From assembly GCA_023954415.1 (NCBI GenBank), contig JAMLIB010000003.1:124001-188000 (forward strand): 64,000 bases of DNA, in the 5' to 3' direction. The stretch's first letter is position 1. Each line of letters begins with the position of its first letter. The notes beneath the pieces were generated by a model. That model was given only the letters and a program-made list of their open reading frames with translations, did not search any database and was not told the DNA's origin. Positions 1 through 64,000 of the stretch are shown piece by piece. The position numbers were made by a program, and so were the translations under genes. The stretch comes from Trueperaceae bacterium. Its GTDB lineage: Bacteria > Deinococcota > Deinococci > Deinococcales > Trueperaceae.

Positions 1-264
1 CACCGGTTCTCGCTGTTCGGCAACGGCGAGTCGAGCGCGGCGATCCGCTCCCCCGAGCACGTCGGGGCTTTCCGCCGCGAGCTCTTCGAGGAGCACATCG
101 GCCTAGGCACGGCGGACCTTGACGCCGCCGCCGCGCTGCGGGAGTTCGGTCGCGTGGCGCGCGAGAACGCCGCGAGGCTCGCCGCCGGCGACGCCGCATG
201 GCAGGGTCTGGCCTTCCGGATGCGTTTCGCCACGTACGGTCTGTCGACGACTGGCCTGATCTGA
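1..264 (+). CDS. C-terminal fragment of a phospholipase D-like protein (5' end outside window)
   Basis: An open frame enters from the left edge and ends at TGA 262-264, giving 87 residues. It contains a stretch reading SSAAIRSPEHVGAFRRELF followed by EEHIGL. This resembles the segment after the second HKD motif of phospholipase D/cardiolipin synthase enzymes, where an acidic-Pro turn leads into an R-R-E-L-(W/F)-x-E-H-L-G helix. The catalytic HxK motif itself is outside the window, so activity cannot be judged. The next gene is on the opposite strand and converges on it with a 58-bp gap. The family assignment rests only on this C-terminal pattern. Confidence 0.45.
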   Translation, partial: HRFSLFGNGESSAAIRSPEHVGAFRRELFEEHIGLGTADLDAAAALREFGRVARENAARLAAGDAAWQGLAFRMRFATYGLSTTGLI

Positions 265-322
265 GCCCCGATCCGGCGGCTTCGGGAGCGGAGGCTTGCG
301 GCCCGGCGCGCTGGTGAGGGCG

Positions 323-3163
323 TCAGAGCCCCAACGCCGCGCCGGTCGCCCGCTGGGGGGCCAGGCCCAACTGGTCGTGCAGGCGCTCGGCGAACAGCCG
401 GTACCGCTTGTGAGCCTCGCGCTTCCTGCCGACGCTCACGAGTGCCGTCACCTGGGCTGCCAAGGCGTCCTCATCGAGCGGGTCGAGGCGCAGGACGTGG
501 TCGAGCAGACCGACGGCGGTGGCGAAGTCGGAAGTCGCCACCGCCGTTCCCGCCGCCGCCTTGAGCGCGGCGAGCACGTCCTCGCGGAGCTGGTCCCTCT
601 CCTCGTCCAGGACGGGCAGGTCGAGGCCCGCCGCCAACGGCTCGCGATAGAGGCGGGCGGCCTCGTCGGCCCGGCCCGCCGCCAGGGCCGCGCGCAGGGC
701 GGCTAGGTCGCAGACGGTCCGCTCGAGCCCGGCGTCGCTCAGGTACGTCCTCACGCCCCACGGCTCCAGCTCGCGCCTGAGCATGGTCAGTTGCACCTGG
801 AGGTTGTTCTGCACCTTGCGCTTGTCGGCGTCCGGCCACAGCGCCAACCCCACGGCGGCCCTGTCGTAGCCGAGGGCCAGCAACGCCACGATCTCCTTGT
901 GCCGCGGGCTGAGCGTCAGACGGCGCCCGAGCAGGGTCACCTCGAAGCGCCCGAGCAGGTCGACGCGCAGCGGCGGCACCTCGGCGAGCCGGGCCTCTAT
1001 GGCCTCTTGCCACCCGGCCGCGAGCACCTCGCTCAAGGCGTACGGCGCCGCCAGCTCGGGCCAGTGGCGCGGCAGCGCCGCCAGCGGCAGCAAGTGCGGC
1101 AGCACGCGCGCGCCGGCGTTTGTGCCCGCGATGAGCGCGTCGAGATCGGCGGTGTCGACCGGGGCGGCGTCAAGGCCTGCGCTCGCCTCACCGGCGGCTC
1201 GGTCGGCCGCGGCGCGCCCGTCGGTGCCGACAGCGGCGGCATCACGCCTGCCAGCGGAGCGCTCGGCGGCGCCGACGAGGTGCCGGGCGGCCAGGACCTC
1301 GAGCAGCGTCAACCGCGACTTGGCGGAGGCCGGGTCGGGCAGCGCAGCCCGGGCCTCGGCCGTGCGGCCGAGCTCCGCCAACGCGAGCGCCCTCTCGGCC
1401 GCGGCGCCGATGCCCCGGCACCCGCTCAAGACCTCCAACGCCCTGTCGGCGGCGTCGGCGCGCCGCAGGGTGCGGGCCCATAGCTCGCGGATCCGCTCGT
1501 CCATCTCGGGGAAGGAGCGCCGCCAGGGCGCGAAGCGCTCGACGATGGCCGGGAACGCCTCGTGATCGCGGCCGAGCGCGGCGCGCTCCGCCGCCGCCAT
1601 GCAGGCGGTCAACCCGTTGTGGCGCCACCCGGCGCGCGCCGCCTCCAAGTGCTCGGCGGCTTGGCCGTCGCTGAGGAGCGCCTTGAGGGTCCCGAGCACG
1701 GATTGGGCGACGAGCGCGTTGTACTGGTTCACCGGTGCCTGCATGCGGTACTGCCGCTCGGACGCCTCGACGTACCCGAGCAGGTCGCCGCGCGTCTCCC
1801 AGCGCACCTCCGCCAGCCGGTGCAGCAGGACGGCCCGGTGGTCGTCGTTGCCCTCGACCCCCTCGAGTAGCGCTATGGCCCGCTCCTGCATGGCGCCGAC
1901 CCGCTCCCAGTCCTGGCGCTTGTAGAAGAACACGCTGGCGTTCGCGAGGAACGACGCGGCCGCGCGCGGCTCGGCCGCCGCGAGGGCCGCGGCCGCCCGC
2001 TCCAAGACCGCCTCGGCCTCGGGCAGCTCGTCCGGCTCGAGCTCGAACACGCGCCAACCAAGGGCGATGAGGCGGTGCCCTGCCGTGGCCTCAGGGTGCT
2101 CGGCGACGGCGTCGAGAGCCGCCATGGCGTCCGCGCGCCTGCCCGTGACGGACAGGGCCCAGGCTCGTGACAACAGCCTCGTCGGCCCGGCCCCGCCTCC
2201 GCACAGCTCGTCCCAGCGGAGCATGCCTTCCGGGTCCAGGCTGCCGAGGCGGCCGGGCACCTCGTCGTGTTCGAGCAAGTCGGTCAACTCCGCCAGCAGT
2301 CCGGCTCGGGCGAACGCCTCGGCGCGTAGGGCCAACGGCAGGCGACCGGCGTGCTTGCGGACCGCGGCGCCGACCTCCCAGGCGTTGGCGCGGCGCACGG
2401 ACAGGGCCATCAACTCGTGGAGCCGGTAGCCGGCGGCGATCTCCTGGCTGAAGCCGGCGCCCGCCAGCCCGACGGACGCCGGCGTGGCCGCGCCCGTCGG
2501 CAAGTACGGTACGGCTGACTGGAACAGCAGCTCCTCCCACAGCTCGGGAGGCAGGCTGTGACGCACCCCCACCATCAGCGGCTCTGGTGCGGCCGCGCGG
2601 CCCGTGAGCGCGGCGACGTGCAGGGGCAGCGGCCAGCCGCCCGACTCGTTCCACGCCGTCTCGGCCGCGCCCCTCGAGCCGAACAGCTGGGCGGCCTCGT
2701 CCAGCGTGAACGCGAGGTCGGAGGCGGTGAGGTGCAAGGCGGTGCCGGCCGTCAGGCAGCGCAGCAGCGCAGGCGAGGCCAGGCCGCCGCGGCTGGCCAG
2801 CAGCAGCAGCCCGCGCGGGTCCTGCAGCAGCTCGTCGACGTCCGCGCCATCGCCCAAGTCCTCGAGGACGAGCAGGGTCTCGACCGACCAGAGTGCCGCC
2901 CTGATGGTCGCCGGCGTAGGCTCCCCCGGCAGCTCCAGCAGCTCGGCCAGGGCGCCCTGCACGGGGCGGTCCTGGGCGGACAGCCACAGCACCCGCCAGC
3001 CGGCGGCCTCGAGCCCTTCGGCCCACTGTGCCGCCAGGACGCTCTTGCCGTACCCGAAGGGCGCCTCGAGCCAGACGGTCCACCCGGGGCTGTCCGGCAG
3101 CCGCTCGAGGAGCCGCGGTCGCGACCTGAGCAGTGGGCCGATCTTCGGACGCTGGGCGAGCAT
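323..3163 (-). CDS. Large ATP-dependent transcriptional activator: MalT-like ATPase plus BTAD/SARP-type C-terminus
   Basis: A 946-residue regulator. The N-terminus has a Walker A loop (APFGYGKS, residues 34-41) and a hydrophobic Walker B-like LLVLEDLGDG near residue 96, as in STAND/MalT ATPases. The middle (about 300-650) is Ala/Leu/Glu-rich helical repeat sequence that resembles TPR. From about 730 (LRVDLLGRFEV...) a winged-helix DNA-binding domain is followed by a bacterial transcriptional activator domain, the order seen in BTAD/SARP regulators, although here DNA binding is C-terminal to the ATPase. Residues 640-680 are a low-complexity Ala/Arg/Asp linker. The ligand and targets are unknown and no operon partner is present. 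On the opposite strand many long frames exist, but they are GC-driven shadows. Confidence 0.8.
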   Translation of the reverse strand: MLAQRPKIGPLLRSRPRLLERLPDSPGWTVWLEAPFGYGKSVLAAQWAEGLEAAGWRVLWLSAQDRPVQGALAELLELPGEPTPATIRAALWSVETLLVLEDLGDGADVDELLQDPRGLLLLASRGGLASPALLRCLTAGTALHLTASDLAFTLDEAAQLFGSRGAAETAWNESGGWPLPLHVAALTGRAAAPEPLMVGVRHSLPPELWEELLFQSAVPYLPTGAATPASVGLAGAGFSQEIAAGYRLHELMALSVRRANAWEVGAAVRKHAGRLPLALRAEAFARAGLLAELTDLLEHDEVPGRLGSLDPEGMLRWDELCGGGAGPTRLLSRAWALSVTGRRADAMAALDAVAEHPEATAGHRLIALGWRVFELEPDELPEAEAVLERAAAALAAAEPRAAASFLANASVFFYKRQDWERVGAMQERAIALLEGVEGNDDHRAVLLHRLAEVRWETRGDLLGYVEASERQYRMQAPVNQYNALVAQSVLGTLKALLSDGQAAEHLEAARAGWRHNGLTACMAAAERAALGRDHEAFPAIVERFAPWRRSFPEMDERIRELWARTLRRADAADRALEVLSGCRGIGAAAERALALAELGRTAEARAALPDPASAKSRLTLLEVLAARHLVGAAERSAGRRDAAAVGTDGRAAADRAAGEASAGLDAAPVDTADLDALIAGTNAGARVLPHLLPLAALPRHWPELAAPYALSEVLAAGWQEAIEARLAEVPPLRVDLLGRFEVTLLGRRLTLSPRHKEIVALLALGYDRAAVGLALWPDADKRKVQNNLQVQLTMLRRELEPWGVRTYLSDAGLERTVCDLAALRAALAAGRADEAARLYREPLAAGLDLPVLDEERDQLREDVLAALKAAAGTAVATSDFATAVGLLDHVLRLDPLDEDALAAQVTALVSVGRKREAHKRYRLFAERLHDQLGLAPQRATGAALGL

Positions 3164-3302
3164 GGCGGTGGCGCCAGTCTAGCCGTACCGCCCCCGCCGC
3201 GCAGTGCCGTCGCCGCGGCGGCCTGCTCCCTACTGCGCTTCGAGACCGTCCCCGTCCCGGCGCGGTCGTCGCGCCGAGCCACCGCCGCACAGGGCCCTCA
3301 CG

Positions 3303-5663
3303 TCACTTCGAGTAGGTGACCGTCACCGTGCCTTGCGAGGCCCAGTCGTACCAGAGCATCACCTTCTCCGGCAGGTCTCGCGCGCCGGGAGGGGGGCCGT
3401 CCAAGAAGGCCATGCTGGTGTAGACCGCTACCAAGTACTCGTTGCCTGCCTCCCTGGTGGCGAAGCCGGCCACGGCGTAGAAGGTGGGATCGTCGTCGTG
3501 CCGCCAGTCGCATACCCCCTTGTACGACCAGATCCTGGCGTTCGGGTCGGTCAGGTCTATCTCCCACGTGTAGGAGGTGTTGGCGTAGAGGTAGGCGTTC
3601 GGGTTGTCCGGGTGACCCACGCCGCCGAAGCCCGCGAAGTTCACGCTGTACTTCTTGGCCCCGGTCTCTTTGGGTATGTGCAGGAACATGGTGGCGCAGC
3701 TCGCACTCATCCCGTCCTTGAACTCCCCGGCCGGAGTGGAGCCGTAACGCACCTCGAGCCGGGCGTCGATCTCGCGGTCGAAGCCCTTGAGTTCAGCGGC
3801 CAACCTGGCGATGGGCGGTTGATCGGCCGGGATGGTCGTGGTGCCGGGCTCCACCGCGTACACCGCTACCGACACGCCGTCCTTCTGGTCGTCCGTGATG
3901 GTGTGGGGAGCCCTGACCGTGTACCAGACGCTGGAGTAGCTCGTGTCGATGGTCGTGCCCTTCTTCGGGCCGTCCGTGAGTTCGCCGTAAGCGCCGGAGG
4001 TCGACCAGCGGTACATGAAGTTGCCGGTCACCGGCCCGCGGGTCGAGACGCTCAGCTCGACTTGCGGGTGGGCCTTCGTGAAGTAGGCGAGCTCCGGGTT
4101 CAGGGCGAACAGGGTCGGCGACGCCGTGGCCGTCCACGACACGGCGGGAAGGGCGTCGTTAAGGTCCTTGATGATCGCCCCGACGTCGCCGGCGCTGAGG
4201 GCTAACTGCACGGCGGCGGCGATGCCGGAGGCGGAGGCTCGCGACTTCATGCGTGCTTCCATGGCCTCGAAGCTCGCCTTGTTCTTCTCGCTCTCGATCA
4301 TGGCCTCGACCATGGTCTCGAAGAAGTCCAGCCGGTAACGGTTGTTGGTCGCCAACTCGGTGAGGACGATCTTGACGGCTTCGGCGTAGCCGCCTCCCGC
4401 CCCGAGAAAGACGCCGAGGCCGGCAAGGTGCGTGTCGTTGATGGCCTTGAACCGTTGCCGCAGCTTGCCGAGCTTGCTCGCGTCGATGTGGCCGACGCCG
4501 CCGAAGGCGAAGTTCTCCATGACGGGTAGGGCGATGTCGTACATGAACAGCTCCAGTGCCTTGTCGCCGATCATCTCGTTCCACTTGCCCCGCTCGGAGG
4601 CGAACCTGGGGTCGTCGTAGAGGGGCGGGCGGGTCACGGCGTCGAGGGACGGACCGAGCAGCACGAGCTCGTAGTACGTGCGTAGACCGTCGTGGAGCGT
4701 GAGCTGCGGGCCGTCGCTCACCACGGGAGACCACGGCGACTCGCCCTTGACTATGTCGGTGAGCGCCTGGAAAACGCCGAGCGAGCCGGTGGACGGCACG
4801 TCGATGGAGGCCGTCAGCACCGGGGGAGACAGGACCTGGTCGTTGCCGCCGTCGTCTTGGTAACCGACCTGGTAGGCCAGCAGCGCCGCGGGTCGGCGGA
4901 AGTTGTTCTGCGCGGCCACCCCGGTGCCCAAGGGGTTGTGGATGACGGAGACGCCGGACTGGACCGTTCCGGCGCCGGGTTCGATCACGATGTTGCTCGC
5001 CCCGGACGCCTGGGGCGTGAGCAGGGCCGCGGGCGAGAAGGTGGCGGCGTTCGCCAGGTCCGGCAGATCGTTGGGGGAGAGCGCCATCGGTCTCGGCCCC
5101 ATCACGCTCTGCCAGGCGAGGTCGAGGGCCTCGGCCACCGTCGCATCGTCGTCGGTCAGCGGCAGGCCGCCCGCGGCGAACGCAACCGAGAGCGTGGCCT
5201 CGATGTCGCCGATCGCCTCGTCGCTCTGGACGAGGTCCCACAACTTGGCTTGCGCGTCCGTGGGCAGGACGAAGCCGCCCAACGTGTAGTAGAGGAGGAC
5301 CGCGGCGCTCGAGCGGCTGCTGACTTCCAGGGTGGTAGCCGCCGCCCCGCTCGCCACCGCGGAGAGCACCAAGGCGCCCGCCCCGTCCAGGACGTCTATC
5401 TCGGTCGGTGCGTCCCCGATCACCTGCGCCGTGAAGGTGCCGTCGGCGGCGACCGCGAACGAGCCGAGGCCCGTCACGGCCTTGAGGGAGCCGAGCGAGA
5501 CGGTGGTCCCGGTGGGCAGGACGACCTTGCCGCTCACTTCCTTGGCGCCTCCAGGCGTGGGCGGTGTGACCTTCCCGCCGCAACCGACGAGCACGCTAAG
5601 GAGGAGGATCGACGACGCCAGCGAGCGGGCCAGGGAGGGCGACGCGCTACGAGTTCGGTTCAT
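3303..5663 (-). CDS. Secreted lipoprotein of unknown function
   Basis: 786 residues starting with a basic n-region, a Leu-rich core and a lipobox (LVGC, Cys28), so it should be lipidated and anchored outside the inner membrane. The segment after Cys28 (GGKVTPPTPGG) is a flexible linker. The next region (about 43-130) looks like a small beta domain of the carboxypeptidase-regulatory kind (SGKVVLPTGTTVSLGSLKAV). The middle (about 300-480) is helical, and the C-terminal third has beta-rich, Tyr/Trp-rich sequence. I do not recognise an enzyme motif. It is monocistronic: 66 bp separate it from the next gene on the same strand, and a 139-bp gap lies beyond its stop. A surface or binding role is only inferred. 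Confidence 0.75.
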   Translation of the reverse strand: MNRTRSASPSLARSLASSILLLSVLVGCGGKVTPPTPGGAKEVSGKVVLPTGTTVSLGSLKAVTGLGSFAVAADGTFTAQVIGDAPTEIDVLDGAGALVLSAVASGAAATTLEVSSRSSAAVLLYYTLGGFVLPTDAQAKLWDLVQSDEAIGDIEATLSVAFAAGGLPLTDDDATVAEALDLAWQSVMGPRPMALSPNDLPDLANAATFSPAALLTPQASGASNIVIEPGAGTVQSGVSVIHNPLGTGVAAQNNFRRPAALLAYQVGYQDDGGNDQVLSPPVLTASIDVPSTGSLGVFQALTDIVKGESPWSPVVSDGPQLTLHDGLRTYYELVLLGPSLDAVTRPPLYDDPRFASERGKWNEMIGDKALELFMYDIALPVMENFAFGGVGHIDASKLGKLRQRFKAINDTHLAGLGVFLGAGGGYAEAVKIVLTELATNNRYRLDFFETMVEAMIESEKNKASFEAMEARMKSRASASGIAAAVQLALSAGDVGAIIKDLNDALPAVSWTATASPTLFALNPELAYFTKAHPQVELSVSTRGPVTGNFMYRWSTSGAYGELTDGPKKGTTIDTSYSSVWYTVRAPHTITDDQKDGVSVAVYAVEPGTTTIPADQPPIARLAAELKGFDREIDARLEVRYGSTPAGEFKDGMSASCATMFLHIPKETGAKKYSVNFAGFGGVGHPDNPNAYLYANTSYTWEIDLTDPNARIWSYKGVCDWRHDDDPTFYAVAGFATREAGNEYLVAVYTSMAFLDGPPPGARDLPEKVMLWYDWASQGTVTVTYSK

Positions 5664-5730
5664 GCCCGGAAGGTTAGAACCGCCCCTATTAGAGATCGCT
5701 TAACGGCCGGACCCGGCGCCCGGGGCGATG

Positions 5731-6252
5731 TCAGCCGACCTCGGTGAGCCGCTCCTCGAGCCGGTCCCAGGTCTCGGCGATGCCCTGCAGCATCCCCATG
5801 TCCATGACGGTACCGAGGGCCTCCGCCGACGCGTAGGTCGAGCGGCTGACGAGCTTGGTCTTGCCACCGAGGTCAAGGAACTCCATGACGACCTCCGTTA
5901 CGGGCAGGTCGGGGTTGACGGTGCCGTCGGCGTCGCAGAAGTAGTCCGTGTAGGCGAGGTGGGTCGGCTCGTCGATCTCGCGGTAGACGGCCTTGCCCCA
6001 CGCTTCCATGCCGTAGTAGTCGCCCATCTTCTCGTCCACGCACTTCATGCAGTAGTGCCACGTGCCGCCGGGCGTGAAGTCGACCGTGCACACGGGCACG
6101 TCCCAGCCGCGCGGACCCCAGAACCGCTTGATGTGCTCCGGGTACTTGAACATCTCGAACACCAACGCGCGGGGCGCGTCGAAGACTCGCTCCAGCACCA
6201 GCACGGTGTCGCCCTCGGCTCGGTGGGTCGTCTTGCCTTCTGCCATGCGCAA
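5731..6252 (-). CDS. SRPBCC/AHSA1-domain protein
   Basis: 173 residues with the START-like/AHSA1 pattern: an N-terminal strand TVLVLERVFDAPRALVFEMF, then a W-G-P-R-G-W-D segment, F-x-P-G-G-x-W-H-Y, and a C-terminal amphipathic helix (GMLQGIAETWDRLEERL). These proteins form a hydrophobic ligand cavity in the cytoplasm, and their substrates are usually unknown. The gene lies 13 bp downstream of an ArsR regulator on the same strand. That pairing is very common for this family and suggests the regulator senses the same stress or ligand. The start ATG at 6252 is preceded by AAGGAGG-like sequence. Confidence 0.85.
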   Translation of the reverse strand: MRMAEGKTTHRAEGDTVLVLERVFDAPRALVFEMFKYPEHIKRFWGPRGWDVPVCTVDFTPGGTWHYCMKCVDEKMGDYYGMEAWGKAVYREIDEPTHLAYTDYFCDADGTVNPDLPVTEVVMEFLDLGGKTKLVSRSTYASAEALGTVMDMGMLQGIAETWDRLEERLTEVG

Positions 6253-6265
6253 TCCTCCTTGGCGG

Positions 6266-6589
6266 TCAGCCGCCCGGCTGCTTGTCCTGGAGCTTCTCGA
6301 GGTAGGCGGCCAGGTTGTCCAACCTCGTCTCCATCGTCCTTCGGAAGGTGCTCAGCCACTCGTCCAGCTCCTCGAACGGCTCGCGCTTGAGACCGTAGAT
6401 CCGACGGTTGGCCTCCGGCTTCGCCTCGAGGAGGCCGGAGTCGGCCAACACCTTGAGGTGCTTCGAGGTCTGGGGCTGCCGGAGCTCGAGCCGGTCGGCT
6501 ATCTCCCCGACCGCCAGCGGACCCTCCCGCAGGAGCTCGACGATGCGCATGCGGTTCGGTTCGGCCAGGGCGTTGAAGGTAGTGTGCAT
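6266..6589 (-). CDS. ArsR-family winged-helix repressor
   Basis: 107 residues. It begins MHTTFNALAEPNRMRIVELL, the standard ArsR entry helix. The recognition helix-turn-helix follows (VGEIADRLELRQPQTSKHL) and then a wing (EAKPEANRRIYGL). No Cys-based metal site is visible, so it probably belongs to the non-metal subgroup paired with AHSA1/SRPBCC proteins. It is the first gene of a two-gene operon. A consensus-like promoter overlapped by an inverted repeat lies just upstream (6646-6683), consistent with autorepression. Confidence 0.9.
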   Translation of the reverse strand: MHTTFNALAEPNRMRIVELLREGPLAVGEIADRLELRQPQTSKHLKVLADSGLLEAKPEANRRIYGLKREPFEELDEWLSTFRRTMETRLDNLAAYLEKLQDKQPGG

Positions 6590-6645
6590 GGCGGTCTCGC
6601 GCTTCGTCCTGCTCGTGCCGGTGGGTGCCGGCCCTTCCCGCCCGA

Positions 6646-6683
6646 CGATAACGCCATGAGTATATTCCTGTCAAGGCATATAC
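6646..6683 (-). promoter_or_regulatory. arsR promoter overlapped by an operator-like inverted repeat
   Basis: On the minus strand, TTGACA (6669-6674) is followed after 17 bp by TTATCG (6646-6651), a good sigma-70-type promoter about 57 bp before the arsR ATG. The -35 box sits inside a 24-bp dyad (6660-6683) with perfect 6-bp outer arms GTATAT and ATATAC and 9 of 12 symmetric pairs overall. A repressor bound there would occlude RNA polymerase. The dyad could also control the cupin gene on the other strand. Binding by this ArsR is inferred. Confidence 0.6.
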
Positions 6684-6769
6684 GGGATGCCCGACGGCCG
6701 ACCTGCCTTCGACCGCGTTCGTACCTGAGTCATGGTCCCGCGGCCGGCGAGGATGGCATCCTGGTCGGC

Positions 6770-7099
6770 GTGCCCATAGACCGCTTCGACCTCGCCGCCT
6801 GCTTCGCACCCGACCCCTCCGGTCCGAGCCGACGGTTGCTCGTCAAGGAACCCGGCCTGACCATGCTCCACCTCACCATGGCGCCCGGCCAGGCCATGCC
6901 CGTCCACAACCACCCCGGCTGCAACGTCGCCATCCAAGGCCTGGAGGGCGAAGCCACCGTGTGGCTCGACGGCGAGGAGCACGCGCTCCGAGCGCAGGAG
7001 CTCGTCCGCTTCTCGGGGGAGCGCATGGTGAGCCCGCGCAACACGTCGGGCGCGCCGGCCGCCGTGCTCATCACGTTGGCGACGTTGCCGGGGGCCTGA
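6770..7099 (+). CDS. Small cupin-domain protein
   Basis: About 109 residues forming one cupin barrel. The metal-binding motif 1 is visible as MPVHNHPGCNVAIQGLEGEA (His-x-His, G-x-x-G), followed by a WLDGEE turn and a FSGERMVSPRN segment. The usual motif-1 glutamate is not obvious. I chose GTG 6770 because the fold begins soon after it (PIDRFDLAACF). An in-frame ATG at 6656 would place the start inside the divergent arsR promoter/operator and add a non-conserved Arg-rich leader. The gene is divergent from arsR and may share its operator. The function is unknown; single cupins may be binding proteins or dioxygenase-like enzymes. Confidence 0.65.
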   Translation: MPIDRFDLAACFAPDPSGPSRRLLVKEPGLTMLHLTMAPGQAMPVHNHPGCNVAIQGLEGEATVWLDGEEHALRAQELVRFSGERMVSPRNTSGAPAAVLITLATLPGA

Positions 7100-7275
7100 G
7101 GCCGCCGGCGGTAGCGGTACCAGGCTCGTCCACTCCACGACCCCGCCGGCTCGGGGGAGACCGGCTGGTGGGCGGCCCGGTGAAAGACCACCCCCAACGG
7201 CTACGTGCACCTCATCCGAACGTAGGATGCGAGCCCGACCCTGCCCGGCCTAACCTCGGGGCAAGGAGGCGAAAG

Positions 7276-7716
7276 ATGACCTACACGGATGATCCCCATG
7301 ACCGGCCGACCAACGCTGGCGCACCCCTGCCCGACCCCGCCAAGGCGCTGGACGACGCGGTGGGGCGGAGCGCCGCTGCCGCCGATGCGACCGCTGCGGC
7401 GGGAGCCGCGGCTGCTGCGAACGCCGCCGCTGCGAGCGCGGCTCAGGGCGCCGCCAACCGGGCCGACAAGCACGGCCGCACCTTCACCGAGGAGTTCCGC
7501 CTGTCGGGCGAGGCCGTGGTGGCCAAGGTGAAGGAGCTCGTGCGCGAGGGCAACGTCAGGCGCATAGCCATCAAGAACGACGACGGCAAGGTCCTCATCG
7601 AGATCCCACTCACCATCGGCGTCATCGGCACCGTGCTGCTGCCCGTCTGGGCGGCCGTCGGCGCCATCGCGGCGATGGTCGCGAACCTCACCATCACCGT
7701 CGAGCGCAGCGCCTGA
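7276..7716 (+). CDS. DUF4342-like membrane-associated protein
   Basis: 146 residues. An Ala-rich low-complexity N-terminus (about residues 33-60) precedes a conserved-looking domain (FTEEFRLSGEAVVAKVKELV, then GNVRRIAIKNDDGKVLIEIP) and a hydrophobic segment (LTIGVIGTVLLPVWAAVGAI) near the end. This layout matches DUF4342 proteins, which pair a UBA-like helical segment with a hydrophobic tail. Start ATG 7276 has an excellent ribosome-binding site (AAGGAGG at 7263-7269). It is a single gene followed by a strong hairpin at 7754-7789. The function is unknown. Confidence 0.7.
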   Translation: MTYTDDPHDRPTNAGAPLPDPAKALDDAVGRSAAAADATAAAGAAAAANAAAASAAQGAANRADKHGRTFTEEFRLSGEAVVAKVKELVREGNVRRIAIKNDDGKVLIEIPLTIGVIGTVLLPVWAAVGAIAAMVANLTITVERSA

Positions 7717-7753
7717 ACCGGCCAGTCGACCCAGGCGGTCGACGCGTGCGCGA

Positions 7754-7789
7754 GGCTGGGCCGCGCCGAAGCAACGGCGCGGCCCAGCC
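7754..7789 (+). terminator. Strong GC hairpin after the DUF4342-like gene
   Basis: A perfect 15-bp stem (GGCTGGGCCGCGCCG pairing with its complement) closes a 6-nt AAGCAA loop 37 bp after the stop at 7716. There is no U-tract, so it is either a GC-type terminator or an mRNA-end stabiliser. Confidence 0.6.
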
Positions 7790-7927
7790 GCATGGAGGCG
7801 GCTTGCCTGTCGGCAGGCGCGCGGCACCCCAGAATGCGAGATCGTCCAAGGTGAGGCGGCGGCTCCCCGTCCGGTCGGTCGGCGGGTCCCGCCCCCGACT
7901 GTGACGGAAGCGTAAGAACCGCCCGCC

Positions 7928-7940
7928 TACACTGGTAGGC
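7928..7940 (+). promoter_or_regulatory. Leaderless-type -10 element for the GGDEF gene
   Basis: TACACT at 7928-7933 is followed by seven bases and then ATG 7941. Transcription would therefore begin at or next to the start codon. No good -35 box or ribosome-binding site is visible. TANNNT boxes just upstream of start codons are known in Deinococcus for leaderless mRNAs. Confidence 0.45.
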
Positions 7941-10900
7941 ATGACGCCGGAGTACCAGCGCGACGACCTGACCGGCGCCTTGGCCCGTGCCCATCTGGCC
8001 GGCGCCCTCGAACGCCTTGCCGCCGAACACGCCGCCACTGGCGCGCATCACGCGCTCGCGGTCCTCGACCTCGACCATCTGAAAGCCCTCAACGACGTCT
8101 ACGGCCACGCGACGGGCGACGCCGCGTTGCGGGCGGTGGCGGAACGGACCCTGCGCGTCCTGCGCGGTGGCGACCTGCTGTTCCGTTACGGTGGCGACGA
8201 GTTCGTCGTGCTCCTGCCCAACACGAACCGCGCGGAAGCGGAGACGGTCCTGCGCCGGGTCAACGAACAGGTCACCGGCGACCCCGTCGCCGGCGCGGCG
8301 TGGGTGACGATCGGCATCAGTATCGGAGCCGCCGCGAGCGACGAGACCGGAGGTCCTGACGGCCTCTTCGAACGCGCCGACGAGCGCGTGCGAAGCGCGA
8401 AGCGCGCCGGCCGCAACCGCGTCGTCATCGACGACTCGCAGCGCGCGACCGCCCGGTTCGAGCTCGCCGAGGCCCGCATCCTCGGTCGCGACGCGCAGCT
8501 CGCGACCCTCGACGCCTTCCTGACGGGCACCGACGGCGGGCAGCGCGTCTTGCGCGTCGCTGCGCAGCGGGGGGCAGGCGTGACGCGCTTCCTCGCCGAA
8601 GCGGGGGTGCGGGCTCGCCACGCCGGTCTCGTCGTGAGAGTCCTCGCGGGCGACCCGGCGGACACCAGCGTCCACCTCCGGGCGCTTGCGAGCGCCTACG
8701 CCAGCGGGAGCCGGCCTGGCGACGCCCTCGAGGACGACATCCGTGACCGCCTCCGCAACGACGCCGAGGCGCATGGGCTCCTGCTCGTGGCAACGGGCGC
8801 GCGGTGGCTCGATCCGGCCAGCGCCGGCCTGGTGGCGGAGAGCCTGCGGCGCGGCGGCACCAAGCTCGTCGAGGTCGTGTTCGACGGCGAGGCCTCGGCG
8901 TTCGGCGCCGACGGCCGCCTAGAGCTCGGGCCGCTCTCAGAAGCGGACGTGGCGAACTGGCTCGGCGCTGCCCTTGGCGCGAGGATCGCGGACCGGACGG
9001 CTTCCGAGCTGGCACGTGCCGGGGGCGGCTTGCCGGGCCGCATCGCTCCCCTGGTCCTCGATCTCCTGAGCGCCGGGGTCTTGCGTCGCGGCGACACGGA
9101 CTGGCATGCCGACCCTGCCAGGCTCCGCGAGCGCCTCGCTGGGCTTCGGGAAGCACAGACGCCCAAGGAGGCGCGTGGCCGGGCCCAGCTGGAGCTGCCG
9201 CGCTGGGAGGTGCCGCTCGTCGGTCGAGCGCGGTGGCTCGCCGCGACGGCGCCGCTGGTGCGCGACCAGCCGCTGGTCACCCTCGTGGGGCACGGCGGCT
9301 CCGGCAAGACGAGGCTGGCTGCCCAGCTGGCGCTCGACCTCGCCGCCGAACGGGAGCCGGACGCGCCGGACGGCACCTACTGGGTGGACCTGCGGGCGGT
9401 CGACTCGGCCGCGCGGCTGCCGGCCGCCATCGCCGAGACGCTCGACCTCCTGCGCGTCGACGACGTGGAGGCGCTCGCCGAACGCCTGGGCGGGGCGCGC
9501 ATGCGGCTCGTGCTCGACAACGCCGACGCGCTGGCCGACGAAGCCGGCGTGCTCTCGCGCCTGCTGCGGCGCTCACCCGGCCTGCGGCTCCTCGTGACCG
9601 CGCGCAGGCCGCTGCGCATCGTGGGTGAGCGCGCCATCGAGGTGCCGGAGCTGGCGGACACGGCGGCGCAGGAGCTCTTCAGGCAGGGCATGCGGCGTGT
9701 CGGGGCGGACGACCCGACCGACGACCAGCTCGCCGAGCTGGCCGCGGCCGTCGGGCGCGACCCCCTCGCCATCGAGCTTGCCGCGGCCTGGACGCGCCTA
9801 CTGTCGCCCGCCGAGCTGCTCGACGCGCTCGAGCAGCGCCCGGGCTTCCTGGCGAACACCCCCGATGGGAAGCCGCAGCCGCTCACCGAGCGGTTCATAG
9901 ACGCCACCCGCGGGCTCATGAGCAGCGCCGAGCGGCAGGCCCTCGGGACGCTGGCCCTCGTCCCGGGCGGCTTCCTGGCGGAGGACGGCCGGGCGGCCTC
10001 CGGTGCCTCCTCCTTCTTCCTGCTCGCCCTGCTCGAGCGCTCGCTCGTGCGCCGCGAGGGCGAACGCTACACGGTCCACGCCGTCATCGCCGAGCGCTTC
10101 AGGGCCGGGCTCGAGGACGAGGCGACCGCGCGCGACGCGGTGGCACGCGCGTACTCGGAGGTCGCGCGGCGACTCAACCGCCTCCCGAGCGCCGAGCGCA
10201 CGGCCCGCGGCTTCAAGCGCGTGGATTCCGAGAGGGCGAACCTGGAGTGGTCCTTCGCGTGGCTGGCTTCCCGCGCGGACAGCGCAGGCCGCGTGGCCCC
10301 TCGCGGAGCTCCTGCGCGGCTACTTCGACGTGCGCGGCTACTACCGGCAGGGGGCCGAGCTGTTCCAGCGCCTCGTGCCGACGTTGGCGGGCTGCGACGA
10401 CGCGGAGCTCCTCGGCTGGGCGCTCGAGTCCGTCGCCCTCTACCTCATGCGGCAGGAGGAGTTGGCGAAGGCCACGGACAAGATCCGTGAGGCCATAACG
10501 CTGCTCGAGGCCGGCGGTCGCACGCGCACGCTGAGCATGGCCCTGAACACCGCCGGCATCGTGGCGAGCCACGAGGATCGCGTGGACGACGCGCTCGGCT
10601 ACCTACTGGCCGCTGCCGAGATGCGCGCCGCCATGGGCGACGGGTTCGGCGAGGCGCAGTCGCGCGGCAACGTCGCCTTCCTGCTGGCGGGAACGGAGCG
10701 CTACGAGGAGGCGTTCCACGCCCTCGAAGCGGCGGCCGAGCGTTACCGCGAGGTCGGTCACGAGAGCGGTCTGGCGCTGGCGCTGGCGGGGATGGGGAGG
10801 CTGGCCAGCGAGCACGGGTTGCGACCGCACGCCGAGGCCCTTGCCCTCGTCAAGGAGGCGCAAGCCAAGGCCGAGCGGCTCGGCTTCGCCCACGGGGCGC

Positions 10901-11094
10901 GGATCGGTGCCACGGACGCGGCGAACATCCTCCTGCGGCTCCGGCGCCACGAGGAAGCCGTCGCGGCGCTCGAGCGCGCCTGCCATTGGGCGCGCATCGA
11001 AGAGAACGAGGCGGCCGGGCGGAGCCTGCGCGAGCAGTTGGAGCGGGCGCGTGCCGAGGCCGGGCTCGCCGAGCGAGAGGGGCTGCTGCTCTAG
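7941..11094 (+). CDS. GGDEF diguanylate cyclase fused to two ATPase-like modules and TPRs; reading frame broken near 10285
   Basis: The N-terminus is a full GGDEF domain: LDLDHLKALNDVYGHATGD, then GGDEF at residues 84-88, with an inhibitory RxxD site (R75-D78) exactly five residues upstream. Next comes an ATPase-like module with a degenerate P-loop (AAQRGAGVTRF), then a second NTPase with an intact GHGGSGKT Walker A near residue 450 and LVLDNAD Walker B. The C-terminal 250 residues are TPR-like. Frame 3 runs into nonsense after FAWLASRADSA, while frame 1 continues smoothly as QAAWPLAELLRGYFDVRGYY to TAG 11092-11094. A one-base shift at about 10280-10290 is therefore needed to give roughly 1050 residues. 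It may be an assembly error, a real pseudogene mutation or recoding. The stop overlaps that of the convergent PLP gene in a shared CTAG. Confidence 0.75.
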
Positions 11095-12293
11095 GCGCCG
11101 CCCGCCACGCGCGTGGCGGGCGCCAGCGCCTCCAGGACGTCGGCTACGAGGTCAGCGGCCGCCTCGACCCCGATGGACAGGCGCACCAGGCCCTCCGTGA
11201 CGCCTTCCGCCTCGAGCATCTCCTTGGGCAGGTGCCCGTGGGTCGTCGACGCCGGATGGCAGGCGAGCGAGGCGACGTCGCCAAGCGACACGGCGTTCTC
11301 GAACAGCTTCAGCGAGTCGAGGAACGCCGCCGCGGCCCGCCGCCCGCCCTCGAGCTCGACCGACACCATGCCCCCGAAGTCGCTCATCTGCCGCGCGGCC
11401 ACCGCGAAGCCCGGGTGGTCGGCGAAGCCGGGGTAGTGGACGGCCAGGACGCCGGGTCGGTCGCGCAGGGCCTCGGCGACGGCGCGCGCGTTGCGGCAGT
11501 GCGCCTCCATGCGCAGGTGCAGCGTGCGCATGCCGCGTAGCAGCATGTACGCCGCGTGCGGGTCGAGGGTGGCGCCGAGCTGCCTCAGGCCCAGACCGCG
11601 CACTTCCAGCATGTGCTCGGCGCTCCCGATGACGACGCCGCCGAGCAGGTCGCCGTGGCCGCCAAGGTACTTGGTGGCCGAGTGGACGACGATGTCGATG
11701 CCGTGCTCGATGGGCCGCGTCAGGTAGGGCGTGGCGAACGTGTTGTCCGCGACGCTGACGAGCCCGGCCTCCCGCGCCACCCTGGCGATGAGGTCGAGGT
11801 CGTGGACGCGCAGGTTCGGGTTGGTGGGCGTCTCGACGTAGAGCATGCGCGTCCTCGGCCCTACCGCTCCTGCCAGCTCCTCGTCGGCCACCGCCCGCGT
11901 CGCGACGCCGAAGCGGCTGAGCAGGTCCTCCAACAGGCTGCGGGTGCCGCCGTACAGGGGTCCGAGGATGACGACCTCGTCGCCCGCACGCAGGAGGCTC
12001 ATGAGCACGGCGGAGATGGCCCCCATGCCTGAGGCGAAGGCCACGGCCGCCTCCCCGCCCTCGAGAGCCGCCGCCTTCGCCTCGACGGCGCCGACCGTCG
12101 GGTTGCCGACGCGCGAGTAGGCGTTGCCCGCCACCTCGCCCGAGAAGATGGCGGCGCCCCGCTCCGTGCTCCCCAGCACGAACGTGCTCGTCTGGTAGAT
12201 GGGCGTCGTATGCGCCATGGTCGTCTCGTCGTGCCCCTGCCCGGCGCGCACGGCGCGCGTGGCGAAGGCCTCGCCTGCGGTCGTCCTTGTCAT
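11091..12293 (-). CDS. PLP-dependent trans-sulfuration enzyme (Cys/Met metabolism family)
   Basis: 400 residues, standard length for the family. Visible landmarks are the N-terminal TTPIYQTSTFVLGS, the YSRVGNPT substrate/PLP loop, the ASGMGAISAVL turn, the VETPTNPNLRVHDLD segment and the PLP-lysine motif SATKYLGGHGDLLGG. It should be a cytosolic tetrameric PLP enzyme acting on sulfur amino acids. Methionine gamma-lyase, O-acyl-homoserine sulfhydrylase and cystathionine gamma-lyase/synthase share these motifs, and I cannot separate them by eye. No SAM riboswitch or met gene is adjacent. The start ATG is five bases from a TAGACT box, suggesting a leaderless mRNA. Confidence 0.85.
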   Translation of the reverse strand: MTRTTAGEAFATRAVRAGQGHDETTMAHTTPIYQTSTFVLGSTERGAAIFSGEVAGNAYSRVGNPTVGAVEAKAAALEGGEAAVAFASGMGAISAVLMSLLRAGDEVVILGPLYGGTRSLLEDLLSRFGVATRAVADEELAGAVGPRTRMLYVETPTNPNLRVHDLDLIARVAREAGLVSVADNTFATPYLTRPIEHGIDIVVHSATKYLGGHGDLLGGVVIGSAEHMLEVRGLGLRQLGATLDPHAAYMLLRGMRTLHLRMEAHCRNARAVAEALRDRPGVLAVHYPGFADHPGFAVAARQMSDFGGMVSVELEGGRRAAAAFLDSLKLFENAVSLGDVASLACHPASTTHGHLPKEMLEAEGVTEGLVRLSIGVEAAADLVADVLEALAPATRVAGGA

Positions 12294-12304
12294 GGCCTAG
12301 TCTA
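12294..12304 (-). promoter_or_regulatory. Leaderless-type -10 element for the PLP trans-sulfuration gene
   Basis: On the minus strand TAGACT (12299-12304) is followed by five bases and the ATG at 12293. No ribosome-binding site or clear -35 box is visible, the same arrangement as at 7928 and 27152. Confidence 0.4.
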
Positions 12305-12386
12305 GCGGCGCCCACCCCCGCCGGGCGCTCGCGTACGGGCGAACCGGGAGCCAAGTCGCGCGAAGTGCGTGTGGCAGCGGCTCGCC

Positions 12387-12415
12387 TGGTCACGGCCGCG
12401 GCGGAGGCGTACAAT
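12387..12415 (+). promoter_or_regulatory. Candidate promoter of the pyrimidine catabolic operon
   Basis: TGGTCA (4 of 6 to the -35 consensus) is followed after 17 bp by TACAAT (5 of 6 to the -10 consensus), about 68 bp before the mmsA start. The transcribed leader would include a small hairpin around 12433-12450. No operator was recognised. Confidence 0.45.
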
Positions 12416-12489
12416 GCCGCATCTAGAACCGGTTGCGGGCTTGCACCCGCGGACCTCTATACCAACTCCTAAGGGATGGTGGATCGACG

Positions 12490-13971
12490 ATGATCGAAAC
12501 CGCGCAAGAGCTCCTCAACTACGTCGGCGGGAAGTGGCAGCCCTCCCGCTCCGGCACGCACCAGGACGTCCGCAACCCGGCCACGGCCGCCACCATCGCC
12601 CGCGTCCCGTTGAGCGCGAGGGCGGAGGTCGACGAGGCCGTCAGGGCCGGCGTGGCAGGCTTCAGGCAGTGGCGCGAGACGCCCGTCATCGACCGCATCA
12701 AGCCCCTCTTCAAGCTCCGTGACCTCCTCATCGCCAACCTCGACGAGCTCGGCCGCACCATCACCAACGAGGCCGGCAAGACCTACGGCGAGAGCGTCGC
12801 CGAGATGCAGCGCGGCGTCGAGAACGTCGAGGTGGCGTGCGGCGCGCCGTACATGATGCAGGGGAGCAACAACGAGGACATCGCCCACGGCATCGACGAG
12901 CACATGATCCGGCAGCCCCTCGGGGTCGTTGCCGCCATCACGCCCTTCAACTTCCCGGGCATGATCCCCTTGTGGTTCCTGCCGTACGCGGTGGCCACCG
13001 GCAACTCCTTCCTCCTCAAGCCGAGCGAGAAGGTGCCCATGACCACGCAGCTCCTCTTCCGCCTCCTCGAGGAGGCCGGCTTCCCGGCCGGGGTCGTCGG
13101 GCTCGTCAACGGCGGCAAGGAGACGGTCGACGCCATCCTCGACCACCCCGACGTCAAGGCCGTGTCGTTCGTCGGCTCGACCTCGGTCGCCAAGTACATC
13201 TACGCGCGCGCCACGCAGAACGGCAAGCGCGCCCAGTGCCAGGGCGGCGCCAAGAACCCGGCCGTGATCATGCCCGACGCCGACATGGACATGTCCACCC
13301 GCATCATGGCCGACTCCGCCTTCGGCTGCGCCGGTCAGCGCTGCCTGGCGACGTCGGTCGCCATCACGGTGGGCGACGCCAGGCAGGAGTTCACGGACCG
13401 CATGGTGGCGGCCGCCGAGTCGCGCACGGTTGGCTACGGCCTCGACAAGTCGACCCAGATGGGCCCCGTCATCTCGGCCGAATCGAAGAGCCGCATCGCC
13501 GGCCTCATCGAGAAGGGCGTCAGCCAGGGCGCTCGCGTGCTCACCGGCGGCGCCGACGTGAACGTCGACGGCTTCGCGGACGGCTACTTCGTGCACGCCA
13601 CGTTGCTCGACGACGTTACCCCTGGCTCCGACATCGCCAAGACGGAGGTCTTCGGGCCCGTCCTCTCCATGATGCACGCGAGCTCCCTCGACGAGGCCAT
13701 CCAGATGGTCAACGACCGCGCCTACGGCAACCAGGCCTCCATCTTCACGACCTCCGGCAGCGCCGCCCGCCAGTTCCGCCATCAGGCCGTAGCCGGGAAC
13801 ATCGGCATCAACCTCGGCGTCGCCGCGCCCATGGCGTTCTTCCCCTTCAGCGGCTGGAGCGAGAGCTTCTTCGGCGACCTGCACGCGCAGGGCGCCCACG
13901 GGATCGAGTTCTTCACGCAGACGAAGGTCGTGGTGGAGCGCTGGCCCGAGCACTGGAGCCGCACGTTCTGA
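12490..13971 (+). CDS. mmsA: CoA-acylating (methyl)malonate-semialdehyde dehydrogenase
   Basis: 493 residues, the usual length. It has PFNFPGMIPLWFLPYAVATG (the MmsA version of the aldehyde dehydrogenase nucleotide-binding region), FVGSTSVAKYIY, and the catalytic cysteine in FGCAGQRCLATS (Cys285). MmsA converts malonate semialdehyde or methylmalonate semialdehyde plus CoA to acetyl- or propionyl-CoA, CO2 and NADH. Next to preT, preA and dihydropyrimidinase genes, its likely job is the last step of uracil/thymine breakdown after beta-alanine or beta-aminoisobutyrate transamination. I chose ATG 12490 because the conserved LLNYVGGKW begins soon after. The longer in-frame start at 12433 adds an unconserved leader that overlaps the promoter region. 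Confidence 0.93.
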   Translation: MIETAQELLNYVGGKWQPSRSGTHQDVRNPATAATIARVPLSARAEVDEAVRAGVAGFRQWRETPVIDRIKPLFKLRDLLIANLDELGRTITNEAGKTYGESVAEMQRGVENVEVACGAPYMMQGSNNEDIAHGIDEHMIRQPLGVVAAITPFNFPGMIPLWFLPYAVATGNSFLLKPSEKVPMTTQLLFRLLEEAGFPAGVVGLVNGGKETVDAILDHPDVKAVSFVGSTSVAKYIYARATQNGKRAQCQGGAKNPAVIMPDADMDMSTRIMADSAFGCAGQRCLATSVAITVGDARQEFTDRMVAAAESRTVGYGLDKSTQMGPVISAESKSRIAGLIEKGVSQGARVLTGGADVNVDGFADGYFVHATLLDDVTPGSDIAKTEVFGPVLSMMHASSLDEAIQMVNDRAYGNQASIFTTSGSAARQFRHQAVAGNIGINLGVAAPMAFFPFSGWSESFFGDLHAQGAHGIEFFTQTKVVVERWPEHWSRTF

Positions 13972-13980
13972 GTCGAGGAC

Positions 13981-14014
13981 CGTGCCTGCGGCCGGCATGC
14001 CGACCGCAGGCACG
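13981..14014 (+). terminator. Hairpin between mmsA and preT
   Basis: CGTGCCTGCGG (13981-13991) pairs perfectly with CCGCAGGCACG (14004-14014), and the loop itself contains the palindrome GGCATGCC. It lies 10 bp after the mmsA stop, with no U-run. It may attenuate transcription into the downstream genes or protect the mmsA 3' end. Confidence 0.5.
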
Positions 14015-14124
14015 CGACTAGATCCGAAGACGGCCCCGCAAGCCTCGCCTGCGAGTTCCCCCGGTCAGGAGGCCCCCGACGGTCCTCGCGAGACCGAGGG
14101 CGCCCAGGGACCCACTGGAGGAGC

Positions 14125-15558
14125 ATGGAGCATCACAAGCTGTCACTCGACCAGTTGCAGGACTCGTTCTCGGAGATCCATCCGCGTTACACGCCGAACG
14201 AGGCCACCGTCGAAGCCGAGCGCTGCCTCTACTGCTTCGACGCGCCCTGCATCAAGGCCTGCCCGACGAGCATCGACATCCCGACCTTCATCAGGCAGAT
14301 CGCCAACGACAACCTGACGGGCGCCGGCACGACCATCCTCGAGTCGAACATGATGGGCCACACCTGCGGGCGCGTCTGCCCCGTGGAGGAGCTCTGCGTC
14401 GGCGCCTGCGTACTCGGCAACGAACATAGGCCCATCGCCATCGGGCGGCTCCAGCGCTACGCCACCGACCACATCTTCGAGAACGACATCCAGCCGTTCG
14501 AGCTCGTGCCCGACACGGGCAAGCGCGTGGCGATCATCGGCGCCGGCCCCGCGGGCCTCAGCACGGCGGGCGAGCTCGCCAGGCGCGGCATCCGGGCCAC
14601 CGTCTTCGAGAAGAGGGAGCTGGCGGGCGGTCTCTCGACGTACGGCATCGTCGTGTTCCGCGAGCCGACGAACGTGGCGCTCGAGGAGGTCGGGTTCGTC
14701 GAGAAGCTGGGCGTGACGGTGCGCACGGGCGTCGAGGTCGGGCGCGACGTGCTGCCGGAGGACCTCCTGCGCGAGTACGACGCCGTTGTGCTCGCCGCCG
14801 GCACGGGCCGCGTGCCGCCGCTCGGCGTCCCGGGCGAGGGGCTCGAAGGCGTGGTCGAGGCCCTGCCCATGATCGCGGCCACGAAGCTGGCCGACAAGGA
14901 CGGCAAGGAGGCGCTCACGCGCATCCCGGTAGGCAACGAGGTCATCGTAGTCGGGGCCGGCAACACGGCCATCGACGCCGCCACCGTCGCCAAGCGCCTC
15001 GGCGCGGAGCGCGTGACGATGCTCTACCGCCGCGGTCGCGAGGAGATGAGCGCGTACGACCACGAGGTGGCGTTCGTCAGGGCCGAGGGCGTCGACATCC
15101 GCCTCCTCACCCAGCCCGTCGAGGTCCTCGGGGAGGGCGGGAAGGTCACCGGGGTGCGCTGCGTGCGTATGCGCCTTGGCGACCCCGACGCGAGCGGCAG
15201 GCGCCGCCCCGAGCCCATCCCCGGCAGCGAGTTCGTCATCCCGGCCGATCAGGTCATCAAGGCCATCGGCCAGGAGAAGCTCGTCGCCCTCTACGACGCC
15301 GTGGGCGTGGAGCACGCCTCGGGCTACGTGCGCACGGACGGCGAGCTGCGCACGAGTAACCCCAAGGTCTTCGCCGCCGGCGACTGCGTGCGCGCCACCG
15401 GCCAGGCGCTCACGGTCACCGCCTCGGAGGACGGCAAGATCGCGGCGCGCGCCATCGCCAGGCAGCTCGGCGTGGCCGAGCCGGTCCCCGCCAGGGACGA
15501 CACTCGCGGCCGTTTCCTGCACGCCACGGTCAACGAGTTCGGGAGGATCCATGGCTGA
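14125..15558 (+). CDS. preT: NAD-dependent dihydropyrimidine dehydrogenase, FAD/Fe-S subunit PreT
   Basis: 477 residues, homologous in layout to the glutamate synthase small subunit and the N-terminal half of mammalian dihydropyrimidine dehydrogenase. The N-terminus carries cysteine clusters for two [4Fe-4S] centres (CLYCFDAPCIKACP and CGRVCPVEELCVGAC). A Rossmann FAD motif follows (VAIIGAGPAGLSTAGELARR, about residue 132) and a second NAD(P)-binding motif (VIVVGAGNTAIDAA, about 274). With PreA it reduces uracil and thymine to the 5,6-dihydro forms with NADH. Its 3' end overlaps preA by 8 bp, which implies translational coupling and 1:1 assembly. Confidence 0.92.
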   Translation: MEHHKLSLDQLQDSFSEIHPRYTPNEATVEAERCLYCFDAPCIKACPTSIDIPTFIRQIANDNLTGAGTTILESNMMGHTCGRVCPVEELCVGACVLGNEHRPIAIGRLQRYATDHIFENDIQPFELVPDTGKRVAIIGAGPAGLSTAGELARRGIRATVFEKRELAGGLSTYGIVVFREPTNVALEEVGFVEKLGVTVRTGVEVGRDVLPEDLLREYDAVVLAAGTGRVPPLGVPGEGLEGVVEALPMIAATKLADKDGKEALTRIPVGNEVIVVGAGNTAIDAATVAKRLGAERVTMLYRRGREEMSAYDHEVAFVRAEGVDIRLLTQPVEVLGEGGKVTGVRCVRMRLGDPDASGRRRPEPIPGSEFVIPADQVIKAIGQEKLVALYDAVGVEHASGYVRTDGELRTSNPKVFAAGDCVRATGQALTVTASEDGKIAARAIARQLGVAEPVPARDDTRGRFLHATVNEFGRIHG

Positions 15559-16906
15559 CCTGACAACCAACTTCGCAGGCGTCGTTAGCCCGAACCCGTT
15601 CTGGCTCGCGTCGGCGCCGCCGACGAACTCCGCATACCAGATCAACAAGGCGTTCGAGTACGGCTGGGGCGGGGCAGTCTGGAAGACGATCGGCGACCCC
15701 GTGCTGAACGTGTGCAACCGCTACGGCCAGTTCGAGTACGGTCACCGCCGCCTCATCGCCATCAACAACGTCGAGCTCATCTCCGATCGCCCGATCGAGG
15801 TCAACCTCAAGGAGATCCGCGAGGTCAAGAAGCTCTGGCCGGACCGGGCCGTGGTCGTCTCCGCGATGGTCTCGTCCAACGAGGCCGCGTGGCGCAAGGT
15901 CGTGCAACAGATCGAGGACACGGGCGCCGACGCCATCGAGCTCAACTACGGCTGCCCGCACGGCATGAGCGAGCGCGGCATGGGCGCAGCCGTCGGGCAG
16001 GTGCCCGAGTACTGCGAGATGATCACGGGCTGGGTCACGGCCGCCGCCAGCATCCCGGTCATCGTGAAGCTGACGCCCAACGTCACCAACATCGTCCCGC
16101 CCGCCCACGCCGCCGTGAACGCCGGCGCGGACGGCATCTCGCTCATCAACACCATCAACTCCATCACGGGCGTCGACCTCGACAGCCTGGAGATCTTCCC
16201 GAACGTCGGCGGCAAGGGCAGCCACGGCGGCTACGCCGGCCCGGCCGCCAGGCCCATCGCCCTGCACATGCTCTCCCAGGTCGCCGCCGACCCGAAGGTC
16301 GCGGCGTCCGGCATCCCGATCTCCGGCATGGGCGGCATCGAGACGTGGCGCGACGCCGCCCAGTTCCTCCTCCTCGGCGCGACCAGCATGCAGGTCTGCA
16401 CGGCCGTGATGCACTACGGCTTCCGCATCATCCACGAGCTGTGCGACGGGCTCTCCAACTGGCTCGACGAGAAGGGCGCCGGCTCCATCTCCGAGTTCGT
16501 CGGCAAGTCCGTGCCCCGCATCGGCCACTTCGGCGACTTCGACCTCTCGTTCAAGACGGTCGCGGTCATCGACGAGGAGAAGTGCATCCAGTGCAACCTC
16601 TGCTACGTGGCCTGCGACGAGGGGGCGCACCAGTGCATCGACCTGACGAAGGACGGCGCGCGCGTGGACCCCGAGACCTACGCCGGCGCCGAGCTCCTGC
16701 AGCCGAAGGTGCGCGAGGAGGATTGCGTCGGCTGCGACCTCTGCAGCCTCGTGTGCCCGGTCGACGACTGCATCACCATGCAGGAGCGCCCCCGCGAGCG
16801 CGAGAGCTTCACCTGGAACGAGCTCGTGAGGACGCGGCCGGAAGTCACGACCGACTGGGACGCCATGGTCGCGTTCCGTCGGGAAGTGGGCATAGAGATC
16901 CACTGA
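15551..16906 (+). CDS. preA: NAD-dependent dihydropyrimidine dehydrogenase, FMN/Fe-S subunit PreA
   Basis: 451 residues. An N-terminal TIM barrel of the dihydroorotate dehydrogenase type binds FMN. LNYGCPHGMSERGMG holds the cysteine that matches the catalytic Cys of dihydropyrimidine dehydrogenase; the usual Ser just before it is Gly here. KLTPNVTNI and GISLINTINSITGVDLD are further active-site strands. The C-terminus has a 2x[4Fe-4S] ferredoxin (CIQCNLCYVAC and CVGCDLCSLVCPVDDC). Start ATG 15551 follows GGGAGG with 5-nt spacing and lies inside the preT 3' end. It is the pyrimidine-reducing half of the PreTA enzyme. Confidence 0.93.
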   Translation: MADLTTNFAGVVSPNPFWLASAPPTNSAYQINKAFEYGWGGAVWKTIGDPVLNVCNRYGQFEYGHRRLIAINNVELISDRPIEVNLKEIREVKKLWPDRAVVVSAMVSSNEAAWRKVVQQIEDTGADAIELNYGCPHGMSERGMGAAVGQVPEYCEMITGWVTAAASIPVIVKLTPNVTNIVPPAHAAVNAGADGISLINTINSITGVDLDSLEIFPNVGGKGSHGGYAGPAARPIALHMLSQVAADPKVAASGIPISGMGGIETWRDAAQFLLLGATSMQVCTAVMHYGFRIIHELCDGLSNWLDEKGAGSISEFVGKSVPRIGHFGDFDLSFKTVAVIDEEKCIQCNLCYVACDEGAHQCIDLTKDGARVDPETYAGAELLQPKVREEDCVGCDLCSLVCPVDDCITMQERPRERESFTWNELVRTRPEVTTDWDAMVAFRREVGIEIH

Positions 16907-16985
16907 ACGGCCCAGCTGGAGCGCCGCGGCGCGCCGACGCGCGCTTCCCCACCGGCGCCATGCGAACGCCGAGAAAGGACGAAAC

Positions 16986-18365
16986 GTGAGCCTGCTCATC
17001 AAGAACGGCGAGATAGTGACGGCGGCCGAGCGCATGCACGCCGACATCTACTGCGAGGGCGAGACCATCACGCGCATCGGCAAGGGGCTGGAAGCGCCTG
17101 CTGGCACGCGGGTCGTCGACGCGGCCGGCAAGTACGTCTTCCCCGGCTTCATCGACCCGCACGTGCACATCCATCTGCCGTTCATGGGCACCCTCACGAA
17201 GGACACGCACCGCACGGGCAGCCAGGCCGCGCTCGTCGGCGGCACGACCACCTACATCGAGATGCTCGCGCCCAGTCGGCACGAGGACCTCATGGCCGGC
17301 TACCGCCTCTGGAACGAGCTGGCGGAGGGCAACAGCGCCTGCGACTACACGTTCCACATCGGCGTGTCGAAGTACGACGCCGAGGCCGAGGCGCAGCTGC
17401 GCGAGATCGTCGCCGACGGCATGACGTCCTTCAAGGTCTTCCTCTCCTACAAGGGCTTCTTCGGCGTGAACGACGAGGAGCTCTTCCGCACGCTCACGCT
17501 GGCCAAGGAGCTGGGCGTCATCGTCACGGCCCACTGCGAGAACGACGAGCTAGTGGCGCAGCTGCAGGCGCAGCTCCTCGCCGCCGGCCGAACCGGACCG
17601 GAGTGGCACGAGCCGTCGCGGCCGGAACGGGTGGAGGCCGACGGCACCAACCACTTCGCGACGTTCCTGGAGATCACGGGCGCCAGGGGCTACGTGGTGC
17701 ACCTGAGCTGCGCGCCGGCGCTGGCGGCGGCACTGGCCGCCAAGGAGCGCGGCGTCTCCCTCGCCATCGAGTGCGTCGTGCCACACCTCGTCCTCGACAA
17801 GACTTACGCCGAGCGCCCCGATTTCGAGGGCGCCAAGTACGTCATGTCGCCGCCCCTGCGCGACAAGCGCAACCAGAAGCCGCTATGGGACGCGCTCGCC
17901 GCCGGCCTCATAGACACCGTCGCGACCGACCACGCCCCCTTCGACTTCAAGGGCCAGAAGGAGATGGGTCGCGGCGACTTCACGAAGATCCCCAACGGCA
18001 TCCCGACGATCGAGGACCGCGTGAACCTCCTCTACACCTACGGCGTCAGCCGCGGCAACCTCTCCCTCGAGCGCTTCGTCAGCGCCGCGAGCACGCGGGC
18101 CGCCCAGCTCTTCGGCCTCTATCCGCGCAAGGGCACCGTCGCGGTGGGCGCGGACGCCGACCTCGTCGTCTACGACCCCAACTATCGCGGCCGCATAACC
18201 GCGACGACCCAGGCGATGAACGTCGACTACTCCGGGTTCGAGGGCGTCGAGATCGACGGGCGCCCGAGCGTGGTGACGGTGCGCGGCGAGGTCGCCGCCG
18301 TGGACGGCAAGTTCGTCGGCGACCCCGGGCGCGGCAAGCTCCTCAGGCGCACGCCGGCCAGCTGA
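16986..18365 (+). CDS. hydA: Dihydropyrimidinase / D-hydantoinase
   Basis: 459 residues of the cyclic amidohydrolase family, cytosolic and dizinc. It has the metal motif GFIDPHVHIHLPFMG, the lysine to be carboxylated in TSFKVFLSYKGFFG, the HCEND histidine, VVHLSCA, and the aspartate in ATDHAPFDFKGQ. It opens the dihydropyrimidine ring to give N-carbamoyl-beta-alanine or N-carbamoyl-beta-aminoisobutyrate. GTG 16986 is the start, preceded by AAAGGA. It follows preA by 79 bp and precedes the ABC importer by 10 bp, so it appears co-transcribed. The next enzyme, beta-ureidopropionase, is not in the window. Confidence 0.92.
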   Translation: MSLLIKNGEIVTAAERMHADIYCEGETITRIGKGLEAPAGTRVVDAAGKYVFPGFIDPHVHIHLPFMGTLTKDTHRTGSQAALVGGTTTYIEMLAPSRHEDLMAGYRLWNELAEGNSACDYTFHIGVSKYDAEAEAQLREIVADGMTSFKVFLSYKGFFGVNDEELFRTLTLAKELGVIVTAHCENDELVAQLQAQLLAAGRTGPEWHEPSRPERVEADGTNHFATFLEITGARGYVVHLSCAPALAAALAAKERGVSLAIECVVPHLVLDKTYAERPDFEGAKYVMSPPLRDKRNQKPLWDALAAGLIDTVATDHAPFDFKGQKEMGRGDFTKIPNGIPTIEDRVNLLYTYGVSRGNLSLERFVSAASTRAAQLFGLYPRKGTVAVGADADLVVYDPNYRGRITATTQAMNVDYSGFEGVEIDGRPSVVTVRGEVAAVDGKFVGDPGRGKLLRRTPAS

Positions 18366-18375
18366 GGCGACCCAG

Positions 18376-19239
18376 GTGCCCGAGGCCCCCGTGATCATCG
18401 ACGTCCAGGACGTCAGCAAGCTCTTCCGCGTCGGCAAGGTCGAGGCGGTGGCGCTGCAGGACGCCAACCTGCAGATCCACGACGGCCAGTTCGTCAGCCT
18501 CATCGGCCCGTCCGGTTGCGGCAAGACGACGCTGATGCGCCTCGTCGCCGACCTCATCGAGCCGACGAGCGGCCGCATCACCGTGGCGGGCAAGTCGCCC
18601 AAGGAGGCACGGGCCGCGCGCGAGTACGGCTACGTGTTCCAAGCGCCCGCCCTCTACGACTGGCGCAACGTGCTCGCCAACGTCATGCTCCCGCTCGAGA
18701 TCATGGGGTGGCCGAAGGGTGAGCGCAGGGCCCGGGCCGAGGAGATGCTGCGCCTCGTCGGACTCGAGGGCTTCCACCGCTCCTACCCGTGGCAGCTCTC
18801 CGGCGGCATGCAGCAGCGCGTCTCGATAGCGCGGGCCCTCGCCTTCGACCCGAAGCTCCTCCTGATGGACGAGCCGTTCGGCGCGCTCGACGAGATCACG
18901 CGCGAGGTCATGAACTTCGAGCTCCTGCGGCTCTGGCGGCAGACGGGGAAGACGGTCGTGTTCGTCACCCACTCCATCGCCGAGGCCGTGTTCCTCTCGT
19001 CGCACATCGTCGTCATGACGGCCAGGCCGGGGAGGATCAGGGAGGTCATCGAGGTCGACCTGCCCTACCCCCGCGACCACGAGACGCGCGAATCCGAGCG
19101 CTTCTTCGAGCTCACCACGCGCGTGCGGGAGGCGTTGCGGCTCGGCAAGGAAGGCGAGGGTGACGTCGGCGGCGCTGCCTCCGGCGGCGGCAAGGCGGCC
19201 GGCGGGCCCGCCAAGACCCTGGCCAAGGTCGGTTACTGA
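18376..19239 (+). CDS. ABC importer ATPase (SsuB/TauB/ThiZ-type), probable pyrimidine uptake
   Basis: 287 residues with Walker A GPSGCGKTT, Q-loop YVFQAPALYDWRNVLANV, signature LSGGMQQRV, Walker B LLLMDEPFGALDE and the switch histidine in FVTHSIAEAV. This is the nitrate/sulfonate/thiamine-precursor importer subclass, which works with NMT1-like binding proteins. The last 35 residues are a Gly/Ala-rich tail. It starts at GTG 18376, ten bases after the dihydropyrimidinase stop. The locus suggests the cargo is uracil, thymine or a related base; this is inferred only from neighbours. Confidence 0.88.
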   Translation: MPEAPVIIDVQDVSKLFRVGKVEAVALQDANLQIHDGQFVSLIGPSGCGKTTLMRLVADLIEPTSGRITVAGKSPKEARAAREYGYVFQAPALYDWRNVLANVMLPLEIMGWPKGERRARAEEMLRLVGLEGFHRSYPWQLSGGMQQRVSIARALAFDPKLLLMDEPFGALDEITREVMNFELLRLWRQTGKTVVFVTHSIAEAVFLSSHIVVMTARPGRIREVIEVDLPYPRDHETRESERFFELTTRVREALRLGKEGEGDVGGAASGGGKAAGGPAKTLAKVGY

Positions 19240-19240
19240 C

Positions 19241-21241
19241 ATGGCGCGCGCAGCGGCGGACGGGGCCCGGGCGCCCGCCTGGCGCCGCACGCTCTCCGGC
19301 TGGGTACCCCTGGCGGTCGTGCTCGCCGTGCTCGTAGCGCTCATGTACCCGGTCGCGCTGCTGCTCGGCCTCCCGCTGGCGCGCACCCGCATGGACAACG
19401 TGGCCAACTGGGTGCGCGCCACGACGACCCCCAAGCCCCTGGCGGAGGCGCCCGCCGACGTCGGGGCGGGCGCGCCGGCCGGTGCGGAGCTGCGCTTCGG
19501 CGGCGCCGAGAGCCTAGCCACGGCGCGCTCGGTGCTCGTCTACGGCGACCGGCCAGTGGACGCCACCTACGACCTGGAGGACGGCGCCGCGCGCCTGCGC
19601 GACGCGGTGGCGGGGCCGCTCCTCGAGTGGGGCGAGGCGTTGACCGGCCCCCTCGACGCGCGTTCCCCCGGCCTCGGTGTCGCGGACCCCTCGGCGGACG
19701 CGGCGACGGGAGCCCGTGCCTCGGAGGGCGTCGCCGGCCACGTGTTCGCCCTGCCCGCGGGCGGGTGGGAGGCCCTCTACCTGGGCGACCGCCTCCTGGT
19801 GCCGGGTGCCGACGACGCCATCGAGCGCCCCGACGGCGTGCTGGCGGCGTTCACGTTCCCGGAGGCCGAGACCGGCCCCGTCCTCGTGAACGGGCAGCTG
19901 CTCCTCGAGGGCGAGGGCTTCGAGGCGAACGGTAGGCGCATCGAGCTGCGCTCGCCCGCGCCCTTCAACGCGAGCGTGCGCCGCGTCAGCGGCGACTACG
20001 CCGTGCTCGACGCCGCGGCCGGCACCATCGCTTTGGCCGAGGCGAGCGCGGAGCCGCCGCGCGCCGCTACGGCGACGCTGGCCGTCGTCGAGCGCCTGGT
20101 GGGGGAGGTCGACGGCGTCAACCGCGTCTTCCACTTGCAGCACGCCCCCCTAGTCGAGTCCGACCCCGGGAGGCGGATCATGCTCGAGGACGTCGAGCTC
20201 TCGCCCGCCGCCGAGAGGCCGGCCGAACGCGTCGACGGCGAGCGCAAGGCGTTCACTTTCACGAGCGACCGCGGGGTCGTCACGGTGAACGGGGCCGAGG
20301 CGCTGGAGGGGCGGGACTTCGGCCGGGCGGGGCCCGTCGTGACGTTCACGGTCGCGCCGCCGAGGAACGCGGCCCTCAGGCAGTACCCCGACTACGTCGT
20401 GAACGACCCGGCCGTGGGCGTCATCACCCTGGCCAAGGCGCCGGCGCCGGGCAGCCGCGTGTGGGCCGCCACCTACACCTACTACGACCACCCGGCCTGC
20501 GGCTCGAGCGAGATCGAATGCTTCCTCTCGATGCCGCAGCACCCCATGCCGTTCCCCCACTGGATCGCGAAGCGCATCCCCGCCTTCCTGACCAACTACC
20601 CGCTCTCCGACACGCGCAACGTCGTGCGTGCCACCCTGTACACGGCCGGCGGCACCCTCACGGCGCTCGCGCTCGGGGGCGTGCTCGGCGTGCTCCTCGC
20701 GATCGTCTTCGTGGCCATCCGGCCCCTCGAGCGCGCGCTCCTCCCCTGGGTCATCGCGTCGCAGACGGTCCCGATCATCGCCCTCGTCCCCGTGCTCCTG
20801 CTCCTGCTCGGCAACGCCGGCGTCACGGTGCAGACGAGCCTCGTGCCGGCCGCGCTCATCGGGGCGTACATAGCGTTCTTCCCGGTGACCGTCGGCACGG
20901 TGACGGGCCTGCGCTCCGTCGACCCGCTGTCGCTCGACCTCATGAAGAGCTACGCGTCCTCGCCGCTCCAGGTCTTCTGGAAGGTGCGGTTCCCCGCGGC
21001 GGTGCCCTACCTGTTCGTGAGCCTCAAGCTCGGCGCGGCCGCCGCGCTCGTCGGCGCGCTCGTCGCGGAGACGGAGTCGAACAACCGCCTGGGCCTCGGC
21101 TACGCCATCGTCGGCCAGGTGCAAGCCGGCAACGTCTCCGACGTCTGGATACTGCTGCTCATCTCCGCCGCCCTCGGCATCGGGCTCGTCGCCATCGTCG
21201 GCCTCCTCCAACGCTTCACCGCGCCCTGGGAGCGCCGCTGA
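19241..21241 (+). CDS. ABC importer permease with a roughly 380-residue extracytoplasmic repeat insert
   Basis: 666 residues against about 250-300 for the family. The ATG is one base after the preceding stop. One N-terminal membrane helix (about 20-46) is followed by residues 50-430 that are not membrane-like. Then comes a normal permease domain with several helices and an EAA loop (PLSLDLMKSYASSPLQVFWK). The insert holds two similar units of about 85 residues: one from AAFTFPEAE to GDYAVLDAAAGTIALAEA and one from KAFTFTSDR to PDYVVNDPAVGVITLAKA. Each has a V-N-G turn and a closing strand, so they look like duplicated beta-sandwich domains. It is probably periplasmic, where it could contact the binding protein or cell wall. 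The function of the insert is unknown. Confidence 0.82.
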   Translation: MARAAADGARAPAWRRTLSGWVPLAVVLAVLVALMYPVALLLGLPLARTRMDNVANWVRATTTPKPLAEAPADVGAGAPAGAELRFGGAESLATARSVLVYGDRPVDATYDLEDGAARLRDAVAGPLLEWGEALTGPLDARSPGLGVADPSADAATGARASEGVAGHVFALPAGGWEALYLGDRLLVPGADDAIERPDGVLAAFTFPEAETGPVLVNGQLLLEGEGFEANGRRIELRSPAPFNASVRRVSGDYAVLDAAAGTIALAEASAEPPRAATATLAVVERLVGEVDGVNRVFHLQHAPLVESDPGRRIMLEDVELSPAAERPAERVDGERKAFTFTSDRGVVTVNGAEALEGRDFGRAGPVVTFTVAPPRNAALRQYPDYVVNDPAVGVITLAKAPAPGSRVWAATYTYYDHPACGSSEIECFLSMPQHPMPFPHWIAKRIPAFLTNYPLSDTRNVVRATLYTAGGTLTALALGGVLGVLLAIVFVAIRPLERALLPWVIASQTVPIIALVPVLLLLLGNAGVTVQTSLVPAALIGAYIAFFPVTVGTVTGLRSVDPLSLDLMKSYASSPLQVFWKVRFPAAVPYLFVSLKLGAAAALVGALVAETESNNRLGLGYAIVGQVQAGNVSDVWILLLISAALGIGLVAIVGLLQRFTAPWERR

Positions 21242-22440
21242 TGGCCGCGCGCGTCTCCGGCACGGGCTCCTCGAGTGCCGGTCCCGACGCCGGCTCGCTC
21301 CGTGCCGCGCTCGCCTGGCGTCCGCACGTGCCGACGCTACTCATGCTCTGCGTGGCGGCGACGGGCCTCTTCGGGCCGTTCGTCGCGGGTGGCGACGCCT
21401 TGCTGCCGGCCGGCAGCGGGCTCGCCATCGGCTGCGTAGCGCTCCTGGTGGCGGCCTTGGTGCCCAGCGGCTTGGGCGGCCCCTGGACCGTGCCGCTGGC
21501 CACGCCGCTCGCCGTGTCGGCCGCGTTCCTCGCCCTCCTCGCGCAGCGCGGCCTCGCCGGCCCGGCCGGCTGGGGCTACTGGCTCACCCTCCTCGGGTCG
21601 TTGGTTGCCGCCGCCACCGCCGCCGGGCGCGTGAGCGTCATCGAGCTCGAGAGCGACGCCCCCAGGTGGCAGCACCGGGTTCAGCGGCTCGTGCCGGCCG
21701 CCACCGTCGCGTTCCTCGTCCTCCTGGCCTGGGAGGGCCTGGTCGTCGGCTCGCGCGTGCCCAAGGGGATCTTCCCGCGCGTCTCCGACATCTGGCTCGC
21801 CTTCCTCGGCACGTGGCGCGTGCTTCTGGCGGACGCCTACCTCACGTTCGTGAAGGAGGTCCTGTTCGGCTTCGCCGTCGGCCTCACGCTCGGCTTCCTG
21901 GTGGGCAGCGCCATCGCGTTCAGCCGCTTCCTGCAGCGGGGCTTCCTGCCGCTCGCCACCGCGTTCGGGGCCGTGCCCATCGTCGGCCTGGCGCCCGTCC
22001 TCGGGCGGGCCCTCGGCGTCGACTGGGAGTCGAAGGCGGCCGTCGTCGTCATCGTCACGTTCTTCCCGGTGGTCCTCAACACGGTGCAGGGGCTCACGCT
22101 CGTCGACCCGCTCAAGCTCGAGCTCCTGCGCTCCTACGGCGCGCGGCCCCTCACCGTCTTCCTCAAGCTGCGCGTCCCGAACGCCCTGCCGTACGTCTTC
22201 AACGCTCTGAAGGTCGCGGTCGTCGTCGGCGTCGTGAGCGTCATCGTGGCCGAGTTCCTCATCCCCGGCCCGCCCAACGGCCTCGGCCAACGCATCAGCC
22301 TCTCGGCGCACCGCGGGGCGTTCGACATCGTGTTCGCGGCCATCCTCGTGTCGAGCCTCATCTCCATGGCCCTCTACTGGGCCGTCGGCCTGCTCGAGCG
22401 GGCCTTCACGGCATGGCACCCGTCGACGAGGGGGTCATAG
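21241..22440 (+). CDS. ABC importer permease, second subunit
   Basis: 399 residues, overlapping the previous stop by one base. Residues about 30-155 form extra hydrophobic helices (TLLMLCVAATGLFGPFVAGG and others). They precede the conserved BPD permease domain, which contains an EAA loop (PLKLELLRSYGARPLTVFLK) and a terminal helix ending in LLERAFTAW. Two different permease subunits imply a heterodimeric transport channel. The added helices are absent from typical SsuC/ThiX proteins. The gene belongs to the mmsA-to-binding-protein operon. Confidence 0.85.
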   Translation: MAARVSGTGSSSAGPDAGSLRAALAWRPHVPTLLMLCVAATGLFGPFVAGGDALLPAGSGLAIGCVALLVAALVPSGLGGPWTVPLATPLAVSAAFLALLAQRGLAGPAGWGYWLTLLGSLVAAATAAGRVSVIELESDAPRWQHRVQRLVPAATVAFLVLLAWEGLVVGSRVPKGIFPRVSDIWLAFLGTWRVLLADAYLTFVKEVLFGFAVGLTLGFLVGSAIAFSRFLQRGFLPLATAFGAVPIVGLAPVLGRALGVDWESKAAVVVIVTFFPVVLNTVQGLTLVDPLKLELLRSYGARPLTVFLKLRVPNALPYVFNALKVAVVVGVVSVIVAEFLIPGPPNGLGQRISLSAHRGAFDIVFAAILVSSLISMALYWAVGLLERAFTAWHPSTRGS

Positions 22441-22513
22441 AGTATGTGAACGCTCAAGGCCCTTCGCGTCGGACAGGCTGTAACCTCGTAGGAAAGCCAA
22501 TGGGAGGTAACGA

Positions 22514-23563
22514 ATGAAACGGATGGTCCAAGCACTAGCCGCGCTCCTACTCTTGCTCGCGCCGGTGGGGCTCGCCCAGAACCTCATCCCCATCAACTTC
22601 CAGTCGAAGTGGTTCCCGCAGGCGCAGTTCGCCGGCTACTTCGTGGCGCAGGACAAGGGCTTCTACGCGGAAGAAGGCCTCGACGTGACGGTGCTCGACG
22701 GCGGTAACGTCAACCCGACCGTCGCCGTGGCGTCCGGCAACGCCGACTTCGGCACGGACTGGGTGGCCAACATCCTCACGCAGCGCGACCAGGGCCTCGA
22801 GGTCGTCAACATCGCCCAGATCTACCAGACCTCCGGCTACCGCCTCGTGGCGCTCAAGAGCTCCGGCATCGAGACGATCGCCGACATGGCCGGCCGCAAG
22901 GTCGGCGTGTGGGCGTTCGGCAACGAGTTCGCGGCCGAGGCCGTGTTCTCCGCCGCCGGGCTGACCTCCAACCTCGACCCGACCGTGACCAGCCCGGACG
23001 TTGACGCCGTCGTGTACGCCTTCGACCCGTCGCTCGTGTTCCCCAACGAGGTGGACGTGGCGAGCGCCATGACCTACAACGAGCTCGATCAGATCGTCGG
23101 CCTCGGCTACGACCTCGACACCCTCTCGATCCTCGACCCGGCTAGCATCGGCGCCGACCTCCTCGAGGACAGCCTCTTCGCCACCCCCGCCACGCTGGCC
23201 GCCACGAACTTCAAGGGCTCCGGGCTCACGGGCGCCGAGGTGGCGCAGCGCTTCCTGCGCGCCTCCATCCGCGGCTGGGAGTACGCCGTCGCCAACCAGG
23301 ACGAGGCCGTGCAGATCGTCCTCTCGCACTGCGGCGACACGTGCGCCGGCTCCGGCAGCCGCCAGAGCCCGCTCATCCACCAGACCTGGCAGATGGCCGA
23401 GGTCGCCAAGCTGGTCAAGCCGACCGCCGACACGCACGTCGGCGCCCTCGACCGCGCCGCGTTCGAGCGCTCCGTCAACCTCCTCGTCGAGGTCGGCCTC
23501 ATCAAGCAGGCCTACACCTGGGAGCAGGCGGTCGACCCGAGCATCTACGACGCCGTCGACTGA
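22514..23563 (+). CDS. NMT1/THI5-like (ThiY-type) periplasmic substrate-binding protein
   Basis: 349 residues with a Sec signal peptide (MKRMVQALAALLLLLAPVGLAQ). The mature part starts with INFQSKWFPQAQFAGYFVAQ and DKGFYAEEGLDVTVLDGG, the hallmark of NMT1/ThiY-like pyrimidine-binding proteins. The family binds hydroxymethylpyrimidine, riboflavin and other flat heterocycles, which fits delivery of pyrimidine bases to the neighbouring catabolic enzymes. The start has a strong GGGAGGTAACG ribosome-binding site. It is the last gene of the operon and is closed by the terminator at 23588. The precise ligand cannot be read from sequence. Confidence 0.87.
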   Translation: MKRMVQALAALLLLLAPVGLAQNLIPINFQSKWFPQAQFAGYFVAQDKGFYAEEGLDVTVLDGGNVNPTVAVASGNADFGTDWVANILTQRDQGLEVVNIAQIYQTSGYRLVALKSSGIETIADMAGRKVGVWAFGNEFAAEAVFSAAGLTSNLDPTVTSPDVDAVVYAFDPSLVFPNEVDVASAMTYNELDQIVGLGYDLDTLSILDPASIGADLLEDSLFATPATLAATNFKGSGLTGAEVAQRFLRASIRGWEYAVANQDEAVQIVLSHCGDTCAGSGSRQSPLIHQTWQMAEVAKLVKPTADTHVGALDRAAFERSVNLLVEVGLIKQAYTWEQAVDPSIYDAVD

Positions 23564-23587
23564 CCTACCAGCTCGCTGAGCTCTTCG

Positions 23588-23626
23588 GCGCGCCGGCCCC
23601 CGCCGTGGGGTCGGCGCGCTCTTGTT
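23588..23626 (+). terminator. Terminator of the pyrimidine operon
   Basis: GCGCGCCGGCCCC (23588-23600) pairs with GGGGTCGGCGCGC (23607-23619) as a 13-bp stem with one G-T pair and a 6-nt loop, followed by TCTTGTT. It lies 24 bp after the binding-protein stop. Confidence 0.75.
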
Positions 23627-23640
23627 GGCGCCGTGGCTAT

Positions 23641-23700
23641 GGCGCTCGGCGGCGCGGGGGCGCTGCGTGCCGGCCTGCGCTTGGGCCGTGGCCGCGGCGC
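23641..23700. repeat. Degenerate fragment of the palindromic repeat family
   Basis: The segment 23661-23679 (GCTGCGTGCCGGCCTGCGC) matches the reverse complement of the inner part of copy B (23953-23971) at 18 of 19 positions. Flanking GCCGTGG-rich sequence resembles the outer flanks of copies A and D. No full stem can be drawn, so it appears to be a decayed or partial copy next to copy A. Confidence 0.5.
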
Positions 23701-23799
23701 GTGGTCTGGTGGGTGGGCCGGCGGCGGGCGCCCCTCCGTACTGCCTGCGCTTCGCTTCGGCATACTCCGGGCACCCTCCGCCGGCCCACCCACCTAGAC
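23701..23799 (+). repeat. Palindromic repeat family, copy A
   Basis: It begins GTGGTCTGG and ends CACCTAGAC. Outer arms 23708-23724 and 23778-23794 are perfectly complementary over 17 bp (GGTGGGTGGGCCGGCGG). The inner region carries TGCCTGCG on the left and GGCATACTCCGG on the right, the positions of a second conserved inner pair in other copies. It forms an inverted pair with copy B and has the GTCTGG side facing outward. No protein is encoded. Confidence 0.8.
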
Positions 23800-23905
23800 T
23801 TCGGGCGCTTGGTGCCCGGCAAACCGTGTTCCGACCGCTTAGGGAGCTCGTTCGTCCATCCGCGAGAGGCGGGGGACGGGGCCGTCCCTGACTCAGCGAA
23901 GGACG

Positions 23906-23999
23906 GTCGAGGTGGGCGGCGGGGCGGGAACGCGCAGTGCGGCCGGAGCGCAGCGTAGGCCGGCACGCAGCGGTCCCGCCCCGCCGCCCACCAGACCAC
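23906..23999 (-). repeat. Palindromic repeat family, copy B
   Basis: Opposite orientation to copy A: GTCGAG on the left, CAGACCAC on the right. Arms 23911-23929 and 23974-23992 are perfectly complementary over 19 bp, but the inner stem (CGGCGGGGCGGGA) differs from that of copy A. The inner region on the minus strand has GCTGCGTGCCGGCC and GGCCGCACTGCGCG, matching the family pattern. It is 106 bp from copy A. Confidence 0.8.
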
Positions 24000-24011
24000 G
24001 CGACGCGGTCA

Positions 24012-24060
24012 CGGGTCCGCCCACCAGACAACGAGGCGAAGCCACGGCCGGCTCACCGCC
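24012..24060 (-). repeat. Half copy of the palindromic repeat plus its flank
   Basis: GGTCCGCCCACCAGACAACG repeats the right end of copies B and D (CCCACCAGACCACG), followed by GGCGAAGCCACGGC. That flank resembles GGCGACCAAGCCACGGC after copy D. The left half is missing. The shared flank indicates that the repeated unit extends beyond the palindrome. Confidence 0.5.
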
Positions 24061-24110
24061 TTGGAACCACCGCGCTGTGACGACGACACCCCCGTTCATA
24101 GGCGGCGCGC

Positions 24111-24116
24111 TATACT
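24111..24116 (+). promoter_or_regulatory. Possible -10 element for the MFS gene
   Basis: TATACT (5 of 6 to consensus) lies 61 bp before the GTG start of the transporter. There is no convincing -35 box 16-18 bp upstream. Confidence 0.3.
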
Positions 24117-24177
24117 CCGGCCTTGCGCTTCGAGCCCGCCCCGAGTCCGGGGACCGCGGCTCGCGCTCTGGAGGACC

Positions 24178-26142
24178 GTGAGCGATTCCATAACCCCGAT
24201 GCCCGGCGTAGTCGCCGGAGGCAAACCGAGCGTCAGACAGACGCCCAAACCCGGAACGACCGCAGACGCCCCTCCAGGCTCCCAGACGGCCGCGCCCCGC
24301 CGCAAGTTCACGAAACGCGAGCGCAACCTCACGTTCGCAGGGCTGCTCGTGGTCTTCCTCCTTGGCGCACTAGACCAGACCATCGTCTCCACGGCCATGC
24401 CGCGGATCATCGAGCACCTCGGCGGTCTGAACCTATACACGTGGGTCACCACCGCGTACCTGCTCGCCTCGACCGTAATGGTGCCCATCTACGGCAAGCT
24501 CTCCGACGATTACGGCCGCAAGCCCATCCTCATCATCGGCGTCGTCATCTTCCTGGTCGGCTCGGCGCTCAGCGGCCTCGCCGGCGAGTTCGGCGACCTG
24601 CCGCTGCTGGGGGGCGGCATGACCCAGCTCATCGCTTTCCGCGCCCTCCAGGGGCTCGGCGGGGCGGCCCTCTTCTCGAGCGCGTTCGCCATCATCGCCG
24701 ACATGATCCCGGCGGCCGAGCGCGGCAAGTACCAGGGCCTCTTCGGAGGCGTGTTCGGCTTGGCCGCGGTGCTCGGCCCGCTGGTCGGCGGCTTCTTCAC
24801 CGACCTGGGCGATACGCACCTCCTGGGCATGACCGTCGCCGGCTGGCGCTGGGTCTTCTACGTGAACGTCCCCATCGGGCTCCTCGCGCTCTTCATGATC
24901 GCGCGCGTCATGCCGGCCCTGCCGGCGGCCGGGAAGAAGGGCAACCTCGACCTGCTCGGCGCCGTGCTCATCGTCACGACCTTCGTGCCGATGCTCCTGG
25001 CCCTCACGTGGGCGGGGACGACCTACCCTTGGGGCTCGCCCGTCATCCTCGCCATGCTCGGGTTCACCGTCCTGTCGCTCGCCGCGTTCGTCTACGTCGA
25101 GGCGCGCGTGAGCGACCCGATGTTGCCGCTCGAGCTCTTCCGCATCCGCGTCTTCACCACGGCCAACCTCGCCTCGTTCGTCATCAACGTGGCGTTCCTC
25201 GGCATCGTCATGTTCCTGCCGCTCTTCATGCAGTTGGTGCTCGGCGTCTCCGCCACGAACTCCGGCTTCACGCTCCTGCCCCTCATGAGCGGCATGATCG
25301 TGAGCTCGTTCGTGGCCGGCCTCGTGGTGACGCGCACGGGCAAGTACAAGCCGCTCATGATCACGGGCTCTGTGATCCTCCTCGTCGGGGTGTTCCTTCT
25401 GACCAGGATCGACCTGGACACGACCCTCTTCTCGCTCGGCTGGCGGATGGTCCTGGTCGGCATCGGGCTCGGCCCGGCCCAGAGCCAGTTCACCCTCGCC
25501 ATCCAGAACGCCGTGCCGTTCTCCCGCATGGGGGTGGCCACCAGCGCCAGCCAGTTCTTCCGTCAGATCGGTTCGGTAATCGGCTTGGCCGTCTTCGGCA
25601 CGCTCCTCACCCTGAGCGTCCAGCGTGAGATACCCAAGTACGTGCCCGCGCTCCCGGGCGTCACGCAGGCGTTCGACCTCAGCTCCCTGAGCGGCCTGAG
25701 CAGCGAGGCGGGGGCGGCCGGCCCCGACGCGGGCGCTGCCGGCGACGCGGGCGGCGTGTTGGGGGCCATCCAAGGTGCCGCCGCAGCGCTTTCGGAGAAG
25801 CTGGCCGCCGTGGTCGCTGGCGACGCCGCCGCGGCCGCCGCGGTAGCGGCGGACGAGACGCTGCCCGCGAGCCTGCGGGAGTTCGCGACGCGCGCGCCCG
25901 GCCTCACGCCCGACGAGCGCGCCGCGCAGGCGCCGCTGGTGGCCGCCGGGGTGGAGCAGTACTTCGGCGACCTCGCCGCCGGTCTGGACCACGGCATCAA
26001 GCAGGGCTTCTCCGAGTCGATCAAGCTCCTGTTCATCGTCAGCTTCGCCATCCTGCTGCTCGGCTCCGCGATCATCCCGTTCATCCCGGGCTTGCCGCTA
26101 CGCAAGGTGGCGGCCATCGACGCTACCCGCATGGCGGAGTAG
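24178..26142 (+). CDS. MFS drug:H+ antiporter of the DHA2 (14-helix, EmrB/QacA) family
   Basis: 654 residues starting at GTG 24178, which has GGAGGA 3 bases upstream. Motifs: LLGALDQTIVSTAMPRI (DHA2 motif D1), YGKLSDDYGRKPI (motif A), FRALQGLGGAALFSSAFAII and GPLVGGFF (motif C). The 14-helix arrangement and wide inner-membrane pump family are clear; the substrates are not. Before the last helix there is an insert of roughly 150 residues (about residues 487-635), Ala/Gly/Asp-rich then helical (EAGAAGPDAGAAGDAGG and ALSEKLAAVVAGDAAA). It is much longer than in standard EmrB. No outer-membrane or adaptor gene is adjacent. The leader region carries the repeat family. Confidence 0.88.
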   Translation: MSDSITPMPGVVAGGKPSVRQTPKPGTTADAPPGSQTAAPRRKFTKRERNLTFAGLLVVFLLGALDQTIVSTAMPRIIEHLGGLNLYTWVTTAYLLASTVMVPIYGKLSDDYGRKPILIIGVVIFLVGSALSGLAGEFGDLPLLGGGMTQLIAFRALQGLGGAALFSSAFAIIADMIPAAERGKYQGLFGGVFGLAAVLGPLVGGFFTDLGDTHLLGMTVAGWRWVFYVNVPIGLLALFMIARVMPALPAAGKKGNLDLLGAVLIVTTFVPMLLALTWAGTTYPWGSPVILAMLGFTVLSLAAFVYVEARVSDPMLPLELFRIRVFTTANLASFVINVAFLGIVMFLPLFMQLVLGVSATNSGFTLLPLMSGMIVSSFVAGLVVTRTGKYKPLMITGSVILLVGVFLLTRIDLDTTLFSLGWRMVLVGIGLGPAQSQFTLAIQNAVPFSRMGVATSASQFFRQIGSVIGLAVFGTLLTLSVQREIPKYVPALPGVTQAFDLSSLSGLSSEAGAAGPDAGAAGDAGGVLGAIQGAAAALSEKLAAVVAGDAAAAAAVAADETLPASLREFATRAPGLTPDERAAQAPLVAAGVEQYFGDLAAGLDHGIKQGFSESIKLLFIVSFAILLLGSAIIPFIPGLPLRKVAAIDATRMAE

Positions 26143-26343
26143 CCACGCTCCCGCCTTCATGAATATAGAGTGATGCTGTTCACGGTTCTCACCCGCCAGG
26201 GAGTGGCGGCGCTCACGGCTTAACGCGAGTCGCCCCGCCCCGACCGTGATCGGAGGTACCCGTAAGGCCGCTACCGGCAGACGCCGGAGCCGCGGGCCGA
26301 CCACGGGTCTCCTCGGCGCCACACACCTCAGGAGGTAAGCGGC

Positions 26344-26631
26344 ATGGAAACCTGGCTCCCGATCATCATCCAACTCGTCGCCGGTCTACTCGGCGGCAAC
26401 CTCGCGGCCTCGGCCGGCAAGAAGGGCGGCCTCGGCGGCGCGCTCGGCAGCATCATCGGCGCGGTCGGCGGCCTCGGTGGCGGCCAGCTCCTATCCGCGC
26501 TCGGCGTCGGCAGCGGTGGCAGCTCGACGGACCTCATGAGCATCATCTCCGACGTGGTCGGCGGCGGCGCCGGCGGCGCGATCCTCACGGCCGTGGCCGG
26601 CATGCTCAAGGGCGGCGCCAAGAAGAGCTGA
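26344..26631 (+). CDS. Orphan small Gly-rich hydrophobic protein
   Basis: 95 residues: METWLPIIIQLVAGLLGGNL, then Gly/Leu-rich stretches (GGLGGALGSIIGAVGGLGGG) and a basic end (LKGGAKKS). Two or three short hydrophobic segments are separated by Gly/Ser turns, similar to small integral membrane or glycine-zipper proteins. The start has AGGAGG 8 bases upstream and the gene is followed by a strong terminator, so it is probably expressed alone. I do not recognise a named family. Confidence 0.65.
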   Translation: METWLPIIIQLVAGLLGGNLAASAGKKGGLGGALGSIIGAVGGLGGGQLLSALGVGSGGSSTDLMSIISDVVGGGAGGAILTAVAGMLKGGAKKS

Positions 26632-26649
26632 GCCCTCGCCTCGACTTCG

Positions 26650-26692
26650 CGAGCCTGCCGGGCCCAGACCACGGGTCCGGCAGGCTCGTCCG
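26650..26692 (+). terminator. Terminator after the Gly-rich small protein
   Basis: A 15-16 bp GC stem, 26650-26665 pairing with 26673-26688, with one G-T mispair and loop AGACCAC. It lies 19 bp after the stop at 26631. Confidence 0.7.
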
Positions 26693-26860
26693 TTACCTGT
26701 CGTGAAGCCCGCCACTGGCCTTCTTCCGCCGGGGAGGGTAACGTATACGGCAGTAGCGCGCCGACCGACGAGGCCGCGGCGCGCGGTCGGCGAGGCGTCG
26801 TGGTGGCGCTCGCCCGCCGCGCGGGAGCGGCGCCATCGTCGCCGCGCAAGGAGGAGCGCC

Positions 26861-27091
26861 ATGGCTACCGTCATGATGTTGTTCGGCGCCGGCATGTTGC
26901 TCGGCTCGGTATGGTCTTTCTACGTGTTCTTCACCAAGCATGAGAAGAACATCCCGGCGGGCGTCAGCACGTTCGAGGCGGCCGACTTCCCCAGGATGGC
27001 GGGCCTGCTCGAGGCCATGATGTTCTTCTCCTTCGGCCTGCTGATCTTCATCTTCGGCCTCGCCTGGATGCTGTTCAGCAACGGGGGCTGA
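26861..27091 (+). CDS. Small two-helix membrane protein
   Basis: 76 residues: MATVMMLFGAGMLLGSVWSF begins the first membrane helix. A loop KHEKNIPAGVSTFEAADFPR follows, then a second helix (FFSFGLLIFIFGLAWMLF). The start has AAGGAGG at 26848-26854 with 6-nt spacing. Function unknown. It sits between two other monocistronic genes, 72 bp before the TlpA-like thioredoxin. The leader upstream from 26693 holds a TATACG sequence near 26743 but no clear promoter. Confidence 0.7.
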   Translation: MATVMMLFGAGMLLGSVWSFYVFFTKHEKNIPAGVSTFEAADFPRMAGLLEAMMFFSFGLLIFIFGLAWMLFSNGG

Positions 27092-27151
27092 GCCGCCTAG
27101 CCGCGTCGCGGCCCGGCCGCGGCCACGACGCCCTGCCGGCGCCGTCGCCTA

Positions 27152-27163
27152 TAGACTGAACGT
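27152..27163 (+). promoter_or_regulatory. Leaderless-type -10 element for the TlpA-like gene
   Basis: TAGACT (27152-27157) is followed by six bases, GAACGT, and then ATG 27164. There is no ribosome-binding site, matching the pattern at 7928 and 12299. Confidence 0.45.
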
Positions 27164-27703
27164 ATGCGAGCCAGCGACGGAACCACCGCCGGGCGCCGCC
27201 AGCGGCGCCCGCTGCTCGCGGTCCTCGCCGTCGTCCTCGTGGGCGCCGGCCTCGGCTGGTGGCTCCTCAAGCCCGCGCAGGCCGACGCCAAGCGGCTGCC
27301 CGACCTGACCCTCGAGCGCTACGAGGGGGGCAGCGTCGCGCTCGCGGTGACCGACCGACCGACGATCGTCAACCTGTGGGCCACCTGGTGCCCGCCGTGC
27401 CGGCGCGAGCTCCCCATGCTCGCGGCGGCCGCGCGCGCCAACCCCGAGGTGCGCTTCTACTTCGCCGACCAGGGTGAGGCCCGCTCCGTCGTAGAGGCCT
27501 ACTTGGCGGGGCGCGACGACCTCGTCATCGAGGGCGTCCTCCTCGACCAGGGGAGCGTGCTGTCCAACGAGTTCGAGGCCGTCGGCCTCCCGGTCACGCT
27601 CTTCTTCGACGCCAAAGGCAACCACGTGCTCAGCCACATCGGCGAGGTCAGCGAGGTCGAGCTCCTCAACTACCTGACGGACCTCAAGCGCGGGCGCTTG
27701 TGA
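27164..27703 (+). CDS. TlpA/ResA-like membrane-anchored thioredoxin
   Basis: 179 residues. One N-terminal membrane anchor (LLAVLAVVLVGAGLGWWLL) and a thioredoxin fold facing outward with the active site ATWCPPCRRELP. Cis-Pro is in the GLPVTLFFDAKG segment. Such proteins reduce disulfides in periplasmic or extracytoplasmic targets, for example apocytochromes c or copper-site proteins. It converges with the nos operon, whose products need c-heme and Cu assembly. A functional link to N2O reductase maturation is plausible but is inferred only from position. Confidence 0.88.
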   Translation: MRASDGTTAGRRQRRPLLAVLAVVLVGAGLGWWLLKPAQADAKRLPDLTLERYEGGSVALAVTDRPTIVNLWATWCPPCRRELPMLAAAARANPEVRFYFADQGEARSVVEAYLAGRDDLVIEGVLLDQGSVLSNEFEAVGLPVTLFFDAKGNHVLSHIGEVSEVELLNYLTDLKRGRL

Positions 27704-27747
27704 CGGCGCGCGCGAGCGGTGGTCGGTAGCGCGCCGCGAGGGCCTGA

Positions 27748-27775
27748 GGCGCGGCCGAGCGGCTCCCGCCGCGCC
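27748..27775. terminator. Bidirectional hairpin between tlpA-like gene and nosY
   Basis: GGCGCGGC (27748-27755) pairs with GCCGCGCC (27768-27775). The hairpin sits between two convergent stops (27703 and 27780). It can be extended imperfectly through CTGAGG and CCTCAG. There is no U-run. Confidence 0.5.
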
Positions 27776-27779
27776 GGCC

Positions 27780-28571
27780 TCAGAAGTTCTTACGCCGGAA
27801 CGCCAGCAGCCCGAACCCGACGGGCGCGGCCACCCATACGACGAGGGCCGCCAGGGCGACGAGCGCCCCCGTCGTGCTGCCGAGGAACGTGCTGAAGAGC
27901 GCGCCCGTGTAGCCCATGAGGGCGGCGGCGTCCAGCCGCATGAGCACGAGGATGCGCGAGAGGTCGATCGGGTTGAGGACGCTCGCCGCCATGACCGCCC
28001 CCTCGATAGGGTAGGCCTGCGCGAGCACGATGAAGTAGAGCACTAGGCCGTCGTAGACGACGGTCAGCGCGAGCCAGACGCCGAGCGCGAGGCCGAGGGC
28101 GCGGGCGCGCTCCTCGTTGGCCAGGCCGAGCCAGAACGCCAGTGCCGTGAAGACGAGGCTGACGAGCGCCCCGGCCCCTAGGAGGCTGAGCACGAGGCCG
28201 GCGTCGATGCGGTGGGTGAGCGAGTAGACGACGAACGGCACGCCCGTCCCCACCACGAACGCCATCGCTAGCGGCAGGGCGACCCCCGCGTACTGGCCGA
28301 GGAACACGCTCGGCCTGGAGACGGGCTGGGTGAGGATCAGCTGCACGAAGTCGCGCGTGTAGTAGTAGTGGTTCATGCCGAGCATGAGCGCGACGAGCGG
28401 GATGATCAGCAGCACGAGGTTCAAGGAGCTGAGCACGGCTTGGGCAGCGTCGTCGCCGAAGTAGAGGAGGCCGCCGGTGGCGGCGAGGAAGAAGAGGGTG
28501 TAGATCAGGACCCAGCGGCTGCGCATCAGGTCGAAGAACGCGTACTTCATCACCTTCAGGCTCGTGCTCAC
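27780..28571 (-). CDS. nosY: NosY, permease of the NosFY transporter
   Basis: 263 residues with about six membrane helices, including LVLLIIPLVALMLGMNHYYY and the conserved loop FVQLILTQPVSRPSVFLGQY typical of NosY. The last residues (GFGLLAFRRKNF) are a common ABC-2 permease ending. With NosF it forms the ABC complex that works with periplasmic NosD to deliver the sulfur species needed for the CuZ cluster. It overlaps nosF by 4 bp and is the last gene of the operon. Confidence 0.9.
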   Translation of the reverse strand: MSTSLKVMKYAFFDLMRSRWVLIYTLFFLAATGGLLYFGDDAAQAVLSSLNLVLLIIPLVALMLGMNHYYYTRDFVQLILTQPVSRPSVFLGQYAGVALPLAMAFVVGTGVPFVVYSLTHRIDAGLVLSLLGAGALVSLVFTALAFWLGLANEERARALGLALGVWLALTVVYDGLVLYFIVLAQAYPIEGAVMAASVLNPIDLSRILVLMRLDAAALMGYTGALFSTFLGSTTGALVALAALVVWVAAPVGFGLLAFRRKNF

Positions 28572-29329
28572 GCTACCTCACCCCTCGGTTCGGACATCAG
28601 GAGGCGGAAGCCGTCGTCCAGACGCACCTCGCCCGTCATGAGCTTGGCGATGGCCCGCTCCAGGCGCCGCTCGCCCGTGCCGGCGCGGATCGCGTCCAAC
28701 GTCCCCGCGTAGCGCACGGTGCCCTCCAGCAAGAACAGGACCTCGTCGGTGAGCTCCTCGAGCTCGCTCATGACGTGCGAGGTGAGGATGACGGTGGCGC
28801 CCAGGTCGCGCTCCCTGAGGATGCGGTCCTTCAGGCGGCTGCTCGCGACCGGGTCGAGGCCGGCGCTCGGCTCGTCGAGGATGAGGACCTTGGGGTGGAA
28901 GAGGAACGTGAGCACCGCGCTCGTCTTCTGTTTCGTCCCGCCCGAGAGCACGCGTAGGGGCTTGTTGAGGTGGGGTCGCAGCTCGAAGTAGTCGATGAGC
29001 TCGCCCAAGCCGGCAGGCCGCTCGCCCCGGAGGTCCTGCACGAACTCGAAGAGCTCGCTCACCTTCAGGTTGTCCGGGAAGCGCGGCTCCTGCGGCATGT
29101 AGCCGACCGCCTTGCGCGAGGCGGGGTTGTCGCGCGCCGGCTCGCCGTCGATCGTGACGGTGCCGGTATCTGGCACGACCAGCCCGAGGATGCACTTCAT
29201 CAACGTCGTCTTGCCGGAGGCGTTCGGGCCGATGACGGCCGTCACCTTGCCCGGTGCGAACGCGGCGCTCACACCCTTGAGGACCTCCAGCTTGCCGAAC
29301 CGTTTGCTCAGGGCGTCGACGACGACCAT
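28568..29329 (-). CDS. nosF: NosF, ATPase of the NosFY transporter
   Basis: 253 residues. Walker A GPNASGKTTLMK, Q-loop YMPQEPRFPDNLKVSELFEF, signature LSGGTKQKTS, Walker B LILDEPSAGLDP and H-loop ILTSHVMSELEEL. The signature LSGGTKQ is of the type found in NosF. Cytoplasmic partner of NosY. Its 5' end overlaps the nosD 3' end by 22 bp, implying coupled translation. Confidence 0.92.
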   Translation of the reverse strand: MVVVDALSKRFGKLEVLKGVSAAFAPGKVTAVIGPNASGKTTLMKCILGLVVPDTGTVTIDGEPARDNPASRKAVGYMPQEPRFPDNLKVSELFEFVQDLRGERPAGLGELIDYFELRPHLNKPLRVLSGGTKQKTSAVLTFLFHPKVLILDEPSAGLDPVASSRLKDRILRERDLGATVILTSHVMSELEELTDEVLFLLEGTVRYAGTLDAIRAGTGERRLERAIAKLMTGEVRLDDGFRLLMSEPRGEVA

Positions 29330-30609
29330 ACGATCCTTCCCATCAAAGGCCGATCGTCCTCGATGGCCTTCGGCGTGATCACGGGCAGCACGCGCTCGGC
29401 GTAGTCGAGCACCTGCGAGAGCGGGCTGCGTAGCAGCACCATGGCTTGCGGGTAGCTTTGGACGGTCATGGCGAAGAGGCGCACGGGTCGGAACGGCAGG
29501 TCGCCGACGCCGTCCCGGTCGAGGTCGTACCCCTCGTACGCGTCCCAGTAGTTCTCGAGGAACGAGTTGTACGAGCGGTTGGCGTTCGTGACGACGTCGA
29601 ACGTGTTGCCGATGAAGTTGTTGTACATGACGCGCATGCCCATGGAGTTGGAGAGCACGCGCAAGGCGTAGCCGTTGCGGATGAAGTCGTTGCGGGTCAG
29701 GTCCGTGCGGTTGGAGCCGTCGACGTAGACGGCGGCCGAGTTGCCCTCGAACGTGTTGCGGGTGACGACCGAGTCGTTGATCTCCTTGAGGAGCAGGCCG
29801 TAGGCGGCCGCGCCCCAGTTGTCGGCGAACGTGTTGCCGTGCATGTCGATCTTCTTCGAGTACATGACGGCCACGCCGGCGCCGTTGGCGCGCAGGACGT
29901 TGTCCTCGAAGACCGACTCGTTCGAGTACATGAAGTGGAGGCCGTAGCGGAGGTTCCCCTCGCTGACGTTGCGCCTGACCGAGGCGCCGCGGGCGAACTC
30001 GAGGTAGATGCCGTCGCGGTAGCCCGTCGCGTAGTTGTCCTCGACGGTCAGGTAGTTGGTGCCCCAGAGATGGATGGCGTTGCCCGTATACGCCTCGTTG
30101 GTGCCCTCGCCCGTGACGCGGTTACCGCGCACGACGCACCCGGAGGACTTCGCGAAATAGATACCGAAGAACGCGTTCTCGACGCGGTTGTTCTCGATGA
30201 GGCAGTCGCTCACCTCGGCGACGCGGAGCGCGGCGATGTCGGTGATGTGCGAGCGGCCGGCGTCGCGCAGCACCAGGCCGCGTACGACGACGTCGTCCGC
30301 CTCGACGGTGACGATCGCGTGCCGTAGCTCGCCGTCCAGCACCGGCCAGCCCTCTCCCTCCAAGGTGATGGCCTTGTCGATGACGAGCGCCCCCTCGCGG
30401 TACGTGCCCGCCTCGACGAGCACGGTGTCGCCGTCCACGGCGGCCGCGACGGCGCCCCGCACGCTCCCGTACTCGCACCCTCCCTGGCAGACCGTCAGCG
30501 TCCGCGCCAGCGCGGCGCCGCATGAGAGCGCCGCTAGCGCGCACAGCGCCACGAGCCGAGCCGTGCCGGCGACCCTGGAGACCCCGGCAGGCCGGGCGTG
30601 CCCGTCCAT
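29308..30609 (-). CDS. nosD: NosD, periplasmic beta-helix copper/sulfur assembly protein
   Basis: 433 residues with a Sec leader (LVALCALAALSCGAALA). Right-handed parallel beta-helix repeats (CASH domain) follow, seen as repeated N-x-(F/V)-x-x-N-x-x-G stretches such as NNRVENAFFGIYF, GNRVTGEGTNEAYTGNAIHL and YNNFIGNTFDVVTN. NosD is needed to build the CuZ site of NosZ. ATG 30609 overlaps the stop of the upstream gene by one base. An upstream continuation of the frame lacks conserved sequence and runs into the NosL coding region. Confidence 0.92.
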   Translation of the reverse strand: MDGHARPAGVSRVAGTARLVALCALAALSCGAALARTLTVCQGGCEYGSVRGAVAAAVDGDTVLVEAGTYREGALVIDKAITLEGEGWPVLDGELRHAIVTVEADDVVVRGLVLRDAGRSHITDIAALRVAEVSDCLIENNRVENAFFGIYFAKSSGCVVRGNRVTGEGTNEAYTGNAIHLWGTNYLTVEDNYATGYRDGIYLEFARGASVRRNVSEGNLRYGLHFMYSNESVFEDNVLRANGAGVAVMYSKKIDMHGNTFADNWGAAAYGLLLKEINDSVVTRNTFEGNSAAVYVDGSNRTDLTRNDFIRNGYALRVLSNSMGMRVMYNNFIGNTFDVVTNANRSYNSFLENYWDAYEGYDLDRDGVGDLPFRPVRLFAMTVQSYPQAMVLLRSPLSQVLDYAERVLPVITPKAIEDDRPLMGRIVWSSSTP

Positions 30610-31739
30610 CAGTGGCCGGCGCCCTCGCCCGAGTGGGAGTCGGCCGGCTGGGAACCGGCCGGCTCCATGCCGTGAGAGTGGCCGCCGAGCTTGTCGAGCA
30701 TGCCCGATTCCATGACGAGGCCGATCAGGTCGGCCCAGCGCCGTTCCAGCCCGTTGGCTTCCGCGCGCACGTTCTCGAGGTCGCCGAGGGTCTTGAAGGC
30801 CGACAGGTTGAGGCCCATGGGGCTGCGCACGGTCGCGCTCTGCAGGTACCTGGCCTCCTCGGCGCGCAGCCACGTGCCCGGTGCCAGGTAGTTCGATACC
30901 CAGATTGAGTGGATCTGGTCCTTGGAGAGCTCGTCCCCGGCGAGGAAGGCGACCAGGCACTCGATCGAGTCGAACTTGTAGGCCTTGCCCGTCTTGGACA
31001 AGACCTGGGTAGCGAAGCGCGCGTCGGAGACGACCATGCCGCACTCAACGCAGACGTCCTGGCCGAGGACGATCTTCGCGGGCTGCGGTGCTCCGCATGC
31101 CGACAGGGTGAACGCGAGCGCGAGCGCCGTTGCGCCGGCCGTCGCCAGCCGGCGCGCCTTGAGCCGCCCGCGCCACCAGAGGCACACGGCGAGGAAGAGC
31201 GCGAGCACGAAGCCACCCGCGAGCGCCGCCGCTCCCCAGCCCGGCCAGGCGGTGATGTAGAAGTTCATGAAGATGCTCGTGCCGAGCATCGGGGGCGTGT
31301 AGCCCTCCATCGTGATGGCGGCCTTCGGGTCGACCGTATGGCCGAACTGGTAGAGCCAGCGGTAGAAGTCGGACATGCCGAGGACGGCGAAGACGCCGTA
31401 GAACGCGAGCCAGGCGTGGAAGACGAGCTTGCGCCCGATGGCGGCCGCCACGAGCCCGAAGGCGGAGACGGCGACGATGAGGACGGGCAGGACCTGGAGC
31501 TCCCAGAAGTCCTTGGCGTCCAGGTGCATGAAGCCGACGTAATGGTTGAGGCCGTTGATCAGGTCGACGCGTCCGGTGAGCTTGCTCGACCAGATCTGCA
31601 TCGCCAGCCCTTCCGGGTACTGCGGCGCCTCGAAGTAGTAGTGCCAGAGCGGCCACACGAACGTGAGGAGGGGCAGGAGGGCGGCCACGGCGATCACCAC
31701 GCTTACCAGTATGGATAGGTCGCGTTTGCGTGAGCGCAT
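30609..31739 (-). CDS. Fusion of a NosB-like membrane protein with the NosL copper chaperone
   Basis: 376 residues. Residues 1-190 hold about five membrane helices (SILVSVVIAVAALLPLLTFV, then LPVLIVAVSAFGLVAAAIG, and so on). They have the position and type of the membrane protein NosB found right after clade II nosZ. Residues 195-376 are NosL: a signal-peptide-like stretch ending in the lipobox LSAC (Cys215), the Cu(I) motif CVECGM (230-235), and a His-rich tail (GGHSHGMEPAG). No in-frame ATG, GTG or TTG occurs between the last helix and the lipobox, so a separate NosL start is not available there. The start ATG has AAAGGA upstream. The NosB assignment is by topology and place; NosL is by motif. 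Confidence 0.78.
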   Translation of the reverse strand: MRSRKRDLSILVSVVIAVAALLPLLTFVWPLWHYYFEAPQYPEGLAMQIWSSKLTGRVDLINGLNHYVGFMHLDAKDFWELQVLPVLIVAVSAFGLVAAAIGRKLVFHAWLAFYGVFAVLGMSDFYRWLYQFGHTVDPKAAITMEGYTPPMLGTSIFMNFYITAWPGWGAAALAGGFVLALFLAVCLWWRGRLKARRLATAGATALALAFTLSACGAPQPAKIVLGQDVCVECGMVVSDARFATQVLSKTGKAYKFDSIECLVAFLAGDELSKDQIHSIWVSNYLAPGTWLRAEEARYLQSATVRSPMGLNLSAFKTLGDLENVRAEANGLERRWADLIGLVMESGMLDKLGGHSHGMEPAGSQPADSHSGEGAGH

Positions 31740-31762
31740 ACTCGTTTCCTTTCTTGAGAGTC

Positions 31763-31796
31763 CCGGGGCCTCGGGCTTGCGCCGACGAGGCCCCGG
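31763..31796 (-). terminator. Hairpin upstream of the NosB/NosL fusion gene
   Basis: CCGGGGCCTCG (31763-31773) pairs perfectly with CGAGGCCCCGG (31786-31796), 12-nt loop. It lies in the leader between nosZ and the fusion gene. It may attenuate transcription or protect the downstream message. Confidence 0.5.
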
Positions 31797-31844
31797 TTGG
31801 TGCCCGGCCGATCTGCCCAGGATGGCGGCCGGACGGTTCGAGAG

Positions 31845-31877
31845 ACGGCCCGCGCGAAAGAGAGGCGCGCGGGCCGT
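31845..31877 (-). terminator. Hairpin directly after nosZ
   Basis: ACGGCCCGCGCG (31845-31856) pairs with CGCGCGGGCCGT (31866-31877), a 12-bp stem with a 9-nt loop, 11 bp beyond the nosZ stop. Together with the hairpin at 31763-31796 it probably uncouples the amount of nosZ mRNA from that of the assembly genes. Confidence 0.6.
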
Positions 31878-31887
31878 GAGGAAGGGT

Positions 31888-33843
31888 CTAGAGGCCTACG
31901 CTCCAGCTGAGCGGGATGTCGGCGTCGGCCGGCGAGACGCGCACGTAGCCCTGCATCTCCTGGTGGAGGGCCGAGCAGAAGTCCGTGCAGTAGAAGGGGT
32001 AGACGCCAGGCTTGGTCGGCTTCCAGGTGACGGTCAGGGTCTGGCCGGGCTTGATGAGGATGTTGGCGTCCTGCATGCCCTGCACCGCGAAGCCGTGCGG
32101 GACGTCCCAGTCCTGCTCGAGGTTGGTGACGTGCCAGTAGACGGTGTCGCCGACCTTGACGCCCTCGATGTTGTCAGGGGCGAAGTGCGAGCGGATGGAG
32201 CTCATGTACACGTGGACGTCGGTGCCGTCGCGCACGACCTTGGTCTCGCCCTCGTTCTTGACGACGTACGGGTGCTCGTTGGCCGCCAGGTCGTAGATCA
32301 GCTTGCTGTTGGGCGCGACGAGGTTGGCGGGGATGGCCTGGGCGTAGTGCGGCTCACCGAGGGTCGGGAAGTCGAGCAGCATCTGCATGGTGTTGCCGCT
32401 GATGTCGATGAGCTGAGCGGACTGGGTGAGCTCAGGGCCGGTGGGCAGGTAGCGGTCCTTCGTGATCTTGTTGAGCGCGACGACGTACTTGTCCCAGGGC
32501 TGCATGCTGTCGCCGCCAGGGATCATCAAGTGGCCGATGGAGTAGTAGACGGGGATGCGGTCGCTGACCTCGAACTTCTTCGTGTCCCACTTGATGATCT
32601 CGGAGGTGATGAAGCAGCTCGTGTAGACGTTGCCCTTGCTGTCGAACTCGTTGTGCAGCGGCCCGAGGCAGGCGCGCTCGACCTGGCCAGCGACGGTAGC
32701 GTCGAAGTCGAGGACGGGCACGCCGTAGGAGTAGCCCTCGATCTTCTGGTCGGCGATGGCCTGCAGCATGTTGCTGAAGCCGTGGACGGCGATGGTGGCG
32801 GAGAGCTTGCCGCCCGTCACGATGAACTGACCGGTCGGGTCGACGTCGACGCCGTGCGGCGACTTCGGCGTCGGGAGGAAATAGACGAGGCCTTCGCACT
32901 CTTCCGGCTGGAGGACGGTGACGGACTCGTGCCACGTCGTCTCGGCCGTGTGGGTGGCCTCGTTGACGACGTTGTGGGCGTAGTAGGAGGGGAGCTGGCT
33001 GGTCTTGCCCTCTGCGACGCACTGCTCGGCGCGGCGCCAGTTCACGGCCGCGACGAAGTCCTTGTCGTTCTGCGAGGCGTTGACCTCGAGCAGGGTGTGC
33101 GCCTGCTCGCTGTTGTAGGAGGTGAAGAAGCACCAGTCGGCCGACGGGCCCTTGCCGCAGTGCGCGAGGTCGTAGTCGAAGCCGGGCATCATGACCTGGA
33201 AGGCCACGGCCATCTCGCCGCTCGCCTTGTCGACCGACACGAACGTGAGCATGCCCTTGAAGTTGTCCTTGTACTCGGAGATGGGCATGTCGCGCTGCGG
33301 AACGGGGACGCTAAAGCGCGTGCCGGCGACGACGTACTCGCTGTTCATGGTCGTGAAGGGCGAGGGGTGGTTGCCCGCGACGTTGGGGATCTCGATGATC
33401 TCGACGGTCTCGAAGGTCGAGAGGTCGATGCGCGCGATCCTCGGCGTGTTGTTGCCGTTGATGAAGATCCAGCGACCGTCGGGCACGCCGTTCGTCATGG
33501 AGAGCTCGGGGTGGTGGGAGTCGTCCCAGTAGACGGGCCCGTGCGAGGTGTTGAAGAGGGCCTTCGTCTCCTCGGAGTACCCGTAGCCGTTCTCGCCGTA
33601 CTGCGAGAAGACGGGGATGTTCTTGATGGTGCGGCCGGACGGCAGGCCCACGACGCTGAGCTGCCCGTTGAAGCCGCCCGAGAAGAAGCCGTAGAACTCG
33701 TCGTGCTCGCCGGGCGGCACGAACGTGCGGTTGGCGGCGTCGTTGGCCATGCGGGCCTGGTTCCGCGCGCCTTGGGCGAGTACCAGGCCGGCGGCCAGCA
33801 CCGCGAAGCCCAGCAAGACTAGGACCAGCTTCCGTTGCTTCAT
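31888..33843 (-). CDS. nosZ: Nitrous-oxide reductase NosZ (clade II-like, Sec-exported)
   Basis: 651 residues. The leader (KQRKLVLVLLGFAVLAAGLVLA) lacks a twin-arginine motif, as in clade II enzymes exported by Sec. The seven-bladed propeller that holds the CuZ cluster shows His-bearing segments (DDSHHPELS, KSPHGVDVDPTGQFIVTGGK, CLGPLHNEFDSKGN, YSIGHLMIPGGDS, GEPHYAQAI). The C-terminal cupredoxin domain has the CuA motif YCTDFCSALHQEMQGYV with both Cys, His and Met. It reduces N2O to N2 outside the inner membrane. The ribosome-binding site is GGGAG. It is the second gene of the operon, after a cytochrome c. Confidence 0.95.
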   Translation of the reverse strand: MKQRKLVLVLLGFAVLAAGLVLAQGARNQARMANDAANRTFVPPGEHDEFYGFFSGGFNGQLSVVGLPSGRTIKNIPVFSQYGENGYGYSEETKALFNTSHGPVYWDDSHHPELSMTNGVPDGRWIFINGNNTPRIARIDLSTFETVEIIEIPNVAGNHPSPFTTMNSEYVVAGTRFSVPVPQRDMPISEYKDNFKGMLTFVSVDKASGEMAVAFQVMMPGFDYDLAHCGKGPSADWCFFTSYNSEQAHTLLEVNASQNDKDFVAAVNWRRAEQCVAEGKTSQLPSYYAHNVVNEATHTAETTWHESVTVLQPEECEGLVYFLPTPKSPHGVDVDPTGQFIVTGGKLSATIAVHGFSNMLQAIADQKIEGYSYGVPVLDFDATVAGQVERACLGPLHNEFDSKGNVYTSCFITSEIIKWDTKKFEVSDRIPVYYSIGHLMIPGGDSMQPWDKYVVALNKITKDRYLPTGPELTQSAQLIDISGNTMQMLLDFPTLGEPHYAQAIPANLVAPNSKLIYDLAANEHPYVVKNEGETKVVRDGTDVHVYMSSIRSHFAPDNIEGVKVGDTVYWHVTNLEQDWDVPHGFAVQGMQDANILIKPGQTLTVTWKPTKPGVYPFYCTDFCSALHQEMQGYVRVSPADADIPLSWSVGL

Positions 33844-33892
33844 GCTTTCACTCCCTTTTCTACTTGCTTGCGCCGGTCGCCAACCCCCGAGC

Positions 33893-34342
33893 TCACGACC
33901 CCAAGCCGGCGTCGACCTGGCGGAAGTACTCGAGGATCCCGCGTACCTGCTCTTCGGTGAGGGGCAGCTGTGCCATCGGCGTCATGTACTCGGCCAGGAG
34001 CTCGTACGCCGTGTCGTCGTTGAAGATCATCTCGTTGGTGTTGAGGACCATGTTCATGATCCACTCGGGCGCGCGCCGCTGCGTGACCCCGGCGAGGTCG
34101 GGGCCGACGTAGCGCTCGCCGAACTTGTGGCAGGCGGAGCAGAAGGCCGTGAAGGTCGCCTGCCCCTCCGCGGCCAGCGCGTCGTCGACGGTCTCCGGCA
34201 GCGCCAGCTCTTGGATGGGGCCGATCCCCTTGGGCAGCTCGCCGCCCTGTTGCGCGAACGCCGCGGCGGCCAGTAACGCGAGACCCGCCGCCAGCACGAT
34301 CAACGACCTTGAGCCGGCGACGCGAGGCTTATCTCCGAGCAT
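33893..34342 (-). CDS. Small monoheme c-type cytochrome of the nos operon
   Basis: 149 residues with a Sec leader (SLIVLAAGLALLAAAAFAQQ) and one heme-binding motif, CSACH, in FTAFCSACHKFGERYVGPDL. A distal Met ligand is likely from YMTPMAQLPLTEEQVRGIL. Start ATG 34342 is set by GGAGG 7 bases upstream; longer forms lack this. As the first gene before nosZ it is probably the electron donor to the CuA site, like the NosC cytochromes of clade II clusters. It begins the operon that runs to 27780. Confidence 0.88.
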   Translation of the reverse strand: MLGDKPRVAGSRSLIVLAAGLALLAAAAFAQQGGELPKGIGPIQELALPETVDDALAAEGQATFTAFCSACHKFGERYVGPDLAGVTQRRAPEWIMNMVLNTNEMIFNDDTAYELLAEYMTPMAQLPLTEEQVRGILEYFRQVDAGLGS

Positions 34343-34382
34343 CCGGGTACCTCCATGTGGGCAATCTGATAGACGATCCATC

Positions 34383-34400
34383 CTGGACATCTGCGTCCAG
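34383..34400. promoter_or_regulatory. Inverted repeat upstream of the nos operon
   Basis: CTGGAC and GTCCAG are perfect 6-bp arms around a 6-bp spacer, 41-58 bp upstream of the cytochrome start. It could be an operator or an mRNA hairpin. It does not match the FNR/CRP consensus, so the regulator is unknown. Confidence 0.35.
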
Positions 34401-34563
34401 ATTAGAGAGCGGTGAGGTGGAGGACCTAGGGACTTTAGACCCCGTCCAGGTTCGGCGTCGGCGTCGCCCCCAAGGTGCGTTCGCCTGACCTGGCCGTGTA
34501 ATCTCGAAAGACCAGCGCCTGCATGCACTCGCGGCACGGCGCTAGAAGAAGGAGATTACTGGC

Positions 34564-35229
34564 ATGTGGCTGATCTTCATCGCGACGCTCGGCGCCTCGA
34601 TCCTGGTTCAGTTGTACTTGCGCAACACGTACGGCCGCTGGCAGGGGGTCCAGGCGGCCTCAGGCCTGACCGGAGCGCAGACCGCCCGCGTCATCCTCGA
34701 CTCCAACGGCTTGTCTGACGTACGCATCGAGGAAGTCCCCGGTCAACTGACCGACCATTACGACCCCGCCCAGAAGGTCGTGCGCCTCTCGGCCGTCAAC
34801 TACCGCGGGGCCAGCGTGGCCTCGCACGCCGTGTCGGCGCACGAGGTCGGGCACGCCATCCAGCACGCCATGGCGTACGCGCCCCTCCGGGTGCGCACGG
34901 CCCTCGTCCCTGCCGCCAACATCGGCGCGCGCTTCGCGCCCTGGGTCATCATCCTCGGCGCCATGCTGGGCGCCTTCGGGCTGATCCAGCTCGGCATCGT
35001 CCTGTTCGGCCTGGCCGTCCTGTTCCAGCTCGTCACCCTGCCCGTCGAGTACGACGCGAGCCGCCGCGCCGGCCAGCAGCTCGAGCGCCTCGGCATCGCC
35101 ACCAGCGGCGAGGTCGCGGGCACGAAGCAGGTCCTCAACGCCGCCGCGCTCACCTACGTCGCCGCGGCCGCCGGGTCCGTCATGTACTTGCTGTACTACA
35201 TCTCCATGTTCATGGGGAACAGGGATTGA
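34564..35229 (+). CDS. YugP-like neutral zinc metallopeptidase
   Basis: 221 residues. An N-terminal membrane helix (LIFIATLGASILVQLYL), the zinc motif SAHEVGHAIQHAM (HExxH, with a nearby third ligand likely in VEYDASRRAGQQLE) and at least two later helices (WVIILGAMLGAFGLIQLGIV and the last 20 residues). This is the membrane Zn-peptidase family 2 layout. It probably acts on membrane or surface proteins. AAGGAG lies 10 bases before ATG 34564. TGTAAT at 34497-34502 may be the -10 box. Monocistronic and divergent from the nos operon. Confidence 0.88.
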   Translation: MWLIFIATLGASILVQLYLRNTYGRWQGVQAASGLTGAQTARVILDSNGLSDVRIEEVPGQLTDHYDPAQKVVRLSAVNYRGASVASHAVSAHEVGHAIQHAMAYAPLRVRTALVPAANIGARFAPWVIILGAMLGAFGLIQLGIVLFGLAVLFQLVTLPVEYDASRRAGQQLERLGIATSGEVAGTKQVLNAAALTYVAAAAGSVMYLLYYISMFMGNRD

Positions 35230-35339
35230 GCGGGCGGTAGCGGCCTGGTCGGAGCCCGCCCGCCGTCATGGGCTCCGTGCCCAGCCCCACACCCACGGCG
35301 TACCAGAAGTTGTATCCTTCCCCTCACGTCCTACCGAGC

Positions 35340-35482
35340 GTAGTACGTGACCGCGTACCCTCTCGCCCCGAGAGGGCGCCCCGGACGGGGCGGCGGGGGA
35401 AGCTGGTGAAAGTCCAGCGCTGTCCCGCAACGGTAACGCGCTTCCCGCCCTGATCGTGGGTGGCGCGGAGCCCGGATACCCG
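35340..35482 (+). ncRNA. Cobalamin (B12) riboswitch ahead of nrdAB
   Basis: The conserved B12-box elements are visible in order. A GC-rich P2/P3-like hairpin (CCCTCTCGCCCCGAGAGGG, near 35358) comes first. Then GGGGAAGCTGGTGAAAGTCC (35395 onward), GCTGTCCCGCAACGGTAA and finally GAGCCCGGATACC (35468-35480). Adenosylcobalamin binding is expected to lower expression of the downstream B12-independent ribonucleotide reductase, as shown for nrdAB in Streptomyces. The 5' boundary is approximate. Confidence 0.92.
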
Positions 35483-35535
35483 CTGCACGGTCCATTCCCC
35501 TGGCCCTCGATGGAAGGGCGGAGAGCGGTGCAGCG
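35481..35535 (+). promoter_or_regulatory. Hairpin linking the riboswitch 3' edge to the nrdA start codon
   Basis: CGCTGCAC (35481-35488), immediately after the aptamer's last conserved box, is perfectly complementary to GTGCAGCG (35528-35535). The latter includes the first base of the GTG start. The pairing would place the GGAGAG ribosome-binding site in the loop and block initiation. That suggests translational control, but the structure was only traced by eye. Confidence 0.45.
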
Positions 35536-37373
35536 TGTTCCAGCCGACCGATAAGGTCCACGACATCTCGATCACGGCAGCGTTGCCGCCACGCACCGTG
35601 CGCGGCGGGCGCGAGGGTTCCACGGGTCTCGGTCCCCAGCCGGCACGGTTCGCCGGTGACCCGGCCCGACCGACCCCCGCCCAGGACATCCTGCGGCGCT
35701 CACCGCGCCCCGCCCGGCCGCCGCGCGCCCCGTTCGCCTGGCTGAACGACGAGAGCCGCGCTTTCCTCGCCAACGGCTACCTTCTACCGGGCACGACGCC
35801 CGAAGCCCGGTTACGCCAGATCGCGGAGCGCGCGGAGCAGTTGCTGCCCGGCATGCACGGCTTCGCCGAGAGGTTCCTCGACTACCTGAGCCGCGGCTGG
35901 TACTCCCTCGCCTCGCCCGTGTGGGCCAACTTCGGCCTGAACCGCGGGCTGCCCATCTCCTGCTTCGGGAGCTACGTGCCCGACAGCATGGCGGGCATCC
36001 TGAGCGCGGCCGCCGAGGTCGGGATGATGAGCAAGTACGGCGGCGGCACGAGCGCGTACTTCGGTGACCTCCGCGGCCGCGGCAGCCCCATCCGCGACAA
36101 CGGCCAGTCAGAGGGGGCGGTCAACTTCATGCGCCTCTTCGACACCCTCATCGACGTGACCAAGCAGGGCGCCACGCGCCGCGGCTCCTTCGCCGCCTAC
36201 CTCCCCATCGAGCACCCGGACGCGCGCGAGTTCCTCGAGATCCGCGGCGACGGCAACCCCATCCAGAACCTCTTCTTCGCCGTGACGGTGAGCGACGAGT
36301 GGCTCGAGAGCATGGTCAACGGCGACCGCGACAAGCGCGAGCTGTGGGCGCGCGTGTTGCAGCAGCGCTCCGAGGTCGGGCTGCCGTACGTGCTCTTCAC
36401 GGGCAACGCCGATCGCGGCGCGGCCGACGTCTACCGCGACCGCGGCCTGCCCATCCGCTCGAGTAACCTTTGCAGCGAGATCAGCCTGCCGGTGAGCGAG
36501 GACGAGTCGTTCGTCTGCTGCCTCTCGAGCATGAACCTGCTGCACTTCGACGAATGGACGGGCACGGACGCAGTCGAGACCCTCGTCTACTTCCTAGACG
36601 CCGTCATGACCGACTTCATCGAGAAGTCCGAGGGCATCCCGTACCTGGAGAGGGCGCGGCGCTTCGCCACGCGCCACCGGGCGCTCGGCCTCGGCGTGCT
36701 CGGCTGGCACAGCTACCTCCAGTCGCGCCTCGTGTCGCTCGGGAGCCTGACTGCCGCCGGCCTGAACAGGCGCGTGTTCAAGACCGTCCGCGAGGCAGCG
36801 GACTCAGCCTCGCGGGAGCTGGCGCGCCGCTACGGCGAGCCCGAGCTGCTCGCGGGCTACGGGCGGCGCAACGCCACCCTCATGGCCATCGCCCCGACCA
36901 CGTCCAGCTCGTTCATCCTCGGGCAGGCGTCGCAGTCGATCGAGCCGCTCAAGTCGAACTACTACGTGCGCGACCTCGCCAAGGCCGTCACGACCTTCCG
37001 CAACCCCGCGCTCGCCGAGCTGTTGGCGGAAGTGGACCGTGACACCCCCGAGGTGTGGCGCAGCATCCTCGAGCACGACGGCAGCGTCCAGCACCTCGAC
37101 TTCCTCTCGAGCGAGGAGAAGAGCGTGTTCGCCACCTTCTCCGAGGTCAGCCAACTCGACCTGATCGTGCAGGCCGGGCAGCGGCAGGAGTTCATCGACC
37201 AGGGGCAGTCGCTCAACCTGATGGTGCACCCGGCCACCCCGACCAAGGACCTGAACGCCCTGCACCTCGAGGCGTGGCGGCGCGGCCTCAAGAGCCTGTA
37301 CTACCAGCACAGCATGAACGCGGCGCAGGAGTTCAACCGCGAGCTCCTGACCTGCTCCGTGTGTGAAGCCTGA
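35535..37373 (+). CDS. nrdA: Class I ribonucleotide reductase, large (alpha) subunit
   Basis: About 612 residues with no ATP-cone at the N-terminus. Catalytic residues are present: LPISCFGSYVPDS and CCLSSMNL carry the redox cysteine pair, SSNLCSEISLP is the N-x-C-x-E radical site, LKSLYYQHSM the Tyr-Tyr relay, and LLTCSVCEA the C-terminal CxxC shuttle. It makes dNDPs using the NrdB radical. GTG 35535 is chosen since it is the first start after the riboswitch and has GGAGAG upstream; longer frames begin inside the aptamer. It overlaps nrdB by one base. Confidence 0.92.
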   Translation: MFQPTDKVHDISITAALPPRTVRGGREGSTGLGPQPARFAGDPARPTPAQDILRRSPRPARPPRAPFAWLNDESRAFLANGYLLPGTTPEARLRQIAERAEQLLPGMHGFAERFLDYLSRGWYSLASPVWANFGLNRGLPISCFGSYVPDSMAGILSAAAEVGMMSKYGGGTSAYFGDLRGRGSPIRDNGQSEGAVNFMRLFDTLIDVTKQGATRRGSFAAYLPIEHPDAREFLEIRGDGNPIQNLFFAVTVSDEWLESMVNGDRDKRELWARVLQQRSEVGLPYVLFTGNADRGAADVYRDRGLPIRSSNLCSEISLPVSEDESFVCCLSSMNLLHFDEWTGTDAVETLVYFLDAVMTDFIEKSEGIPYLERARRFATRHRALGLGVLGWHSYLQSRLVSLGSLTAAGLNRRVFKTVREAADSASRELARRYGEPELLAGYGRRNATLMAIAPTTSSSFILGQASQSIEPLKSNYYVRDLAKAVTTFRNPALAELLAEVDRDTPEVWRSILEHDGSVQHLDFLSSEEKSVFATFSEVSQLDLIVQAGQRQEFIDQGQSLNLMVHPATPTKDLNALHLEAWRRGLKSLYYQHSMNAAQEFNRELLTCSVCEA

Positions 37374-38467
37374 TGGCCGGCGACTCTGCGCGGATCACAG
37401 ACTCCGCGCCGATCGCCGACCCCGCGCCGGCCGCCGCCATGCGGCTTGCCCCTTCCGGCGTCTCCGGGGGGGCCACCACGGACCGCCGCCTCACGACGCC
37501 GCGCCTCAACCTCCGCCCGGCCGAGTACCCGGAGCTCCTCGCCTACCGCGACGCCATCCGGCACTCGTACTGGCTCCACACGGAGTACAACCTCACCGAC
37601 GACGTGCACGACTTCCGCGCGCGCGTCAGCGACGCGGAGCGCAGCGCCATCAAGAACGCCATGCTCGCCATCGCGCAGGTCGAGGTCGCCGTCAAGACGT
37701 TCTGGGGCGACCTCTACAAGCGCTACCCCAAGCCGGAGGTCGGCGCGGTGGGCTACACGTTCGCGGAGAGCGAGGTGCGCCACCAGGACGCCTACGCCCA
37801 CCTCCTCGAGGTCCTCGGGCTCAACCAGGAGTTCGAGCGCATCCGCGAGATCCCGGCGATCTACCAGCGGGTGCTGTTCCTGAACGAGCACCTGGGGCCG
37901 CGGCCGCCCGACAGGACGGCGACGGACCGCGAGGACGCCCTCACCCTCCTGCTCTTCAGCGCGTTCGTCGAGCACGTCAGCCTCTTCGGGCAGTTCCTGA
38001 TCATGAAGAGCTTCAACCGCCAGCGGAACCTCTTCAAGGGCATCGCGAACATCGTCGAGGCCACCAGCAAGGAGGAGCAGATCCACGGCCTCTTCGGCTA
38101 CCAGGTGGTGCGGACGTTGCGCGAGGAGAACCCGGACTGGTTCGACGCCGCCTTCACGGAGCGCGTGCGCGCCGCCTGCCTGGCCGCGCGTGAGGCCGAG
38201 CGCGGCATCCTCGACTGGATCTTCGAGGCCGGCGAGCTCGACTTCCTCCCGCGCGCCGTGGTCGACGCCTACGTCGAGCAGCGCTTCGACGATTCCCTCG
38301 CCGCCATCGACATGGCACCGTTGTTCGAGCCGGACGCGGCGCTCGTGGCTCAGACGCGCTGGTTCGACGAGGAGGTCGTGGCCGGCAAGCATTACGACTT
38401 CTTTCACAAGCGTCCAACGACCTACACGAAGAAGGCCAAGTCGATCACCAGCGACGACCTGTTCTAG
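37373..38467 (+). CDS. nrdB: Class I ribonucleotide reductase, small (beta) subunit
   Basis: 364 residues of the ferritin-like fold. Metal ligands can be traced: QVEVAVKTFWGDL, the E-x-x-H pair and radical tyrosine in ESEVRHQDAYAHLLEVLG, FVEHVSLFGQF, and SKEEQIHGLFGYQV. The tyrosine four residues after the His suggests a Tyr-radical enzyme rather than a class Ic enzyme. The N-terminal 40 residues are disordered-looking. ATG overlaps the nrdA TGA by one base, so the pair is translationally coupled and shares the B12 riboswitch. A palindromic repeat copy lies 30 bp after the stop. Confidence 0.93.
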   Translation: MAGDSARITDSAPIADPAPAAAMRLAPSGVSGGATTDRRLTTPRLNLRPAEYPELLAYRDAIRHSYWLHTEYNLTDDVHDFRARVSDAERSAIKNAMLAIAQVEVAVKTFWGDLYKRYPKPEVGAVGYTFAESEVRHQDAYAHLLEVLGLNQEFERIREIPAIYQRVLFLNEHLGPRPPDRTATDREDALTLLLFSAFVEHVSLFGQFLIMKSFNRQRNLFKGIANIVEATSKEEQIHGLFGYQVVRTLREENPDWFDAAFTERVRAACLAAREAERGILDWIFEAGELDFLPRAVVDAYVEQRFDDSLAAIDMAPLFEPDAALVAQTRWFDEEVVAGKHYDFFHKRPTTYTKKAKSITSDDLF

Positions 38468-38496
38468 GCGTGTCCTGGACCGTGGGGGCGTCGCGG

Positions 38497-38594
38497 GGTC
38501 TGGTGGGTGGGCGTCGGTGGCCGCACTGCATGCCTGCCGAGCACTGCGTGCACGGCAGCACTCCGCGCGACCACCGACGCCCACCCACCTCGAC
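38497..38594 (+). repeat. Palindromic repeat family, copy C
   Basis: Same orientation as copy A (GGTCTGG at left, CCTCGAC at right). Arms 38502-38520 and 38571-38589 are perfectly complementary over 19 bp with inner sequence CGTCGGTGG, unlike A, B or D. The inner region has TGCCTGCC and GGCAGCACTCCGCG. It lies 30 bp after the nrdB stop, so it could act as its terminator. It forms an inverted pair with copy D around the ABM gene. Confidence 0.82.
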
Positions 38595-38717
38595 AGTTCT
38601 TGGCCGCGTGGTTGCCGCTGGCGACGTTGGAGGGCAAGCGCTTACTGCTGGCCTGGGGTCAGCGAAGTAAACTTGGAAGTGCTCATTGATGGCCGTTGAT
38701 TTCAGCTCGGAGGAGCG

Positions 38718-39011
38718 ATGCCGCAGGTTCGCCTAACTGGACAGCTGGTTTGCAAGCACGTCGACGAGGTGGCGACCGTGATCGAGTACCTGCCACCCCA
38801 TGCCTCGCTCACGCGCGCGGAGCCGGGCTGCCTCTGGTTCGAGGTGAAGCAGACTGAGGACCCGTTCATCTGGCAAGTGGAAGAACGGTTCATAGACGCC
38901 GCCGCGTTTGCCGTTCATCAAGAACGGGTCGCGGCAAGCGAATGGGGGCGTATGACCTCCAGGATCGAGCGTCGCTATGTGGTTGAGGAGACAGACCGAG
39001 CCGAGAGTTGA
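38718..39011 (+). CDS. ABM-domain (antibiotic biosynthesis monooxygenase-like) protein
   Basis: 97 residues of the dimeric alpha-beta barrel type: an initial strand VRLTGQLVCKH, then CLWFEVKQTEDPFIWQVEE, the helix AAFAVHQERVAASEWG, and a last strand. Such proteins act as small monooxygenases or quinol-binding enzymes; the substrate is unknown. A GGAGGAG site precedes ATG 38718. The base composition is visibly less GC-rich than that of its neighbours. The gene is bracketed by inverted copies C and D of the repeat, which suggests it may have moved as a cassette. Confidence 0.78.
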   Translation: MPQVRLTGQLVCKHVDEVATVIEYLPPHASLTRAEPGCLWFEVKQTEDPFIWQVEERFIDAAAFAVHQERVAASEWGRMTSRIERRYVVEETDRAES

Positions 39012-39039
39012 ATCCTTACCAGAGACTCTGCCACTGCGT

Positions 39040-39150
39040 GTCGAGGTGGGCGGATCGGCGCGGTCCCGCAGTGCTGCCGTCAACGAAGCGCGGAACGTGC
39101 TTCGCGTAGGCAGGCACGTAGGGACCGCGCCGATCCGCCCACCAGACCAC
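39040..39150 (-). repeat. Palindromic repeat family, copy D
   Basis: Orientation opposite to copy C. Arms 39045-39067 and 39121-39143 are perfectly complementary over 23 bp, the longest of the four, with inner sequence CGGATCGGCGCGGTCCC found in no other copy. On the minus strand the inner region reads TGCCTGCC and GGCAGCACTGCGGG. It sits between the ABM gene and the convergent livF. The following 45 bp contain short CCACGGCG-type direct repeats shared with the flank at 24030. Confidence 0.82.
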
Positions 39151-39196
39151 GGCGACCAAGCCACGGCGTCACCAAGCCATGGCGCCGAACCACGGC

Positions 39197-39983
39197 CTAC
39201 AGCCCCAGGTAAGCCCGCCTGATCATGGGATCGCCGCGTAGCTGCGCCGACGGCCCCTCGAGCGCCAGCCGGCCGTTCTCCAACACGTATGCCCGCTCGC
39301 TGATCCTAAGGACCTGCGTGACGTTCTGCTCGACGAGCAGGATGGGCATGCCCGTGTCGGCGACGCTGCGGATGACGTGCATGACCTCGCGCACGAGGAG
39401 CGGCGCCAGGCCGAGGCTGGGCTCGTCCATGATCAGGACCTTCGGGTGGAGCATCAGGGCGCGGCCGATGGCGACCATCTGCTGCTGGCCGCCGGAGAGC
39501 GAGCCGGCGGCGGCGCGGCGCTTGGCCTGCAGGTCGGGGAAGAGCCGGTAGACGCGCTCGAACCCCTCGGCACGCCGCGCGCGGGCGGGCGGGAGGTAGG
39601 CGCCAAGCGAGAGGTTCTCCTCGACGGTCATGTCGCCGAAGAGCTGGCGGCCCATCGGGACGTGCGCTAGCCCGCGCAACGCCAGGTCGTGGGGCTTGAG
39701 GCCGGTGACGTCCTCGCCGCCAAGGAAGACCTTCCCGCCGCGCGGCTTGATCATGCCGGAGACGGCGCGGAGGATGGTCGACTTCCCGCTGCCGTTGCCG
39801 CCGACCAACCCGACGAGCTCGCCGGCGTTCACGTGGAGCGAGACGCCGAAGACGACCTGGAGCTCGCCGTAGCCCAGGTCGGCGTCCACTACGTCGAGCA
39901 CGCGCCGCTGCCGCGGTTCGGCGGCCGGCGTCTCGAGCCGGCTCGGGGCGCCAGGCTCACTCATCGGAGCCCCCGGCGGCGAC

Positions 39984-39991
<8 letters not shown>
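39197..39991 (-). CDS. livF: Branched-chain amino acid-type ABC importer ATPase LivF (system 1)
   Basis: 264 residues. Walker A GGNGSGKSTIL, Q-loop HVPMGRQLFGDMTVEENL (the arrangement of LivF), signature LSGGQQQM, Walker B VLIMDEPSLGLAP, H-loop LLVEQNVTQVL. The first 25 residues are a variable Pro/Ser-rich leader. It overlaps livG by 8 bp, and the order K-H-M-G-F is complete. The cargo could be branched-chain or other amino acids, urea or amides, which cannot be resolved. Confidence 0.9.
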
Positions 39992-40683
<692 letters not shown>

Positions 40684-40706
<23 letters not shown>

Positions 40707-41748
40707 ACCGCCTCCTCACCGCGCGCCTGCGCAGCTCGCCCATGAGGCCGCGCGGCACGAAGAGCACGACGATCACGATGAGCAGCCCGTAGATGAGCAG
40801 GTTGGCCTCCGCGAACGCGTTGCGGAACAGCTCGCCTGCCAGTGTGAGCATGGCGGCGCCGATGAGCGGCCCGAAGAGCGTGCCGCGCCCGCCGATGATC
40901 GCGACCAACGCGATGCGCACGCTCAAGTGCAGCTCGAACAGCGGCTGCGGCTGCAGCGCCGAGAGGAAGATGCCGTAGATGCAGCCGCCGAGGGCCGTGA
41001 GCGCCGCCGACAGCATGAAGGCCAGCGACTTCACCGAGACGGGGTTGATGCCCGCCGCCTGGGCGGACGCCTCGTCCTCGCGCACGGCCCGCATCTGGTA
41101 GCCGAGCCTGCCGCGCGTGACGAGCAGCGTCGTCGCGAGCACGAGCACCAGGTAGCCGAGGGCCAACCAGAACTCGGTGCGGCGGCTGAACAGGTCGAGC
41201 CCGAACGGCCTGTCGAGGTCGAAGATGAACAGCCCGATGGCGCCGCCGGTCAGCTTGCGCTCGTTGATCGCGACGAGCCTCAGGATCTCCGCGACGGCGA
41301 TGCTGGAGAGGACGAAGTAGGAGCCGCGCAGGCCGAACGTGATGCGCCCCCAGAGGAGCGCGAGGACGGCGGCGAGCACCATCGCTATGAGCGCGCTCCA
41401 CCACGGCGCGAGGCCGTACTTCGTGGCGGTGACGCCGACGACGTAGGCGCCGAGGCCGACGAATGCGGCGTGGCCGAGGCTCGTCTGGCCGGTCCAGCCG
41501 CCCAGCAGGTCCCAGGCGCTCGCCCAGCCGGCGAGCAGGAGGAGGCCGATGCCCAACGAGAGGGAGCTCGGGAAGACGACGTACCAGGCGGCGCCCGCCG
41601 CGGCCACGGCGGCCAGCCCCAGCCACGGCGCCGCGCCGCGCTCGAGCCAGGGCGCCGATGCTCGCGGAGCCGGCCCGGGTGCCGACGGCGGCGAGGCAGG
41701 AGGCGGACCCGCGCCGGCGTCCGGCGCCCTGTCGGGCGTGCTCGTCAT
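40684..41748 (-). CDS. livM: Branched-chain amino acid-type ABC importer permease LivM (system 1)
   Basis: 354 residues with an N-terminal Pro/Ala-rich tail of about 40 residues and then about 9-10 helices. Conserved LivM features are GWTGQTSLGHAAFVGLGAYV, RGSYFVLSSIAVAEILRL and GGRGTLFGPLIGAAML. It pairs with LivH to form the channel. It overlaps livH by 4 bp. Confidence 0.9.
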
Positions 41749-42632
41749 ACGCGCTTCACCGTGCGCCCGAAGAGCCCCTCCGGCCTCAGCAGCAGGATGA
41801 GGAGGAAGGCGAAGAGCCCGTAGGCGTCACGGTAGCCGGAGGAGAGGTAGGACGCCCCGAGGAACTCGACGACGCCGAGCAGCAGGCCGCCGCCGATGGC
41901 GCCCGGCACGCTGCCGAGGCCGCCGAGCACGGTGACGACGAACGCCTTGAGCGTGTAGCTGGAGCCGACGGTGGGCACGGCGAAGAGGAGCGGCGCGAGG
42001 ATGACGCCTGCGCACATGGCGAGGGCCATGCCGATCCCGAAGACGAGCGCGTGGATGCGCGGCGTGTCGATCCCGACGAGCTCGGCGCCGAGGCGGTTCT
42101 GCGCCGTCGCGCGCACCACCCGCCCGATCTCGGTGCGCGTCAGGATCAGCCAGAGGCCCACGATCACGACGAGGGTTATGGCGCCCGCTATCAGCTGCGC
42201 CACCGGCAGCCGCACCCCGCCGAGCGTCACGGTGGCGGTGGCGTACGGCAGGTAGATCGACTTCGGCTCGGCGCCGAAGATCAGGAACAGCACGTTGGAG
42301 AGGACGAGGGCCAGGCCGAGCGTGGCCAGGAGCGTGCTGTCTGCCGGCGCGTCGATCAGGCGGTGCAGGACGACGCGCTGCAGCGCGGCCCCGAGGACGA
42401 AGCCCAGCGGCGCGGCCACGAGCAGCGCGACGTAGGGGTCCATGCCGAGGCGTTGGAAGAGCACGATGGCCGTGTACATCCCGACGGCCACGAACTCGCC
42501 GTGCGCGAAGTTGATGATGCGCATGACCCCGAAGATGAGCGACAACCCTACGCCGATGAGGGCGTAGATGCCGCCGATCAACAGGCCGCCGCTGAGGTTC
42601 TGTAGGAACGGAGCCAGCCACTCCATGGTCAC
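41745..42632 (-). CDS. livH: Branched-chain amino acid-type ABC importer permease LivH (system 1)
   Basis: 295 residues, normal size. It has GGIYALIGVGLSLIFGVMRI, INFAHGEFVAVGMYTAI, RATAQNRLGAELVGIDTPRI and GGLGSVPGAIGGGLLLG, which are LivH signatures. It follows livK by 38 bp and is translationally coupled to livM. Confidence 0.92.
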   Translation of the reverse strand: MTMEWLAPFLQNLSGGLLIGGIYALIGVGLSLIFGVMRIINFAHGEFVAVGMYTAIVLFQRLGMDPYVALLVAAPLGFVLGAALQRVVLHRLIDAPADSTLLATLGLALVLSNVLFLIFGAEPKSIYLPYATATVTLGGVRLPVAQLIAGAITLVVIVGLWLILTRTEIGRVVRATAQNRLGAELVGIDTPRIHALVFGIGMALAMCAGVILAPLLFAVPTVGSSYTLKAFVVTVLGGLGSVPGAIGGGLLLGVVEFLGASYLSSGYRDAYGLFAFLLILLLRPEGLFGRTVKRV

Positions 42633-42670
42633 TGGCTCCGTCCTGAGGCGAGGTTAGGCAAGCTAGCGCG

Positions 42671-43870
42671 TCAGCGCGCGTTCCAAGACGGGGTCTCGAG
42701 CAGGTCCCCCACGACCTGACCGTTCACGTACACGGTCACGAAGTCGCCGTTCACGACTTGCTCGGCCACGGCGGGCAGCGGGGCCTGGTTCTTGTAGCCC
42801 TGGTAGTCCTCGAACCGGATGGGGCCGTAGACCGTGTCAGGCATGTTCGTGGCGAGGAGCGCGGCGCGCACGTCCGCCGGCGCGAAGGAGGCGGCGCGCT
42901 TCAACACGTCGACGGCCGTGATGACCGCGGCGTACGCCTGGGCGGCGTGGTACGAGGGCGTGCGGCCCAGGATGGCGCTCAGGCGGGCGTTGAGGTCCTG
43001 CGCGCCCGGGTACGGCACGTCCTTCGTCCACATCGTGGCCGTGAACACGTAGTCGGCGGCCGGGCCCGAGCCCTCGATGAAGCCGGGGAGCGCGAAGCCG
43101 GCCGCGCCACCCGCGAACACCTTGGCGTCGAGGCCGACTTCCTGCACCTGGCGCATGAGGGCGACGGAGTCCGCCGCGTACGACACCATGAACAAGATGT
43201 CCGGGTTCAAGGTCTTGAAGCGGTTGAGGATGGGCCGGAAGTCGGCGCCCGCCTGGTCGTAGTCCTGGCGCTGGAGCACCGTGTAGCCGCGCTCGGCGGC
43301 GATCAGGTCGACCGCGTCGGCCACCGCGCTCTCGAACGCGCCGTTGCCGTGCACGGTCACCACGGTCTTGAGGGTCCCGGCGCCGCGCTCGGCGTTGATG
43401 GCGTCGAAGACGTCGAACAGCACCTGGGCGTAGGCGTAGGAAGGCTGGTTGATGCGGAATATCCAGTCGGAGCCGGGCCGCGTGATGGCGTCGTCGGAGG
43501 ACGTGAACACGAGGAACGGCCGCTGCTGGCGCGTGAAGTACTGGGCCAGCGGGTTGGTGATGCCCGAGGAGTACGCGCCCATCACGAGCGGCAGGCCCTG
43601 GTCGACGAGCTTCTCACCGGCCGTGAGCGCGGCGTTGACCTCCGAGATGTCGTCCTCGAACACGACCTCGACGGCGGCGCCGTTCACCCCACCGGCGGCG
43701 TTGACGTCCTCGAGGGCGGCCTGGATGCCGGCCTTGTGCTGCTCGCCGAACTCCGCGAACCGGCCCGTGAGGCTCGTTATGACGCCTATCTTCACGGTCT
43801 CCTGGGCGGTGGCCGCCGCGCTCACCAGCGCCAAGCAGGCTACGAACAGGGCAACGAAGACTCGCTTCAT
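42671..43870 (-). CDS. livK: Periplasmic amino acid/amide-binding protein LivK (system 1)
   Basis: 399 residues with a Sec leader (MKRVFVALFVACLALVSAAA). The receptor-family fold begins TVKIGVITSLTGRFAEFGEQ and KAGIQAALEDVNAAGGVNG; PFLVFTSSDDAITRPGSDWI and RINQPSYAYAQVL follow. The start at 43870 is set by GGAGGAAGC just upstream. It is the first gene of the minus-strand operon to 39197. The ligand pocket cannot be typed by eye; the family covers Leu/Ile/Val, other amino acids, urea and aromatic acids. Confidence 0.9.
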   Translation of the reverse strand: MKRVFVALFVACLALVSAAATAQETVKIGVITSLTGRFAEFGEQHKAGIQAALEDVNAAGGVNGAAVEVVFEDDISEVNAALTAGEKLVDQGLPLVMGAYSSGITNPLAQYFTRQQRPFLVFTSSDDAITRPGSDWIFRINQPSYAYAQVLFDVFDAINAERGAGTLKTVVTVHGNGAFESAVADAVDLIAAERGYTVLQRQDYDQAGADFRPILNRFKTLNPDILFMVSYAADSVALMRQVQEVGLDAKVFAGGAAGFALPGFIEGSGPAADYVFTATMWTKDVPYPGAQDLNARLSAILGRTPSYHAAQAYAAVITAVDVLKRAASFAPADVRAALLATNMPDTVYGPIRFEDYQGYKNQAPLPAVAEQVVNGDFVTVYVNGQVVGDLLETPSWNAR

Positions 43871-44236
43871 GCTTCCTCCAGTGGTGCTGCAGATTGCTTG
43901 TCGCCCCAAGTTAGCAGCCGACGGTGCCGGTAGTGGCGGCGAACGTGACGGATGCCCGTACACACCCGGCGTTGCACGAACCGCGGCGCCGGTGCCGCGG
44001 CCCGGCCACGCCACGGGGTGTAGACTGCTCATCCATCTCCAGGACGGGATGTCAGGCCCTTTGAAGCTTCGCCAAGTCACTACCCAAGACCGAGACCGAT
44101 CCCCGCGCCGGGCAGCCCGCGCCCGGCAGCTGCCCGCGGCGTCAAAGCGGCGGGCCGAGCGCGGCGGGTCGTGCGGCCGCGAGGCGTTGGTGCCCGGCCT
44201 CGGCACGGGGCGGCTCGAGCCGGTGAGGTGGTCGGC
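43871..44236. other. Non-coding region between divergent livK and Na/Pi transporter genes
   Basis: 366 bp without a convincing gene. TAGACT at 44021-44026 is a possible -10 box for the phosphate transporter, which would give it a leader of about 200 nt. The leader is GC-rich with several CCGCGCC/GGCGCGG-type partial dyads near 43980-44130. A frame of about 65 codons from ATG 44049 is Arg-rich and unlike neighbouring proteins. No riboswitch class was recognised. Confidence 0.4.
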
Positions 44237-45820
44237 GTGCTGCTGACCATGCTCGGCGGCCTGGCGCTCCTGCTGACGGGCACGTACCGGATCTCGGCCG
44301 CGCTGCAGGAGGCCATCGGCCCGGCGTCGCGCCGCTGGCTGGCGTTGGCGACCAGGTCACCCGTCATGGCGCTGCTGACGGGCACGGCGGTGGCCGCGGC
44401 GACGCAGAGCGGCACGTCCATCTCCGTGACCATCCTCGGCCTGCTCGGCAGCGGCTTCGTGGCCGTGCGCGAGGGGATAGTCATGCTCATGGGCGCCAAG
44501 CTCGGCGCCACGCTCGCCATGCAGTTGGCGGCTTTCCACCTCTCCGACTACGCCCTGCCCATGATCGGCGTCGGCTACGTCCTCGCGCTGTGGCGCAGGG
44601 GCAAGGCCGTCGGCGAGTTCCTGCTCGGCACGGGCTTGCTCTTCTTCGGCCTTGAGCTCACGGTCCAGTCGGTCTCGGGCCTGAGCTCCAGCGAGGTCTT
44701 CAACGTCCTCGTCCGGGCGGCCGAGCAGCAGCCCCTCGCCGTCCTCGCCCTCGGCGGCGCGCTCGGCACGATGCTGTCGAGCTCCAACGCCGCCACGGCC
44801 GTGGCGCTCGGCCTGCACGTGGCCGGCGCCGTCTCCCTCGAGACGGCCCTCGCCCTCGTGGTCGGCGGCAACGCCGGCGCGGGCGTCCTCCCCCTCATGG
44901 TGTCCCGCAGCTTCGACTCGAACGCGCAGCGCGCCGGCCTCATGCAGATGCTGGTCCTCGTGTTCGGCGCCGTGGCCGTCGTCCTCTTCCTCGGACCAGC
45001 GACCGACCTGCTCAGGGCCATTGGCGGGGGCGGGGCCCGCGAGGTCGCCAACGCCCACACGCTCTTCAACCTGGCCGTCGCGCTCTTCGGCACCGTGTTC
45101 TGCCGCCTGCTCGCCCCCTTGAGTGCCAAGCTCGTCCCCATGACGGACGACGACTCGGCGCCCAAGTACTTGCGGGCCGAGGCCGTCTCCGACCCCCAGC
45201 TCGGCCTCGCCCTCGCGAGGCGCGAGACCGTGCGCATCAGCGACCAGGTGGTCGTGATGACCGAGCGGGCCATGGAGTACCTGGCGAGCGGCCGGTGGGA
45301 CCCGGGCCCCATCGCCGCCAGGGAGCTGAAGGTCGACCGCCTCACGTTCAGGGTCGTCGACTACGTCGCCCGCATCCGCAGGGCGAACGGCGAGGACCCG
45401 ATCTCGGAACGGCTGCTCCTCACCGCTACGGAGCTCGAGCACATGGGCGACCAGATCAGGCGTCTCGCCAGGCGCGAGGAGAAGCTCAAGAGCGAGGGCG
45501 TCGAGTTCAGCAAGGAGGGCCGCTCCGAGCTGGCCGCCACTGGCGAGCGCGTCCTCACGCGCATGCGCAACGCGTTCACGGCCCTGGCGACGGGCGACAA
45601 GGGTATGGCGCGGAACGTCATCGCCGGGCGGCACGCCCTCGAGGAGCACATCGCCACCATGCGCGTCGCGCACTTGGCGCGGTTGGAGGCGCAGCTGCCC
45701 GAGTCGCGCGCGTCGAGTTCCCACCACCTCGAGGTCCTGACGCTCATGCGCGACCTGGACGCCAGCGTCACCCGCGTCGCCGGCTGGGCGGCGGAGATGG
45801 AGGAACATGTCGGACGTTGA
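44237..45820 (+). CDS. Na+/phosphate cotransporter with C-terminal PhoU-like domain
   Basis: About 527 residues. Two inverted membrane repeats carry the QSS-like motifs AATQSGTSISVTILG and TMLSSSNAATAVALGL, as in NptA/SLC34-type transporters. The C-terminal 190 residues are helical and PhoU-like (LALARRETVRISDQVVVMTE, LLLTATELEHMGDQIRRLAR and later EHIATMRVAHLARLE). It imports phosphate in the inner membrane, with the PhoU part likely regulating. The start is uncertain among GTG 44228, GTG 44237 and ATG 44249, all just before the first helix; 44237 has GAGGTGG upstream. It overlaps the GNAT gene by 14 bp. Confidence 0.85.
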   Translation: MLLTMLGGLALLLTGTYRISAALQEAIGPASRRWLALATRSPVMALLTGTAVAAATQSGTSISVTILGLLGSGFVAVREGIVMLMGAKLGATLAMQLAAFHLSDYALPMIGVGYVLALWRRGKAVGEFLLGTGLLFFGLELTVQSVSGLSSSEVFNVLVRAAEQQPLAVLALGGALGTMLSSSNAATAVALGLHVAGAVSLETALALVVGGNAGAGVLPLMVSRSFDSNAQRAGLMQMLVLVFGAVAVVLFLGPATDLLRAIGGGGAREVANAHTLFNLAVALFGTVFCRLLAPLSAKLVPMTDDDSAPKYLRAEAVSDPQLGLALARRETVRISDQVVVMTERAMEYLASGRWDPGPIAARELKVDRLTFRVVDYVARIRRANGEDPISERLLLTATELEHMGDQIRRLARREEKLKSEGVEFSKEGRSELAATGERVLTRMRNAFTALATGDKGMARNVIAGRHALEEHIATMRVAHLARLEAQLPESRASSSHHLEVLTLMRDLDASVTRVAGWAAEMEEHVGR

Positions 45821-47057
45821 CGATCCCCGCCCGCCGGCCGCTTCGCAGAGTGCTGCGCGCCCTTCCGAGCACGTTTCGGAAGCCTCTCCGCGGGGTTCGG
45901 AAGGAACCATGCGCCCCCCGCACGCCTTCTCGCTCGACCTAGGCGACGGTCTGGCCCTGCGGCTACGCGAGCCGCATCACGCGCCCGAGTACCGGGCCAT
46001 GTTGGAAGCCAACCGGCCCCATCTCGAGCGGTGGCTGCCCGTCTTCGCCCCGTTGCGGCCCGAGGACGCGGCGAAACTGACGGCCGCCTCCCTCGAGCTG
46101 TTCGTAGCGGGCGCGGGTTGGGAAGCCGACCTCTGCGAGCGGGGCGAGCCGGTCGGCGTCATCCGGCTGCACCGCCGCTCGGAGGCCGGGGGCAGCAGCG
46201 AGGTCGGCTACTGGATCGCCGCCGCGCACGAGGGACGCGGGCTCGTCACCCGCGCGATGAGCGGCGTGCTGCGCTACCTCTTCGACGGCTTCGAGGTCGG
46301 CCACGTCAGCCTCGTCACGGCGACGGACAACGTGCGCTCGCGCCGCGTTGCCGAGCGGCTCGGCTTCGACCTCGAGGCCGTGATGCGGCGCTCGTCCATC
46401 TCCGTCACCGGCGAGCCGGTCGACCAGGCGTTCTACGGGCTCGCGAGGGAAGACGGGGGCGATGCGGCGGCGGCGTACGCGCGCTTCACGCTGCCGGTCG
46501 ACGAGGAACTCGAGCTGGTGGTCCTGGAGCTGCCGGACGCGGCGAGGCTGACGGAGCTGGCCCAGCGCAACGCGCGGGAGCTGCAGCAGTGGATGCCGTG
46601 GGCCGCGGACCTCTCCCCGGAGGCGCTGAAGGGGTTCATCACCGGCCGCGTGCTGCCGGCCATCGCGAAGGGCGATGGCTTCGAGGCGGGCGTGCTCGAG
46701 CGCGGGCGGCTCGTCGGCATGGTGGGCGTGCACCACGTGGCCACGGACCTGCGGCGCGGCGAGATCGGCTACTGGCTGGACGCGGCGCGGTACGGCAACG
46801 GCATCGTCACCAGGAGCGTCAACGCGGTCCTCGCGCGCTGTTTCGAGTCGCCGGCCTGCGGCGGCCGACCGTTCGAGCGCATGGAGATCAGGGCCGACGT
46901 CGACAACCTGCGCAGCCGCGCCGTGGCCGAGCGGCTGGGGTTCGCGTTCGAGGGCGTGCTGCGGCGCTTCATCCACAACCGGGACGCCCACCGCGACTGC
47001 GCCGTCTACAGCCTGCTGCGAGACGAGTGGGTGGCCAGGCACCCGCCGGAGGCGTAG
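45807..47057 (+). CDS. Tandem GNAT N-acyltransferase (two RimJ/RimL-type domains)
   Basis: 416 residues made of two acetyltransferase domains of about 185 residues each. Domain 1 (35-220) has SSEVGYWIAAAHEGRGLVTR and DNVRSRRVAERLGFDLE. Domain 2 (230-416) has RGEIGYWLDAARYGNGIVTR and DNLRSRAVAERLGFAFEGVL. Both keep the acyl-CoA loop and the C-terminal N-x-R-S-x-x-V-A-E-R-L-G-F motif, so both may be active. ATG 45807 has GGAGG upstream; ATG 45909 (GGAAGGA upstream) is an equally good start just before domain 1. Substrates may be protein N-termini or amino acids. The neighbouring enzyme gene acts on N-acylated amino acids. Confidence 0.85.
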   Translation: MSDVDDPRPPAASQSAARPSEHVSEASPRGSEGTMRPPHAFSLDLGDGLALRLREPHHAPEYRAMLEANRPHLERWLPVFAPLRPEDAAKLTAASLELFVAGAGWEADLCERGEPVGVIRLHRRSEAGGSSEVGYWIAAAHEGRGLVTRAMSGVLRYLFDGFEVGHVSLVTATDNVRSRRVAERLGFDLEAVMRRSSISVTGEPVDQAFYGLAREDGGDAAAAYARFTLPVDEELELVVLELPDAARLTELAQRNARELQQWMPWAADLSPEALKGFITGRVLPAIAKGDGFEAGVLERGRLVGMVGVHHVATDLRRGEIGYWLDAARYGNGIVTRSVNAVLARCFESPACGGRPFERMEIRADVDNLRSRAVAERLGFAFEGVLRRFIHNRDAHRDCAVYSLLRDEWVARHPPEA

Positions 47058-47138
47058 GCCTAGGCAAGGCGTGGTTCCCGGCGCGGCGGGTAGGCGCGGC
47101 GCGAACTCCGGCAGCGCCGAGAAGCTTGAGGCAGGCGC

Positions 47139-48245
47139 TCAGCCGGCCAGCGCTTGGTGGCGGGTCGTGAGGCGCTCCACCAGGCCACGCTTCAGCGTCA
47201 CGCCCGTGCCCGGCCCGGTCGGCACGCTCTGCACGCCGTTCTCGGCTTCGAGCGGCTCCTCCACGATGTCCTCGTTCCAGTAGCGGCTGGCGCTCGACGT
47301 GTCGCCCGGCAGGGTGAAGCCCTCCAGCGTGCTGATATGCAGGCAGTGCGCCCTGCCGACGCCGCTCTCGAGCATGCCGCCGCACCAGACGGGCGCGCCG
47401 AACGCCTTGGCGACGTCGTGCACCATGCGCGCCGCCAGATGGCCGCGCACGCGGCCGGTCTTGACGTTGATGACGCGACCGGCGCCGATGGCGAGGCCCT
47501 TGCGCGCGTCGTCCGGCGAGTGGATGCTCTCGTCGAGGCAGATGGCCGTGTCCAGCTGCGCTTGCAGCCCGGCATGGTCGATCAGGTCGTCGAAGGCGAG
47601 GGGTTGCTCGATGTACGCCAGGCCGAACTCGTCGAGCTCCCGCAGGCGCGGCGCGTCCGTCAGGCGGTAGGCGCTGTTGGCGTCGACGGTGAGCTCGATG
47701 TCGGGCAGCGCGGCCCGCACGGCGGCCACGGGCTCGACGTCCCAGCCGGGTGCGATCTTGAGCTTGATGCGCCGGTAGCCGAGCGCCGCGTTGTGCCGCG
47801 CGAGCTCGACCGTCTCCTCGACGCTGTCCTGGATGCCGAGCGAGATGCCGACGGCTATCGGACGGAGGCGCCCGCCGAGGAGCTGCCATAGGGGCACGCC
47901 GAGCGCGCGCGCCTGCAGGTCCCAGAAGGCCATCTCGACCGCCGCCACCGCCATGTTGTGGCCGCGGACGTAGCGGAGCTCGTGCAGGAGCTCGGCGGCG
48001 GAGTCGTAGTTCTTGCCGAGCAGCAGCGGCGCGACGAAGCTCTCGATCACGTGCCAGGCCGTGTCGACGGTCTCGTACGAGTAGCCGGGGAACTCCCCCG
48101 CCGTGCACTCCGACACCCCCTCGAGACCGCCGGAGAACACGGACACGAGCAGGACACGCCTGTCCTGCTCCACTCCGAACGACGTGCGGAAGGGGAACTT
48201 GAGGCGCATGGCGACCTCGCGGAGTTCGATGCGGTCGATCCTCAT
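47139..48245 (-). CDS. menC: o-Succinylbenzoate synthase / N-acylamino acid racemase-like enolase
   Basis: 368 residues of the MLE subgroup. Motifs: capping-loop FPFRTSFGVEQDRRVLL, the KxK acid-base pair in RRIKLKIAPGWD, metal ligands DANSAY, EQPL and LDESIHS, and the second lysine in NVKTGRVRGH. W-C-G-G-M-L-E-S-G-V-G and the residues near it match the NAAAR/OSBS branch common in Deinococcus and Thermus. It could serve menaquinone synthesis, racemise N-succinyl amino acids, or both; family members are often promiscuous. No other men gene is near, while an acyltransferase gene converges on it, which favours N-acylamino acid chemistry. Confidence 0.85.
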   Translation of the reverse strand: MRIDRIELREVAMRLKFPFRTSFGVEQDRRVLLVSVFSGGLEGVSECTAGEFPGYSYETVDTAWHVIESFVAPLLLGKNYDSAAELLHELRYVRGHNMAVAAVEMAFWDLQARALGVPLWQLLGGRLRPIAVGISLGIQDSVEETVELARHNAALGYRRIKLKIAPGWDVEPVAAVRAALPDIELTVDANSAYRLTDAPRLRELDEFGLAYIEQPLAFDDLIDHAGLQAQLDTAICLDESIHSPDDARKGLAIGAGRVINVKTGRVRGHLAARMVHDVAKAFGAPVWCGGMLESGVGRAHCLHISTLEGFTLPGDTSSASRYWNEDIVEEPLEAENGVQSVPTGPGTGVTLKRGLVERLTTRHQALAG

Positions 48246-48480
48246 GGGTTAGGCAACCTTCCATACGGGCGGAGACACCCGCCGTGAGTGCTCGGCCGCG
48301 GTCGGGCGCGGCCGTCTTCCATGGGCGAATCATGCCACGCGCCTCGCGCACGCCTCGCGCCGTGGTCGCCCGGCGCCGATGATAGGGCCGATGGCCGCTA
48401 GGCGGGTCGCGGCGTGAGGCGTCGAGATATCGCGTCCGGCACGGTAACTGCCTACGCCAATGGCCGAGGTGCGATGAGCG

Positions 48481-48509
48481 TTGACACCTCTCCGGGGACC
48501 CCGTATATA
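48481..48509 (+). promoter_or_regulatory. Strong sigma-70-type promoter of liv system 2
   Basis: TTGACA (48481-48486), a 17-bp spacer and TATATA (48504-48509) form a near-consensus promoter 107 bp upstream of the livK start. The leader has ACGTCC near 48580 and GGACGT near 48604, which could pair and cover the ribosome-binding site. The rest of 48246-48480 shows no gene or clear structure. Confidence 0.75.
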
Positions 48510-48615
48510 GTGCAGCGACGTACAAAGCAACGCGTGATGGCGGCGCATGCCGCGCGATCGGCTAGGCAGCGCGCCTCACGTCCACGGCTCCGGTCGTGAG
48601 AGAGGACGTAACCGT

Positions 48616-49755
48616 ATGAGGCGTATAGCCGTAACGCTCGCGCTCGCGCTGGCACTGGGCGGGCTCGCACTGGCCCAGGGAACGATCAAGATCGGGGTGT
48701 TCCTCGAACTGTCCGGCCGCATGGCCGTCACGGGTAACGACACGCTCTACGGCGTGCGCGTCGCGAACGAGCAGCAGCCGACCGTCAACGGCGCGACCGT
48801 CGAGCTGTCCATCTGCGACAACGCTTCCACGCCGGAAGGCTCGGTGGCGTGCGCCAACCGGTTCGTGGACGAGGGGGTCGTGGCCGTCATCGGGTCGTAC
48901 TCCTCCAGCCACTCCATCCCGGCGGCCGGCGTGTTGCAGCCTGCCGGTGTCGTCATGGTCTCGACCGGCTCGACCAACCCCGCCACCACGCAGGTCGGCG
49001 ACTACATCTTCCGCATCCCGTACACCGACCAGTTCCAGGGCGCCGTGGCGGCGCAGTACGCGCGTAACGACGCCGGTGCTGCGAGCGTCGCGATCTTCCG
49101 CCAGCAGGACGACGACTACTCCGTCGGTCTCTCCGGCTTCTTCAAGGACGCCTACGAGGCCTTGGGCGGCAGGACCACCGTCCTCGACTACACGGCGAAC
49201 ACGGTCGACTTCTCGGCTCAGATCAACAACCTGCGCTCCTTCAACCCCGACTTCATCTACTACACGGGCTTCTGCGCCGAGGCCGCCTCGCTCGTCCCGC
49301 AGCTCCGCCAGCAGGGCTTCACGCAGTCCATCCTCGGCGGCGACGCCTCCGACGACACGCAGTGCCCCGATGGCGGCGGCGCGGCGTTCGACGGCTTCAC
49401 CTTCACGTCCTTCGGCGAGCCGGAAGTCCTCACTGGGGCCGCCGCCGAGCGCGCGGCCGAGTTCCGCACGGCGTTCGAGAAGAGCTACACGCTCGATCAC
49501 TTCACGGGCTTCACCCTCTCCGGTGCCGACGCCTACAAGGTGCTCGTCCAGGCCATCACCGACGCCGGCAGCACCGACCGCGCCGCCATCCGCGACGCGC
49601 TGGCGAGCCTCAAGGACTTCCCCGGCGTCTCCGGCGACATCACGTACGTCGGCACCGACGGCACGCCGGCCAACCGCGTCATGGGTCTCTACGCCTACCA
49701 GTTCTCCGGCGACTCCTGGACCAAGGCCGTCCTGAAGGGCATCTCGCTCGAGTAA
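48616..49755 (+). CDS. livK: Periplasmic amino acid/amide-binding protein LivK (system 2)
   Basis: 379 residues with a Sec leader (IAVTLALALALGGLALAQ). The mature protein begins TIKIGVFLELSGRMAVTGND. Two Cys (SICDNASTPEGSVACANRF) may form a disulfide, and others are in GFCAEAAS and DDTQCPDGG. It is a type I periplasmic binding protein, more distant from system 1 LivK. ATG 48616 follows AGAGGACGTAACCGT. A strong promoter lies upstream and a strong hairpin after the gene, so it is likely made in excess over the membrane parts. Confidence 0.9.
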   Translation: MRRIAVTLALALALGGLALAQGTIKIGVFLELSGRMAVTGNDTLYGVRVANEQQPTVNGATVELSICDNASTPEGSVACANRFVDEGVVAVIGSYSSSHSIPAAGVLQPAGVVMVSTGSTNPATTQVGDYIFRIPYTDQFQGAVAAQYARNDAGAASVAIFRQQDDDYSVGLSGFFKDAYEALGGRTTVLDYTANTVDFSAQINNLRSFNPDFIYYTGFCAEAASLVPQLRQQGFTQSILGGDASDDTQCPDGGGAAFDGFTFTSFGEPEVLTGAAAERAAEFRTAFEKSYTLDHFTGFTLSGADAYKVLVQAITDAGSTDRAAIRDALASLKDFPGVSGDITYVGTDGTPANRVMGLYAYQFSGDSWTKAVLKGISLE

Positions 49756-49774
49756 GCGCTGCGCTCACGCACGT

Positions 49775-49817
49775 GGCCGGTTCGGTGGGGGTCGCTTGGT
49801 CCCCCACCGGACCGGCC
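49775..49817 (+). terminator. Long hairpin between livK and livH of system 2
   Basis: 49775-49791 (GGCCGGTTCGGTGGGGG) pairs with 49801-49817 over 17 bp with a single G-T pair and a 9-nt loop, without a U-run. It separates the binding-protein gene from the permease genes and probably reduces read-through or stabilises livK mRNA. Confidence 0.7.
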
Positions 49818-49851
49818 ATAAGAGCGGTCTCTTGCGAGGACGGAGAGTAGT

Positions 49852-51054
49852 TTGGCCGCAAGCGCACTAGTACCCAGACGCCGCCCGTGGGCCCCCTGGC
49901 TCGTCGTCCTCGGCGGCCTCGGGCTGATCACGTGGCGCATGCTCTATCTTCATGGGGTCAACGAGGCCTTCAACGCGGCTTTCTTCGCCGGGGCCGTCGT
50001 CCGCTCCCTACAGCTCGGTAGCCTCTACGCGCTCATCGCGCTTGGCTACACCATGGTCTACGGCATCATCCGACTGATCAACTTCGCCCACGGCGAGGTC
50101 TTCATGGTCGGGGCGTTCGCCGCCTATTTCTTGTTCAGCCGCACACCGTTCTCCTGGCCGGTCGCGCTCCTCGTGGCGGCCGCCATCGCGTTCGGGGTCT
50201 TGCAGTTCCTCAACTTCTGGCGCGGCAACACCCGCGATCCCATCGTGCTCGCGGGCGCGCTCGTCGTGTTCGCCGTGGTGGCGTTCGCGTTGGCCTCCAC
50301 GCAGCTCGGCTGGTTCTGGGCCATGGTCGCCTCCATGTTCGTCACGGGGGTGCTCGGCATGACCATCGACCGCGTGGCGTACCGACCCTTGCGCGGCGCC
50401 CCGCGCAACTCCATGCTCATCACGGCCATCGCGGTCTCGTTCTTCCTCCAGAACTTCGGCATCCTGGCGTTCTCCAACCGGCAGACGCCCTTCAGGCCCG
50501 CCTCGTTCTTCACCGGCCCGCTGCAGTTCCAGGTGTTCGGCGAGCCCCTCTTCACCTCGTGGATGATCGTGCTCGTCCCGGTCGTGACCGCCGTGCTCGT
50601 GGTGGCGCTCACCCTGTTCGTCACGCGCACGCGCCTCGGCAAGGCCATGCGCGCCACCGCGCAGGACGCCGAGACGGCCCGCATGATGGGCGTCAACGTC
50701 GATCGCGTGATCGCCACGACCTTCCTCCTCGGCTCCATGCTCGCGGCCGCCGCGGGCGTGCTCTGGGGCATGACGTTCGGGAGCATCAACCAGCCCGCCA
50801 TCTTCGGCATCCTGCCGGGGATCAAGGCGTTCGCGGCCGCCGTCATCGGCGGCATCGGCAGCCTGCCGGGCGCGGTCGTCGGGGGCGTGCTGCTAGGGTT
50901 CCTCGAGAACTTCCTCACTGCGCTCTTCCCGCGCACCGAGTACTTCTCCGGCATCACCGAGTACAAGGACACGTTCGCGTTCCTCGCCATGATCGTCATC
51001 CTCCTCGTCCGGCCTAGCGGCATCGTGGGCGAGGACCTGTCGGAGAAGGTATGA
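49852..51054 (+). CDS. livH: Branched-chain amino acid-type ABC importer permease LivH (system 2)
   Basis: 400 residues from a TTG start (GGAGAG upstream). It has LQLGSLYALIALGYTMVYGI, RLINFAHGEVFMVGAFAAY, RATAQDAETARMMGVNVDRV and GGIGSLPGAVVGGVLLGFLE. It is about 100 residues longer than usual LivH. An N-terminal helix is added (PWLVVLGGLGLITWRML), and two more hydrophobic stretches lie after FSWPVALLVAAAIAF. It overlaps livM by 4 bp. Confidence 0.88.
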   Translation: MAASALVPRRRPWAPWLVVLGGLGLITWRMLYLHGVNEAFNAAFFAGAVVRSLQLGSLYALIALGYTMVYGIIRLINFAHGEVFMVGAFAAYFLFSRTPFSWPVALLVAAAIAFGVLQFLNFWRGNTRDPIVLAGALVVFAVVAFALASTQLGWFWAMVASMFVTGVLGMTIDRVAYRPLRGAPRNSMLITAIAVSFFLQNFGILAFSNRQTPFRPASFFTGPLQFQVFGEPLFTSWMIVLVPVVTAVLVVALTLFVTRTRLGKAMRATAQDAETARMMGVNVDRVIATTFLLGSMLAAAAGVLWGMTFGSINQPAIFGILPGIKAFAAAVIGGIGSLPGAVVGGVLLGFLENFLTALFPRTEYFSGITEYKDTFAFLAMIVILLVRPSGIVGEDLSEKV

Positions 51055-52493
51055 GCGCCGGACCCGACCGCGCGGGTGGGAACGGCGCGGGCGCTCGCGC
51101 CTACCGGCCCCATTACCTTGCGCACCGGGTGCGCAACTCGCTCCTGACGCTGGCGGGGCTGGCCGTCCTGCTCGTCGTGCTGCTGCTGGTGGACGGCGGC
51201 GCCAGCGTGAAGCTCAAACAGGTCTTCGCGCTCTTCGCCATCTGGGGCATCGCCACCGTGAGCCTCAACCTCGTCAACGGCGTCACGGGCATCCTGTCCC
51301 TCGGTCACCACGGCTTCATGCTCATCGGCGGTTACGTCACCGGCCTACTCGTCCTTCCGGCCGCCACGCGCGACAACCTGGCTCGCAGCGCACGCAGCGA
51401 GCTCTCGGACTTCGCGATGGGCCTGTCGGTCGAGAACTGGTTCCGCGCCCTCGGGCTCGACTCGCTCACCACCCCCGAGACGCTCTGGGCGCGCTTCCTC
51501 GTGGCCGTCCTCATCGGCGGCCTCATGGCCGCGCTGTTCGGGGTCGTCGTCGGGTTCCCGTCGCTGCGCCTGCGAGGCGACTACTTGGCCATAGTCACGT
51601 TCGCGTTCGGCGAGGCCGTCCGGCTCCTCGCCTCGACGCCCATGATGTCGTCGTTCACGAACGGGGCTCTCGGCTTCGCGGGCGTGCCTTCCGACATCGG
51701 CAAGAGCGTCTGGTGGACGTTCGGCTTCCTGGCCATCACCGTCTTCGTCATGGCGCGCCTCAAGTACTCGTCGTACGGGCGCGCGCTCCAGGGCATCAGG
51801 GAGGACGAGATCGCGAGCGAGGCGATGGGCGTCAACACCGCTTACCACAAGGTGCTCGCCTTCGCCATCTCGGCGTTCTTCGCCGGCGTGGCGGGCGGCC
51901 TCTGGGTCAGTTGGGTCGGCACGGCGCGCCTCGACCTCTTCCTCTTCTTCCTGACCTTCTACTTCCTCGTCGCCATCAGCGTCGGTGGGACGGGCTCCAT
52001 CACGGGTGTGCTCCTGGGCACGGCGCTCGTCGTGTGGGTGAGGCAGTACGGCGACCCGCTCGAGCAGACGTACCCGCTCTCCACCTGGGCCGTAGCCGCA
52101 GGGCTCGTGCTCCTCGCGGTAGCGGCCTTGGCGCTCGTGCTCCGGCGCGTCAGGCGGATCAAGCCGAGCCTCGGACCGGTCGTCTACGTGCCGTCCGCCT
52201 TGGGAGCGGCCGCCGTGCTCGTCGGGCTCCTCGGCAAGGGGATGCCCGTCCTGCAGGCGACGTGGCAGGGCTTCGGCATGCGGGCCATAACGCTCGCGCT
52301 GCTGCTCATGGCGATCATGATCTTGCGCCCGGTCGGCATCATGGGAAGACGCGAGTTCTCGTGGGCATGGCTGTTCAGGGAGCGGCTGGACGAGCCCACC
52401 GAGGAGGAGCGCGCCCAGGACGCCTGGCTGTCCAACCCAGCGCTGAGCGGTCGTGCCGGTGCCGCGCGCGAGGACGACGGGGTGGACGCATGA
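51051..52493 (+). CDS. livM: Branched-chain amino acid-type ABC importer permease LivM (system 2)
   Basis: 480 residues against about 330-360 for typical LivM. Conserved parts: VTGILSLGHHGFMLIGGYV, RLRGDYLAIVTFAFGEAVRL and GGTGSITGVLLGTALV. Between helices there is an additional segment of about 45 residues (RDNLARSARSELSDFAMGLS and on). Extra C-terminal helices (WAVAAGLVLLAVAALALVL, then ALGAAAVLVGLLGKGMPVL) precede the final MILRPVGIMGRREFSW. It overlaps livG by 4 bp. Confidence 0.87.
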   Translation: MSAGPDRAGGNGAGARAYRPHYLAHRVRNSLLTLAGLAVLLVVLLLVDGGASVKLKQVFALFAIWGIATVSLNLVNGVTGILSLGHHGFMLIGGYVTGLLVLPAATRDNLARSARSELSDFAMGLSVENWFRALGLDSLTTPETLWARFLVAVLIGGLMAALFGVVVGFPSLRLRGDYLAIVTFAFGEAVRLLASTPMMSSFTNGALGFAGVPSDIGKSVWWTFGFLAITVFVMARLKYSSYGRALQGIREDEIASEAMGVNTAYHKVLAFAISAFFAGVAGGLWVSWVGTARLDLFLFFLTFYFLVAISVGGTGSITGVLLGTALVVWVRQYGDPLEQTYPLSTWAVAAGLVLLAVAALALVLRRVRRIKPSLGPVVYVPSALGAAAVLVGLLGKGMPVLQATWQGFGMRAITLALLLMAIMILRPVGIMGRREFSWAWLFRERLDEPTEEERAQDAWLSNPALSGRAGAAREDDGVDA

Positions 52494-53353
52494 GTATGCT
52501 CGAGCTGGCCGGCGTCAACAAGTCGTTCGGCGGGCTCCAGGCCATAACGGACCTGTCGTTCGAGCTCGCCGAGGGCGAGATCGTCAGCGTCATCGGGCCG
52601 AACGGGGCGGGGAAGACGACCGTCTTCAATCTCATCACCGGCGTGTACACGCCGGACTCTGGCGACATCCTCTTCGAGGGCGGCAGCCTGAAGGGCCTGC
52701 GCCCGAACGCGATCGTCGACCGCGGCGTGGCGCGGACGTTCCAGAACCTGCGGCTCTTCACCAACCTGACCGTGCTCGAGAACGTGCTCATCCCTCAGCA
52801 CCACAAGCTGCGCTCGACCTGGGTCTCGTCGGTGCTCAGGACCCCCGGTTACCTCGCACAGGAGCGCCGCATGCACGAGGTGGCGCTGGAGAAGCTCTCC
52901 TTCTTCGGCCCGCGCTTGATGGGCTTCCGGCTGCACCAGAGCGTCGAGGTCCTCTCCTACGCCAACCGCCGTCGCACGGAGATGGCGCGCGCGATGGCGA
53001 CGGGCGCCAAGCTCCTCCTCCTCGACGAGCCGAGCGCAGGCATGAACCCGAAGGAGACGCGCGAGATCACGGAGATCATCCGGCGAATGCGCGACGAGGG
53101 CGGTTACACGATCCTCCTGGTGGAGCACAAGATGAACCTCGTCAAGGACATCAGCGACCGCGTGATAGTCCTCGACTACGGCCGCAAGCTGGCGGAAGGA
53201 GCCTACGCCGACGTCGTCAACGACCCGGCCGTCATCGAGGCGTACCTCGGCAAGCGCTCCGACAAGACGAGCGCGGTGGCCAGGGCGCGGGCGGCCGACG
53301 GGCTCGTCGCCGACGAGCCTGGCTCCGCTTCCGATGGCGAGGCGCGCTCATGA
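52490..53353 (+). CDS. livG: Branched-chain amino acid-type ABC importer ATPase LivG (system 2)
   Basis: 287 residues. Walker A GPNGAGKTTVFN, VARTFQNLRLFTNLTVLENV, signature-like LSYANRRRTEMARAM, Walker B LLLDEPSAGMNP, H-loop LVEHKMNLVKDI. The last 40 residues after YLGKR are an Ala/Asp/Ser-rich tail not needed for the fold. The signature LSYANRR replaces LSGGQ, as usual for LivG. Overlaps livF by 4 bp. Confidence 0.9.
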   Translation: MSMLELAGVNKSFGGLQAITDLSFELAEGEIVSVIGPNGAGKTTVFNLITGVYTPDSGDILFEGGSLKGLRPNAIVDRGVARTFQNLRLFTNLTVLENVLIPQHHKLRSTWVSSVLRTPGYLAQERRMHEVALEKLSFFGPRLMGFRLHQSVEVLSYANRRRTEMARAMATGAKLLLLDEPSAGMNPKETREITEIIRRMRDEGGYTILLVEHKMNLVKDISDRVIVLDYGRKLAEGAYADVVNDPAVIEAYLGKRSDKTSAVARARAADGLVADEPGSASDGEARS

Positions 53354-54150
53354 CGGACGCCGGTCTCGGAACCGCAGCTTCGGGCGGGCTTGCGCCGAAC
53401 GCGTCCCATCCGGGCGCCGCCACGGTCGGTGGACGCGAGCCGCTCCTCGAGTTGAAGGGCGTCACGACGCATTACGGGCCCATCAGGGTGCTGCGCGACG
53501 TGAACATGGTCATCTACCCGGGCGAGATGGTGTGCCTCCTCGGTGGGAACGCGTCCGGCAAGAGCACGACGCTCAAGACCGTCCTCGGGATCGTCGGCGT
53601 CAGCCAGGGCGAGCTCTGGTTCCGTGGCGAGCGGGCCGACGGACTGCCGACCTCGGAGCGCATCGCCCGTGGGATGGCCGTCGTGCCGGAGAACCGGCGC
53701 ATCTTCCCGAAGATGACCGTGCGCGAGAACCTCGAGATGGGCGCCTACCTACGCAAGTCCGGTGCCGAGTTCGACGAGGACCTCGCCTACGTCCTGGAGC
53801 TCTTCCCGCGCCTAGGCGAGCGCCTCGGCCAACTGGGCGGCACCATGTCCGGTGGCGAGCAACAGATGCTGGCCATGGGCCGCGCGCTCATGAGCCGTCC
53901 GAAGCTCATCCTCATGGACGAGCCGAGCATGGGCCTCGCGCCGCTCTTCGTCGAGCGGATCTTCGAGATCATCAAGCAGGTCAACTCGCGCGGCATCAGC
54001 GTGTTCGTGGTCGAGCAGAACGCCAACGTCGCGCTCGCCATCGCCGACCGCGGCTACGTGCTGCAGACGGGCGAGGTCGTGCTCTCGGGTCCGGCGGACG
54101 AGCTGCTCGCCAACGAGGGGATGAAGCGGGCGTACCTCGGCGAGACTTGA
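53350..54150 (+). CDS. livF: Branched-chain amino acid-type ABC importer ATPase LivF (system 2)
   Basis: 266 residues with a 28-residue variable N-terminus, then Walker A GGNASGKSTTLK, VVPENRRIFPKMTVRENLEM, signature MSGGEQQMLAMG, Walker B LILMDEPSMGLAP and H-loop VVEQNANVAL. It is the last gene of the system. The region beyond its stop is repeat-rich and has no obvious terminator. Confidence 0.9.
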   Translation: MTDAGLGTAASGGLAPNASHPGAATVGGREPLLELKGVTTHYGPIRVLRDVNMVIYPGEMVCLLGGNASGKSTTLKTVLGIVGVSQGELWFRGERADGLPTSERIARGMAVVPENRRIFPKMTVRENLEMGAYLRKSGAEFDEDLAYVLELFPRLGERLGQLGGTMSGGEQQMLAMGRALMSRPKLILMDEPSMGLAPLFVERIFEIIKQVNSRGISVFVVEQNANVALAIADRGYVLQTGEVVLSGPADELLANEGMKRAYLGET

Positions 54151-54209
54151 CGTTCCGCGGCGGTCAGAAGCTTTCCGGGCCTGTAGGCGAGGGGCCTGGT
54201 GCCGGGGGC

Positions 54210-54294
54210 AAGTCCACAAGGGCTGGGCCACCACGAGGACAGGGCCGCCACGAGGGTAGGGCTACCGCAAGGGTAGGGCTACCGTAAGGGCAGG
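54210..54294. repeat. Tandem array of 17-bp units
   Basis: Four contiguous 17-bp units at 54227-54243, 54244-54260, 54261-54277 and 54278-54294, of the pattern GCYNCCRYRAGGGYAGG, are preceded by a more diverged fifth unit at 54210-54226. Units 3 and 4 differ at two positions. 17 bp is not a multiple of three, so this is not coding. It lies in the 509-bp gene-free stretch between livF and gdhA. Confidence 0.7.
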
Positions 54295-54332
54295 ACCACC
54301 AAAGGTCCTCACGGACCACATGGGTGCGAACC

Positions 54333-54391
54333 AAAGTTGAGCGTCAACCTTCGTCTACCGAGGTCGGTAACGAAGTTTAGGCGTTAACTTT
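54333..54391. promoter_or_regulatory. Pair of similar operator-like dyads upstream of gdhA
   Basis: Dyad 1 (54333-54351) has arms AAAGTTGA and TCAACCTT around GCG, 7 of 8 paired. Dyad 2 (54372-54391) has arms GAAGTTTA and TTAACTTT around GGCG, 6 of 8 paired. The two also match each other as direct repeats with centres about 39-40 bp apart, close to four helical turns. This suggests cooperative binding of one regulator. The AT content here is much higher than in the flanks. Confidence 0.5.
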
Positions 54392-54423
54392 CGTTCAGAG
54401 CAGAGGGTGCCTGAAGGGGTGTG

Positions 54424-55997
<1,574 letters not shown>

Positions 55998-56020
55998 GGG
56001 CGACGCGGCTGGTCAGGCTC

Positions 56021-56068
56021 GGCGGGCGGCGGCGTGAAGAGCGGCAGCGGCCGCCCCGCCCGCCGCGT
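56021..56068. terminator. Bidirectional GC hairpin between gdhA and the aldo/keto reductase remnant
   Basis: GGCGGGCGGCGGC (56021-56033) can pair with GCCGCCCCGCCCGCC (about 56050-56064) with a 2-nt bulge. It lies between two convergent coding ends (55997 and 56082). Confidence 0.5.
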
Positions 56069-56081
56069 CAGGGAGTGCGCG

Positions 56082-56370
56082 TCAGGGCGTGAAGCCGTGG
56101 GCGCTCAGCAGCGCGTCTACGGCCTCACGCTCGGTGCCGGAGAGCCGCCACGCCGCCGTCCGGGCGTTGCGCTCGACCTGGGCCGCGCTCGTGGCGCCGG
56201 CGATCACGCTCGCGACGTTCTGGTCGGCCAGGAGCCAAGCGAACGCCAGGTCGACTAGCTCCTTGCCGCGCTCGGCGGAGAACGCGACCAGCTCCTCGAT
56301 CAGGTCGAACAGCTCGGGCGTGAGGTGCTGCTCCCAACGCTGCGTGCCGGTGACGCGCGTGCCCGGCGGA
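56082..56370 (-). pseudogene. Aldo/keto reductase, 3' part separated by the IS30 insertion
   Basis: About 96 residues from TRVTGTQRWEQHLTPELFDL to the stop, with AFAWLLADQNVASVIAGATS and QVERNARTAAWRLS. These are the C-terminal helices and the nucleotide-binding segment (VIAGATSAAQVERN) of aldo/keto reductases. It lacks the catalytic Tyr/Lys half, which lies on the other side of the IS at 57847-58520. The two parts sum to about 320 residues, the usual family length, so they were one gene. No start signal is evident, and it is unlikely to be made. Confidence 0.85.
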
Positions 56371-57846
56371 TTCAAGTGGTCGTCGCAACACCTCGGTTGT
56401 GGAGGTGCTAGATGGGCCAGTCGAGGAAGCAGGTGCCTGAGGTTCCGGTTGGGGCGCGGCGCCAGTGGGCGGCGGATCGGGCTTTACGGCCGCCGATGCG
56501 GTCACCGGGTCGGCCGGAGCCGTCGCGTGCGGTGCAGCGTGAGTTCTGGCGCCTGATCGCGTCGGGGATCACGACGGTCGAGGCGGCGGCGGCGGTAGGC
56601 GTGTCATCGCCGGTAGCGGTGCGCTGGTTCCGGCATGCTGGTGGCATGCCGCCGTTGAGCCTGGTTGAGCCCTCGAAGCGTTACCTGTCTTTCGCTGAGC
56701 GTGAGGAGATCGCGCTGTTACGCGCACAGGATGTGGGTATTCGTGAGATCGCCCGCCGTATCGGGCGTGACGCCAGCACCATCTCACGGGAGGTGCGCCG
56801 TAACTCCGCGACCCGCGCCGGGAAGCCCGAGTATCGGGCGCTGGTGGCTCAGTGGAAGGCGCAGCAGGCCGCCAAGCGCCCCAAGGTAGCGAAGCTCGCG
56901 GTCAACACCCGGTTGCGGGAGTACGTGCAAGACCGGCTCAGTGGGGCTGTTCGTCGGCCTGATGGCACGAGCGTTGCCGGACCCACACCGCCAGCGTGGA
57001 AGGGGTTGAACAAGCCGCATCGGGCTGACCGGCGCTGGTCACTCTCGTGGAGCCCGGAGCAGATCTCTCAACGGTTGAAGCTCGATTTCCCTGATGATGA
57101 GACCATGCGGATCAGTCACGAGGCGATCTACCAAGCCCTGTTCATCGAGGGTCGCGGCGCGCTCAAGCGGGAGCTGGTCGCGTGCCTGCGCGCCGGGCGA
57201 GCGTTACGGCGACCGCGAGAACGATCACGCAACAGGCCGCAGGGGCATATCACTGCGGATGTGGTGATCTCCGAGCGGCCAGCGGAAGCATCTGATCGCG
57301 CCGTTCCCGGGCATTGGGAGGGAGACCTCCTCATCGGCACGGGCCGCTCCGCCATCGGCACCCTCGTGGAGCGCAAGAGCCGGTCCACGCTGTTGGTGCA
57401 CCTACCGCGGCTGGAAGGCTGGGGTGAGAAGCCCGCGGTGAAGAACGGGCCCGCCCTAGGCGGTTACGGCGCGGTCGCCATGACCGCAGCCCTAACCGCG
57501 TCGATCACGAAGTTGCCCGATCAGCTCCGTAAGACGCTCACCTGGGATCGCGGCAAGGAACTAACGGCGCACGCCCAGTTCACCCTGGCCACCGGCACGA
57601 AGGTGTACTTCGCCGACCCGCACTCACCCTGGCAAAGGGCCACGAACGAGAACACCAACGGGCTGCTAAGGCAGTACTTTCCCAAAGGCACCGATCTATC
57701 GAGGTGGTCAGCGGAGGATCTGGAAGCCGTGGCCTTCACGCTGAACAACCGCCCCCGAAAAGTCCTCAACTGGAGAACCCCTGCAGAGGTATTCAACGAG
57801 CAGCTACAATCACTCCAACAAGACGGTGTTGCAACGACCGATTGAA
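56371..57846 (+). mobile_element. IS30-family insertion sequence
   Basis: A 1476-bp element with 22-bp terminal inverted repeats. The left end is 56371-56392 and the right end is 57825-57846; they match at 19 of 22 positions, with core TCG(T/C)(C/T)GCAACACC-like sequence. It holds one transposase gene whose stop lies in the right repeat. It has landed inside an aldo/keto reductase gene. I could not define a target duplication, so the outer limits may be off by a few bases. No second copy is in the window. Confidence 0.85.
56412..57845 (+). CDS. IS30-family transposase
   Basis: 477 residues. Two N-terminal helix-turn-helix regions (about 45-75 and 95-130: EEIALLRAQDVGIREIARRI, then GRDASTISREVRRN, the typical IS30 HTH) precede a DDE catalytic core. 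Asp is in HWEGDLLIG, Asp in LTWDRGKEL and Glu in RATNENTNGLLRQYFPKGTD, the family's catalytic signature. All three acidic residues are present and the frame is intact, so the element may still be mobile. Its codon use is less GC-extreme than that of neighbours, in keeping with recent arrival. Confidence 0.95.
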   Translation: MGQSRKQVPEVPVGARRQWAADRALRPPMRSPGRPEPSRAVQREFWRLIASGITTVEAAAAVGVSSPVAVRWFRHAGGMPPLSLVEPSKRYLSFAEREEIALLRAQDVGIREIARRIGRDASTISREVRRNSATRAGKPEYRALVAQWKAQQAAKRPKVAKLAVNTRLREYVQDRLSGAVRRPDGTSVAGPTPPAWKGLNKPHRADRRWSLSWSPEQISQRLKLDFPDDETMRISHEAIYQALFIEGRGALKRELVACLRAGRALRRPRERSRNRPQGHITADVVISERPAEASDRAVPGHWEGDLLIGTGRSAIGTLVERKSRSTLLVHLPRLEGWGEKPAVKNGPALGGYGAVAMTAALTASITKLPDQLRKTLTWDRGKELTAHAQFTLATGTKVYFADPHSPWQRATNENTNGLLRQYFPKGTDLSRWSAEDLEAVAFTLNNRPRKVLNWRTPAEVFNEQLQSLQQDGVATTD

Positions 57847-58520
57847 CTCAGACCCTGGGGCATGGGTCGACCCTTGCGGTACTTGCCCGTCAGGATGCCG
57901 CTGAAGAGCGGGAAGAACGGCAGGAAGGCGACGCCGAGCCGCGCGCAGGCCGGTAGGACCTCCGCCTCCGGCTCGCGGTGCAGCATGGAGTACTCGTTCT
58001 GCACGCTGACGAAGCGCGGCCAGCCGTGCTGCGCCGCGGCCGACTCGGCCTCGGCGAGCTGGGCGGCCGTGAAGTTGGAGCACCCGATCTCGCGTACGAG
58101 CCCGTCCTCCACGGCCTCGGCGAGGGCGCCGAGCGTGTCGGCGACGGGCACGTCCGGGTCCGGACGGTGCAGCTGGTAGAGGTCGACGCGGTCGGTGTGT
58201 AGCCGCCTCAGGCTCGCCTCGAGCGCCGTGCGCACGTACTCCGGGCGCGCCCCGCCGACGATGCCCGTGCCCTCCTTGGCCACCATGCCGAACTTCGTGG
58301 CCAGCACGAACTCGTCGCGCCTGCCCCGCAGCGCGCCGCCGAGGAAGGTCTCGCTGAGGCCGTCCCCATAGATGTCGGCCGTGTCGAGGAAGGTGACGCC
58401 GGCAGCGAGGGCGCCATCGATCACGCCCTTGGTGGCGGCCTCGTCCAGGCGGCGGCCGAAGTTGTTGCAACCGAGTCCGACGACCGAGACGTCGAGCGAG
58501 CCGATCTTGCGAGTGTCCAT
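57847..58520 (-). pseudogene. Aldo/keto reductase, 5' part interrupted by the IS30 element
   Basis: About 220 residues: SVVGLGCNNFGRRLDEAATK, then the catalytic FLDTADIYGDGLSETFLGGAL (Asp and Tyr), ATKFGM (Lys), and VDLYQLHRPDPD (His). It ends at GILTGKYRKGRPMPQG, where the IS begins; the frame then runs 13 codons into the IS (SSIGRCNTVLLE) before a stop. The truncated product lacks the NADPH-phosphate site and should be inactive. It lies 95 bp beyond the 2-oxoglutarate semialdehyde dehydrogenase gene on the same strand, so it may have been the last gene of the hydroxyproline operon. Confidence 0.88.
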
Positions 58521-58615
58521 GGGAGCGAGTGTTGCATACCGGCCGAGCGCGCGGCGTTGGGCGCCCTCCAGGCGCGTCCGTCCCCAACACCACGCGGTAG
58601 CGGCTGGCCCGCCGC

Positions 58616-60172
58616 CTAACGCAACGCGGTGGGCAGCAGCTCGGGCGGGAAGTTCTGGTACGCGACCAGGCGCGTGAAGCGGTCGATGGCATGCGTGCCG
58701 ACCGACGTGCTGCGCCCGTCAGAAGTGGCCGGATACGGTCCGCCGTGCACCATGGCCGGCCCCACCTCTACGCCCGTCGGGTACTGGTTGAGGATGAGGC
58801 GGCCCGCGCGCTCTGCGAGGACGTCGATGAGCGGCGCCAACCCTTCGAGCTCGTCCGCCTCGGCCTGCACCGTGGCCGTCAACTGGCCCTCCAGGCCTTC
58901 GGCGAACGCGAGGAGCTCACCAAAGTCGCGGTAACGAAGCACGAGCGTGCTAGGCCCGAAGACCTCCGCGAGCAGGCCCGGTTCGGCGGTCGCGGCGCGT
59001 ATGTCGGCCTCCCAGAGGGTCGGGGTGCCGTAGGCGCCCTGCGCGTCCGCTCCGCCCAGGTCACTGCCGCGCGCGGCCGCGGCCTGCGCCCCGGCGCCCT
59101 GCGCGCCCACCTCCGGTGCGGTGGTCTGCGCCTCGGCGCCGCGCGCCACCGGTCGTCCACCGGCCGCCTCCAACTCGGCGAGGCCCTGGCCGTAGCGCTC
59201 GCACACGGTGCGGTTGAGCATCACGCCGGCGCCGGCCGCGTTCGTCGCCTCGGCTAGGCGCGCGACGAAGCGGTCGCCGTCCTGGCCGACGGGTACCAGC
59301 GTGACACCAGGGTTCGTGCAGAACTGCCCGACCCCCAAGGTGAACGACGCGAACAGCCCCTGGGCGACGGCCTCGCTCCTAGCCGCGAGCGCTCCCGGCA
59401 TTACGAAGACGGGGTTCACGCTCCCCATCTCCGCGTAGACGGGTATCGGCGTCGGCCGAGACGCGGCCAGACGCATGAGCGCCTCGCCGCCGGCGCGGGA
59501 GCCGGTGAAGCCGACGGCCTTGATCTCTGGGCGCAGCACGAGCGCCTGCCCCAGCTCGTGACCGGGCTCCTGGACGAGGCCGAAGACGCCGGCCGGCATG
59601 CCGGTGGCGCGGGCGGCGGCGAGCACGACGTCGGCGACGAGGCGCGACGTGCCCGGGTGCGACGGGTGCGCCTTCGCTATGACGGGGCAGCCCGCCGCCA
59701 GAGCCGAGGCCGTGTCGCCGCCCGCGACCGAGAACGCGAGGGGGAAGTTGCTTGCCCCGAACACCGCGACCGGACCGAGAGGGCGCTTGAAGGAGCGCAC
59801 GTCGGGCTTGGGGGCGGGGGCGCGCTCCGGGTCGCCCGCGTCTATCCGCGGGTCGAGCCAGTCGTCCGTCTCGATGAGCCGCGCGAACATGCGCAACTGG
59901 TTCGAGGTGCGGGCGACCTCGCCGCCGATGCGGCCTTCCGGCAGGCCGGACTCCGCCACGGCGCGGGCCGCGATGGGGGCCGCGGCCGCCTCGAGGCCGT
60001 CGGCGACCGCGCGCAGGAAGCGGGCGCGCTCGGCGCCGGGCAGCCTGGAGTACGGACCGAACGCGGCGCGCGCGGCCGTGGCCAGCCGCTCCAGCTCGGC
60101 GGCCGTGGTCGTCTCGAACTCGCCGGGCAGCGCCTGATACGTGCGGGGGTCGAGCGCGACGAAGGCGCTCAC
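58616..60172 (-). CDS. 2-oxoglutarate semialdehyde (2,5-dioxovalerate) dehydrogenase-like
   Basis: 518 residues of the NADP-type aldehyde dehydrogenase branch that includes KGSA dehydrogenases. It has FGASNFPLAFSVAGGDTASA, AKAHPSHPGTSRLVADVV, GFTGSRAGGEALM and the catalytic Cys in GVGQFCTNPGV. It oxidises 2-oxoglutarate semialdehyde to 2-oxoglutarate, the last step of hydroxyproline (and some sugar acid) breakdown. Residues about 352-388 are an Ala/Gln/Gly-rich insertion (EAQTTAPEVGAQGAGAQAAA and on) not found in typical members. ATG overlaps the stop of the DapA-like gene by 4 bp. Confidence 0.88.
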   Translation of the reverse strand: MSAFVALDPRTYQALPGEFETTTAAELERLATAARAAFGPYSRLPGAERARFLRAVADGLEAAAAPIAARAVAESGLPEGRIGGEVARTSNQLRMFARLIETDDWLDPRIDAGDPERAPAPKPDVRSFKRPLGPVAVFGASNFPLAFSVAGGDTASALAAGCPVIAKAHPSHPGTSRLVADVVLAAARATGMPAGVFGLVQEPGHELGQALVLRPEIKAVGFTGSRAGGEALMRLAASRPTPIPVYAEMGSVNPVFVMPGALAARSEAVAQGLFASFTLGVGQFCTNPGVTLVPVGQDGDRFVARLAEATNAAGAGVMLNRTVCERYGQGLAELEAAGGRPVARGAEAQTTAPEVGAQGAGAQAAAARGSDLGGADAQGAYGTPTLWEADIRAATAEPGLLAEVFGPSTLVLRYRDFGELLAFAEGLEGQLTATVQAEADELEGLAPLIDVLAERAGRLILNQYPTGVEVGPAMVHGGPYPATSDGRSTSVGTHAIDRFTRLVAYQNFPPELLPTALR

Positions 60173-61080
60173 GGCCTCGCCCCGAGCTGGGGCCGAGTGG
60201 CGAAGCCCTCCTCGATCACGCGCATGACGGCGGCGAGCTCCTCACCCTCGAGCCGGCAGCGGGGGCCGCGGACGCGCGAGCTGCCCCAGCCGGCGTACTC
60301 GACGGCCAGCTTGATCATCTGGACGAACTTCGTACCGATGTCGAGGCGCAGCAGCGGCAGGAACCAGGCGTAGAGCTCGAAAGCCTCGGCGTGGCGACCG
60401 GCGCGCGCGAGCTCGAAGAGCCGCACGGACTCGGCGGGCATGGCGTTGACCAGGCCGGCGATCCAGCCGACGGCGCCGACGGAGACGGCCTCGAGCGCGA
60501 GGTCGTCGACCCCGATCAGGACCTTGAAGCTCTCCGGCATGAGCGTGCGCAGCCACGTGACGCGCCTGAGGTCGGCGCTCGATTCCTTGATGGCCTGCAC
60601 GTGGGGGAACTCCGCGGCGAGCTCCGCGACCTGCGGCGGTAGGAAGTCCGTCTTGTACGCCAACGGGTTGTTGTAGAGCATGCACGGGAGGTCGGTCGCG
60701 CCGAGCACCGCGCGGACGTGAGCGCTCATCTCGCGCCAGTCGCTCGAGTACACGTACGGGGGGAGGATCATGAAGCCGCTCGCGCCGGCCGCCTGTGCGT
60801 CGCGCGTGAAGCGGGCCGCCTCCGCCGTGCTGAGCGAGGAGACCATGGGTATGACGGGCGCGCGGCCGTCGAGCGCGCTCACCAGGCCTTCTATCGTCGC
60901 GAGCTTCTCCGCGTGGGTGAGCGTGGCCCCCTCACCCAAGGACCCGAAGGGCACGATGCCGACGCAGCCGGCGTCGACCATCCACACGGCGTGCTCCGCC
61001 TGCAGGGCGTGGTCGATGCTCAGGTCCTCGTTGAACGGTGTGGTGATGGCGGGGATGACGCCTTCCCAGTCAACTCGCAT
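60169..61080 (-). CDS. DapA-family aldolase/deaminase, probably 1-pyrroline-4-hydroxy-2-carboxylate deaminase
   Basis: 303 residues, a (beta/alpha)8 class I aldolase. Schiff-base Lys is in VQAIKESSADLRRV; the Tyr of the relay is in CMLYNNPLAY; GSLGEGATLTHAEK is the pocket loop, in which the DapA T-T dyad is S-L-G-E. These, together with the KGSA dehydrogenase gene and a hydroxyproline-type racemase-family gene, point to the deaminase that converts pyrroline-4-hydroxy-2-carboxylate to 2-oxoglutarate semialdehyde rather than to lysine synthesis. It overlaps the GntR gene by 11 bp. Confidence 0.82.
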   Translation of the reverse strand: MRVDWEGVIPAITTPFNEDLSIDHALQAEHAVWMVDAGCVGIVPFGSLGEGATLTHAEKLATIEGLVSALDGRAPVIPMVSSLSTAEAARFTRDAQAAGASGFMILPPYVYSSDWREMSAHVRAVLGATDLPCMLYNNPLAYKTDFLPPQVAELAAEFPHVQAIKESSADLRRVTWLRTLMPESFKVLIGVDDLALEAVSVGAVGWIAGLVNAMPAESVRLFELARAGRHAEAFELYAWFLPLLRLDIGTKFVQMIKLAVEYAGWGSSRVRGPRCRLEGEELAAVMRVIEEGFATRPQLGARP

Positions 61081-61747
61081 GCTCTTCTCCTTCCGGCCGC
61101 TCGCGGCCGAGTCGTGCGCTCACTATCTCCAGGTTGGTGCGGATGTGCTCGGCCATGGCCTTGCCCGCGGCGGCTCCGTCGCCAGCCGCGATGGCGGCCA
61201 CGATACCCGCATGCTGCGAGTGAGCGAGGGCGCTGCTGTTGACGTCGCGCGTCAGGACCTTGACGCGCATGACGCGCTGACTCAGGCGTTCGATCGTCTC
61301 CTCGAGTACGGGGTTGGCGGACAGGCGCGCCACCAGGCCGTGGAAAGCGTTGTCGGTGCGCAACTGCTCCGCGAAGTCGTCGGCCGGGACTGCCGCCATG
61401 GCGGCGAGGCCGGCCTCGAGCTCGGCGTGGTCGCTCGGCTTGGCGTTGTGGGCCGCCAGTTGGGCGGCCATCGCCTCGAGCGGCTCGCGCACGGCGTACG
61501 TGTGCACGGCCTCCGCCAGGCTGAGGTTGGGCACGCGCACGCCGCGGTTGGGCTCCATGACCACCAGCCCCTCCTGAGCGAGCTGCCTGACTGCCTCGCG
61601 CACCGGCGTGCGGGAGACCTTGAGGGCTTCGGCCAGCTCCTGCTCGCGGAGCCAGGTGCCCGGGGCGAGCGTCCCCGAGAGGAGCTCGTGGCGTAGGTGA
61701 AGGTAGACGCCGGTGGCTACCGTTTGGGGGCGTTGAAAAGCTGCCAC
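61070..61747 (-). CDS. GntR-family regulator (FCD type) of the hydroxyproline genes
   Basis: 225 residues from GTG 61747. The winged helix begins GVYLHLRHELLSGTLAPG and its recognition helix is LKVSRTPVREAVRQLAQEG. The C-terminal FCD helical domain (EPLEAMAAQLAAHN, HGLVARLSANPVLEETIERL, HAGIVAAIAAGDGAAAGKAM) binds metal and effector. A longer frame to 61825 would place the operator-like palindrome inside coding sequence, so I prefer the short start, which would be leaderless. It is the first gene of the operon to 58616 and is divergent from the dehydratase gene. It probably represses both. Confidence 0.87.
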   Translation of the reverse strand: MAAFQRPQTVATGVYLHLRHELLSGTLAPGTWLREQELAEALKVSRTPVREAVRQLAQEGLVVMEPNRGVRVPNLSLAEAVHTYAVREPLEAMAAQLAAHNAKPSDHAELEAGLAAMAAVPADDFAEQLRTDNAFHGLVARLSANPVLEETIERLSQRVMRVKVLTRDVNSSALAHSQHAGIVAAIAAGDGAAAGKAMAEHIRTNLEIVSARLGRERPEGEEHAS

Positions 61748-61752
61748 GGCAT

Positions 61753-61781
61753 AGTGTATGTTGCATACAATCTCTAGGCAA
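61753..61781 (-). promoter_or_regulatory. Promoter and palindromic operator in the gntR/dehydratase intergenic region
   Basis: On the minus strand TTGCCT (61776-61781), 17 bp, TACACT (61753-61758), then five bases to GTG 61747: a leaderless arrangement. Across it lies TGTATG-TTG-CATACA (61755-61769), a palindrome perfect in both 6-bp arms. That fits a GntR/FCD-type operator and overlaps the -10 box, so autorepression is likely. Confidence 0.65.
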
Positions 61782-61852
61782 GGCCTCCGACCTGACGCTG
61801 TCGAGCGGGGCGAGTCCGTCGTCACGTCGAGGTCTAGGCTGGAGGGTCAGGC

Positions 61853-62860
61853 ATGGAGTTCGCTGCCACCTACACGACGGTCGACGCCCACACGGGCGGC
61901 GAGCCGCTGCGGATCGTCACGGGCGGCGTGCCGCGCATCCCGGGCGTCACCATCCTCGAGAAGCGCCGTTGGGTGCGCGAGAACCTCGACCACGTGCGGC
62001 GCGCGCTCATGTGGGAGCCGCGTGGGCACGCCGACATGTACGGCTGCTACGTCACCGAGCCGGTGACCCCCGGCGCGGACCTCGGCGTGATCTTCATGCA
62101 TAACGAGGGCTACTCGGACATGTGCGGCCACGGCATCATCGCCCTGGCCACCGTGGTCGTGGCGCAGGGGCTCGTCCCGCGCACGCCTGGCGAGACGCGC
62201 GTCGGCATCGACAGCCCCGCCGGTTTCATCGAGGCGTTCGTCGCGTGGGACGGGCGGCGGGTCGGACGCGTGCGGTTCCTCAACGTGCCGTCGTTCCTCT
62301 ACCTGCGGGACGCCGTAGTGAGCACGCCCGGTTTCGGGGAGGTGAGCGTCGACATCGCGTTCGGAGGCGCGTTCTACGCGTACCTGGACGGCGCCGCCGT
62401 CGGCCTGGCGGTCGTGCCGGAGAACGTGCGCGAGCTCGTGGAGCTCGGCGACCAGGTGAAGCGCGCCGTCATGGCCGCCGTGCCCATCCAGCACCCCGAG
62501 GTGCCGGAGCTGAACAGGCTGTACGGCACCATCATCGCCGGGCCGCCGCGCGACGCGGCCAACCACCAGGCGAACGTGTGCGTGTTCGCCGAGCGGGAGG
62601 TCGACCGCTCGCCAACGGGCACGGGCACGTCCGGCCGCGTGGCGCAGCTCGTCGCCCGGGGTCTACTCGGCATGGGCGAGGAGTTGCGCAACGAGAGCAT
62701 CATCGGTTCGGTCTTCGCGGGGAAGGCGGTCTCGCGCAGACGGGTCGGCGGCTTCGACGCCGTCGTGCCGGAGGTGAGCGGCACCGCCGCCATACTCGGC
62801 TTCAACCAGTGGGTGGTCGAGCCGGGCGACGCGCTCGGCGAGGGCTTCCTTGTGCGCTGA
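61853..62860 (+). CDS. Proline racemase-superfamily enzyme, probably trans-3-hydroxy-L-proline dehydratase
   Basis: 335 residues. The first catalytic Cys is present (YSDMCGHGI, Cys91). In the second site the usual Cys is Thr: DRSPTGTGTSG, Thr255. Racemases and 4-hydroxyproline 2-epimerases need both Cys; a Cys/Thr pair is the mark of trans-3-hydroxy-L-proline dehydratases, which give pyrroline-2-carboxylate. HTGGEPLR and GTSGRVAQLVARG bind the ring carboxylate. GGAGGG lies 9 bases before ATG 61853. It is divergent from the gntR-led operon and shares the palindromic control site. Confidence 0.87.
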   Translation: MEFAATYTTVDAHTGGEPLRIVTGGVPRIPGVTILEKRRWVRENLDHVRRALMWEPRGHADMYGCYVTEPVTPGADLGVIFMHNEGYSDMCGHGIIALATVVVAQGLVPRTPGETRVGIDSPAGFIEAFVAWDGRRVGRVRFLNVPSFLYLRDAVVSTPGFGEVSVDIAFGGAFYAYLDGAAVGLAVVPENVRELVELGDQVKRAVMAAVPIQHPEVPELNRLYGTIIAGPPRDAANHQANVCVFAEREVDRSPTGTGTSGRVAQLVARGLLGMGEELRNESIIGSVFAGKAVSRRRVGGFDAVVPEVSGTAAILGFNQWVVEPGDALGEGFLVR

Positions 62861-62864
62861 GGCG

Positions 62865-64000
62865 CTAACCCCGCTCCACGTGCGGCAGCATGGCGAAGAG
62901 CTTGTCGAGGATGCGCTTGCCGTCCGTGCGCAGGCCGTTGTGCTCGTACTCGCTCGTTACCCACGTCTCGACGTTGGGCACGCGCGCGACCGTCTCCATG
63001 GCGAGGCCGAGGTCGACGTACATGTCGTGGTAGTAGAGCGCCGCGGCCACGGGCACGCGGTTCTCGGCGAGGACGTCCAGGTCGTAGAGCGCGGGCCAGT
63101 CCGACTTGGCGGCGAGGAGCTCGGCCGCGCCCTTCAGGGGCCGCAGGGTCTCGAACTCGTCGCACATCCAGGGGTAGACCATCTCGCCGGTGAAGAGGAA
63201 CTCCTTGCCCGGCGCGTAGTCGAACTGCGGGAAGTCCGCCTGCACGCGCTCGGCCGCCCAGTTCGAGGCGGTGCCCTGGCAGTAGATCGCCTCGTGCAGC
63301 ACGGTGAAGATGGGGTTCGTGTGGAAGCTCGTAGCGCCGAAGACGCCGTGCAGGAAGGGGTAGGAGAGCTCGTCGCGCCCGTCGACGGTCACGAAGGCGC
63401 GCTCGAGGAGGTCCATCACGGCCTCGGAGCCGCCGGCACCGCCGAAGGCGAGGCCGAGCTGCTGGAACTGCCGCGCCGTGAGCCGTTGACCGTTCGGCAG
63501 GCTCACGTCGTTCTTCAGGAGGTGGTCGGCGATGCGCCGGCACGTGAGCTGCGCGTGCGGGTAGCGGGCGAAGAACGCGCGGTTCTTGGCCTCGACGCGC
63601 GGGAAGGTGGCGCGGTAGACGTCCTCCGCGGGGCGCGTGAGGGACGGGATACCGCCCGTGATGAGCGCGGCGCGCAGGCCGCCTGGCGCCGCGGAGAGGT
63701 AGCGCAGCGCGCAGAAGCCGCCGAAGCTCTGCCCGAGGACCGTCCACGGCTCGTCGCCGATCAGCTCGCGGCGGATGAGCTCGGCGTCCGCCACGATGGC
63801 GTCGGCGCGGAAGTGGGCGAGGTAGGCGGCCTGCTCCTCGGCCGTGCCGCGCTCCGCGACCGTCTGGTAGCTCACGGGCGAGGAGATGCCCGTGCCACGC
63901 TGGTCGAGGAGGAGCACCCGGTGGTCCTGCAACGCCCTGTCGAGCCAGCCGCTGCGCGACTCGGGCCGCGGCGACGCGGAGCCGGGCCCGCCCTGGAGGA
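62865..64000 (-). CDS. Proline iminopeptidase-like alpha/beta hydrolase (S33), N-terminus outside window
   Basis: The frame is open to the right edge, so the true start is outside. Visible are the oxyanion region LQGGPGSASPRPESRSGWLD (codons from 63998), the DQRGTG motif, the nucleophile elbow LGQSFGGFCA and a C-terminal His region (TSEYEHNGLRTDGK). The cap domain runs over about 120-290. This is peptidase family S33, releasing N-terminal proline from peptides. Its stop is 4 bp from the convergent dehydratase stop. Next to hydroxyproline genes it may release Pro/Hyp from collagen-like or plant peptides. Confidence 0.87.
   Translation of the reverse strand, partial: LQGGPGSASPRPESRSGWLDRALQDHRVLLLDQRGTGISSPVSYQTVAERGTAEEQAAYLAHFRADAIVADAELIRRELIGDEPWTVLGQSFGGFCALRYLSAAPGGLRAALITGGIPSLTRPAEDVYRATFPRVEAKNRAFFARYPHAQLTCRRIADHLLKNDVSLPNGQRLTARQFQQLGLAFGGAGGSEAVMDLLERAFVTVDGRDELSYPFLHGVFGATSFHTNPIFTVLHEAIYCQGTASNWAAERVQADFPQFDYAPGKEFLFTGEMVYPWMCDEFETLRPLKGAAELLAAKSDWPALYDLDVLAENRVPVAAALYYHDMYVDLGLAMETVARVPNVETWVTSEYEHNGLRTDGKRILDKLFAMLPHVERG

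Follow-up and report, generated by a model that had tools for sequence, protein, structure and literature searches.

MalF is the best-known case of a permease that uses a large extramembrane domain to help hold its binding protein. The P2 domain of MalF spans residues 91-271, and one of its segments directly contacts MalE (PMC3150292). Pfam places P2 (PF14785) at residues 100-260 of Escherichia coli MalF, ahead of the channel domain (PF00528) at 298-501. A second point of comparison comes from the beta modules of phage tails (TSP4/gp10-like), which are trimeric. The XD domains of TSP4-N serve to bind proteins to one another, and the fold of XD1 is also found in glycan-binding domains (PMC8825819).

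Here we analyse an importer permease from a Trueperaceae bacterium that carries a large insert, about 372 residues long, between its first membrane helix and its channel domain. The insert consists of two tandem copies (X and Y) of a module of about 110 residues, plus half a module. The gene, hereafter permease 1, lies in a window of 64,000 nucleotides, that is, the whole stretch of DNA analysed (Table 1). Our literature search turned up MalF P2 and TSP4-N, and nothing on this insert.

Table 1. Features of the importer operon and of permease 1 in the window
Feature	Residues	Coordinates	Strand	Basis and remarks
preT-like gene		14125-15558	+	Family resemblance only
preA		15551-16906	+	NCBIfam PreA, above cut-off
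Dihydropyrimidinase gene		16986-18365	+	NCBIfam, above cut-off
ABC ATPase of the importer		18376-19239	+	PF00005; conserved order
Permease 1 gene, with insert	666 aa	19241-21241	+	PF00528; orthologs in 46/111 Deinococcota genomes
First transmembrane helix	13-52	19277-19396	+	AlphaFold2 helix 13-52; hydropathy peak 24-42
Whole extramembrane insert	47-418	19379-20494	+	Missing from 8 aligned other-family orthologs, present in Trueperaceae
Weak half-unit	ca. 81-124	19481-19612	+	hhalign to Y, 46%; strands 83-86, 97-101, 110-113, 116-119
Beta unit X	166-282	19736-20086	+	hhalign to Y; 12 strands
Beta unit Y	284-418	20090-20494	+	hhalign to X; 12 strands; sequence neighbour of the channel domain
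Cysteine pair directly after the insert	C420, C427	20498-20521	+	Invariant in 25/25 orthologs, insert-bearing or insert-free
Channel domain PF00528	479-662	20675-21226	+	Pfam; structural match to CmpB/NrtB permeases
Permease 2, without such an insert		21241-22440	+	PF00528; hydropathy
Substrate-binding protein, NMT1 type		22514-23563	+	PF09084; signal peptide without lipobox (alignment)

Permease 1 and its operon

The sole Pfam match in permease 1 lies at the C-terminal end and is to the channel domain PF00528 (62.2 bits vs a cut-off of 26.4); together with the full importer operon, this identifies the protein as a type I ABC importer permease (BPD_transp_1). Its most likely start is ATG 19241, which sits one base past the stop codon of the ATPase gene and thus makes GTG 19160, the start taken by the ORF finder, less likely. 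The first helix stays helical past the membrane in the AlphaFold2 model. The preliminary description had put the insert at 19390-20545, with about 380 residues, which is close to the limits found here (19379-20494). The two cysteines that follow it may form a disulfide in an external loop.

Insert-bearing and insert-free genomes share the order preT-preA-dihydropyrimidinase-ATPase-permease 1-permease 2-binding protein in every case in which the stretch is complete. The earlier designation as a pyrimidine importer, here a putative one, is supported by this gene context, with the preT-like, PreA and dihydropyrimidinase genes upstream. Also upstream, judging from the sequence alone, a frame at 12427-13968 (+) resembles aldehyde dehydrogenases of the methylmalonate-semialdehyde type, an activity that would fit pyrimidine catabolism. 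Farther away, a long frame at 7905-10487 (+) opens with what looks by eye like a GGDEF sequence. Permease 2 is extended at its N-terminus, where several additional hydrophobic segments precede the channel domain. The binding proteins (that of the window, 22514-23563, and L064-L078) differ consistently near their N-terminus, with LDGGNVNPT in insert-bearing vs LLPxGDxxP in insert-free lineages, perhaps a substrate difference.

Two tandem beta units and a half-unit

We built unit profiles from 17 Trueperaceae sequences, with 15 rows for X and 17 for Y. In profile-profile comparison (hhalign), X matches Y with a probability of 99.6% (E 2.8e-24) and 39% identity over 104 columns, while 100 column-shuffled copies of Y reach a probability of at most 2.5%. 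The duplication recognised in the preliminary description is therefore real, although the repeat unit is not of 85 residues but of about 105-115, because X and Y match across 104 columns. What had been noticed between the repeats as a third partial motif corresponds to the first half of Y and has its counterpart in the first half of X. A further, weak half-unit does appear elsewhere, ahead of X in the N-terminal part of the insert, with a profile probability of 46%. Two motifs, ERPxERVDG and RNAxLRQYPDY, are conserved in the insert.

We modelled the whole permease with AlphaFold2 from a 25-row alignment; the model has a mean pLDDT of 88.1 and a pTM of 0.68, with values mostly of about 90-96 in X and Y and low-confidence stretches at residues 1-5 and 141-162. 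The insert is all-beta in this model, as had been anticipated, and the twelve strands of X (168-170 to 274-285) and the twelve of Y (296-298 to 407-418) follow each other in the same order. Y folded alone with its leading strand gives a pLDDT of 90.4 and a pTM of 0.81. The beta fold of the insert is thus confidently predicted.

Distribution, history and selection

A channel-domain search of 111 Deinococcota genomes retrieved permease 1 orthologs from 46 of them, 18 from Trueperaceae and 28 from three other families. The comparison across Deinococcota, which the preliminary description had proposed, gave the following pattern: the insert, or at least Y, is present in all 18 Trueperaceae orthologs and in none of the 28 from elsewhere, and a short loop replaces it in the eight of these 28 that were aligned. 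Trueperaceae members without the insert also lack a permease 1 ortholog at the threshold used. In one genome (G012) the gene is split over two contigs, and genus g2 (G006 and G022) keeps only Y. As a side observation, about three additional residues occur in the channel domain of permeases that bear the insert (VTVQTS, where insert-free relatives have VQG), and a long branch separates this domain from that of the insert-free relatives.

The unit profile hits the 18 Trueperaceae genomes with an ortholog and no others, and every match among the 111 genomes falls in permease 1; the possibility that the insert also occurs as free-standing domains, raised earlier, thus found no example in Deinococcota, the group covered by this search. 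A scan of a wider collection used exact peptide patterns, which reach close relatives only. Neither the insert nor the unit had a relative in the PDB by phmmer, nor did the 17-row insert profile; likewise, phage records, plasmid records and viral contigs yielded no match, and NCBIfam returned nothing for the insert.

In the unit tree, X and Y each form one clade (100/99), and the clade of Y includes the only unit that genus g2 has. The duplication therefore predates the Trueperaceae sampled here, with a loss of X and of the N-terminal part in g2; the same position in the tree rules out the g2 single unit as the ancestral state. The permease tree does not settle the order of the genera.

Across the Trueperaceae family, mean pairwise identity is 77% in the channel domain, 51% in Y, 44% in X and 34% in the N-terminal part. 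In five close pairs, dN/dS is 0.03-0.14 in the channel domain, 0.10-0.26 in Y, 0.15-0.38 in X and 0.28-0.57 in the N-terminal part. The insert is, then, a selected protein domain under purifying selection, strongest in Y. The preliminary description had considered that relatives might lack the insert and that its frame might be an annotation artefact: relatives from other families do lack it, but the conservation of the frame across 18 genomes, at dN/dS values below 1, rules out an artefact.

Possible roles of the insert

Because of where it lies, its restriction to one of the two permeases and its conservation, we take the insert for a lineage-specific docking platform, comparable to MalF P2, for a soluble binding protein; resting on analogy, this proposal has in our estimation about an even chance of being right. 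Of the three functions put forward in the preliminary description (docking of the binding protein, sensing of a ligand and anchoring to the cell wall), docking is the best supported, by the same analogy. General permease topology leads us to infer that the loop, and with it the insert, projects into the periplasm. There it would keep the substrate-binding protein, which is soluble, positioned above the channel and help to align it during delivery. Y, the best conserved unit and the one kept in every member, would be the part that chiefly touches the binding protein or the permease, and X and the N-terminal part would act as a variable spacer or a secondary contact.

Docking is favoured by the P2-like position, the confident beta fold, the low dN/dS, the presence of Y in 18/18 orthologs and a weak match to TSP4-N. 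In addition, no other membrane tether is apparent, since the binding protein of the operon lacks a lipobox. However, insert-free relatives with the same synteny have lipobox-free binding proteins too; a soluble binding protein therefore does not require the insert. Also against docking, the binding-protein alignment contains no insertion that marks the insert-bearing lineage and no feature that pairs with the insert. Nor did our tests reveal homology between the insert and MalF P2: PF14785 matches neither the window protein, nor 17 inserts, nor the whole genome, while it does match the E. coli MalF control, and a direct profile comparison (hhalign) gives 0.1%. On these sequence comparisons, the insert appears unrelated to MalF P2.

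The insert could instead bind peptidoglycan, an S-layer or another envelope glycan, as an anchor or spacer that fixes the transporter in the envelope, which we consider unlikely. One relative's insert (L018) passes the Pfam cut-off for CBM_X2 (PF03442; E 8.6e-8), and the best PDB match of Y is TSP4-N, whose XD1 fold is common to glycan-binding domains (PMC8825819). The CBM_X2 match, the only one to pass, is nevertheless half-length (42 of 83 positions); there is no full-length match to this family, and the window protein has none at all. The TSP4 match of Y is also weak (E 0.1, probability 0.77), no known wall-binding family was found in the insert, and the insert is confined to one transporter.

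The insert might also be a decoration of this lineage that does little and persists chiefly because it folds and leaves transport unharmed. This reading is in keeping with the faster evolution of the insert than of the channel domain, fastest in the N-terminal part, with the loss of that part and of X in genus g2, and with other-family relatives that keep the same operon without insert. It fits poorly with a dN/dS well below 1 in every part, the retention of Y by all Trueperaceae orthologs and the conservation of ERPxERVDG and RNAxLRQYPDY, and we hold it to be improbable.

The phage tail resemblances bear on a further alternative, in which the beta units would join transporters, or both halves of the complex, as XD domains of phage tails do. 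The best non-ABC matches of the model and of Y are indeed phage tailspike, baseplate or tail proteins. TSP4 of phage CBA120 is the best such PDB match of the full permease 1 model (E 7e-3), and it also comes first, weakly (E 0.15), when the unit profile is compared with the PDB by sequence. Among viral models, baseplate and tail proteins were retrieved with a best E of 3.5e-3, from a library that can return viral proteins alone. PHROG tail-fibre matches occur in single relatives, but they are short, the sequence matches extending over just 30-50 residues, and Y has no match below E 0.001. A role in assembly is, in our view, a distinctly doubtful reading.

Other resemblances are of the same order. 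DUF2460 (PF09343) reaches at best 22.5 bits vs a cut-off of 30.4 among the inserts of relatives and does not match the window protein; like CBM_X2, it gives hairpin-sized matches in some relatives' inserts only. Hairpin-sized or weak matches of these kinds (phage tail/baseplate, CBM_X2, DUF2460) do not establish membership. As a long shot, an ancestral Trueperaceae permease may have acquired, in a single event, a beta module akin to those that assemble phage tails and baseplates; after duplication there, the module would now serve the importer as a platform for protein docking.

Finally, direct binding of the substrate or of a signal by the insert, which would make it a regulatory sensor or gate of the transporter, is hardly credible: the insert lies outside the membrane and adjoins the channel, but it matches no known ligand-binding or sensor domain, and its all-beta module pattern has no recognisable binding-cleft fold.

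Comparison with known systems

The consecutive beta modules of the insert recall those of phage CBA120 TSP4 (XD) and of T4 gp10-like tail proteins, from which it differs in that the scores are weak (E 7e-3 to 0.15), the rmsd is high and there is no membership at the sequence level. The channel domain has its best structural matches in CmpB and NrtB (E 4e-8), of the NrtB/CmpB/SsuC/TauC type, and NCBIfam similarity to SaoP, SsuC, NtrB and TauC, all below the cut-offs; the solved permeases of the CmpB/NrtB type that matched have about 250 residues, without room for such an insert. The nearest relatives are also short, 284-307 aa in the insert-free Deinococcota orthologs and 294 aa in the plasmid-borne permeases of Azospirillum and Sinorhizobium. 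The earlier statement that permeases of this class normally lack such domains thus applies to these relatives, although MalF has P2 in an equivalent place.

Indeed, as in MalF, a large domain stands here just before PF00528, after the preceding helix, and only one permease of the two carries it (MalF vs MalG; permease 1 vs permease 2). The systems differ in that P2 consists of one domain, some 160-180 residues long, whereas the insert has two repeated units and a half, and in that MalF belongs to another subfamily of type I importers. If the insert does dock the binding protein, it would be a second, unrelated solution, made of tandem repeats, at the position equivalent to that of MalF P2 and in another subfamily, and this loop would then look like a general site for adding docking domains. 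Permeases with no insert, with one unit and with two units form a natural series in one synteny, which makes the role of the insert directly testable.
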